From positions 1 through 31,819 of IMG/VR virus record IMGVR_UViG_3300035665_000169: a DNA stretch of 31,819 nt. One strand, given 5' to 3'. This document shows, piece by piece, positions 1-31,819 of this stretch. This DNA is from a virus. Below the pieces are notes generated by a model. That model had not been told where the DNA came from, did not search any database, and saw only the letters and a program-made list of their open reading frames with translations. Numbering within the stretch: position 1 is the first letter of the stretch; each line of letters opens with the position of its first letter. The position numbers were made by a program, and so were the translations under genes.

Positions 1-984
1 CAATGGGATGACGATCTGCTGCGTCTGGAACTGGAGGAGTTGCAGCTCGACGACTTCGATTTGTCACTCACCGGTTTCGATGCCGATGAGCTCTTAGAAA
101 TCATGGCCGGTGAAGAGACCACCGCTGAGGGCAATGCCGATGAGGACACCGCCCCCGAGGTGCCAGAAACGCCGGTGTCCCGACCGGGTGACGTGTGGCT
201 GCTCGGCAAGCACCGGCTGCTGTGTGGGGACTCGACTGACCCTGCCAGTTTCACCTTGCTGATGGCGGGGGAAAAGGCAGCGATGGTTTTTATGGACCCA
301 CCCTATAACGTCGACTATGCCAACAGCGCCAAGGACAAGATGCGCGGCACCCATCGCCCCATCCTGAACGACAACCTGGGCGAAGGCTTTTACGACTTCC
401 TGCTGGCTGCGCTCAAGCCGACGCTTGCGCATTGCACGGGCGCCATCTACATCGCCATGTCCTCCAGCGAACTCGACACCCTGCAAACGGCCTTTCGCAG
501 CGCCGGGGGCAAATGGTCGACCTTCATCATCTGGGCCAAGAACACCTTTACGCTCGGGCGCTCGGACTACCAGCGCCAGTACGAACCGATTCTCTACGGC
601 TGGCCCGAAGGCGCCAAGCGGCACTGGTGCGGGGATCGGGACCAAAGCGATGTCTGGCAAATCAAAAAGCCGCACAAAAATGACTTGCACCCGACGATGA
701 AACCCGTTGAACTGGTCGAGCGTGCCATTCGCAACTCCAGCCGTCCCAGTGAGGTGGTGCTCGACCCCTTTGGCGGTTCGGGCAGTACGCTGATTGCCGC
801 CGAAAAGGCGGGGCGCCAAGCCCGGTTGATCGAGCTTGATCCGAAGTACGTTGATGTCATCTGCCGCAGGTTTCAGGATTTCTCTGGGCAGCAGGCGGTG
901 CGGGAGGCTGATAGCGTGGCGTTCGATGCCTTGGTCGGGTCGGCGGGTGACGTCAATGCCGAGCCCGAGGCACAAGCACTATGA
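1..984 (+). CDS. DNA methyltransferase, beta class (5' end outside window)
   Basis: The reading frame is open from base 1, so the N-terminus lies outside the window. In this family the missing part is usually a ParB-like domain; that is expected, not seen. A hinge with a GDVWLLGKHRLLCGD block leads into the catalytic domain: motif IV DPPYN at 295-309, the HPTMKPVEL block near 690, and the SAM-binding motif LDPFGGSGST near 760-790. The order DPPY first, FxGxG last is that of beta-class N6-adenine/N4-cytosine methyltransferases. It probably methylates phage DNA for protection or regulation. It is next to the packaging genes, a common place for such phage enzymes. Its stop faces the minus-strand gene ending at 1004. 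Target sequence and base specificity cannot be read from the sequence. Confidence 0.92.
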   Translation, partial: QWDDDLLRLELEELQLDDFDLSLTGFDADELLEIMAGEETTAEGNADEDTAPEVPETPVSRPGDVWLLGKHRLLCGDSTDPASFTLLMAGEKAAMVFMDPPYNVDYANSAKDKMRGTHRPILNDNLGEGFYDFLLAALKPTLAHCTGAIYIAMSSSELDTLQTAFRSAGGKWSTFIIWAKNTFTLGRSDYQRQYEPILYGWPEGAKRHWCGDRDQSDVWQIKKPHKNDLHPTMKPVELVERAIRNSSRPSEVVLDPFGGSGSTLIAAEKAGRQARLIELDPKYVDVICRRFQDFSGQQAVREADSVAFDALVGSAGDVNAEPEAQAL

Positions 985-1003
985 AGCAGTCGTGCTGCGG
1001 CGG

Positions 1004-1372
1004 TTAGGCGGCCAGGGCTTCTTCGGCAATCTCGCAGTGAATTACAAACCCGGTGAGGTAAGGCAGGCCCTTGGGGATGCCGTACTCCTTGCTGGTGGTG
1101 CGGCCAATCGTCCAGCCCATCCAGCGTTGGGTGGCTTGCTCGATGGCTTCCTTCAGGCTGGCGCCTGCGTAAAGACCGTTTTGCACATCGTCCGCAAAGT
1201 GGCGGCCATGGCGGCTGTCGAGGAAAATCCGCACCGATTCAAGCGCTTGGCTGGTGGCATCTGAGATCGTGGTCACTGCCATCGGCCAGGCAGCTTGCGC
1301 CTGCTCGTTCATCGCGCCCCAAAAGCCCCAGGCATCGTTCTGGCTGGCGGGAATTTGCGTGCTGGTGTTCAT
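1004..1372 (-). CDS. Small phage protein of unknown function (122 aa)
   Basis: A 122-residue ORF with a good Shine-Dalgarno sequence (AAGGAG, 7 nt before the ATG). It has no signal peptide and no membrane segment. It is mostly amphipathic helix with tryptophans (WGFWGAM, QRWMGW). I do not recognise a domain. It is the last of three minus-strand genes between the methyltransferase and terminase, opposite to the late genes. Its upstream region is nearly the same as that of the gene at 2116-2364, down to an identical 34-nt distance from the shared element to the ATG. The two are therefore probably expressed under the same control. Function unknown. Confidence 0.7.
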   Translation of the reverse strand: MNTSTQIPASQNDAWGFWGAMNEQAQAAWPMAVTTISDATSQALESVRIFLDSRHGRHFADDVQNGLYAGASLKEAIEQATQRWMGWTIGRTTSKEYGIPKGLPYLTGFVIHCEIAEEALAA

Positions 1373-1406
1373 CTCTGGCTCCTTGGTGTTGATTGTTGCG
1401 ACACCC

Positions 1407-1438
1407 GTAGTAACGCTCTGTTTGCGCGTGAAGCCAAG
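1407..1438 (-). promoter_or_regulatory. Upstream element, copy A (promoter candidate)
   Basis: Read on the minus strand it has two blocks, CTTGGCTTC and AGAGCGTTACTAC, separated by 10 variable nt. Both blocks and the spacing recur exactly at 2399-2430. Within the blocks TTGGCT and GTTACT are 17 bp apart, the spacing of a sigma70 -35/-10 pair, though GTTACT is a poor -10. The element ends 34 nt before the ATG at 1372. Conserved blocks with a free spacer fit a promoter better than a coding remnant. A leader RNA element is the alternative. Confidence 0.5.
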
Positions 1439-1497
1439 TTAAATGTCGATCATTTTTTGACTTTCTGCATCAGCCCAGCCGTGCCACATAAGTGTGC

Positions 1498-2049
1498 TCA
1501 AGCAATCCGATAAACACGCTCGCCGCCCTCTGGTTTTTCTGAGGTGATGGGCAAGCCCAGTTTTTTCTTGATGGCGCCGGCAAAGGTGCCGCGCACCGTG
1601 TGAGGCAACCAGCCGGTCGCCTCGCAGACCTGTGCGATGGTGGTGCCCCCGGGGTGCTTGAGCATCTCGATCACCGTGGCCTGCTTGCTCTCGGCTCGGA
1701 TACGCGGTTTGCCCTCGACGCCGACCTGGAGCCGGTGCTGTGCGGCGGCTTCGATCTCCGGATCGCGGCTCGAAACTTCAGTCACAGCCGGCAGGATGGG
1801 CGAGATCGGTGAGATGGGTGTGATGGCTGGCGCCTCGCCCTTGACGATGCTCTGTGCCGTCGGCGTGATGCGCCACTGGCCGCCGACCTGCGCGATCATG
1901 CCGCGCTGCGAGAGGCTGGCGATCATCTTGAGTTTGGCGCCACCCTTCAGTTTGAGCAGGGGTTCGATCAGGCCGTTGCTGTCCAGATGAGCGCGGGTGA
2001 TCAGGTCAAGTTGGCGTTCAGTCAATGCGGCGGATTTAGGTGTGCTCAT
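1498..2049 (-). CDS. DUF3489 family DNA-binding-like protein
   Basis: A 183-residue protein whose C-terminal ~60 residues match DUF3489 as I know it: the block from KQATVIEML through GTTIAQVCEATGW to HTVRGTFAG and KKKLGL, ending in ERVYRI. This is a helix-turn-helix-like fold. The N-terminal half (LTERQLDLITRA, then LLKLKGGAKLKMIASLSQRGMI, then WRITPTAQ) looks like a second winged-helix module, and an Ile/Pro-rich linker joins the halves. The SD AAGGA lies upstream of ATG 2049. It is the middle gene of the minus-strand trio. It lacks the upstream element that its two neighbours share, so it may be read from the promoter of the gene at 2364. Role: probably transcriptional control; the target is unknown. 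Confidence 0.8.
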   Translation of the reverse strand: MSTPKSAALTERQLDLITRAHLDSNGLIEPLLKLKGGAKLKMIASLSQRGMIAQVGGQWRITPTAQSIVKGEAPAITPISPISPILPAVTEVSSRDPEIEAAAQHRLQVGVEGKPRIRAESKQATVIEMLKHPGGTTIAQVCEATGWLPHTVRGTFAGAIKKKLGLPITSEKPEGGERVYRIA

Positions 2050-2115
2050 GGTGTTGTTCCTTGTCGTAATTGATGGGGTGATGAGATGGTGGCGTGGCCG
2101 GGATGTCCGTCTGCT

Positions 2116-2364
2116 TCAGTCTTCCCAAACCTCGGCGCCGTCCAGGGTGATCCAGAGGCGGGCATCGTTTTGCGTTGCCATCTCACGCACCGGCTTGCCG
2201 GTCTTGCGGTTGGTGCCCGACTTGCCGGTAAACCCGTAGGTCTGGCCGTCGTGGCTGACCGCCCCAGGGCCGTCCTGGTGGAAATCCACTTCGATGGTCA
2301 TCACGCCGCGTGGGCGGTGGTTGGTGTCGGTGACGGTGGTTCGAATAGTTTGTGTGGTGCTCAT
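2116..2364 (-). CDS. Small phage protein of unknown function (82 aa)
   Basis: An 82-residue ORF with a clear SD (AAGGAG before ATG 2364). The sequence is polar and beta-rich, with a threonine-rich start and a glycine-rich centre (DGQTYGFTGKSGTNRKTGK), ending in TLDGAEVWED. It has no membrane segment and no recognised domain. It is the first gene of the minus-strand trio and is divergent from the terminase gene, with about 120 bp between them. The upstream element copy B lies 34 nt from its start. It probably shares expression timing with the gene at 1004-1372. Confidence 0.7.
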   Translation of the reverse strand: MSTTQTIRTTVTDTNHRPRGVMTIEVDFHQDGPGAVSHDGQTYGFTGKSGTNRKTGKPVREMATQNDARLWITLDGAEVWED

Positions 2365-2398
2365 TTCGATCTCCTTCGCGTTGTGTGTTGCTGTGCTG

Positions 2399-2430
2399 GT
2401 AGTAACGCTCTACTCAAAGCAGAAGCCAAG
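2399..2430 (-). promoter_or_regulatory. Upstream element, copy B (promoter candidate)
   Basis: On the minus strand it contains CTTGGCTTC, 10 nt, AGAGCGTTACTAC, the same blocks and spacing as copy A at 1407-1438, and it is again 34 nt from the start codon (ATG at 2364). TTGGCT and GTTACT are 17 bp apart. Similarity continues further out on the far side (AAAT and an ATGAT after a run of A) and into the leader (GCAACA and AAGGAG). Here the spacer can form a weak hairpin (TCTGC/GTAGA), which copy A cannot. That argues against a conserved RNA structure. Confidence 0.5.
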
Positions 2431-2483
2431 CGAAATCCGGGATTTATTCATCATTTTTTTGTGTTCCCGCCCTGGAGTTGCTT

Positions 2484-4343
2484 GTGCCCGACACCCTTGA
2501 ATCTGTTGTCGAGTCGTCCTGGCAACGGGGAGTCGCACCCGACCCCATCCTTACCGTCGATGACTGGGCCAACCGGCACCGGATGCTGTCGTCGGTCGCC
2601 TCTGCCGAACCCGGGCGCTGGGCGACCAGCCGCACGCCATATCTGAAAGCGGTGATGGAGGCGCTGTCGGCGACCTCGCGGGTGGAACGGGTGGTGCTGA
2701 TGGCAGGCGCCCAAATTGGCAAGACCGAGTGCGGATTGAACTGGGTGGGTTACGTGATCCACCACGCCCCGGGACCGATGCTGTTGGTGCAACCCACGGT
2801 GGAAGGCGCCAAACGTGTCTCCAAGCAGCGGGTCGATGCGTTGATCGAGGCGAGCCCGGAACTCGCCAGCCGGGTCAAAGACCCGAGATCGCGCGACTCC
2901 GGCAACACCCAGCTGATGAAGGAATTTCCCGGTGGTGTGCTGATCATGACCGGGGCCAACTCGGCAGTCGGCCTGCGTTCGATGCCGGTGCGCTACCTGT
3001 TCCTCGACGAGGTCGATGGCTATCCGGGTGACGCCGATGGCGAAGGCGATCCGGTGGCGCTCGCCGTGCAGCGCGCTGCCACCTTTATCAATCGCAAGGT
3101 CTATCTGTGCTCGACACCGACGATGAAGGGTTTCTCGCGCATCGAGGCGGCGTTTCTGGAGTCCGACCAGCGCATCTTTGAAGTACCGTGCGACCACTGT
3201 AGTCAGCACAGCCAGGTTCAGTGGCGTGACATCAAATGGCCTGCCGGAGACATGAGCAAGGCCGCTTGGCACTGCCCGCAGTGTGAGGGCGTCCACCCTG
3301 AGTACCGTAAGCCCGCACTGTTGGCGACGGGGCGCTGGCGGGCCACGGTGGACGGCGACGGCAAGACGGTGGGGTTCCATCTGTCGAGCCTGTACAGCCC
3401 GTGGCTGACCTGGGGCGAAATCGCGCAGGAGCACCACGCTGCCAAGGACGACCCGGTGCGATTGAAAGTGTGGGTCAACACCAAGCTCGCTGAAACGTGG
3501 GAAGACCGCGAGGGCGAAACACTAGATGCCGAAGGCCTGATGGAGCGCCGCGAGTCTTATGGCCCGGCCATCCCCGCCGAAGTCGCGCTGCTGACCTGCG
3601 GCATCGACGTGCAGGATGATCGACTGGAACTGGAAGTGGTGGGCTGGGGCCGGGACGAGGAGTCCTGGTCGGTGGATTACAAGGTGCTGTGGGGCGATCC
3701 GTCAGTGCCGGACACCTGGGCCCAACTCGATAGCTACCTGTCCACCCGCTTCGAGCACGAAACCCTGGCCGCTGGCCTGACCATTGAGGCGGCTTGTCTA
3801 GACACCGGTGGCCACCACACCCTGGCGGCCTACGCCTTCTGCAAGGGCCGCGAGCGCCGCCGCATCTGGGCGATCAAGGGCGGCGCCGGTAAACGCCCGA
3901 TCTGGCCCAAGCGCCCGAGCAAGGCCAACAAGGGCAAGGTCAATCTGTTCACCGTCGGTGTGGATGCCGCCAAGGAAGCGATTTACGCCCGGCTCAAGAA
4001 GAGTGAGTCCGGCCCGGGCAGTTGCCACTTCCCAATGGATCGGGATGCGCAGTATTTCGAGCAACTGACCGCCGAGCGGATTCGCACTCGCTACGTGAAG
4101 GGTTTCCCGCAGCGTTACTGGTGGAAGACTGATGGCCGGCGCAATGAAGCGCTGGACTGCCGGGTGTACGCCTATGCCGCGCTGCACGGGCTCTTGTCGA
4201 TGGGGATCAACCTCAACCAGCGGGTGCAGGCGCTGCCGCCGCTGCCCGCCACCAAAACGTCCAGAGTGTCGGGCATCACCGCCCCCATGACGCCATCGCC
4301 GCGCCGACGCAAACGGATGGCGATTTCCTCGAACTACCTCTGA
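2484..4343 (+). CDS. Terminase large subunit, lambda gpA family
   Basis: ATP-driven DNA packaging motor and nuclease. The start chosen is GTG 2484, 6 nt after GGAG (2474-2477); an in-frame TTG at 2478 would touch the SD. This gives 619 aa, close to lambda gpA. The Walker A-like loop is GAQIGKT at residues ~75-81 and the Walker B is LFLDEVD at ~172-178. Motif III is near CSTPTMKGFS. Two CxxC pairs (CDHC, CPQC) suggest a metal-binding insert after the ATPase. The nuclease region carries GIDVQDDRLE and ACLDTGGHHT. It opens the plus-strand head operon. No small terminase gene precedes it in the window; the genes immediately upstream face the other way, so TerS is either left of base 1 or very divergent. 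Confidence 0.95.
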   Translation: MPDTLESVVESSWQRGVAPDPILTVDDWANRHRMLSSVASAEPGRWATSRTPYLKAVMEALSATSRVERVVLMAGAQIGKTECGLNWVGYVIHHAPGPMLLVQPTVEGAKRVSKQRVDALIEASPELASRVKDPRSRDSGNTQLMKEFPGGVLIMTGANSAVGLRSMPVRYLFLDEVDGYPGDADGEGDPVALAVQRAATFINRKVYLCSTPTMKGFSRIEAAFLESDQRIFEVPCDHCSQHSQVQWRDIKWPAGDMSKAAWHCPQCEGVHPEYRKPALLATGRWRATVDGDGKTVGFHLSSLYSPWLTWGEIAQEHHAAKDDPVRLKVWVNTKLAETWEDREGETLDAEGLMERRESYGPAIPAEVALLTCGIDVQDDRLELEVVGWGRDEESWSVDYKVLWGDPSVPDTWAQLDSYLSTRFEHETLAAGLTIEAACLDTGGHHTLAAYAFCKGRERRRIWAIKGGAGKRPIWPKRPSKANKGKVNLFTVGVDAAKEAIYARLKKSESGPGSCHFPMDRDAQYFEQLTAERIRTRYVKGFPQRYWWKTDGRRNEALDCRVYAYAALHGLLSMGINLNQRVQALPPLPATKTSRVSGITAPMTPSPRRRKRMAISSNYL

Positions 4344-4393
4344 ACGGCAGGCGCTCCAGCGTTTACCGGGAAGTGCCACCGGATGTTTTAGCT

Positions 4394-4606
4394 ATGACCC
4401 TCGATCAACTCAAAGCCCAGCGCGAAACGCTGCTGGCAGCCCGTTTCAACGGTGTGCTGACCATCAAGGCCGGCGACAAGTGGGTGACCTATCGCTCGGA
4501 CAAGGAACTGGCAGATGCGCTGGCGGCACTCCACCGCGAGATTGCCAGCGTGGAGGGCAAACCGCGCGCCCGGCGCATCCGCACTGTGTGCGGGAAGGGA
4601 TTGTGA
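4394..4606 (+). CDS. Head-tail joining protein, lambda gpW-like
   Basis: A 70-residue protein from ATG 4394, which matches gpW (68 aa in lambda) in size, position and pattern: an N-terminal helix (LDQLKAQRETLLAARFNG), a beta-hairpin (TIKAGDKWVTYRS), a second helix (ADALAALHREIAS) and a basic tail. A GTG 21 nt upstream (4373) would give 77 aa and cannot be excluded, because neither start has a strong SD. gpW plugs the filled head below the portal and prepares it for tail or connector attachment. Its stop TGA overlaps the portal ATG by one base (TGATG), so translation is coupled. Confidence 0.85.
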   Translation: MTLDQLKAQRETLLAARFNGVLTIKAGDKWVTYRSDKELADALAALHREIASVEGKPRARRIRTVCGKGL

Positions 4607-6039
4607 TGACCTGGTTCAAAGAGACGCGCCGCAAGGTCGGCGCCATGATCGGTGGCTTCGAGGGTGGGCAGTCGGCCCGGCGCCTCAAAACCTTTCACGC
4701 CAGCCGCGCCCACGTCAACACCCTGATTCAGGCATCTGGTGCCGACATGACGGCCCGGGCCCGCTATCTGATCCGCAACAATGGCTACGCCGTCAATGCA
4801 GTGGAGTCCTGGGCTGGCAATACGGTCGGCACCGGTATCAAACCGTCCTCGGGTATTGCCGATGCTGTTTTGAAGGACCAGGTGCAACGGCTGTGGCTGC
4901 GCTGGACCGATGAATCGGATGCCGAAGGGTTGACCGACTTCTACGGCCAGCAACGCCGGGCCGCCCGGGAGCTCTTTATTACCGGCGAAGTGTTCTTCCG
5001 TATTCGGCCGCGCTTGAAGGAAGATGACTTGAGCGTGCCACTGCAGCTGCAGATGCTGCCGGCCGAGATGCTGCCGCTGGGTCACAACGAGCAACTGGCC
5101 AACGGCAACCGCATCCGCCAGGGCATCGAGTTCGACCGAATCGGTCGCCGCGTGGCCTATCACTTGCTGCGCCGACATCCGGGCGACATCACCGATCCGG
5201 GGCTGACAGGGGAAACGGTGCGGGTGCCAGCGGAATCAATGCTGCACATCGTTGACCCGGTCGATGCCGGGCAGTTGCGGGGTATCTCAAGGTTTGCCCC
5301 GGCGCTGGTGAAGCTGTTTCTGCTCGATCAGTACGACGACGCCGAACTGGACCGCAAGAAAGTGGCTGCGATGTTCGTCGGCTTTGTGCGCCGGCCCGAA
5401 CGCGAGTTCGACAACGGCGGGGAGACCGATGAACGCGGGGAGCCGCTGCTGCCGCTGGAGCCGGGTCAGTTGCAGATTCTCGACGACGGGGAGGACATCA
5501 CCTTCTCCAGCCCGGCCGATGTCGGCGGCAACTACGAATCCTTCCAGTACCGCACGCTGTTGCAGGTGGCCGCAGCGCTGGGTTTGCCTTACGCCAACAT
5601 GTCTGCCGATATGTTGAAGGCCAACTACTCGAACACCCGGGCGGCACTGCTGGAATTCCGCCGCCGCGTGGAAGCCTTCCAACACTCGGTGATCGTGTTC
5701 CAGCTGTGCCGGGCGGTGTGGGCGCGCTGGATGGACATGGCCGTGCTGTCAGGCAGTCTGGCCTTACCCGACTTTGAGGCCCAGCGTCGCGACTATCAGA
5801 GCTGCAACTGGTTGCCGCCGCGCTGGGACTGGGTCGATCCCCTGAAAGACATCCGCGCCGAAATCGTGGCGATTGAAGCCGGACTGAAGTCACGCACCCA
5901 GGCGATTGCCGAACGCGGCTTTGACGCGGCGATGGTGGATGCGGAGATTGCCGCTGATTACCGGCGTGAAGACAGCCTGGGGCTGCTGTTCGGGCGGGCG
6001 CCAACGCCTGCGCCGGCGACAACGCCTCCCGCAACCTGA
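4606..6039 (+). CDS. Portal protein, lambda gpB family
   Basis: A 477-aa protein beginning MTWFKETRRKVGAMIGGFEG, after AAGGGA. It forms the dodecameric DNA gate at the head vertex. Family hallmarks visible are the early ARYLIRNNGYAVNAVESWAGNTVG block, RELFITGEVFFRI in the first third, LHIVDPVDAGQLRGISRFAPAL in the middle, and the PYANMSADMLKANYSNTRAALLEFRRRVE block typical of lambda-type portals. Several longer upstream starts are open in this frame but run inside the gpW gene, and the TGATG overlap supports 4606. It sits between gpW and the protease, as in lambda. Confidence 0.95.
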   Translation: MTWFKETRRKVGAMIGGFEGGQSARRLKTFHASRAHVNTLIQASGADMTARARYLIRNNGYAVNAVESWAGNTVGTGIKPSSGIADAVLKDQVQRLWLRWTDESDAEGLTDFYGQQRRAARELFITGEVFFRIRPRLKEDDLSVPLQLQMLPAEMLPLGHNEQLANGNRIRQGIEFDRIGRRVAYHLLRRHPGDITDPGLTGETVRVPAESMLHIVDPVDAGQLRGISRFAPALVKLFLLDQYDDAELDRKKVAAMFVGFVRRPEREFDNGGETDERGEPLLPLEPGQLQILDDGEDITFSSPADVGGNYESFQYRTLLQVAAALGLPYANMSADMLKANYSNTRAALLEFRRRVEAFQHSVIVFQLCRAVWARWMDMAVLSGSLALPDFEAQRRDYQSCNWLPPRWDWVDPLKDIRAEIVAIEAGLKSRTQAIAERGFDAAMVDAEIAADYRREDSLGLLFGRAPTPAPATTPPAT

Positions 6040-6048
6040 GGAATTCCG

Positions 6049-7452
6049 ATGACTGACTTGCCTTATCTGGCGTCCCGCCTGTACGGGACGCCGCTTCTCA
6101 TTGCGCGCCCGAAGCTGGACATCATCCTCGGCGTGATGGGCCGAAAGCTGGCAGGCGATGGCTTGCCGGCGGCACCTCCTGTCACGCCGCTTGAGTCGGT
6201 TGCACGCAGCGCCCAGCCCCAGATCACGGAATCCGGCATTGCCGTGATCCCGATCCTCGGCACCCTGGTGCGGCGCTCGTCCTACCTGTTCGCGGCCAGT
6301 GGCCTCACCAGCTACGTTGAGATCGAAGCGATGGCCGCCGAGGCCTTCGCTGATCCTCGTGTGAAGGCGGTCCTGCTGGAGATCGACTCCAGTGGCGGCG
6401 AGGCCGGCGGCGTGTTCGATCTCGCGGCCCGACTCCGATCGCAGGCCTTGACCAGTGGCAAGCCGCTATGGGCCATCGCCGACGAAGCAGCACTGTCAGC
6501 GGCCTATGCGCTGGCCTGTGCGGCGGATCGCCTCTGGCTCACGCGCACCGCTGAAGTCGGCTCCATCGGCGTGGTCGCGGTTCACGTCGATGAGAGCGAG
6601 GCGGACCGGCAAGCCGGGCTAGCCTATACCTTCATTCACGCCGGCAGCCACAAGGTCGATGGCCATCCACACGCGCCGCTGCCTTTGACGGTTGCGGCCG
6701 ACATCCAGGCTGACATTGATGGCCTGCACGAGCAGTTCATTGAGCTGGTGGCAGGTTTGCGGGGGCTCGGTGTTGAGGTCGTGCGTGCCACCCAGGCCCG
6801 CGTTTATCGCGGGGATCAAGCCATCGCGGCGGGACTGGCTGACCAGATGGGCAGCTTCCGAGAGGCTGCCCTGGCACTGTCACAGGCCATCGCCCCCAAG
6901 ACCCGCAGCACCCCGCTGGGGCGCCAGACCACCCCGACAGCCCTAACAACTTTTAGCGCATCCCGATCCCCACAGGAGATTTTTATGAGTGATTCACCAC
7001 AACCCGCCCCCGCCATTGAGACCACCGACGTGCACAACGATGTGACTGAAGCTGCTGGGCCGAACGCGCCAACGGCGGCGCTTGGGTCTGCAGCCAATGC
7101 AGCCCCTGCGGGAGCACCGTCAGTCGATGAAGCGGCCATCACCGCCAGAGTCGAGTCCCGGCTGCGCGCCCAGCTGACGGAACTGACGCAGATTGCTGCT
7201 CAGGCCAAGCGCTTGGGGCTCAGCGTCGATCCAGCGCAGGCACTCGCCCGTGGCGTCACGCCGGATGCCCTGCGCAAGACGGTGCTCGGGCAAGCCGCCG
7301 AGCGCGATGCCGCGCAGGACATCGTGGCGCAAACCCAAACCGAGCTTGGCGTGAGCAAAAGCCAAGCGCTGGCCGACAGCCCCTTGGTGAAAGCCGCCAA
7401 AAAAGTCTCGTCTGAAGCCAACCCCACCACCCACCAGCAAGGAACCCGATAA
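6049..7452 (+). CDS. Head maturation protease with C-terminal scaffold, lambda gpC-like
   Basis: A 467-aa S49 (SppA/ClpP-fold) serine peptidase fused to a scaffold-like tail. Residues ~60-260 are the protease. The likely catalytic pair is Ser150 (in AALSAAYALA) and Lys202 (in GSHKVDGHP), 52 residues apart, the same distance as in lambda gpC (Ser166/Lys218, from memory). A low-complexity linker follows, then residues ~313-467, which are polar, rich in Ala, Gln and Glu, and helical. That tail is also made alone from an internal start (see 6985). The protease processes portal and scaffold inside the procapsid. The start ATG 6049 follows GAGGAA. Confidence 0.93.
   Translation: MTDLPYLASRLYGTPLLIARPKLDIILGVMGRKLAGDGLPAAPPVTPLESVARSAQPQITESGIAVIPILGTLVRRSSYLFAASGLTSYVEIEAMAAEAFADPRVKAVLLEIDSSGGEAGGVFDLAARLRSQALTSGKPLWAIADEAALSAAYALACAADRLWLTRTAEVGSIGVVAVHVDESEADRQAGLAYTFIHAGSHKVDGHPHAPLPLTVAADIQADIDGLHEQFIELVAGLRGLGVEVVRATQARVYRGDQAIAAGLADQMGSFREAALALSQAIAPKTRSTPLGRQTTPTALTTFSASRSPQEIFMSDSPQPAPAIETTDVHNDVTEAAGPNAPTAALGSAANAAPAGAPSVDEAAITARVESRLRAQLTELTQIAAQAKRLGLSVDPAQALARGVTPDALRKTVLGQAAERDAAQDIVAQTQTELGVSKSQALADSPLVKAAKKVSSEANPTTHQQGTR
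6985..7452 (+). CDS. Capsid scaffold protein, nested in-frame (lambda Nu3-like)
   Basis: An internal ATG at 6985, in frame with the protease gene, is preceded by a strong SD (AGGAG at 6974-6978) 6 nt away. This is better than the SD of the parent gene. The product would be 155 aa: a disordered Pro/Ala-rich start, then helices with the VESRLRAQLTELTQIAAQAK stretch, ending at the shared stop. Lambda uses the same arrangement (gpC and gpNu3). The scaffold templates the coat protein shell and is removed before packaging. Expression is inferred from the SD and the precedent. Confidence 0.82.
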   Translation: MSDSPQPAPAIETTDVHNDVTEAAGPNAPTAALGSAANAAPAGAPSVDEAAITARVESRLRAQLTELTQIAAQAKRLGLSVDPAQALARGVTPDALRKTVLGQAAERDAAQDIVAQTQTELGVSKSQALADSPLVKAAKKVSSEANPTTHQQGTR

Positions 7453-7845
7453 ATGAGCACACCTTTGATTGCCCCTGCCGTTCTCGGCGACCTCGTCAAA
7501 CGCGAATTCGATCCCGACTACAGCCGCGAGACCGTCACCCTCAAGGCCGGTATCGCTTACTCCTTAGGTGCGGTGCTCGGTCGCGTCACTGCTACCAGTC
7601 TCTATGCCCTGTCGCCGGCGACCTCGACCACCGGCCTCGAAGGCGCCGAGATCGCCTGCGCGGTGTTGCTGGCGTCGGTGCCGATGTCCGACACCGACAG
7701 ACCCGCCCTGGCCCTGGTGCGTGGCCCTGCCATCGTCGCCGACCGCGCGCTGGCCTATGACGCAGCCGTCGCGGATGCCGCCGCCCTTTCCCTCAAACAC
7801 CAGCAACTGGCCGCGCACGGCATCGTCGTGCGCCAGGCTGCTTGA
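7453..7845 (+). CDS. Head decoration protein, lambda gpD-like
   Basis: A 130-aa protein starting one base after the scaffold stop. The pattern VKREFDPDYSRETVTLKAG, then GAVLGRVTA, and later VLLASVPM and ALVRGPAIVADRALAYD, is that of the HDPD family (lambda gpD is 110 aa). These trimers clamp the expanded head shell. It lies directly before the major capsid gene, as in lambda. No odd feature is seen. Confidence 0.92.
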   Translation: MSTPLIAPAVLGDLVKREFDPDYSRETVTLKAGIAYSLGAVLGRVTATSLYALSPATSTTGLEGAEIACAVLLASVPMSDTDRPALALVRGPAIVADRALAYDAAVADAAALSLKHQQLAAHGIVVRQAA

Positions 7846-7873
7846 TCCCGTTCCCGCTTTTTAGGAGTTATTC

Positions 7874-8905
7874 ATGACTGTGATCGTCAATCCCTTCGAT
7901 GCGGGCGGCTTCACGCTCGCCGAGATGTCGGCCGCCATCCAGCTGCTGCCCAATCCCTATGGCCGCATCGGTCAACTGGGCCTCTTCACGCCCGAGCCGA
8001 TTTCCCAGCGCAATGTCACCGTCGAGAGCATCGAAGGCGAGCTGCGTCTGTTGCCTGCCGTGGCACTCGGTGCGCCGGCCACTGTCGGCACCTCGGATGT
8101 GCGCAAGATGCGCGCCTTCAATGTCCCACACATTCCCCACAACGATGTGGTGCTGCCCGAAGAAATCCAGGGCAAGCGCGGCTTTGGCCTGGCTGCCGCA
8201 GAAGACCCGCTGGTGACGGTGATGACGAGGAAGCTGGCCAAGATGCGCGCCAAGCACGCCCAGACCTTGGAGTACATGCGGGCCAAGGCGCTTGCCGGCA
8301 TCACCAAGGATGGCTCCGGCAACACCATCTACGACTGGCACGCCGAGTTCGGCATCGAGAAGACCTCGGTCGATTTCCTGTTCGCCTCCAATGAGGACAT
8401 CATCACGCGCTGCACTACGGTGGCGCGCCACCTGGAGCAGCATCTGAACGGCGAGATGATGACCGGCATCCACGCCCTGGTCAGTCCGCAATTCTTCGAC
8501 GCGCTGATCAAGCACAAGTCGGTCAAGGACGCCTACACCTTCTACCAGGGCACTGCCGGCACCAACCCGATGCGCGATGACGTGCGCAGGGGTTTTCGTT
8601 TCGGCTCCATCACCTTCGAGGAGTACTACGGCACGGTGACGCTGGCCAATGGCACGACCGAGGCATTGATCACCGCGCAGGAGGGCATCGCCTTCCCCTT
8701 GGGCACGTTCGACACCTTCCGCACCTATTTCGCCCCAGCAAACCTGATGGAAGCGGTCGGCACCTACGGCCAAGAGCTCTACGCCTACCAGCTGGCCCGG
8801 CCCAACGGCACCGGCATCGATTTGTACAGCCAGTCCAACCCGCTGCCGATTGTGAAACGCCCGGCGCTGACGGTACGGCTGTTCTCCAGCACGGGTTGGG
8901 CTTGA
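7874..8905 (+). CDS. Major capsid protein, lambda gpE family
   Basis: A 343-aa coat protein (lambda gpE is 341 aa). It has AGGAG 7 nt before the ATG. Recognisable blocks are the N-terminal VNPFDAGGFTLAEMSAAI and NPYGRIGQLGLF, the E-loop region VPHIPHNDVVLPEEIQG, DWHAEFGI in the middle, and the C-terminal AFPLGTFDTFRTYFAPANLME. It forms the HK97-fold shell. Its stop overlaps the next start in TGATG at 8903-8907. Confidence 0.95.
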   Translation: MTVIVNPFDAGGFTLAEMSAAIQLLPNPYGRIGQLGLFTPEPISQRNVTVESIEGELRLLPAVALGAPATVGTSDVRKMRAFNVPHIPHNDVVLPEEIQGKRGFGLAAAEDPLVTVMTRKLAKMRAKHAQTLEYMRAKALAGITKDGSGNTIYDWHAEFGIEKTSVDFLFASNEDIITRCTTVARHLEQHLNGEMMTGIHALVSPQFFDALIKHKSVKDAYTFYQGTAGTNPMRDDVRRGFRFGSITFEEYYGTVTLANGTTEALITAQEGIAFPLGTFDTFRTYFAPANLMEAVGTYGQELYAYQLARPNGTGIDLYSQSNPLPIVKRPALTVRLFSSTGWA

Positions 8906-9237
8906 TGGGCACGGTATTTGGTGACTTGACTCAGGCGATGTCGGCCATTGTGCTCACCACCTTCGGTGAGCCGGTGGTGTTTCACCTGGAGGGCCAGGGG
9001 CAAGCGTTGCCGGGCCGAGGGGTGTTCACCGCTGCGCACGAGTCGGTCGATGTCAGCAGTGGCGTGGCGGTCTCGACCGTGCAGCCGGTGCTGGAGGTGG
9101 CGCAGCGTGAGTTGCCGGCCACCCCTACCGAGGGCGATGCGGTGACGGTGCAAGGACAGCTTTACCTGATCGTCGAGGTGCGCCCCGATGGCCATGGATT
9201 TTTGAAACTGCTGCTGCACAAAGGGGGGAGCACATGA
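8905..9237 (+). CDS. Head-tail connector, lambda gpFII-like
   Basis: A 110-aa protein from ATG 8905, which overlaps the capsid stop (TGATG). An in-frame TTG at 8896 is less likely. It is a beta-rich sequence with the terminal QGQLYLIVEVRPDGHGFLKLLLHKG typical of the phage head-tail attachment (gpFII) group, and lambda FII is 117 aa. It joins the sealed head to the tail tube end. Its stop overlaps the next start (ATGA 9234-9237). The family call rests on position, size and the C-terminal pattern. Confidence 0.75.
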   Translation: MGTVFGDLTQAMSAIVLTTFGEPVVFHLEGQGQALPGRGVFTAAHESVDVSSGVAVSTVQPVLEVAQRELPATPTEGDAVTVQGQLYLIVEVRPDGHGFLKLLLHKGGST

Positions 9238-9797
9238 AGCACCCGCGCACGCTGATTCGGCAGGCGGTCAAAGATCGCCTGGTTGCACAACTGCCGCAAG
9301 TTGATCCGCGTATCTCCGAGGTGCGCATCAGCATCCATCGCAGCACGCCGCTGTTCGCTGCCAAGTTGCCGGCCATCCTGATCTACACCCGTGATGAGCG
9401 CATTGAGGACGCACCTTCTTCCCATCCTGGCATTCGTTATCGCAAGCTGGAATTGTCGGTGGAAGTCATCACCAGCGGCGAAGCGGCGATTGAGGACGCT
9501 GACACGCTGGCGCAGGCCATTGAAACCATTTTGGATGCCGACGAGACGCTGGGCCTGTTGGTGCAAGGCACGCGCCTGACCCGCACCGAGGTCGATCACG
9601 ATGGCGACGGCGACACGCCGGTGCTGGCGGCCCGCATGACCTTTGAGGTCAGCTACTGGACCAAGCCGATGGAAGTTCCTGACGGCTTGCTGCCGCTCCA
9701 GGTGCTGGCCAGTACAGTGCCACAGATTGGCCTTCTCCATGAGGGCGCCTATCAACCGGTGGGCGCCCGTTACCTCACGCCAGCAGGTACGCCATGA
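9234..9797 (+). CDS. Tail terminator/completion protein (gpU-of-lambda-like)
   Basis: A 187-aa protein. The N-terminus MKHPRTLIRQAVKDRL and the central LPAILIYTRDERIE recall lambda gpU (MKHTELRAAV and FPAVAVYLT, from memory), which caps the tail tube. The middle KLELSVEVITSG and the later RMTFEVSYWTK are beta strands. A C-terminal ~40-residue extension (from EVPDGLLPLQ) is not in lambda gpU. It lies between the head connector and the baseplate spike, linked by ATGA overlaps on both sides. It could also be called a generic minor tail protein. Confidence 0.7.
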   Translation: MKHPRTLIRQAVKDRLVAQLPQVDPRISEVRISIHRSTPLFAAKLPAILIYTRDERIEDAPSSHPGIRYRKLELSVEVITSGEAAIEDADTLAQAIETILDADETLGLLVQGTRLTRTEVDHDGDGDTPVLAARMTFEVSYWTKPMEVPDGLLPLQVLASTVPQIGLLHEGAYQPVGARYLTPAGTP

Positions 9798-10483
9798 CCC
9801 AGCGCAACCTCCATCAGGACATGACCGAAGCGGAACGCCGCATCAGTAATCTGGCGATGATGGGGCAAGTGGTGGCGCTGGATGCCGCCCGTGCCCGGGT
9901 GCGCGTGCAGGCCGGGCCGATTACCACCGGCTGGCTGCCGTTTGCTTGCGCGCGGGCGGGCGAGGATCGCAGTTGGCATCCGCCCGAGCCCGGTGAGCAG
10001 GTGGTGCTGCTCGCGCCGGGAGGTGACCTCAATCAGGCGGTGGTGGTGGGCTCGGTGTACCGTGCCGATCACCCGGCACCGGCCGACTCGGCCGACATCT
10101 CGCGCACCACATTCCGCGATGGCGCGGTGATGGAGTACGACCGGGAACAGCATCACTGGCGCTTATCAGTGCCGGAAGGGGGCCACATCCGCTTCGAGAT
10201 CGGCGACACCTCGCTGGAACTGACCTCCGAGGGCAGCACGCTGACCACGCCGAAGCTGCTGGTCGATGCGCCAGAGAGTACCTTTACCGGCAAGGCGCTG
10301 ATTCAGGGACTGCTGACCTATTTGGCCGGCTTGACAGGCAAGGGCAAGGGTGGCGGTGCAGGCGCCAGCATTGAGGGCCACGTGCAGGTGAGCCGTGGTG
10401 ACGTGACGGCGGACGCCGTCAGCCTCAAGGGGCACAGCCACACCGAGCAGGGTGACGGCGCGTCAACGAGCGCGGCGCAGTAG
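9794..10483 (+). CDS. V: Baseplate spike protein, P2 gpV-like
   Basis: A 229-aa protein (P2 gpV is 211). Residues ~20-95 form the OB-fold region (MMGQVVALDAARARVRVQAG, then LPFACARAGEDRSWHPPEPGEQVVLLAPGGDL). Repetitive beta segments follow, and a glycine-rich stretch (TGKGKGGGAGASIEG) leads to the conserved end with GDVTADAVSLKGHSHTEQ, where HSH/HxH residues usually bind the metal at the spike base. It pierces the outer membrane during infection. It begins at an ATGA overlap. The next functional genes (PAAR, gp25) come only after the inserted cassette. Confidence 0.93.
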   Translation: MTQRNLHQDMTEAERRISNLAMMGQVVALDAARARVRVQAGPITTGWLPFACARAGEDRSWHPPEPGEQVVLLAPGGDLNQAVVVGSVYRADHPAPADSADISRTTFRDGAVMEYDREQHHWRLSVPEGGHIRFEIGDTSLELTSEGSTLTTPKLLVDAPESTFTGKALIQGLLTYLAGLTGKGKGGGAGASIEGHVQVSRGDVTADAVSLKGHSHTEQGDGASTSAAQ

Positions 10484-10512
10484 CCATCGATTCACCGAGG
10501 AAGGGTTTTCCC

Positions 10513-10641
10513 ATGATCGGACTCAATGCCGCCAACGGCCAGGCGCTGTCTGGCCTCGACCATCTGCGCCAGAGTATTCGCGACATCTTGACGACCCGCA
10601 TCGGCACCCGCGTGATGCGCCGGGACTATGGTTCGCGCCTG
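10513..10641 (+). pseudogene. Truncated 5' copy of the gp25 (W) gene
   Basis: This encodes the first 43 residues of the baseplate wedge protein gp25, starting after a GAGGAAGGG SD. It matches the intact gene at 12598-12726 in 122 of 129 bases; the last 83 are identical and all seven differences lie in the first 46. Right after CGCCTG (10636-10641) similarity stops and cassette DNA begins. The open frame runs on to 10752 with unrelated residues, so any product is a truncated, non-functional fragment. It lacks the gp25 core. Confidence 0.9.
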
Positions 10642-10781
10642 AGGCGTCCACCCTTGGCGCCCGTGCCCATCGGCGCGTACGGCTGGATCAAGCCTAGGGT
10701 CACGACCTTGCCTGCGTTGATATCCTCATCGATTTTCTTCAGAATGGATTGAAGCGATTCAGGCGGATTAGACTGGGTCAT
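10626..10781 (-). CDS. Small ORF coupled to the Fic-fold gene, 3' end chimeric
   Basis: A 51-residue ORF whose ATG (10781-10779) overlaps the Fic stop as ATGA, with AGGCGG 7 nt upstream, so it is placed for coupled translation. Its residues ~1-29 look helical and then strand-like (LQSILKKIDEDINAGKVVTL), followed by a Gly/Pro-rich part. I do not recognise a family. Residues 1-46 are cassette DNA, residue 47 spans the junction at 10641/10642, and the last four plus the stop come from antisense of the duplicated gp25 DNA. The gene may have been longer and was cut when the cassette joined here. A role as partner of the Fic-fold protein is a guess from the overlap. Confidence 0.55.
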   Translation of the reverse strand: MTQSNPPESLQSILKKIDEDINAGKVVTLGLIQPYAPMGTGAKGGRLRREP

Positions 10782-12172
10782 TTCCAAACCGCCTGCCATG
10801 CCTGAAATTCACTGGGCCGCAGTCGATAGCGGGCAATACTGCCCTCGTGCAGGCTCATCAGTTGGGTTTCTGTGACTTCGATGAAGCGCTCTTTGTCCTC
10901 ATTGGGTACTTGTTCATCGGCGCAGCTTCGAACAAAGGCAATGGCCTGCACCTTGCTCATCCGGGCGCGAACCACTTCAGACACGGTCTCAGCGATCAGC
11001 GACCGATACCGAATTCGAAATGGATCTGGCTCCCCGAGTGATTGCCGCACCGCCGAGTAGCGAGCACAGGAGCGTTTGTAAGCCCATACGAAAACATCTC
11101 GCAGCAACTCAACCCGGTTGAGTTCGTAAATGCCAATCATGGCGCTGATGTAAGTCTGCTGCGACACATCAACAAAGGACAGTGGACAGAGATTGCGTTG
11201 GATCAGCGGAATATTGGCCGCCAGGCGAGAAACGCGCTTGTTGACGTCCTCGAATGGCTGCAGATAAGGCAAATGCACCATCGCAAAAAACGCCTGCTCG
11301 AACGGATCATCGATGGCTGCTGCTGTATCGAGAATCTGCTGAAAGCATTCTTCGATGCGCTGGGGCCCTTCAATAGGGTGGAATACGGTTTGCCCAATAC
11401 CCACGGCAATGCTGCGCAGGCGTCCGCTGGCCTGTGGATCTTCCAGCAGGTTGTCCGAGAGCAGGGCATGAAGATTGAGCAGGGTGTAGCGGTTGAAGCC
11501 GATCTCGCCGGCAGAGGCGATGAGAAACTCAATCGCCTCCTTATGGTTGAGGATCATCTGGGCTTCCAGCGCATTCTTGCCCACTGCTGCCTCACCGCTT
11601 GACAGCAGTCGTTCGGTTTCCAGCAGGGAGTAGGTGTTGCCTTCCAGTCGGCTGGAGTTCCACGATAAATCGATCAGCAGACGATGGGCAATCTGGCGGA
11701 CGTAGGTGCCGGCGGGCTCAACGGCGCCCACAACTTGACCCTGGGCCAACAACTCTGACCGGATCGGTTCGGTCAGATAGAAGCTGACGTTGGGCCGATA
11801 GTTGTCAAGAAAGGCGCGGTTATAGCCAACGGGGGTGCGCTTTTGTACCGGCTGGCGGACATGGGCCTCTATCTGTTTTGCCTCAATAGACAGGGGAATC
11901 AGAATTTCCGCTTGTGCTGTCATTTTGGCTTGCGCGGTTGCCAGGGCACCGGCGGTGACGATCTTCCCGCGCAGATAATGAGTGGCACGTCCCTGGCCCT
12001 CCTTGCGCAAGCGCCCTTGATCAATAAGGTCGGTCAGCCAACGCTGCAAGGAGCGGCGCGAGGGGCGCGATTCCAGCGCGGCCTCAATCTGCTCAATGCC
12101 GGCACCGTCCGGAAATTGCTCGATAGCATTCAGGAGCGCTTCGTATTCACGTGTGGGGCTCGGTTTGGCCAT
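10778..12172 (-). CDS. Winged-helix/Fic-fold protein with degenerate Fic motif
   Basis: A 464-aa protein from ATG 12172 (AGGA 7 nt upstream). An ATG at 12208 adds 12 residues but lies inside an inverted repeat and has no SD. Residues ~5-70 look like a winged helix (EYEALLNAIEQFPDG, SRRSLQRWLTDLIDQGRLRKEG, HYL). The class II inhibitory motif S-x-x-x-E-G (SSRLEGN) is at ~173-179. The Fic core has HPIEGPQRIEE and, at ~304-316, LQPFEDVNKRVSR where HPFx(D/E)GNGRxxR is expected: the catalytic His is Gln and the two Gly are Val and Lys. Related proteins with LQPFEDVNKR are known to me, so this is probably a family trait, not a new mutation. Without the His, AMP transfer is unlikely. A DNA-binding regulator or toxin-like module is plausible. 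It lies antisense in the late operon and is visibly less GC-rich. Confidence 0.88.
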   Translation of the reverse strand: MAKPSPTREYEALLNAIEQFPDGAGIEQIEAALESRPSRRSLQRWLTDLIDQGRLRKEGQGRATHYLRGKIVTAGALATAQAKMTAQAEILIPLSIEAKQIEAHVRQPVQKRTPVGYNRAFLDNYRPNVSFYLTEPIRSELLAQGQVVGAVEPAGTYVRQIAHRLLIDLSWNSSRLEGNTYSLLETERLLSSGEAAVGKNALEAQMILNHKEAIEFLIASAGEIGFNRYTLLNLHALLSDNLLEDPQASGRLRSIAVGIGQTVFHPIEGPQRIEECFQQILDTAAAIDDPFEQAFFAMVHLPYLQPFEDVNKRVSRLAANIPLIQRNLCPLSFVDVSQQTYISAMIGIYELNRVELLRDVFVWAYKRSCARYSAVRQSLGEPDPFRIRYRSLIAETVSEVVRARMSKVQAIAFVRSCADEQVPNEDKERFIEVTETQLMSLHEGSIARYRLRPSEFQAWQAVWK

Positions 12173-12200
12173 GGTTCTATCCTGTCGCGGAACAAAGAAT

Positions 12201-12278
12201 CGCGCCATAAAGTGATTTTTAATGGCGCAAAAGCATTATCGCGACACATTTAATGGCGCGCAAGTGGTTTCGCGCCAT
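12201..12278. promoter_or_regulatory. Operator candidate: two inverted repeats
   Basis: Four copies of ATGGCGC or its complement occur in 78 bp. Inverted repeat 1 is ATGGCGCG (12253-12260), 10-nt spacer, CGCGCCAT (12271-12278), with perfect 8-bp arms. Inverted repeat 2 is GCGCCAT (12202-12208), 13-nt spacer, ATGGCGC (12222-12228). The direct copies TTTAATGGCGC at 12218-12228 and 12249-12259 are 31 bp apart, about three helical turns. Repeat 1 covers the -35 and repeat 2 lies downstream of the -10. The layout suggests repression, probably by the winged-helix protein itself. Confidence 0.6.
12235..12263 (-). promoter_or_regulatory. Promoter of the Fic-fold gene
   Basis: On the minus strand there is a -35 TTGCGC (12263-12258), a 17-bp spacer and a -10 GATAAT (12240-12235). 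GATAAT differs from the consensus in one base and is followed by GC. Transcription would begin near 12228 and give a leader of about 55 nt to ATG 12172. It is the best sigma70-type promoter I found in the window, consistent with expression from the prophage independent of late genes. Confidence 0.68.
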
Positions 12279-12289
12279 GAGGCGTGCTT

Positions 12290-12574
12290 ATGCCCGCTAT
12301 GACCCGCCTTGGTGATCACTGCAGCGGTTATGGCTGCTTTGCGGCAAGGCCCAGCACATCTGCTGCTTCGACTGTTTTTGTCAATGGCATTGCGGTGCAC
12401 CGCGCTGGCGATGCTTGGGCTACCCATTGCTGCGGCCCCTCCTGTCGCGCGAGCACGTTGGCAGCAGGTAGCGCTTGCGTCTTTGCCGAGGGGCAAGCAG
12501 TGGGACGCATCGGCGATACGGTGGCCTGTGGCTCTGCTGTCGCAGCAGGTTCTCCTGACGTATTTGCCAGCTGA
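12290..12574 (+). CDS. PAAR-domain spike tip protein
   Basis: A 94-aa protein, start ATG 12290 with GAGG 7 nt before it; an in-frame GTG at 12284 is also open. It has the PAAR pattern: MPAMTRLGDHCSGYGCF, then VFVNGIAVHRAGDAWATHCC, and the second half VFAEGQAVGRIGDTVACGS. His and Cys residues are placed to bind the tip metal ion. PAAR proteins form the sharp cone on the gpV spike. It precedes gp25, as in many myophages, but is separated from gpV by the Fic insertion, so it probably arrived with or was displaced by the cassette. Confidence 0.88.
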   Translation: MPAMTRLGDHCSGYGCFAARPSTSAASTVFVNGIAVHRAGDAWATHCCGPSCRASTLAAGSACVFAEGQAVGRIGDTVACGSAVAAGSPDVFAS

Positions 12575-12597
12575 CTAGCTGGCCGAGAGGCTTCCCC

Positions 12598-12726
12598 ATG
12601 ATTGGACTCAATGCCGAAAGCGGCCAAGCACTGTCTGGCCTCCACCATCTGCGCCAGAGTATTCGCGACATCTTGACGACCCGCATCGGCACCCGCGTGA
12701 TGCGCCGGGACTATGGTTCGCGCCTG
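12598..12726 (+). repeat. Direct repeat, downstream copy of the gp25 5' end
   Basis: 129 bp matching 10513-10641 at 122 positions, with an 83-bp identical 3' block (12644-12726). The two copies flank the small ORF, Fic-fold and PAAR genes and are in the same orientation. Recombination between them would delete the cassette, including PAAR, and leave one intact gp25 gene next to gpV, as in P2. Confidence 0.95.
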
Positions 12727-12939
12727 CCCGATCTGGTGGACTCGCCCGTGACGCCGAGGTTGGCGATGGAGCTGTATTCGGCTACCGCGCAGGCCCTGGC
12801 CCGCTGGGAGCCGCGCTTCAAACTGACCCGGGTACGCATTGCCAAGGCTGAAGTCGGCCAAGTGGTGCTTGATCTGGAAGGCATTTATCTGCCGGATGGC
12901 GCCGCCACGGTGTTGGCGGGTGTGGAGGTATCCCCATGA
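12598..12939 (+). CDS. W: Baseplate wedge protein gp25/P2 gpW-like (intact copy)
   Basis: A 113-aa protein (P2 W is 115). It has the gp25-like pattern: SGLHHLRQSIRDILTTRIGTRVMRRDYGSRL, DLVDSPV, ARWEPRFKLTRVRI and the C-terminal VVLDLEGIYLPDG. It belongs to the inner ring of the baseplate. Its first 43 codons are duplicated upstream at 10513-10641, so its own 5' end may be of foreign origin. It ends in an ATGA overlap with J (12936-12939). Confidence 0.93.
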   Translation: MIGLNAESGQALSGLHHLRQSIRDILTTRIGTRVMRRDYGSRLPDLVDSPVTPRLAMELYSATAQALARWEPRFKLTRVRIAKAEVGQVVLDLEGIYLPDGAATVLAGVEVSP

Positions 12940-13778
12940 GTGTCGTCACCGATCTGTCCAGTCTGCCACACCCTTCGGTCATCGAAGCCCTGTCGTTCGA
13001 GGCTATCTTTGGGGCGCTGCAGGCAGATTTCCAGAGCCGCTACCCGCAGTATTCGGCGCTCTTGGCCTCTGACCCGGCGATCAAGTTGCTGGAGGTCGCC
13101 GCCTACCGCGAGGTGCTGTTGCGCAACCGTATCAATGCGGCGGCCAAGGCCAGCCTGCTGGCTTTTGCCACCGACAGCGATCTGGATCACCTGGCCGCCT
13201 TCTACGGCGTCACGCGGCTGGCTGGCGAGATGGATGAAGCCCTGCGTGCGCGCACGCGACAACGCATCGTCGGCTTCGCCAATGCCGGCGGTGCGGCCCA
13301 CTACCGCTATTGGGCGCTCTCAAGCTCACCGGAAGTCGCCGATGTCGAGGTGGACAGTCCGGAACCGGGCCGGGTGCGCATCAGTGTGCTGGCCAAGGGC
13401 GAGGGCAACACGGTGCCGCTGGCAGTACTCGATGCCGTGAAGGCCGTGGTACTGCGCGACGACATCCGGGTGCTGACCGACACGGTGGACGTAGTGCCAG
13501 CCGAATTGTTGCCGGTCAATGTGCAAGCACGCATCTGGCTCTACCCCGATGCGCCGCTGGAAACGCTCAGCGCCATCCGGGCCGTCTTTGCGTCGGCGAT
13601 GGCCGGCAGTGCCGGTCTGGGCTGGGATTTGACCCGCTCGTGGATCATCGCTCAGTTGCAGCGTGCCGGGGTCCACAAGGTGGAGCTGCTGTCGCCGACA
13701 TCCGACATCACCGTGGTGGCCAATCAGGCGGTGCGGCTGACAACGCTGAATCTAGAATTTGCAGGGCGACAACGATGA
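12936..13778 (+). CDS. J: Baseplate protein J, P2 gpJ-like
   Basis: A 280-aa protein (P2 J is 302). Baseplate_J hallmarks are the N-terminal DLSSLPHPSVIEALSFEAI, DPAIKLLEVAAYREVLLRNRIN, the LAFATDSDLDHLAAFYGV block, GFANAGGAAHYRYWALSS, and the end PTSDITVVANQAVRLTTLNL. It bridges gp25 to gpI in the wedge. It starts at ATGA with gp25. Its stop also forms an ATGA, but this now belongs to a short ORF inside an inserted repeat and no longer to the gpI gene. Confidence 0.95.
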   Translation: MSVVTDLSSLPHPSVIEALSFEAIFGALQADFQSRYPQYSALLASDPAIKLLEVAAYREVLLRNRINAAAKASLLAFATDSDLDHLAAFYGVTRLAGEMDEALRARTRQRIVGFANAGGAAHYRYWALSSSPEVADVEVDSPEPGRVRISVLAKGEGNTVPLAVLDAVKAVVLRDDIRVLTDTVDVVPAELLPVNVQARIWLYPDAPLETLSAIRAVFASAMAGSAGLGWDLTRSWIIAQLQRAGVHKVELLSPTSDITVVANQAVRLTTLNLEFAGRQR

Positions 13779-13858
13779 CGCCCCCACGCTCACTTCGTTT
13801 GCTGCCCCCCGAGGGGGCGCTCGCCTCCCTTGGGGCGGCCCGGCGGGAGGCGCGATGA
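13775..13858 (+). other. 27-codon bridging ORF through the inserted repeat
   Basis: ATG 13775 overlaps the J stop (ATGA) and the ORF's own TGA (13856-13858) overlaps the gpI ATG at 13855. The peptide (MTPPRSLRLLPPEG, then Ala/Arg-rich) is the plain translation of the repeat and is unlikely to have a function of its own. Its possible value is mechanical: ribosomes finishing J could translate through the element and restart on gpI. Confidence 0.5.
13781..13852. repeat. GC-rich palindromic dispersed repeat (Comamonadaceae-type)
   Basis: Two strong hairpins: GCCCCC/GGGGGC (13804-13809, 13813-13818) and CGCCTCCC/GGGAGGCG (13822-13829, 13845-13852). The sequence resembles a short repeat scattered between genes in Comamonadaceae and related Burkholderiales; that is from memory. 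An 11-bp direct repeat with one mismatch flanks it (CGATGACGCCC at 13773-13783, CGATGACACCC at 13853-13863), as a target duplication would. The insertion length is 80 bp. Confidence 0.75.
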
Positions 13859-15426
13859 CACCCGAACACTTGCTGCCCTCGAATGCCACGCCGCTGGAGC
13901 AGGCACTGTCGCTGGCGACCGACCCGCTGACCCGGTTGACGCTGTCAGCGCACGCTGTTCGTGACTTCAAAGCCAAGCCCAGCGATCCGTTGTTGCCCTG
14001 GCTCATCTGGGAGTACGGACTCGGGGAGCTGTTGCCCTACTTGCCCGAACCGCGCCGGGCGATTGCCGAGGGGATTCTGTGGCAGCGGCTGCGTGGCACA
14101 CCGGCAGCGCTTGCCACGGCGCTGTCCTGGATCGGCGCCACAGCGACGGTTGAGCAGGAACCGCCCGGCGTTCACTTTGCCGAATTCCAGCTCGACCCGG
14201 GGATGGTGTTGGACAGCGATGAGCGCATCGCCAACCTGATCGCCATCGCCCGATTGTCGGCACCGGCACGCAGCCGCCTCTCCCGGATCTACCACGGCTA
14301 CGACCTGCGCCGCTTGGTGCTGGATGACAGTCTGCTGGGCGAGGCCTTGCTCTCGGATCACAGCGGGATCGTCTGGCACGATGGGCAGACGCGGCTGTCG
14401 TTTGGGCGGGTGCGCAAATTTGCGCTCTCCGCTTTGGCTATTGATGCCAGCAATCAGCGTGAGGCCGTGCGTTTCATCCAAGCCCGGCTGCTGGATCGGG
14501 TGCTGCTGGATTTCTCGGTACTCGGTGACCGGGGCCATACCCCCAATGAGGAGATCCTTCATTCGCACCTGTTCACGCTGAGTAATTTCGCGGGCGTGCC
14601 CGATCCGCTGGGACTGTTGCCTGAGCGCCGCTTCTGCCGGGCGATGGTGGTGCTATCAAGCAGCACCTCCTTGGGAGACAGTAACGCCAATCTGCCACGC
14701 TTTGTCTGGCGCGAGGAAGGTCATCCGATCACGCTGGGCGCTGGGGACCGGCTCTCGGCGACGTGGCATCGGCTGATCCGGATCGAGGTGTTGCAGCGCT
14801 TTGATGCCAATCACATCGGGGACCTGGTGGTGCCGACGTTGACGCTGGCCAGCGGCCGGCAGACAAGTGCTGCGCACCACGTGCAGGCCCGTGCCGACCA
14901 GCATCTGGGAACACTACTGCTCGGGGAGCGCAAACCAAGTTTCGACCGAGGTTTCCTGCAACGGCTACACGAGCGCCGCAATGACCCGCTGCCCGACGCG
15001 GCTGGCTGGCGAGCCCGGCGCTATCAGCGCGCGCAGGTGGTGCTGTCAGAGGCGGTGCTGGGCGAGATCAACACCCGCACGCCACGGGCGGCACTGCACC
15101 GGATGCAGGCGCTACCGCGCTTGGGTGAGTTCCTGCTCGGCCAGTCCGGTGCAGAAATCGAATCGCTGGCCCTGACACAGATGTTGGGACGCGTGCTCGA
15201 CCTTGGGGCGCTTGAGGCTTTGGTCTTTGCGCCGACACGCTCGGCACTCAGACGCCTGATCACCCAATGCAGTTCGCCGCTGCTTGCCACAGCCCATCCA
15301 TCGCATGAGCACACCGCCTGCGTGCGCACCGATTGGCAAGGCCAAACCTGGACCGGTATTCGCTGGCCGGCGTCGAGTTGGCGCGACACCCGCGAAGTGA
15401 TTGGCAGCGCCCACCTCACGCAATAA
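13855..15426 (+). CDS. I: Baseplate protein I, P2 gpI-like, with long C-terminal extension
   Basis: A 523-aa protein from ATG 13855. A longer frame opens upstream, but that part is only translated repeat. Residues ~1-165 match tail protein I: MTPEHLLPSNATPLEQAL, FKAKPSDPLLPWLIWEYGL, WQRLRGTPAALATALSWIG and SRLSRIYHGYDLRRLVLDD. P2 gpI is only 176 aa; the remaining ~350 residues are unlike P2. They carry a loose repeat, R..V.L..S..LG(D/E), at ~153, 215, 262 and 392, and probably form a beta-rich fibre-attachment part. gpI links the wedge to the fibres. No SD of note is seen; coupling from the bridging ORF is possible. Confidence 0.85.
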   Translation: MTPEHLLPSNATPLEQALSLATDPLTRLTLSAHAVRDFKAKPSDPLLPWLIWEYGLGELLPYLPEPRRAIAEGILWQRLRGTPAALATALSWIGATATVEQEPPGVHFAEFQLDPGMVLDSDERIANLIAIARLSAPARSRLSRIYHGYDLRRLVLDDSLLGEALLSDHSGIVWHDGQTRLSFGRVRKFALSALAIDASNQREAVRFIQARLLDRVLLDFSVLGDRGHTPNEEILHSHLFTLSNFAGVPDPLGLLPERRFCRAMVVLSSSTSLGDSNANLPRFVWREEGHPITLGAGDRLSATWHRLIRIEVLQRFDANHIGDLVVPTLTLASGRQTSAAHHVQARADQHLGTLLLGERKPSFDRGFLQRLHERRNDPLPDAAGWRARRYQRAQVVLSEAVLGEINTRTPRAALHRMQALPRLGEFLLGQSGAEIESLALTQMLGRVLDLGALEALVFAPTRSALRRLITQCSSPLLATAHPSHEHTACVRTDWQGQTWTGIRWPASSWRDTREVIGSAHLTQ

Positions 15427-15499
15427 CACCACGTCAGCCCTTAGGCCCCTCGGTCCGGTTGCCGCCTTTCTTCTTTCCCCCATTTTTTGGAGTACCTCG

Positions 15500-16192
15500 A
15501 TGGCCATTCTGACTGCCAGCGGTCGCGCTGCGCTTGCTAGCGCGATCAAACAACAAACCCTGCACCTTGCGCTTGGCGAAGGCGATGCTTTGTGGGACAC
15601 CCACAAGGAAATCAGCACGCCCTTTGACGAGGCCGGCGTGATCGAACTGGGCATCTCGCCCATCAGCCAGGTCGAGGTGCGCAGCCTCGATGGCAACACC
15701 CTCTACACCCTGGACACGGACTACAGCGTCAATGCCCGCGAGGGCCTGATCCGGCGACTGCCGGCGAGCACCATCCCAGAGCAGGGCGATGTCACGATCA
15801 AACTCAAGATCGACCATCCGCCCGAGCCGATTGGCCAGACGACTCTGTTGCGCGAAGTCGGCCGCCGGGTGGTCGATGAGGTGCATTTCGTTGCTGGCGA
15901 CCCCGAGGGCGAGATCGTGGTGCCCACCGGGCGCTACACGCTATCAAGCGCACCGACCAATCACCTGTTCATTCGCGTGCGCTTCGATTTCGAAGATGCG
16001 GCCACTGCCATCGTGCGCGAGCAGGGCCTGTTCGTTGGCAGCACGCTCGATGAAACGCTTCCCGTTGGCCAGAAGTTCTTCGTGCCGACCCAGATTCTTG
16101 AGTCCGGCATTTTGCTGGTGCTGCAAAACAGCGTGCCCATCGTGCGCCAACCCTCGACGCGCGAGACCTTTGAATTCGTCGTCACTTTCTGA
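15500..16192 (+). CDS. Tail/baseplate protein of unknown function (230 aa)
   Basis: The start is ATG 15500, 8 nt after GGAG; an open frame extends back to 15401 inside gpI and is rejected. The N-terminus MAILTASGRAALASAIKQQ is typical of phage fibre or baseplate proteins. The middle has VEVRSLDGNTLYTLDTDYSVN, a small beta domain often seen in baseplate-periphery proteins, and the C-terminus ends RQPSTRETFEFVVTF. It lies between gpI and the DUF4815 gene, so it probably attaches a fibre or spike to the wedge. No enzyme motif was found. The 73 bp before it hold only the leader. Confidence 0.7.
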   Translation: MAILTASGRAALASAIKQQTLHLALGEGDALWDTHKEISTPFDEAGVIELGISPISQVEVRSLDGNTLYTLDTDYSVNAREGLIRRLPASTIPEQGDVTIKLKIDHPPEPIGQTTLLREVGRRVVDEVHFVAGDPEGEIVVPTGRYTLSSAPTNHLFIRVRFDFEDAATAIVREQGLFVGSTLDETLPVGQKFFVPTQILESGILLVLQNSVPIVRQPSTRETFEFVVTF

Positions 16193-16217
16193 CTTTTACT
16201 TTTGACGAGGCCCTCCC

Positions 16218-19200
16218 ATGCTTGAACGCTATTACAACCTCTTCGATCCAGCCCAGCGCTACACCCAGCTCTTGTTCCGCGCCGGCGATGGCCTGCAGTC
16301 CCGTGAACTCAACGAAATCCAGTCCGCCCTGATGCACCGCCTGCAGGGCGTGGCGGATGCGCTGCTCAAAGATGGCGACATCGTCATGGGCTGCAACCTT
16401 CAGGTCGATGCCGACAGTGGCCGGGTGACCCTGGAGCCCGGTCGCGTCTATCTGCGCGGTGCGGTGCGTGAGGCGCCGGCGGAGACTTTCACCGTGCCCA
16501 CGGCCGGACGGATTGCCATCGGTGTGCGCTTCACCAGCCGCACGGTCACCGAACTCGAAGACCCGAAGCTGCGTGAACCGGCGGTCGGCGTGCGCAACTA
16601 CCAGGAGCCCGGTGCCGGGCGCTTGCAGGAGACGCTGGCCTGGGGTTGGGAAGGCGCCAGTACCAGCGATGGGCAGTCGGGGGACTTCCACGCCATTTAT
16701 GCGCTCGACAACGGCATTCTGGAGAATCGCCGGCAGCCGCCGGTGCTCGATGGCGTGATTTCCAGCCTCGCGCGTTACGACTTTGATGCCAACGGCCATT
16801 ACGTGACCGACGGGCTGGGGGTGCGCTTTCTTGATTCCGATGTGGCTACGCAAGAGCACATCTTCTCGCTGAGTGAGGGCCGCGCCAACATCGATGGCTT
16901 CAAAGTCGAGCGCAGCCAGTCGCAGCGTCTGCGTTGGCCCATCGACCCGGAACTGCAGCGCGTCTCAAGCGAGCCACAGGTGTTCAACGACGCTGGCGAC
17001 AACACCATGGTGGTGACGATCAACCGTCCGCCGTTGGCCCAAGTCATCGACATCAAGGTTACCCAGCAGAAGGTAGAGACCGTGGCGCACGGCGCCTTTA
17101 CCGGCAGCCGTGACGTGCTGACCGAGCCCACGGTCGTGTCCGTCCTCACCGTCCAACAAGGCGCGACCAGCTACGCCCCGGGCACTGACTACAAGGTGGT
17201 CGGCGATGAGATCGATTGGTCACCGGGTGGGGCAGAACCCGCTCCCGGTTCCAGCTACCAGGTCACTTACCAATACATCGCCAGCATCAGGCCTTCTGAC
17301 CTCACCGACACCGGCTTCAAGGTCGCCGGCGTGGTGCACGGCTCGACGATGTACATCGACTACCAGTGGAAACTGCCGCGCGTGGATGTGCTGGCGCTCA
17401 CCGCCGATGGCCAGGTGGAGCGCATCAAGGGCATCAGCCAGGTGCGTAACCCAATCGCGCCGAGTGTCCCGGCCAGTCGGCTGGCGCTGGCAGAAATCGC
17501 CTACGCCTGGACCGCAGGCACCGCACCCGAGGTGCGCAACGTGGCGATTCGCACCATCAAGGTGTCGGAGCTGAGCGCCATGCAGCGCCAGATTTCTGAC
17601 CTGTACGACTTGATGGCGCTGGAACGCCTGCGCGTGGATGCCAACATTCGCGAACCGGCCGCCAAGAAAGGGCTCTTTGTCGACAACTTTCTCGACGACG
17701 ATCTGCGTGACCAAGGCGTAGCACAGACCGGCGCGATTGTGGCCGGCGTTCTGACCTTGCCGATCACCGCCAGTGCCCAGTACGCCAAGGAGAATGGTGG
17801 CCAGCTCCTCACGCTGGACTACCAGCTGGTGCCGGTGATCGAACAGCTGGCACGCACCGGGTCGATGAAGATCAACCCCTATCAGGCCTTCGATCCGATT
17901 CCGGCCCGCGTCACGCTCAATCCCGCGACCGACCAGTTCACGCTCACCAACAGCACCTGGGCCTCCGACATCACGGAGCGGCTGATCACTGGCAGTGGCG
18001 TGCTGGAGCAAGTGATTGAAACCCGGCGCTCCGAGCAGGTGCTCAGTTCCGCCAGTGAGGAGGCCCAGTTCCTGCGCGGCCTACAGGTCGCCTATCGGGT
18101 GGAAGGCTTTGGCCCCAGCGAGGCGCTCAGCACATTGCGCTTCGATGGTTTGCCGCTGGCACAACCTGCCGGCACGGTGGCCAGTGCGGCAGGGCTGCTC
18201 ACCGGTACATTCCAGATCCCGCAGGCGATCCCCTCGGGTGCGAAGCTCGTCGAGTTCCTCGGGGTTGGCGGCAGCTACGGCGGCGCCACCTATGTCGGGC
18301 GTGGCCAGATCGTGACCGAAGTCCGGCGACGGATTCTGACGACCGTGGTACGCCGCTACGACCCGTTGGCGCAGACCTTCACCTTGCCCGAGCGCCGCGT
18401 GCTGGCCGGGGTGGAACTCTGGTTCGCGGCCAAGGGCGTAGATGGTGGAGTTGGTGGAGTTGGTGGCGTTGGTGGAGTTGGGGCGCCGGTGGTGATCCAG
18501 ATCCGCGAAACGCAGGTCGGGATGCCGACGACCAGCGTCTTGAGTGAAGGCCGGATTGCAGCGACTGACATCAAGCTTGACGGCAATCCGACCCGCATCG
18601 CCATCGATCCGGTGGCGCTGGATGCCAACCGCGAGTACGCCCTGGTGGTGCTCACGGATGACGCCAACCACGCGGTATCGGTGGCCGAGTTGGGTAAGTA
18701 CGATCCGCGCACCGGCTGGGTGACGGCGCAGCCTTATCAGATTGGTGTGCTGCTCTCGTCCTCCAACGGCGTGACCTGGACGCCGCACCAGACGCAAGAC
18801 CTGACGTTTCGTCTTTTGGGGGCCCGCTTCACGCAGACCACTCGGACGGTGAGTCTGGGTCAATACACGGTCACCAACTTGAGTGATCTGATGGCCCTGG
18901 CCGGAGTCGAGCGTCCGGGCGCCGCAACGGATGTGCAGTTTCTGGTCACCGACGCCCAAGGACGGGTCTACACCTTGTCGGAAGGCCAGGGGATAGCCTT
19001 GGCCGAGAAGCTCTCTGGCAACCTGGCGGTAAGTGCCAAGCTCACCGGTTCTGATGCCAGCAGCCCCATTCTCTATCCGGGCACGCAACTGGTGTTTGGC
19101 ACGCTCGAATCTGCCGGGGACTACCTGACACGGGCTATTCCCGCCGCTGCCACCTTCACGGTCACGGTGACTTTCGAGGTGCTACTGCCCGGCACCGCCA

Positions 19201-19418
19201 GTGTCGAGGTCAAGGCCGAGTCGGGAGCGGTCGGGACCTTGCAGGCGCTCACCCTGGACAAGGGCGTGCAGGTCGGCAACGGCTGGGTCGAACGCACCTA
19301 CAAAGCCACCAGCCTCGTCGGTGTCGGCACGGATCGCACCACCCGGGTGAAGCTGGCGCTGGCAGGCTCGCCGCAGTACCGGCCGTTTTTGCGCAATCTC
19401 AGGGTGGTGGTGACCTGA
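16218..19418 (+). CDS. DUF4815 tail protein (1066 aa)
   Basis: The N-terminal part is DUF4815 as I know it: MLERYYNLFDPAQRYTQLLF, ELNEIQSALMHRLQGVADAL, EPGRVYLRGAVREAP, and later RLALAEIAYAW plus AMQRQISDLYDLMALERLRVDANIREPAAKKGLFVDNF. It runs to about residue 580. The second half is beta-rich with YDPLAQTFTLPERRVLAGVELWFAAKG, a pattern seen in large phage baseplate or fibre proteins. A four-fold Gly-Gly-Val repeat lies at ~743-754. It is the largest gene of the window and probably forms an outer baseplate or side-fibre component. No catalytic motif was seen. SD GAGG precedes the ATG. Confidence 0.88.
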   Translation: MLERYYNLFDPAQRYTQLLFRAGDGLQSRELNEIQSALMHRLQGVADALLKDGDIVMGCNLQVDADSGRVTLEPGRVYLRGAVREAPAETFTVPTAGRIAIGVRFTSRTVTELEDPKLREPAVGVRNYQEPGAGRLQETLAWGWEGASTSDGQSGDFHAIYALDNGILENRRQPPVLDGVISSLARYDFDANGHYVTDGLGVRFLDSDVATQEHIFSLSEGRANIDGFKVERSQSQRLRWPIDPELQRVSSEPQVFNDAGDNTMVVTINRPPLAQVIDIKVTQQKVETVAHGAFTGSRDVLTEPTVVSVLTVQQGATSYAPGTDYKVVGDEIDWSPGGAEPAPGSSYQVTYQYIASIRPSDLTDTGFKVAGVVHGSTMYIDYQWKLPRVDVLALTADGQVERIKGISQVRNPIAPSVPASRLALAEIAYAWTAGTAPEVRNVAIRTIKVSELSAMQRQISDLYDLMALERLRVDANIREPAAKKGLFVDNFLDDDLRDQGVAQTGAIVAGVLTLPITASAQYAKENGGQLLTLDYQLVPVIEQLARTGSMKINPYQAFDPIPARVTLNPATDQFTLTNSTWASDITERLITGSGVLEQVIETRRSEQVLSSASEEAQFLRGLQVAYRVEGFGPSEALSTLRFDGLPLAQPAGTVASAAGLLTGTFQIPQAIPSGAKLVEFLGVGGSYGGATYVGRGQIVTEVRRRILTTVVRRYDPLAQTFTLPERRVLAGVELWFAAKGVDGGVGGVGGVGGVGAPVVIQIRETQVGMPTTSVLSEGRIAATDIKLDGNPTRIAIDPVALDANREYALVVLTDDANHAVSVAELGKYDPRTGWVTAQPYQIGVLLSSSNGVTWTPHQTQDLTFRLLGARFTQTTRTVSLGQYTVTNLSDLMALAGVERPGAATDVQFLVTDAQGRVYTLSEGQGIALAEKLSGNLAVSAKLTGSDASSPILYPGTQLVFGTLESAGDYLTRAIPAAATFTVTVTFEVLLPGTASVEVKAESGAVGTLQALTLDKGVQVGNGWVERTYKATSLVGVGTDRTTRVKLALAGSPQYRPFLRNLRVVVT
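18444..18479 (+). repeat. Four tandem 9-bp units in the DUF4815 gene
   Basis: GGTGGAGTT four times in tandem, the third with one change (GGTGGCGTT). It encodes (Gly-Gly-Val)4. Because the unit is a multiple of three, copy-number change by slippage keeps the frame and would only lengthen or shorten a glycine linker. Confidence 0.9.
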
Positions 19419-19419
19419 C

Positions 19420-19626
19420 ATGAGTGAGCACACCACTTTGCGCGGCTACCCCTTGCCGCACCCGGACCACCTGCTGTCGGAGGATGCCTTGCGCTTGCGC
19501 GAGGCCATTACCGCCATTGACACAGACATGGCGCAAAACCAGAGCGCGACCGAGCAGGTGGGTGCGCAGATCAACGAACGACTACACCGCCAGCAGCTGC
19601 GGGTGTTTCACCAATTCAACTTTTAA
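19420..19626 (+). CDS. Small tail-fibre-associated protein (68 aa)
   Basis: It starts one base after the DUF4815 stop. The sequence LRGYPLPHPDHLLSEDALRLREAITAID is a common N-terminal motif of phage fibre proteins of this gene region, followed by a polar helix and VFHQFNF. It has no membrane segment. An alternative overlapping frame (19424-19864) is a shadow. It may be an adaptor that anchors the following fibre. Assignment is by context only. Confidence 0.65.
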   Translation: MSEHTTLRGYPLPHPDHLLSEDALRLREAITAIDTDMAQNQSATEQVGAQINERLHRQQLRVFHQFNF

Positions 19627-19638
19627 CAGGAGATTCCC

Positions 19639-20199
19639 ATGGCCAAAGACCCGCTGTTGCGCGATGCCGTACGCGCCATCAAAGCCAAGATCGAAACCGC
19701 TGCCGGGATTGCCACGCCGGAAGAGCTTGCCTATCTCGGCACCGCCATCGACCGCATTGGCGGGCGTGCCACGGTGCTCGAAGTCGAGGAGATGGGCGAC
19801 GTCAAGATGGACGAGCTGCTCCTCCATGCCAATGCGGTGGAGGCGGCAACGATCGCCAGCATGACCAGCACGCAAGACGCCGCCATTGCCAACGTGACCA
19901 GCACGAAGCAAGCAGCAGAGTCAGCCATCACGGCCACCAAGACGGCAGCCGAGACCTCAATGACCGCTACCCGGGATGCGGCTCTGGCGGTGATGCAGCA
20001 GACCGAAACCAGTGCGGTCGCCACCGTGAATTCGGCGGCGCAAACCGCCATCCAACAGTCGGCCTCGGCGCGAGACCAGGCGGTCTCCACGGTGCAAAGC
20101 GCCGCCGATGCTGCGGTCGCCACCGCCCAGGCCGCTGCCAACAGCGTTACTCAGCAACTGGTGCTGGGGCGCAAGTCTTACTTTCTCGCCCAGCTTTAA
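19639..20199 (+). CDS. Alanine-rich coiled-coil fibre protein (186 aa)
   Basis: AGGAG is 7 nt before the ATG. Residues ~1-60 are a mixed helical head (PLLRDAVRAIKAKIETAAGIATPEELAYLGTAIDRIGG). Residues ~65-170 are almost only Ala, Thr, Ser, Gln and charged residues in a regular helical pattern (QDAAIANVTSTKQAAESAIT and similar), a long coiled coil. The C-terminus ends SYFLAQL. Such proteins form the trimeric shaft between baseplate and receptor-binding tip. It lies before the two candidate tip genes. No enzymatic motif is present. Confidence 0.75.
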   Translation: MAKDPLLRDAVRAIKAKIETAAGIATPEELAYLGTAIDRIGGRATVLEVEEMGDVKMDELLLHANAVEAATIASMTSTQDAAIANVTSTKQAAESAITATKTAAETSMTATRDAALAVMQQTETSAVATVNSAAQTAIQQSASARDQAVSTVQSAADAAVATAQAAANSVTQQLVLGRKSYFLAQL

Positions 20200-20210
20200 G
20201 GAGCAACACC

Positions 20211-20522
20211 ATGTCCATTCTCGGAACAGCCTTGCCAGCGGCCAATACGCTGGCAACACTATATGAAGTACCCGTTGGCCGCCGCTCGGTGGTCAATGTC
20301 GCCGCTTGCAACCGTGGCACCGCCCCCGCCAAGCTGCGCATCGCGGTCAGCGCAGCAGCCACCCCGGCCGACAGCGAGTACATCGAGTTCGATGTCAGTC
20401 TGGCCCCCACCGAAGTGCTGGAGCGCACCGCCTTGTCGCTGGCTACGGGCCAGAAAGTGGTGGTGCGCGCTGATGGGGCCAGCGTGAGCTTCAACACCTG
20501 GGGTATTGAGGAGGTGGCGTAA
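20211..20522 (+). CDS. Small beta-rich tail protein (103 aa)
   Basis: AAGGAG precedes the start. The sequence TLATLYEVPVGRRSVVNVAACNRGTAPAKLRIAVSAA and the end VVRADGASVSFNTWGIEEVA are familiar from small proteins found in phage fibre regions, probably an immunoglobulin-like or jelly-roll fold capping or decorating the fibre. It has no membrane segment. Its stop overlaps the next start (TAATG at 20520-20524). Its function is not established to my knowledge. Confidence 0.65.
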   Translation: MSILGTALPAANTLATLYEVPVGRRSVVNVAACNRGTAPAKLRIAVSAAATPADSEYIEFDVSLAPTEVLERTALSLATGQKVVVRADGASVSFNTWGIEEVA

Positions 20523-21877
20523 TGGGACGGTTTATCCGCACGGTGCTGCTTGCCAGCACCACGACACCGCTGCTGTACGACAAACAGCCCTTGCCTTTGG
20601 TGGGCGTTTTTTCTAACTACGCGAACAACCCAGAGTGCAGCGTCTATGACAGCGATTTCAACCTGGTCAGTCGGATGACCCAGGCCTCAGGCGGCTACGC
20701 ATCGCCGACCTCGGGCGAGATCTGGTCATCCTTCTCCGGCCAGAACTACACACAGGGCACGATTAACTCAGGCAGCTACACAACTAACTGGATCAAAGCG
20801 ACGCCCAACGGATCAGCGGACGGGAATGCCATGATGCGCCTTTCCCCCAACGGCTGTTTGGCGGCACGCAACCCCGACTACTCTGACAGCCACTTCCCCT
20901 ACTTTGGCGTCGTGGTGGGTCCAGAAGGCTATCGCCAGCCGATGTCGCTGTGGTTCAGTGGCACCACGCTGCGCCAGCAAGTTCGCGGTGGATTTGCTCA
21001 AGTTGATCAGCTGGCTGTAGGGCTTTCGAGTGCTGCCGCCAGCACTTGGAACGGCGGAACCAATGCGATGCGCAGCGCGGTGGGCTACCACTGGGTGGCG
21101 GGCACGCTGGTGTTGATCGAGGCCTGTGACGCCGCCTGCAACTACCGCGCCCATATCTGGAAGCATCCGACGCGCAAGCTTTCAGGTAAACCCGGTGAGC
21201 TGGACCGCTTCATTCTGGAGGCAAAGGCTGGCACCAGTGGGGCCAGTTACCAGTACATGGATTTCGCCTGGAATGCCAACAACTCCGCGAGCAGCGCAGA
21301 GAGCCAATACCGGATGCGGGTGATCCCGACCACCAGCGGCAAGATCGCCTTGGTGCGCTTCGTACCCAGCAGCTGCAGCCACATGGCGGTGCTCATGCCA
21401 GGCGCTGGCAACACCGGGACGATAGATACCAACTTCACCACCGTGTCTTGCACCACCTCCTACGGGATTGAACAAGGCAACCGATACGGGATGCGCCATC
21501 AGATCACTTGGGACAATAAGTGGGTCGCGTCTTATGCGCCGTATTACTACTATGGCGCAGGCATTTCCGGGCACATTATCAATACCGACGACCCGATCAC
21601 CAACTACCGTCTGAGTTACGCCAGCAGCACCTGCGGGGTGTCAATCATCCCGATTCGTGCCAGCGGATTTGCCTATTCGTTTAACGAAACGAATGCGGAC
21701 GGCAACGTCGGCCAAAGTGCCGGGCTGATCGATATGTCCGGCAACGGCTATCAGGTCAACGGCACCGTCGCCAATGGGGCGGCATTGAGTTTGCCCACTT
21801 ATGGTGGTTGGCTCGACACTGGCTACACCAGCACCAACTACCCGTGCTTGATGCAAGTCGAAAACTGGAACCGATAA
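20522..21877 (+). CDS. Putative receptor-binding fibre protein (451 aa)
   Basis: No known domain recognised. It is rich in Tyr, Trp, Ser, Asn and Gly with about eight scattered cysteines (PEC, GCLA, EACDAAC, SSCSH, VSCTT, STCG, YPCL), little charge, and no predicted signal peptide or membrane segment. This composition fits an extended beta structure exposed outside the particle. Its place after the coiled-coil shaft, and codon use that is visibly less GC-biased than that of the head and baseplate genes, both fit a recently exchanged host-range determinant. The N-terminal ~30 residues (RFIRTVLLASTTTPLLYD) may be the anchoring part. Receptor binding is inference. Confidence 0.6.
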   Translation: MGRFIRTVLLASTTTPLLYDKQPLPLVGVFSNYANNPECSVYDSDFNLVSRMTQASGGYASPTSGEIWSSFSGQNYTQGTINSGSYTTNWIKATPNGSADGNAMMRLSPNGCLAARNPDYSDSHFPYFGVVVGPEGYRQPMSLWFSGTTLRQQVRGGFAQVDQLAVGLSSAAASTWNGGTNAMRSAVGYHWVAGTLVLIEACDAACNYRAHIWKHPTRKLSGKPGELDRFILEAKAGTSGASYQYMDFAWNANNSASSAESQYRMRVIPTTSGKIALVRFVPSSCSHMAVLMPGAGNTGTIDTNFTTVSCTTSYGIEQGNRYGMRHQITWDNKWVASYAPYYYYGAGISGHIINTDDPITNYRLSYASSTCGVSIIPIRASGFAYSFNETNADGNVGQSAGLIDMSGNGYQVNGTVANGAALSLPTYGGWLDTGYTSTNYPCLMQVENWNR

Positions 21878-21889
21878 GGAGACACACAA

Positions 21890-22348
21890 ATGCCCAAGCT
21901 CTACATTGCTTTTCATGACAACGGGGTGGTGCGTGACATCGGCGCGCAAGGTGGCGACGGTTATCTGTCGCTGCCTGGTAAGAACCCATCAACGCTGGCC
22001 CTGCGCTACGCCCTGCAGGACGGCAAGGTCATCGACGGCTACCCCAATAAGACCGATGACGAGGTACTGCTTGCACTCAAGGCCGACCAGGACAGTCAGG
22101 TCATTGCCAGCCAAGCCAACGCGGTCAAGGTACACACCCGCCTCGATTTCATGAATCGTTTCACGATGGAGGAACTGGCCGGCATCTACACGGCCGCCAA
22201 GTCTGAAGTGCTGGTCGAGGTGTTTCTCGACAAATTGAAACTCGCCGAGCACGTCGATCTGGCCGACCAGAACACCGTCGCCGGAGTGAATGCATTGGCA
22301 GCCAGCGGCTTGCTGACCGAGGCCCGCGCCGGAGAAATCCTGCAATGA
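21890..22348 (+). CDS. Conserved tail-region protein of unknown function (152 aa)
   Basis: AAGGAG lies before the ATG. The N-terminal half (LYIAFHDNGVVRDIG, then NPSTLALRYALQDGKVIDGY) is beta-rich. The C-terminal half (LDFMNRFTMEELAGIYTAAK, ending NTVAGVNALAASGLLTEARAGEIL) is a helical pattern that I know from proteins encoded just after phage fibres. It may be a fibre assembly chaperone, by position only. It ends in ATGA with the next gene. Confidence 0.65.
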   Translation: MPKLYIAFHDNGVVRDIGAQGGDGYLSLPGKNPSTLALRYALQDGKVIDGYPNKTDDEVLLALKADQDSQVIASQANAVKVHTRLDFMNRFTMEELAGIYTAAKSEVLVEVFLDKLKLAEHVDLADQNTVAGVNALAASGLLTEARAGEILQ

Positions 22349-22665
22349 CCGGCCATCTCAAGCAAGGTCTGCTGATGCTAGCCCTCTGGCTCTTGTGTCA
22401 GCTGGCCGCCATCGTCGCCGCCCTCTGGATGCTCATCGCTGTCCTCGTCGGCTCTCGCCGCGCCTGGACGCTGGCGGTGGCCCATGACCAACTGGCCAAT
22501 GCCGCCTTCGGAGGCAGCGAGGACGAGACGATCAGTTCTCGTGCTGGCAAAGCGGCACGGGCGGGCCAGCGCTGGGGCTGCGTGTTTTGCCGCCTGCTCG
22601 ACCAACTTGACCCAGGCCACTGTGAGAAGGCCATCGAAGCGGACGAGGGTATGCCGCTGACCTGA
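22345..22665 (+). CDS. Small membrane-anchored phage protein with Cys motif (106 aa)
   Basis: The N-terminus holds one long hydrophobic segment (~8-36, LLMLALWLLCQLAAIVAALW onward), then a basic RR. The remainder carries the conserved block ISSRAGKAARAGQRWGCVFCRLLDQLDPGHCEKAIEAD (three cysteines, given here without a known fold), a pattern I have seen in phage proteins of this gene region. The topology would leave the conserved part in the cytoplasm. The function is unknown to me; a role in assembly or exclusion is only guesswork. It ends the fibre module, before the terminator at 22707. Confidence 0.65.
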   Translation: MTGHLKQGLLMLALWLLCQLAAIVAALWMLIAVLVGSRRAWTLAVAHDQLANAAFGGSEDETISSRAGKAARAGQRWGCVFCRLLDQLDPGHCEKAIEADEGMPLT

Positions 22666-22706
22666 GCACGTCTGCTGCCATCCGCCACAGCGCCATCCCA
22701 TCACTG

Positions 22707-22728
22707 TCCGCCACCAGGCGGATTTTTT
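22707..22728 (+). terminator. Intrinsic terminator before the sheath gene
   Basis: TCCGCC (22707-22712), ACCA loop, GGCGGA (22717-22722), then six T. The stem is short but perfect and the T run is directly attached. It lies 17 nt before the ATG of the sheath gene, inside the late operon. It may reduce readthrough or be overridden by a late antiterminator. Confidence 0.7.
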
Positions 22729-22745
22729 GTTTCTGGAGTCCTGAT

Positions 22746-23948
22746 ATGCCTGACCATTTCCTACACGGGGTCGAGGTCGTTGAAATCGACAACGGCCCGC
22801 GCCCGATTCGTACCGTCCGATCCTCGGTGATTGGGCTCATCGGCACCGCCCCCCTGGCCGATGAGCACAGCTTTCCTTTGAACACCCCGGTGCTGATTGC
22901 CGGTTCTCGCCTCGAAGCGGCCAAGCTCGGCAGTACCGGCACGCTGCCGATGGCCATCGATGGCATCTTCGATCAGGCTGGCGCCCTGGTCGTGGTGATC
23001 CGGGTCGCTGTTGGCCAGACCGAGGCCGAAACCCTGACGAACTTGATCGGCGGGGTCGATACCACGACCGGTCAGTACCTGGGCTTGCAGGCCCTGCTGG
23101 CGGCTCAGTCGGTGGCCAAGGTGACGCCGCGCATCCTGATCGCACCGGGCTTCACGCACCAGCGGCCTATTGATCCAGACTACCCGGATGACAGTACCCG
23201 TCAATTGGCGAATCCTGTGGTGGCGGAGCTGCTCGGCATTGCCGAGCGCCTGCGCGCGGTGATCATCGCCGATGGCCCGAACACCCTTGACGCCGCCGCC
23301 ATCGACTACCGCGAGGACTGGGGCAGCGCCCGCGTCTATGTGGTCGATCCCCACGTCAAGGTGATGAAGAACGGCGTGGTGGTGACCGAGCCGGTGTCTG
23401 CCCGCATCGCCGGGCTGATTGCCAAGATTGATAACGACCGGGGTTTCTGGTGGTCGCCGTCGAACAACGTCATCAACGGCATTGTCGGCAGCCACCGTCC
23501 GGTGGACTTCGCGCTGGGCGACCCGAATGCGCGTGCCAACCTGCTCAACGAGAACGAGGTGGCCACCATCATTCAGGAGGATGGCTATCGGCTGTGGGGC
23601 AACCGCACCTGCTCCAGTGATCCGAAGTGGGCCTTCCTCAGTGTTCGGCGCACCGCCGACATGATCAACGAGTCGCTCTTGCGCGCCCACCTCTGGGCGG
23701 TGGATCGCAACATCACCAGGACTTATGTTGCCGAAGTGAGCGAAGGCGTGAACGCCTACCTGCGGCAGTTGAAAGCCCAGGGCGCCATCCTTGGCGGTAA
23801 GTGCTGGGCTGACCCGGACCTCAACACGCCGCAGTCCATTCAGGACGGCAAGATTTACTTCAATTTTGACTTCACCCCGCCATATCCGGCCGAGCACATC
23901 ATCTTCCGCTCGCACCTGGTGGATGACTATTTGCAAGAAGTGCTTTAA
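22746..23948 (+). CDS. FI: Tail sheath protein, P2 gpFI-like
   Basis: A 400-aa protein (P2 FI is 396). Conserved blocks: the N-terminal FLHGVEVVEIDNGPRPIRTV and VIGLIGTAP, the PRILIAPGF strand, DPHVKVMKNG, GFWWSPSNNVINGIVGSHRPVDF, YRLWGNRTCSSDPKWAFLSVRRTADMI, and the terminal INFDFTPPYPAEHI-like end. It polymerises around the tube and contracts on infection. Its SD is TGGAG. It begins the tail-shaft module, which here follows the fibres. Confidence 0.96.
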   Translation: MPDHFLHGVEVVEIDNGPRPIRTVRSSVIGLIGTAPLADEHSFPLNTPVLIAGSRLEAAKLGSTGTLPMAIDGIFDQAGALVVVIRVAVGQTEAETLTNLIGGVDTTTGQYLGLQALLAAQSVAKVTPRILIAPGFTHQRPIDPDYPDDSTRQLANPVVAELLGIAERLRAVIIADGPNTLDAAAIDYREDWGSARVYVVDPHVKVMKNGVVVTEPVSARIAGLIAKIDNDRGFWWSPSNNVINGIVGSHRPVDFALGDPNARANLLNENEVATIIQEDGYRLWGNRTCSSDPKWAFLSVRRTADMINESLLRAHLWAVDRNITRTYVAEVSEGVNAYLRQLKAQGAILGGKCWADPDLNTPQSIQDGKIYFNFDFTPPYPAEHIIFRSHLVDDYLQEVL

Positions 23949-23960
23949 GGAGATTGCGTC

Positions 23961-24473
23961 ATGGCCATTGAACTACCCCGTGTCCTCAAAAACATGAATC
24001 TCTTCGTCGACGGTCGCGGCTACGCGGGCCGGATCGATGAGATTCAACTGCCCAAACTGACGCTGAAGACCGAGGAGCACCGTGCCGGCGGCATGGATCT
24101 GCCGGTGGAAATCGACCTCGGCATGGAAAAGCTCGAAGCCCAGCTGACCATCTCCGACTACGACCCGGCGGTGTTCAAGCTCTTCGGCTTGTTGGATAAC
24201 GCCGCCACCCAGATCACCATCCGGGGCGCCATTCAGGCGCAGGGGGTGGAGGCGATACCCGTGGTGATCAACCTGCGCGGCGGCTGGAAGGAGCTAGATG
24301 CCGGCACCTGGAAGCCGGGTGACAAGAGCACGCTCAACGTGCAAGTGGCAGCGAGCTACTACAAGCTCAGCATTGATGAGGAAGAGCTGATCGAGATTGA
24401 TGCCATCAACCTGGTACGCAAGGTGGGAGGCGAGGATCAGATGGAGGCCATTCGCGCGGCCATCGGTTTGTGA
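23961..24473 (+). CDS. FII: Tail tube protein, P2 gpFII-like
   Basis: A 170-aa protein (P2 FII is 172). The family pattern is clear: ELPRVLKNMNLFVDGRGYAG, then LPKLTLKTEEHRAGGMDLPVEIDLGMEKLEAQ, LRGGWKELDAGTWKPGDKSTLN and the terminal YYKLSIDEEELIEIDAINLV. It forms the hexameric inner tube through which DNA passes. It follows the sheath by 12 nt, with AAGGAG as its SD. Confidence 0.96.
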   Translation: MAIELPRVLKNMNLFVDGRGYAGRIDEIQLPKLTLKTEEHRAGGMDLPVEIDLGMEKLEAQLTISDYDPAVFKLFGLLDNAATQITIRGAIQAQGVEAIPVVINLRGGWKELDAGTWKPGDKSTLNVQVAASYYKLSIDEEELIEIDAINLVRKVGGEDQMEAIRAAIGL

Positions 24474-24492
24474 TGACAACCAGGAAAACACT

Positions 24493-24744
24493 ATGACAAG
24501 CTCTACCGAACGCATTTCCCTGTCTTTCCCCATCGAGCACGACGGCGTCCCAATTGCCGAGATTGCCCTGCGCCGGCCTACCGTGGGCGACCACCTGGCC
24601 GCACAGAAGGCGGCCGGCACCGATGCCGAACGCGAGATTCGACTGATCGCCAATCTGACTGAGTTGCCGCCCGCCGCCATCCACCGGCTGGACATGAAGG
24701 ACTACGCAGCGCTGCAGAAGGTGCTGGGTGGTTTTTTGTCGTAA
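24493..24744 (+). CDS. E: Tail assembly chaperone, P2 gpE-like
   Basis: An 83-aa protein starting at ATG 24493 after AGGAAAA. Sequence: ISLSFPIEHDGVPIAEIALR, RRPTVGDHLAAQK, then a helical C-terminus DMKDYAALQKVLGGFLS. This is the tail assembly chaperone family that coats the tape measure before tube assembly. Its 3' end contains the slippery heptamer TTTTTTG, so a second, longer product is also made (next entries). A frame open from 24397 overlaps the tube gene and is rejected. Confidence 0.9.
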   Translation: MTSSTERISLSFPIEHDGVPIAEIALRRPTVGDHLAAQKAAGTDAEREIRLIANLTELPPAAIHRLDMKDYAALQKVLGGFLS

Positions 24745-24893
24745 ATGCGGGCGAGCTGATGGCGCTGGTCGTCGAGCTCGCCCTCTACACCCATTGGCCT
24801 CGCTGCGAACTCCTTGCCCTTGAAGTGGAGGAGTTGCTCGAGGCCTTGATCGTTGCGCGGCGCTTGTCGGCAGCGCCCGCTGTTGTCCCCTGA
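24493..24893 (+). CDS. E': E+E' frameshifted chaperone (-1 at TTTTTTG)
   Basis: After a -1 shift at 24732-24738 translation continues through GTC GTA AAT to the TGA at 24891-24893, for a product of about 133 aa (P2 E+E' is 142). The added part has the GpE pattern: LMALVVELALYTHWP and then LLALEVEELLEALIVARRL. The E' frame has no good start and SD of its own, apart from an in-frame ATG at 24759, which supports frameshifting. Coordinates here span the zero frame and the -1 frame together. E+E' and E act together on the tape measure. Confidence 0.88.
24732..24738 (+). promoter_or_regulatory. Programmed -1 frameshift site TTTTTTG
   Basis: T TTT TTG lies in the correct phase for -1 slippage (GGT TTT TTG, zero frame) two codons before the E stop TAA (24742-24744). 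The same heptamer is used by P2 in the same gene. No strong stem-loop could be judged by eye downstream. Confidence 0.87.
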
Positions 24894-24911
24894 TGTTTTT
24901 CGAGGTCAACC

Positions 24912-27713
24912 ATGGCCACTCCCCATCCCGTTCAGATCAGCATCGGCGCCACCCTGGCTTCTTCTCTGGGGTCAGCAGTCCGTGGCGCTCAGGCGCAGTT
25001 GAACCAGTTGGGCTCAACCATGGCACAGCTTGGCAACAAGCAATCCGGTATCAAGCAGTTGGAAACCCGGCGTGCCCAGACCAAGGACGCGGCGCTGGCC
25101 ATGCGCGCCGCGCAGCAAAAGGTCAAAGGGCTGGAAGCCGGCATCGCCAGTCAGGGGGGCGACCCGACGGCCAAGCAGGCGCGCGAGCTGGAACGCGCCC
25201 GGGCGCAGGCCGCCAAGGCCGAGGAGTCTTACCGGCGCCAGCGCGGCGCCGTCGATGAACTGAGCGCAGCCCTGGCCAGGGCTGGCGTCAACACCCGCAC
25301 GATGGGCGCGGAATCCGCCAGGCTGGGCAGCCAGCTCGAGCTGCTGCGCACCCGCACCGATGCCTTGAGCCGTGCCAGCCAAGCGCAGGCCAGGAACCTG
25401 GAGAGCCGCAGCGCTTACCGCGCCCAGCTGATGGATGCGGTCGCACTCGGCGGTGCGCTCTACGGCCTGGTTAAACCGGCGGTCGCCTTCGAGTCGGTGA
25501 TGGCTGATGTCAAGAAGGTGGTCAACTTCGACGCGCCGGAGCAGTTCGGCCAGATGAGCAAAGATGTGCTCTTGATGTCCACCCGCATCCCGATGGCGGC
25601 CGAGGGTATCGGGGCGATTGTGGCGGCGGCCGGTCAAGCTGGCATCGCCCGGGAGGAGTTGCTGCGCTTTGCCGAGGACGCCGCCAAGATGGGCGTGGCC
25701 TTTGACCTGTCTGGCCAGCAAGCCGGGGCGGCGATGACCGGCCTGCGCTCCATCTTTGGCCTGACGCAAGATCAGGTCGTATCGACGGGCGATGCTATCA
25801 ACCACCTGTCCAACAGCATGGATGCCAAGGCCGCGGATCTGCTCGACATCGCCAACCGGGCTGGGTCGACTGCCAAGCTGTTCGGCCTGTCTGGTGCGCA
25901 GTTGAATGCGCTGGGGGCCTCCTTCCTCGCGCTCAAGACCAAACCCGAGGTGGCGGCCACCGGCATCAATGCGCTGATGATGAAGCTCGCCACGGCCGAC
26001 AAGCAGAACGAGAAGTTTCAAAAGGGCCTGGAGGATATCGGACTGTCGGCTGCAGTGATGAAGAAGATGATCGGTCGCGACGCCCAGGGGGCACTGGTGA
26101 CCTTCCTCTCGCAAGTGAAGAAGGCGCCCGACGTGATGGGCACGCTGTCCGATCTCTTCGGCATGGAGTATGCCGACGATATCGCCAAGCTGGTGGGCTC
26201 GCTCGATACCTACAAGAAGGCCGTCGGTCTGGTGGCTGATGAAACGAATTACGCCGGCTCGATGCAAAAGGAGTTTGAGGCTCGCTCGGCGACCACTGCC
26301 AACAACCTGCAGCTTTTGAAGAACCAGATGAATCGGCTGGGCGTGACGGTGGGCAATGCGTTGTTGCCAGCTCTGAACAGTCTGGTCGGTGCGCTGATGA
26401 AGCCCATCGATGGCCTGGCGGGACTGGCCGAGCGCTTTCCCGTCGTGACGCAGGTCATCGTCGGTACTGTCGCGGCGGTGCTGGCCTTGAAGGTCGCCAC
26501 CATTGCCTTGGGTTATTCCTGGACGTTCGTGAAGGGGCCAGTCCTGGCGGCACAGGTGGCGTTCCAGTCGGCACGGGCCGGACTCGCCTTGCTGAGAGTT
26601 GAGGCGGCGGCCACCGGCGCCAGTACCTCACTGCTGTCTGCCGGCTGGGCGCGCATCCAGACCGGCGCGCTCGGCATCATTACGCCAATCCGCACGGCCG
26701 CGATGGCGTTCTGGGCGATGTTGCCGGCCATCGGTGCCACCAGTGCGGCGCTGCTGGCCAACCCGATCACCTGGATCGTGGTTGGCATCGGCGCGGCCAT
26801 GGCGGGTCTGGCGCTGGTGATTCGCAAGTATTGGGACCCGATTGCCGCTTATGTGGGCGGCGTGTTCGAGGGTGTTCGATCAGCGATGCAGCCGGCTATC
26901 ACCAGTCTCTCTACCGCACTGGCGCCGCTGGCCCCAATCGGGCAGGCCGTCGCGTCTGTGTTCGGCTTCATCGCCGAGGCAGTCAGTGGCCTGGTTGGCT
27001 GGGTCGGGCAGTTGCTCGCGCCGGTGATGCTGACGCAGGAGGAGTTCACCTCGCTCTCGGCTTCCGGCCAGTCGTTGGGTGCCGTCATCGGCAGTGTGCT
27101 CTCTGCCGCCTTCACGGCACTGACGTTCCCGATCCGGGCGGTCGGAACGCTGGTGGGCTGGGTGATGGATGGATTCCGATTGCTGGTCTCTTTCTCGCCG
27201 TTGGCGCTGATCAGTGCCGCCTGGCAGCCCGTGGCGGATTTCTTCACAAACCTGTGGTCAGGCATCACTGCCACCGTGGGTCAGGCTATCGACTGGATCG
27301 CCAGCAAGATCGGCTGGGTGATGGAGGCTGGCCGACAGGTCGGCGACTGGTTCGGTTCGCTCATCGGTAACGACAAGCCGGCATCGCCAGGAGCCAGCAC
27401 ACGTCCTGCCACGCTGGGTGCGACAGCGTCTGTGGCCAAGCCGCGCCTGCCAACCTTGCCAGCGGTAGTGGGAGCGCAAGCCGTACCGGCTACCAGCACG
27501 TCAGCCGCAGCGGTAATGGCGGCACGTCCGCTCTCGATGCCAGCCCAGCCGCTCGCGGCACGCGGCAGCACCAGCGTGTCCCTGTCGGCACCGATCACGG
27601 TCAACGTGCCGCCGGGGATGGATGCGCGCGAGATCGCGGCGCTTATCGAGTCGCGCCTCCGCACCCTGATGCGTGAGACCACCCGCAGCCCGGCCGCTGC
27701 CATGTACGACTGA
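24912..27713 (+). CDS. T: Tail tape measure protein, P2 gpT-like
   Basis: A 933-aa protein. Residues ~40-165 are a long coiled coil of Ala, Gln, Glu and Arg. Residues ~195-420 match the TP901-type core: AFESVMADVKKVVNF, STRIPMAAEGIGAIVAAAGQAGI, LSNSMDAKAADLLDIANRAGS and LGASFLALKTKPEVAATGINALM. Hydrophobic segments at about 512-534 and 617-640 probably insert into the inner membrane during DNA entry. The C-terminus is Ala/Pro-rich and ends with an amphipathic helix. Length sets the tail length: at 1.5 angstrom per residue this predicts about 140 nm. It follows the E/E' chaperones, as in P2. Confidence 0.95.
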   Translation: MATPHPVQISIGATLASSLGSAVRGAQAQLNQLGSTMAQLGNKQSGIKQLETRRAQTKDAALAMRAAQQKVKGLEAGIASQGGDPTAKQARELERARAQAAKAEESYRRQRGAVDELSAALARAGVNTRTMGAESARLGSQLELLRTRTDALSRASQAQARNLESRSAYRAQLMDAVALGGALYGLVKPAVAFESVMADVKKVVNFDAPEQFGQMSKDVLLMSTRIPMAAEGIGAIVAAAGQAGIAREELLRFAEDAAKMGVAFDLSGQQAGAAMTGLRSIFGLTQDQVVSTGDAINHLSNSMDAKAADLLDIANRAGSTAKLFGLSGAQLNALGASFLALKTKPEVAATGINALMMKLATADKQNEKFQKGLEDIGLSAAVMKKMIGRDAQGALVTFLSQVKKAPDVMGTLSDLFGMEYADDIAKLVGSLDTYKKAVGLVADETNYAGSMQKEFEARSATTANNLQLLKNQMNRLGVTVGNALLPALNSLVGALMKPIDGLAGLAERFPVVTQVIVGTVAAVLALKVATIALGYSWTFVKGPVLAAQVAFQSARAGLALLRVEAAATGASTSLLSAGWARIQTGALGIITPIRTAAMAFWAMLPAIGATSAALLANPITWIVVGIGAAMAGLALVIRKYWDPIAAYVGGVFEGVRSAMQPAITSLSTALAPLAPIGQAVASVFGFIAEAVSGLVGWVGQLLAPVMLTQEEFTSLSASGQSLGAVIGSVLSAAFTALTFPIRAVGTLVGWVMDGFRLLVSFSPLALISAAWQPVADFFTNLWSGITATVGQAIDWIASKIGWVMEAGRQVGDWFGSLIGNDKPASPGASTRPATLGATASVAKPRLPTLPAVVGAQAVPATSTSAAAVMAARPLSMPAQPLAARGSTSVSLSAPITVNVPPGMDAREIAALIESRLRTLMRETTRSPAAAMYD

Positions 27714-27747
27714 CCGGTTTCACTCCTTTTCATTATCGAGGTGTTCC

Positions 27748-28797
27748 ATGGCTGAACGCGTGATGTTGGGCCTGGGCGAGTTTCGCTTTGAAATCGCCAC
27801 GGCCGCCTACCAGAAGCTCTCCCTGTCGCAGTCCTATCGCTGGCCCGAGCAGGCGCGCATTAACCGCGATCCGGCGCTGCAGTTCGTCGGACGCAATACT
27901 GGCGAGATCGACCTGGACGGCGTGATCTATCCCGGTTTCAAGGGTGGACTTGACCAGGTGGAGGCGATGCGCACGCTGGCCGATACGGCTAAACCGCAGC
28001 AACTGGTGGATGGTCTGGGTCGAGTCTGGGGACTATGGGTGATCACCGAGATTGGTGATAACCGCACGGTGTTTGCCGACGATGGCCAGCCCCGGCGCAT
28101 TGAGTTTCGCGTCAAGCTCAAGGCCTATGGGGAGGATGACAGCGGCCAGGCCAGTATGAAGCAGGTATTGCGGAGCCTCGCCGCCATTGCAGAAGTCACC
28201 GATGTGGCGGCACAGCTCGACACGCTGACCGTGGCCGCATCATCGTTGCCGGAGATCACGCCGACGCTGTCGCCCTCAGCGTTGACCGCTGTCGTGAGCG
28301 CGACGCAAAGCGTGGTCGGTGAAGTCACCCAGACCGTGGCCGGTGTCGCCCGCGAGGTATCGGGAGCGGTCAGTGGCGCACTCTCCAGCCTGCGGGGAAC
28401 GGTGCTGGCGGCGATCCCGCCTTCCGCGCTGCAGGCCGTCCGGGAAGTGGAGTCCGCCATTAGTGATGTGCTTGAGGTGCTGGCAGTTGGGCAGGAACTG
28501 CGTTCGACGGTCGCGGGCATCCAGGCCTTGCCAACGGCACTCAAGCGCGATGTGGCCGGTCTCGATGGTCAATTGCGACTGGCGAGCTACAGCACCGGCT
28601 CGGCCATCCGTGTGCTGCGCGATACCGAACAGACCTTTGCCGCCGTGGCCCGGATCGCTGACGTCGCCGAGGGCCGTATTCGCCAGCAGGTGGCCGACAC
28701 CACCGGTCAGATCGCCAGTGTCGCCGAACGCTTTGGCAGTCTGTGCGACAAGGCTCAGGGCTGCACCGCCAAGGTACTGGAGAAGTTCCATGTCTAA
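27748..28797 (+). CDS. U: Tail protein U, P2 gpU-like with long C-terminal extension
   Basis: ATG 27748 after GAGG; a frame open to 27673 runs inside the tape measure gene. Residues ~1-135 match P2 gpU: LGEFRFEIATAAYQKLSLSQSYRW, FVGRNTGEIDLDGVIYPGFKGG, LVDGLGRVWGLWVITEI, and RRIEFRVKLKAYG. P2 gpU is about 159 aa; this protein has about 210 more residues, helical and rich in Ala, Val, Ser and Thr. The extension is probably structural, near the hub or tube end. It overlaps gpX by 8 nt. Confidence 0.9.
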   Translation: MAERVMLGLGEFRFEIATAAYQKLSLSQSYRWPEQARINRDPALQFVGRNTGEIDLDGVIYPGFKGGLDQVEAMRTLADTAKPQQLVDGLGRVWGLWVITEIGDNRTVFADDGQPRRIEFRVKLKAYGEDDSGQASMKQVLRSLAAIAEVTDVAAQLDTLTVAASSLPEITPTLSPSALTAVVSATQSVVGEVTQTVAGVAREVSGAVSGALSSLRGTVLAAIPPSALQAVREVESAISDVLEVLAVGQELRSTVAGIQALPTALKRDVAGLDGQLRLASYSTGSAIRVLRDTEQTFAAVARIADVAEGRIRQQVADTTGQIASVAERFGSLCDKAQGCTAKVLEKFHV

Positions 28798-29008
28798 ACG
28801 CGCGCTTACCCACTGTATTACCCGCGATGGGGATGTCCTCGACGACCTGTGCTGGCGGCACTACGGACGGGTCGATGTGTTGCCGGCGGTGCTGGAGGCC
28901 AATCCCGATCTCGCGCAACTGCCGCCGGTACTCACGGCCGGGCTGTTGATCCTGCTGCCCGATCTGCCGACGCCGTCTGTTTCCCCGGTGATCCGGCTGT
29001 GGTCATGA
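28790..29008 (+). CDS. X: Tail protein X, P2 gpX-like (LysM-like)
   Basis: A 72-aa protein (P2 X is 67). It shows the gpX pattern: ITRDGDVLDDLCWRHYG, VLPAVLEANPDLAQ, and LTAGLLILLPDLP, a LysM-like fold. It is part of the baseplate hub or the tail tube end. It starts inside the end of gpU. A frame running from 28319 is a shadow of gpU. Confidence 0.93.
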   Translation: MSKRALTHCITRDGDVLDDLCWRHYGRVDVLPAVLEANPDLAQLPPVLTAGLLILLPDLPTPSVSPVIRLWS

Positions 29009-29029
29009 GGAAGTCATAAGGAGGCCACG

Positions 29030-30091
29030 ATGCAACCCATCTTTCGCATCTACGCCGACAGCGTGGAGATCACCGCTGTCGTGCGCGACCGATTGCTTGA
29101 ACTTGTCGTCACCGACGAAGCGGGCATCCAGTCCGACGAGTTGAAACTGACCTTGGACGACCGCCGGCGCGAAGACGGTGCGATTGCCGAACTGCCAAGA
29201 ATCGGCACCTCGCTCACCGTGTCGCTCGGTTACGCCGAGTCCTCGCTGGTCTCGCTGGGCCGCTTTATCGTCGACGAACTGGAGATTCGTGCGCCGCCGG
29301 CGACGCTCACGGTGTCGGCTAAGGCCGCCGATATGGTCGGACCGTTTCGCAGTCCCAAGACCCGATCCTGGGACGAGACCACGCTGGGCAAGATTGTCGA
29401 GAAGATTGCCGGCGAGCACCGCTACACGCCCAAGCTTGATCCCGAACTCGGCCGCATCGCCATTGCGCATCTGGATCAGACCGAAGAAAGCGACATGGCG
29501 CTGCTGACGCGCCTGGCCGGTAAGCACGATGCCGTGGCGAAGCCGGTGGCAGGCTTTCTGGTGCTGGCCAAGCAAGGCGCGGTGAAGAGTGTCACGGGAC
29601 AGGCGCTGCCAACGATCACCCTGAAGGCCTCTGATCTGGCTGAATGGCGCTACCAGCACTCGGCCAGGAAACCCGGTGGCAGCGGCGCAACCCAGGATGC
29701 CAACACCCAGTCGCCACCGGCCACCGCGACTGGTGGCACCAAGGCCTACTGGTGGGACTTCGAAAAAGGCGAACGGCGCGAGGTCACCGCCGGCAAGCCG
29801 CCTTATCAAGAAATCCGCTACGTCCATGCGACCGAGGCGGAGGCCAAGGCGGCAGCGGCGACCAAGAAGAACAAGGGCGAGCGTGGCCAAGGGAGCTTGA
29901 GTTTCTCGCTACCCGGCGATCCACGCCTTGCCGCCGAAGGCCGCCTGCGCATCGATCTGCGCCCCGGCATCCCCGTCAACTGGCGCATCAAGCGCGTCGA
30001 GCACCGGCTCGGTTCCCAGGGCTACACCTGCCAGGTCGAGGCCGAGCGTTTCACCGCCACGCCTGAACCCATCACCGACCACCCACTTTAA
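29030..30091 (+). CDS. D: Baseplate hub protein D, P2 gpD (late control) family
   Basis: A 353-aa protein with a very strong SD (AAGGAGG, 5 nt spacing). P2 gpD is 387. The hub-family pattern is visible: IYADSVEITAVVRDRLLELVVTDEAGIQSDELKLTLDDR, then LGRFIVDELEI, TVSAKAADMVGPFRSPKTRSWDE, LTRLAGKHDAVAKPVAGFLVLAKQG, and later GDPRLAAEGRLRIDLRPGIPVNW. It forms the trimeric hub carrying the spike. In P2 it also had the older name of late gene control protein. It closes the tail module. Confidence 0.95.
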   Translation: MQPIFRIYADSVEITAVVRDRLLELVVTDEAGIQSDELKLTLDDRRREDGAIAELPRIGTSLTVSLGYAESSLVSLGRFIVDELEIRAPPATLTVSAKAADMVGPFRSPKTRSWDETTLGKIVEKIAGEHRYTPKLDPELGRIAIAHLDQTEESDMALLTRLAGKHDAVAKPVAGFLVLAKQGAVKSVTGQALPTITLKASDLAEWRYQHSARKPGGSGATQDANTQSPPATATGGTKAYWWDFEKGERREVTAGKPPYQEIRYVHATEAEAKAAAATKKNKGERGQGSLSFSLPGDPRLAAEGRLRIDLRPGIPVNWRIKRVEHRLGSQGYTCQVEAERFTATPEPITDHPL

Positions 30092-30103
30092 AAGGAGGCC
30101 ACC

Positions 30104-30445
30104 GTGCCAGACAAAGACCCTTCCACTTACGGCCTGATCACCTACCTGTGGGTGATAGGTCTGGCCGCTTGGGGCGGCCTCGTGAATTTCTACCGCAAGG
30201 TGAAATCCGGCGAGACCCGGGCTTTCAACCTGATCGAGTTGATCGGCGAGATCGCCACCTCGGCCTTTGCCGGCCTGATCACCTTCTGGCTGTGCGAAGC
30301 CGCGCAGTTCAACCCGCTGGTCACGGCGGCGCTGGTCGGCATCTCCGGCCACATGGGCAGCCAAGCCATCTACCAACTCGAGCGCTGGGCCCAGGTGCGC
30401 TTCGGCAAATTCGATGCTAACGATTCCAAGGAGAAGCAACCATGA
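30104..30445 (+). CDS. Holin, LydA-like (three membrane segments)
   Basis: GTG start at 30104 after AAGGAGG. A 113-aa protein with hydrophobic segments at about 9-28, 46-65 and 70-90, and a charged C-terminus with KFDANDSKEKQ. The pattern ITYLWVIGLAAWGGLVNFYRKVKSGE, then ISGHMGSQAIYQLE, matches the LydA/holin_3_3 group (P1 LydA is 109 aa). It should form inner-membrane holes that release the endolysin. It overlaps the endolysin start by ATGA (30442-30445). Confidence 0.87.
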   Translation: MPDKDPSTYGLITYLWVIGLAAWGGLVNFYRKVKSGETRAFNLIELIGEIATSAFAGLITFWLCEAAQFNPLVTAALVGISGHMGSQAIYQLERWAQVRFGKFDANDSKEKQP

Positions 30446-30960
30446 GCGATATTGAGCACCTCTTCGACCAGATCATCCGCCGCGAAGGCGGCTATGTGAA
30501 TCACCCTGCTGATCGGGGTGGTCCGACCCAATACGGCATTACGGCGCAGACGCTGGGCGGCTGGCGCAAGCTGGGACGCGCAGCCACCGGCAGTGAAGTG
30601 GCGGCACTCTCCGAGACTGAGGCGCGTGCCATCTACCGTCAGCAGTACATCACGGCGCCCGGGTTCGACAGCATCACGCACCCGGCGCTGCTGGCACTCC
30701 TTGTCGATGCTGGCGTGCATTCCGGGCCGAAGCGCGCGGTGCAGTGGTTGCAGACGGCACTCGGCGTCACCGCCGATGGCGTCATTGGCCCGAAGACCCG
30801 GGCGGCTCTGTCAGTTGCCGAGCAAGGTGTGCTCTACGGCAAGGTACTGGGCCAGCGTCTGCGCCATCTCGGCCGCCTGATCACCGACGATCCGAAGCAG
30901 TCGGCCTTCGCCGCTGGCTGGATGAACCGGATGGCTGAATTCGTGGAGGGCACCGTATGA
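30442..30960 (+). CDS. Endolysin, GH108 muramidase with PG-binding domain
   Basis: A 172-aa protein. The N-terminal GH108 motif is REGGYVNHPADRGGPTQYGIT with catalytic Glu15, Asp24 and Thr29 in place. It has YRQQYI, and DAGVHSGPKRAVQWLQTALGVTADGVIGPKT is the peptidoglycan-binding repeat (PG_binding_3). It cuts the glycan strands of peptidoglycan. There is no signal peptide or membrane segment, so release must rely on the holin. It lies between two holin-like genes and overlaps both (ATGA). Confidence 0.95.
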   Translation: MSDIEHLFDQIIRREGGYVNHPADRGGPTQYGITAQTLGGWRKLGRAATGSEVAALSETEARAIYRQQYITAPGFDSITHPALLALLVDAGVHSGPKRAVQWLQTALGVTADGVIGPKTRAALSVAEQGVLYGKVLGQRLRHLGRLITDDPKQSAFAAGWMNRMAEFVEGTV

Positions 30961-31385
30961 CCCCCATCTTGACCACCCTGGTACCGGGCCTGCTGGAAGC
31001 CGGTAGTCGTTTGATCGACCGGCTGATTCCCGATCCGTCTGAGCGCGAGAAGGCCAAACTCAACCTGCTGCAGGCTGAAGGGCAACTCGCGCTGCAGGAG
31101 ATGCAGGTCAGCCTGTCGGCGATCCTGGCGGAGGCCAACTCGGCTGACCCGTGGACGAGTCGGGCGCGACCCACCTTCCTCTACGTCATCTACGGTGTGA
31201 TCCTGCTCTGTGTGCTGGGTGCCATCATCGGTATCTGGTGGCCGACGCATGTCTTCCAGGCAGCGGAAAACCTGAACAAGCTGCTGGGTGCGGTGCCGGA
31301 GAGTCTGTGGTGGCTGTTCGGTGCCGGCTACCTTGGTTACACCGGGGCGCGCAGCTTTGATAAGTGGCGCGGGCCGGGCCAGTAG
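30957..31385 (+). CDS. 3TM holin-like protein
   Basis: A 142-aa protein. A helical, charged N-terminal half (PDPSEREKAKLNLLQAEGQLALQEMQ) leads to the conserved PWTSRARPTFLYV block, then membrane segments at about 72-95 (VIYGVILLCVLGAIIGIWW) and 112-130 (LWWLFGAGYLGYTGARS). This is the GTA_holin_3TM family, whose lysis role is not always proven. It follows the endolysin and is the last gene of the late operon. A spanin is not recognised here, so this protein might serve a different step of lysis. Confidence 0.85.
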   Translation: MTPILTTLVPGLLEAGSRLIDRLIPDPSEREKAKLNLLQAEGQLALQEMQVSLSAILAEANSADPWTSRARPTFLYVIYGVILLCVLGAIIGIWWPTHVFQAAENLNKLLGAVPESLWWLFGAGYLGYTGARSFDKWRGPGQ

Positions 31386-31404
31386 GCGCCACTGATAATT
31401 TAAC

Positions 31405-31819
31405 TCAACGAGACCCCGATCCCATCATCCACGCGGTGATGGGGTCGGGGTCTTTTTGCATTTTCTCTTTAAATTGCTGAATCATTTCGGGGTCGTGCTC
31501 TGGCGTGATCCAGTGAACGGTTGTGTCAGCGGGGCTCACTTTGGCCAGGCCATATCGTCCGCCCAAGTAGCTGCCATAACCATAATTTTTCAGGATTTCC
31601 ACTGCGACACAGGCACGAACCTGTAGTCTTTCCGTGCTGACTTGCGACTTGATCGCGTAATTGAATCCGCCTAGATGCGCCACGCTCGGAAAGACAATCG
31701 CATCAATCGTTTGTGATTGCAGAAATTCACGAGCGATTAGGTTGGTGACCCGGTAGGCCTCTTTGCCCTTGCGACTGAATCGATCCGCAAAAAAGGCATC
31801 GACAAGTTGAATTGCGAGT
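31405..31819 (-). CDS. Partial convergent gene of unknown function (5' end outside)
   Basis: The minus-strand frame is open from the right window edge (31819) to TGA 31405, about 137 residues. A GTG at 31683 is only an internal start. Blocks visible are RKGKEAYRVTNLIAREFL, TIDAIVFPSVAHLGGFNYAIKS and LKNYGYGSYLGGRYGLAKV. The IDxIVFPS...GGxNxAIK stretch recalls RES-domain-like proteins, but I cannot confirm it. It is convergent with the late operon. Its last ~17 codons are the reverse strand of the terminator, so these residues (KDPDPITAWMMGSGS) are probably dispensable. It could be a moron or the first host gene. Confidence 0.65.
   Translation of the reverse strand, partial: LAIQLVDAFFADRFSRKGKEAYRVTNLIAREFLQSQTIDAIVFPSVAHLGGFNYAIKSQVSTERLQVRACVAVEILKNYGYGSYLGGRYGLAKVSPADTTVHWITPEHDPEMIQQFKEKMQKDPDPITAWMMGSGSR
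31411..31457 (+). terminator. Intrinsic terminator of the late operon
   Basis: Left arm AGACCCCGATCCCATCA (31411-31427), 9-nt loop, right arm TGATGGGGTCGGGGTCT (31437-31453): 17 pairs, all Watson-Crick except one G-U, followed by T run (31453-31457). It lies 26 nt after the last lysis gene and ends the plus-strand transcript. It also covers the 3' end of the convergent gene. Confidence 0.92.

Follow-up and report, generated by a model that had tools for sequence, protein, structure and literature searches.

In phage lambda, one phage factor, CII, serves the promoters pI, pRE and paQ, of which one belongs to the integrase and which have poor −10 boxes; its sites have the form TTGC-N6-TTGC around −35. 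The Ogr and Delta proteins of P2 and P4 are likewise phage-coded factors, and their late-promoter sites, near −55, are common to helper and satellite. In CP4-57, a protein of the AlpA/HTH_17 type activates the integrase gene. The conserved element described here, found in an IMG/VR virus record of 31,819 nucleotides (the window), resembles the CII promoters in that several promoters, that of an integrase included, would have a poor −10; a single phage factor is hypothetical in the present case. The TTGC repeat was, however, not found in the aligned element copies, and the genes differ too. The likeness to the Ogr/Delta system is a conserved site before several operons together with a candidate phage-coded factor, whereas here it is the −35/−10 region that is conserved, and the genes behind it are those of the accessory cassette and the integrase. 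With CP4-57 the likeness is a small HTH_17 gene and an integrase operon under one control, but an HTH_17 gene of the gp9 type is missing here from 12 of 39 element-bearing records. Phage AcaML1 (JX507079.1) has the gene order seen here and four elements; the available text of two papers naming it contains nothing on them, and a search of a limited collection of papers for the motif or its genes returned no description of the element.

The window starts within a DNA methylase gene, and a gpA-type terminase gene adjoins the cassette in which the two copies lie (Table 1). An initial annotation had described these copies as matching promoter-like elements upstream of two minus-strand genes. Both are exact matches, each copy ends 34 nt before its ATG (1373–1406 and 2365–2398), the hexamers TTGGCT and GTTACT are 17 bp apart in each, and the spacer between the blocks differs (1/10 bases identical), all as first described. 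Relatedness of the flanks, also claimed, held on the 3′ side (20/34 identical, shuffle p 0.0004) and hardly on the 5′ side (19/49, p 0.05). None of 100 dinucleotide shuffles contained the bipartite pattern, even at a tolerance of 3 mismatches. The middle gene is a DUF3489 gene and lacks its own copy, in agreement with the annotation; it starts downstream of the 82-aa gene after a gap of 66 nt, and we take the two to form an operon in which it comes second.

Table 1. The two element copies in the window, their proposed promoter features and the neighbouring genes.
Feature	Position	Strand	Basis and remarks
Element copy A	1407..1438	minus	CTTGGCTTC-N10-AGAGCGTTACTAC, exact match; before phrog_8020 gene; weight-matrix score 56.7
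Copy A, proposed −35 TTGGCT	1432..1437	minus	conserved columns
Copy A, proposed −10 GTTACT	1409..1414	minus	conserved columns
Copy A, predicted transcription start (pyrimidine–purine step)	1402	minus	column statistics
Element copy B	2399..2430	minus	CTTGGCTTC-N10-AGAGCGTTACTAC, exact match; before 82-aa gene; weight-matrix score 43.3
Copy B, proposed −35 TTGGCT	2424..2429	minus	conserved columns
Copy B, proposed −10 GTTACT	2401..2406	minus	conserved columns
Copy B, predicted transcription start	2394	minus	column statistics
122-aa gene, phrog_8020, no assigned function	1004..1372	minus	family match E 2.2e-45
DUF3489 gene, second in proposed operon; predicted tandem winged-helix, candidate regulator	1498..2049	minus	family match E 1.8e-29
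82-aa gene, no family; first of proposed two-gene operon	2116..2364	minus	element-bearing relatives exist

The annotation had named a remnant of gene duplication as the finding that would speak against a promoter pair. The phrog_8020 and 82-aa proteins have no similarity to each other (E 11) and the proteins downstream of the element fall into 24 clusters, which rules out gene duplication as the origin of the copies. A search of phage and host genomes, which the annotation had recommended, revealed many copies before several unrelated genes: pattern scans found the element in 98 stretches of bacterial or archaeal genomes and in at least 120 of viral contigs, and large relatives mostly carry 3–8 copies each. 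The strict form CTTGGCTTC-N10-AGMGCG had 724 matches in the fetched DNA, 501 of them distinct. An ATG open reading frame preceded by a Shine–Dalgarno site lay within 110 nt of 459 of these 501 copies; for 457 it began 33–51 nt past the strict 25-base block, versus 69 of 3000 random positions. Run over 2.39 Mb, a weight matrix detected 874 sites at a score of at least 8; the reversed sequence had none. The proteins behind the strict copies formed the 24 BLAST clusters, 16 of them with at least two members, and hence the element precedes no fewer than 16 gene families that recur and are dissimilar to one another. The co-regulation originally proposed thus has support, on the evidence of sequence, in the element's conservation, its constant spacing and its position, and in the diversity of the gene families; the description as a pair was too narrow.

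Among the downstream families were phrog_8020 (161), DUF3489 (103) and DUF6900 (90), and rarer kinds included DUF932/TIGR03299 and a kleA/kleC-like protein. The latter, from a KorC-regulated plasmid family, stands behind the element in a phage cassette (L095, 211–426). Toward the opposite end of the prophages, a family of 96-aa proteins (MSNRFKHAVIDD...; L499, 2879–3166; L498, 1217–1504) also has the element; it matched no PHROG, PADLOC or NCBIfam family. For phrog_8020, a structure model (mean pLDDT 73) had no PDB match at E ≤0.001, the sequence had no PDB match, and the PADLOC match was weak (E 7.6e-4). When compared with phages by BLAST, the upstream DNA of one relative (L036) matched AcaML1 alone, the sole named phage matching the element; against plasmids this DNA had no match, and that of the window had one trivial match.

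Searches with the strict pattern force its own columns, so that conservation there arises by construction, and sets anchored on genes serve as the check. Relatives of the phrog_8020 protein occurred in 501 stretches of the viral collection, of which the best 80 were used; the same element or a variant preceded nearly all those with enough upstream DNA. After exclusion of loci with <150 nt upstream (4/80 for phrog_8020, 1/80 for DUF6900 and 1/62 for DUF3489), the element scored >20 before 63/76 phrog_8020 genes, the remaining 13 showing variants by eye, and before 79/79 DUF6900 genes. The corresponding count for DUF3489 genes of the window type was 4/61, which indicates that the copy-less DUF3489 gene of the window is the usual case. 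DUF2924 genes, found by Pfam, carried the element in 20/26 aligned cases, had a CTTG variant in four and neither in two, after 4/30 loci without a tblastn match had been dropped. In the variant copies of the gene-anchored sets GGCTTC is lost and just CTTG is kept. A further, motif-blind column set, from which 4/181 upstream regions without an anchor were excluded, itself forces part of the second block.

Taking the first C of CTTGGCTTC as index 0, TTGGCT occupies positions 1–6 and GTTMMT positions 24–29, with 17 bp between them, within the 16–18 bp spacing of sigma-70 promoters. The core spacer is exactly 10 bases in 457/460 distinct copies and in 239/241 copies from protein-found loci, with spacers of 11, 13 or 14 bases in a few. 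One such natural spacing variant, upstream of position 3001 in L071, has 14 bases through a CAAT duplication, and upstream of position 2431 in L082 the second block and leader are tandemly duplicated before a phrog_8020 gene. The −35 hexamer is TTGGCT, versus a TTGACA-like box; TTG recurs in almost every copy, and CTTG is what the motif-blind set retains. Six bases separate the −10 from index 36, the expected place of a start, and of 118 non-redundant copies 117 have a pyrimidine at index 35 and 111 a purine at index 36; in the motif-blind set the pyrimidine recurs in 50/51 and the purine, more weakly, in 37/51. The DNA upstream of the element is A-rich from index −30. The second position of GTTMMT is T in 116/118 copies, versus A in the consensus, so this is not a normal sigma-70 promoter; nor does a sigma-70 consensus promoter occur within 900–2700 of the window, and the −10 called poor in the initial annotation is indeed so. 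Overall, the anatomy, with its TTG-type −35, 17-bp spacing, start-site step and A-rich upstream DNA, fits a promoter, and we regard this reading as well supported by sequence.

The site spans the entire promoter region, and the winged-helix folds of DUF3489 resemble those of the MarR and ArsR repressors. The element could accordingly be an operator for a repressor that silences the cassette, with no more than part of the true promoter contacts inside it. Against this, the fixed 17-bp spacing and the start-site step fit contacts by RNA polymerase, and the alignment has no dyad symmetry common to all copies, and we consider an operator rather unlikely.

Functions other than transcription are most improbable. 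Opposite-strand coding, a structured RNA or a recombination joint might be suspected because a frame on the opposite strand reads SNALFxxEAK in many copies, because a left inverted arm, GAAGCCAAG, forms a hairpin in copies of the phrog_8020 type, and because like elements front different genes. The element, however, points at a start codon over a narrow range of distances in the 457 strict copies counted above. Coding was rejected because 16/118 copies have a stop in mid-motif with the following block still conserved, a count seeded on that block, with the same pattern in protein-anchored loci. A cis-regulatory RNA was also rejected, as RNAalifold gave 0 pairs in 68 diverse copies and Rfam no match. 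The left inverted arm is absent from the window's two copies and might terminate transcription on the other strand. An extracytoplasmic-type promoter (GAAC...TC at a 16-nt distance) could be discerned by eye in numerous copies. It is missing, however, from copy B among others, and its columns show less conservation than do the two blocks of the element.

A search of whole large records, selected among those in which these genes or the element had been found before, gave matches in 39/39, with 175 matches in total versus 13 for the backward pattern (≤3 mismatches); the sole match in one record, G030, has 2 mismatches and may be due to chance. In nine prophages with 45 elements, 42 elements lie directly before known regulon genes: DUF6900 (9), phrog_8020 (9), DUF3489 (8), DUF2924 (9, including cluster cl15) and three further kinds. 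Two of the other three precede HTH_17 genes in Cupriavidus, and one, in Nitrospira, is without a clear gene. No gene for a terminase, portal, capsid or primase is among those behind the 42 assigned elements, and a serine integrase gene comes after DUF2924. One cis element is thus found before several unrelated operons of the same phage, as in a multi-promoter regulon, and the regulon is real insofar as each phage has one site, constant in shape, in front of many unrelated genes. We read the element as the dedicated promoter of a prophage regulon that would comprise the accessory cassette and the integrase operon.

In AcaML1, from Acidithiobacillus caldus, the four elements are on the minus strand at 22273, 21141, 20463 and 3044. 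The annotated terminase small subunit, gp33 (22018–22479), overlaps a minus-strand DUF6900 gene with its element, and gp5 (2985–3176) likewise overlaps the DUF2924 element. We regard both annotations as doubtful.

Among 25 whole bacterial genomes there were 115 matches at E ≤1e-5, of which 110 fell into 27 clusters of at least two. These clusters look like prophages, and the gene content of those inspected fits. A phage-specific sigma factor or activator, as suggested by the initial annotation, is plausible because strong matches cluster in such prophage-like regions. In a further sample, 200 genomes from a single bacterial order, 22 had a match; eight of eleven single or sparse matches inspected there precede DUF2924, DUF3489, HTH_17 or another regulon gene; two of the remaining three are degenerate and one (L572) has no matrix match. 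HTH_17 genes are the exception to the confinement of the element to phages. Among 40 such genes fetched by protein similarity, about ten have the element or one of its variants shortly upstream of the ATG, seven with a site score of at least 8 and three weaker (3.7–7.5), mostly at a distance of 23–32 nt. A model built from 12 HTH_17-type sites alone re-finds the phage elements, which indicates that both sets are one kind of site. By eye, the element-bearing HTH_17 genes of L654, L655 and L656 are near apparent defence or island genes (HsdM-like, AbiEii-like, CBASS-like and integrase); a search of L654 identified HTH_17, sugar-metabolism and PLD-like neighbours.

These sites raise the question of whether an excisionase- or AlpA-like HTH_17 protein, such as AcaML1 gp9, reads the element, acting in islands on the gene that encodes it and in phages on the regulon. 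The recovery of phage elements by the HTH_17-derived model argues for such a reader, as does the presence of an HTH_17 gene in 27/39 records and in 20/20 records bearing DUF2924. Two of the seven sites scoring at least 8 (L649 and L651), however, have no clear start of an open reading frame, the fetched phage genes of the gp9 type lack an element of their own, and the 12 records without a gp9-type gene include three (G008, G031 and G033) that keep the elements and the early module. We therefore hold this reader to be doubtful.

Our preferred reading, which we think somewhat probable, is that the element is a promoter with boxes spaced by 17 bp that drives co-expressed units with a further factor, for which DUF3489 is the best phage candidate. 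RNA polymerase would contact the TTG-type −35 and an unusual −10 (the AGMGCGTTMMT region) 17 bp apart, and transcription would start about seven bases past the −10, so that the transcript would have a leader of roughly 30 nt containing a Shine–Dalgarno site. One such promoter would stand before each small transcription unit of the accessory cassette, which lies between methylase and terminase genes; many relatives would have a further one ahead of the DUF2924–serine integrase operon. With the same promoter before the cassette units and the integrase operon, these units are proposed to be expressed together. Since the −10 is poor for a housekeeping sigma factor, a further DNA-binding factor would be necessary. 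We infer promoter activity, the start site, the need for this factor and its identity alike.

DUF3489, encoded inside the regulon, ranks first among phage proteins as the candidate reader. It is present in 39/39 element-bearing records, for which 33/33 is the fairer count because six records came from a DUF3489 search, and in 10/10 sampled genomes with four or more elements. Its structure model has two well-predicted winged-helix domains and a disordered linker; fold comparison gave Z scores up to 8.2 to single winged-helix domains of the MarR and ArsR types, a common fold, and Foldseek returned nothing at E ≤0.001. The available text of one publication links DUF3489 to a SCOP superfamily, whose name is not given. 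DUF3489 is absent from 6/22 genomes with elements, and the element-like sites before HTH_17 genes in genomes lacking it are unexplained by this protein. A Pfam scan of ten AcaML1 proteins found no sigma factor, and no phage-coded factor common to all sites was found.

As no single mobile-element protein covers all sites, a host factor has to be weighed: the promoter may be read directly by the host's RNA polymerase, with a sigma factor or an activator of the host and without a phage factor. The HTH_17-type sites in genomes without DUF3489 are consistent with this, as are the three records that keep elements and early module without a gp9-like gene, and the occurrence of elements in distant hosts (Burkholderiales, Pseudomonas, Stenotrophomonas and Nitrospira). 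Strong matches are nearly confined to prophage-like clusters, though, while a host sigma factor should serve host genes too; we also know of no host sigma factor whose consensus the −10 matches. We consider direct reading by the host possible, if on the unlikely side. A bolder extension of the preferred reading, and a very unlikely one in our estimation, is a new class of promoter for mobile elements, with a −10 that is not of the sigma-70 type, in which the tandem winged-helix protein DUF3489 would bridge the two blocks over a distance of two helical turns and switch on cassette and integrase jointly, while HTH_17 islands sharing the box would listen in on the phage signal.

The arrangement of the element suggests that these viruses switch on small side genes and integration genes together. 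If it is a promoter, a short pattern would show which genes are co-expressed in a widespread and almost unstudied prophage lineage, and about 16 gene families, mostly without known function, would be tied to the integrase operon. A biochemical question is also raised, namely what reads a promoter whose −10 misfits the housekeeping sigma factor. The element model has matches in 22 of the 200 genomes sampled from one order, and the usefulness of a tested reader would accordingly be broad.

Follow-up and report, generated by a model that had tools for sequence, protein, structure and literature searches.

A BRE-like mobile repeat in a phage baseplate operon and its probable role as a translational bridge

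Sequence comparisons make it likely that a mobile repeat resembling the Beta-proteobacterial repeat element (BRE) was inserted at the start codon of phage gene I, where a micro-ORF running through the repeat keeps I translationally coupled to the upstream gene J, and that insertions which broke such coupling have been lost by selection. The repeat lies in a myovirus module: "the window", by which we mean the whole stretch of DNA analysed, is a 31,819-base IMG/VR record that carries head, sheath and baseplate genes. In the proposed mechanism, ribosomes finishing J would re-initiate on the micro-ORF; the micro-ORF ribosome would melt hairpin 2 of the repeat, stop atop the start codon of I and use the repeat's GGGAGG to re-initiate there. 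Gene I would then stay coupled to J, and purifying selection would remove the insertions that fail to provide this.

The repeat left both proteins undamaged, as their termini are those of relatives: the C-terminus of J (NLEFAGRQR) is intact and stops at the same point as in relatives, which end NLEFAGRDR, and the N-terminus of I (MTPEHLLP) matches theirs. The J stop (TGA, 13776-13778) falls within an ATGA (13775-13778) and the I start (ATG, 13855) within a second one (13855-13858). The original prediction, made from the window's sequence, had described an 80-bp insertion with two hairpins parting J from I, and this is what we observe from ATGA to ATGA (13775-13858). The bounding copies that it named, CGATGACGCCC (13773-13783) and CGATGACACCC (13853-13863), are both present, 80 bp apart, and so are the other ATGA overlaps of the operon, found at the W/J junction and at no fewer than five further places across the window. 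AcaML1, an Acidithiobacillus phage, is the sole named phage with similarity across the full J/I stretch (12936-15426; 71.6% DNA identity), and it lacks the repeat.

The frame from the ATG at 13775 to the TGA at 13856-13858 translates as MTPPRSLRLLPPEGALASLGAARREAR followed by the stop, confirming from the coordinates the predicted 27-codon ORF, which overlaps the stop of J with its start and the start of I with its stop. The locus has the two overlaps and the strong Shine-Dalgarno sequence by the downstream start that are expected of a translationally coupled micro-ORF. The same frame is already open from 13310, upstream of the micro-ORF, and an open frame in one GC-rich locus, taken alone, is weak evidence; its significance rests on the family-wide register test described below. 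It had been regarded as curious that coupling survived an insertion whose length is not a multiple of three. The geometry fits, and it is the rule among junction copies, but the length is no oddity, since 80 is 2 modulo 3, exactly what an ATGA-to-ATGA bridge needs.

Table 1. Features at the J/I junction, in window coordinates.
Feature	Coordinates	Strand	Basis or remark
Baseplate gene J (gpJ-like), upstream partner	12936..13778	+	PHROG 6 baseplate wedge, 5e-57
27-codon micro-ORF bridging J and I	13775..13858	+	ATGA overlap at each end
Body of the repeat, CCCCCACGCTC...GGGAGGCGCG (BRE-like family)	13781..13854	+	covariance model and BLAST
Hairpin 1, GCCCCC-CGA-GGGGGC	13804..13818	+	nearly invariant across the family
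Hairpin 2, variable arms CGCCTCCC / GGGAGGCG, conserved loop TTGGGGCGGCCCGGC	13822..13852	+	arm covariation
GGGAGG, Shine-Dalgarno of gene I	13845..13850	+	contributed by the repeat, within hairpin 2 (right arm); mean unpaired probability 0.16, anti-SD energy -10.3 kcal/mol
Tail/baseplate gene I (gpI-like), downstream partner	13855..15426	+	PHROG 17612, 2e-128

No relative of J or I with a readable junction carries the repeat (about 95 loci, some on the same contig). Together with the homologues in beta-proteobacterial replicons reported below, this absence bears out its description as an inserted, host-type palindromic repeat. What the junction looked like beforehand is less straightforward. 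The closest relatives, at roughly 60-84% protein identity, mostly have the J stop, about 15-50 bp of spacer, and then GGAGGGCAC-ATGAC; CG-ATGA overlaps were found only in more distant relatives (L037/L229, L030, L031, L033, L039, L234-L246). The nearest uninserted relatives therefore do not show the CGATGACxCCC junction that had been anticipated. The claim of an ATGA overlap before insertion agrees with the distant relatives but sits poorly with the mostly spaced nearest ones; an overlap ancestor would nonetheless be the simplest reading, because the left flank of the J/I copy holds no native spacer.

The element is about 80 bp long with a GC content of 0.77. Its body scores 96.3 bits (E = 4e-23) against covariance model R1, of which the window supplied one of the 25 training rows, and by BLAST is 92.9% identical to a sequence of Paraburkholderia caribensis over 70 bp. 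Thermodynamics alone would not reveal the stem of hairpin 2, the folding energy lying within the range of GC-matched shuffles (z = -1.4). The stem is supported instead by covariation of its arms across relatives. Among 55 copies, 8.0 of the 9 arm positions pair, against 5.2 (sd 0.17) with right arms reassigned at random between copies, and in the 25-sequence alignment all nine pairs vary on both sides, with a covariation score of 0.39 compared with 0.13 for shuffled and 0.03-0.07 for slid arms. Strong, conserved and covarying hairpins would also be expected if the element served mRNA processing or stability, a role demonstrated for other palindromic repeats, its hairpins setting J:I ratios as cleavage sites for RNases or as protectors of 3' ends. 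In other bacteria, related repeats are substrates of RNase III or E (PMC10969869), and Bordetella was observed to make bprJ transcripts from the BRE locus (PMC3110155). We nevertheless hold this explanation to be quite improbable, as it accounts for neither the reading register nor the position at the start codon.

Members of the family occur on more than 40 viral contigs and on a dozen Burkholderiales/Azoarcus replicons. The host data comprised plasmids and chromids, with homologues in those of Burkholderia, Paraburkholderia, Variovorax and Azoarcus; replicons searched whole mostly hold 1-4 copies, and five hold none. Matches among 72,556 plasmids were limited to beta-proteobacteria, which makes it plausible that the repeat dates the phage to this host group, as originally suggested, though it does not single out the host. 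No copies were found in 50,697 records of isolated phages, and Rfam, Pfam and NCBIfam contain no family for the element. We regard it as a non-autonomous mobile repeat of Burkholderiales and Rhodocyclales, within what is probably a known family. Several variants were observed. One tandem pair of copies (L090:1272-1444) is joined by GGGCATGATGACGCCCCC, and three copies lie within long open frames, apparently in frame (L107:303-389, L109:5506-5597, L136:3756-3847), comparable to Rickettsia palindromic elements. A second subclass (L085, L092, L094, L130), in which CTCCCCGCTGCGCG or CTCCACGGCTTCGCC separates the left end from hairpin 1, is located after stop codons or beside the start codons of opposite-strand frames.

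Four natural empty sites show that insertion takes place at a start codon: in each, the native Shine-Dalgarno and a start codon are found on the left side of the repeat, while the native gene continues from ATG onwards at its right end. They are an ABC-transporter pair (L095 vs L175-L177), a dioxygenase/reductase pair (L099 vs L178-L182), a DUF3486-like junction in Mu-like phages (L144/L145 vs L146-L148) and a further Mu-like gene (L268/L273/L297/L329 vs about 70 relatives lacking the repeat). As read from these sites, the micro-ORF takes over the native ribosome site, and the repeat mostly supplies the gene with a new one. The Shine-Dalgarno in the repeat has a mean unpaired probability of 0.22, compared with 0.17-0.54 at empty sites, and so is only moderately more paired than some. 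Because the masking overlaps the empty-site range, gating by the hairpin is the weakest step of the mechanism, and we offer it as a weak prediction.

The proposed 11-bp target duplication did not survive comparison across the family. In 29 coupled copies the flanks share ATG(A) and agree only weakly just beyond it, with no longer run above chance; the left "CCC" of the supposed duplication is the repeat's own first bases. An 11-bp duplication is for these reasons not a family feature. We also rejected the idea that the variable arm is copied from the target: native flanks at the DUF3486-like and Mu-like sites mismatch the arm, and an identical arm occurs at different sites. Different repeat alleles were seen at one junction in Mu-like phages (L087, L111/L124, L129, L380), 5' of a gene that we take to be DUF3486-like; this may be a hot spot.

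The register of the micro-ORF is kept across the family. Of 66 copies tested, 35 qualified: an ATG lies close to their left end, and a gene on the same strand begins at their right end. The micro-ORF ends at or adjoining the downstream start codon in 31 of these, mostly as ATGA, where one third would be expected (p about 2e-11); when 1 or 2 bases were inserted into the same 35 copies, 2 and 6 remained coupled. Counting orthologous sites once gives 28/31. Two of the four misses couple under slightly wider rules, L108 via a GTG start and L092 at a spacing just above the cut-off. A fresh set from outside the model training was coupled in 7/10 copies (6/7 sites), the one exceptional site being that at sdhE described below, and in host replicons scanned whole 10/14 copies were coupled.

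These counts bear on whether the repeat is simply a neutral, selfish one, found at gene boundaries since insertions elsewhere are lethal and open in frame because GC-rich sequence is poor in stops. Such a view suits its composition (GC 0.77), its patchy presence, with the closest relatives lacking a copy, and the many uncoupled copies elsewhere. It is unlikely, in our judgement, as an open frame does not suffice: a stop must also fall close to the downstream start, which shifted copies of the same composition rarely provide (2/35 and 6/35 against 31/35), and a spacer insertion would be tolerable without any register.

A second alternative is that the element is a mobile micro-gene that brings a start and a stop of its own (ATGAAxCAACCCCC...GGAGGCTGACATG), coupling then descending from a single ancestral unit, with the peptide (..RSLPPEGA..LGAARREA) perhaps mattering. 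The LPPEGA frame is common to most copies, and ATGAAACAA starts recur across several hosts. Copies whose cores are read in the other two frames (L120/L127, L143, L349, L085, L086 at 3404) are nonetheless coupled, with unrelated peptides, and the peptide has no match in Pfam or NCBIfam, so that we find this version doubtful. Since coupling is kept in all three core frames, selection appears to act on the register, that is on coupling, rather than on the peptide. Part of the register could still have come with the element rather than through selection site by site. Training the covariance model on junction copies may also have biased the search towards copies of this kind, but not towards any one register.

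Coupling is not strict everywhere. At one site in near-identical Paraburkholderia strains (L386/L390/L388), two strains have an in-frame fusion of the repeat to the N-terminal end of sdhE, a succinate dehydrogenase assembly factor gene, and the third has a frameshift. Comamonadaceae-like contigs carry many copies away from same-strand gene junctions, and coupling therefore characterises the junction class but not all copies.

The usual view is that short palindromic repeats avoid coding sequence and coupled sites. This family appears to use translation as its means of being tolerated within operons and within phage modules, suggesting a possible route for mobile DNA into tightly packed genes; if so, many unannotated Burkholderiales ORFs of roughly 27 codons would be real translated bridges. 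A broader proposal is that a family of start-codon-inserting hairpin repeats serves phages and hosts as a portable translational coupler, handing the native ribosome site to a throw-away micro-ORF and its own hairpin-gated Shine-Dalgarno to the next gene; we would put the chances of this at about even. The literature searched did not yield phage presence, start-codon insertion or a portable translational-bridge role for the repeat. What is new is the register rule for the family, the repeat itself coming from a family that is probably known.

Translationally coupled ATGA pairs combine a stop/start overlap with re-initiation. The present arrangement shares both, and here an inserted repeat links two overlaps. 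Rickettsia palindromic elements are likewise palindromic repeats compatible with translation, with an ORF in each, but they are described as fusing in frame within proteins (PMC10969869), whereas here a separate micro-ORF stands between genes. Correia/NEMIS and ERIC elements are also short hairpin repeats next to genes whose expression they affect; the mechanisms described for them are promoters, IHF sites or RNase processing rather than a coupling frame (PMC10969869).

The nearest known system is the BRE of Hot et al. 2011, a possibly mobile element of 75-91 bp and 63.7-78.9% G+C whose function was left open (PMC3110155). Its published table has no Burkholderia, whereas the present matches are mainly in Burkholderiaceae, and the description mentions neither phage copies nor a variable stem with covariation, nor insertion at start codons, nor coupling (PMC3110155). 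The name is for this reason probable rather than proven, the comparison having been made by description and not by sequence. The likeness nevertheless extends to size and G+C (about 80 bp and 0.77), to repetition in beta-proteobacteria, with Rhodocyclales and Comamonadaceae among the hosts, and to a mostly intergenic or gene-boundary position with occasional tandem copies (L090) or copies inside genes (L107, L109 and L136, in open frames), and on this description the element is probably the published BRE (PMC3110155).
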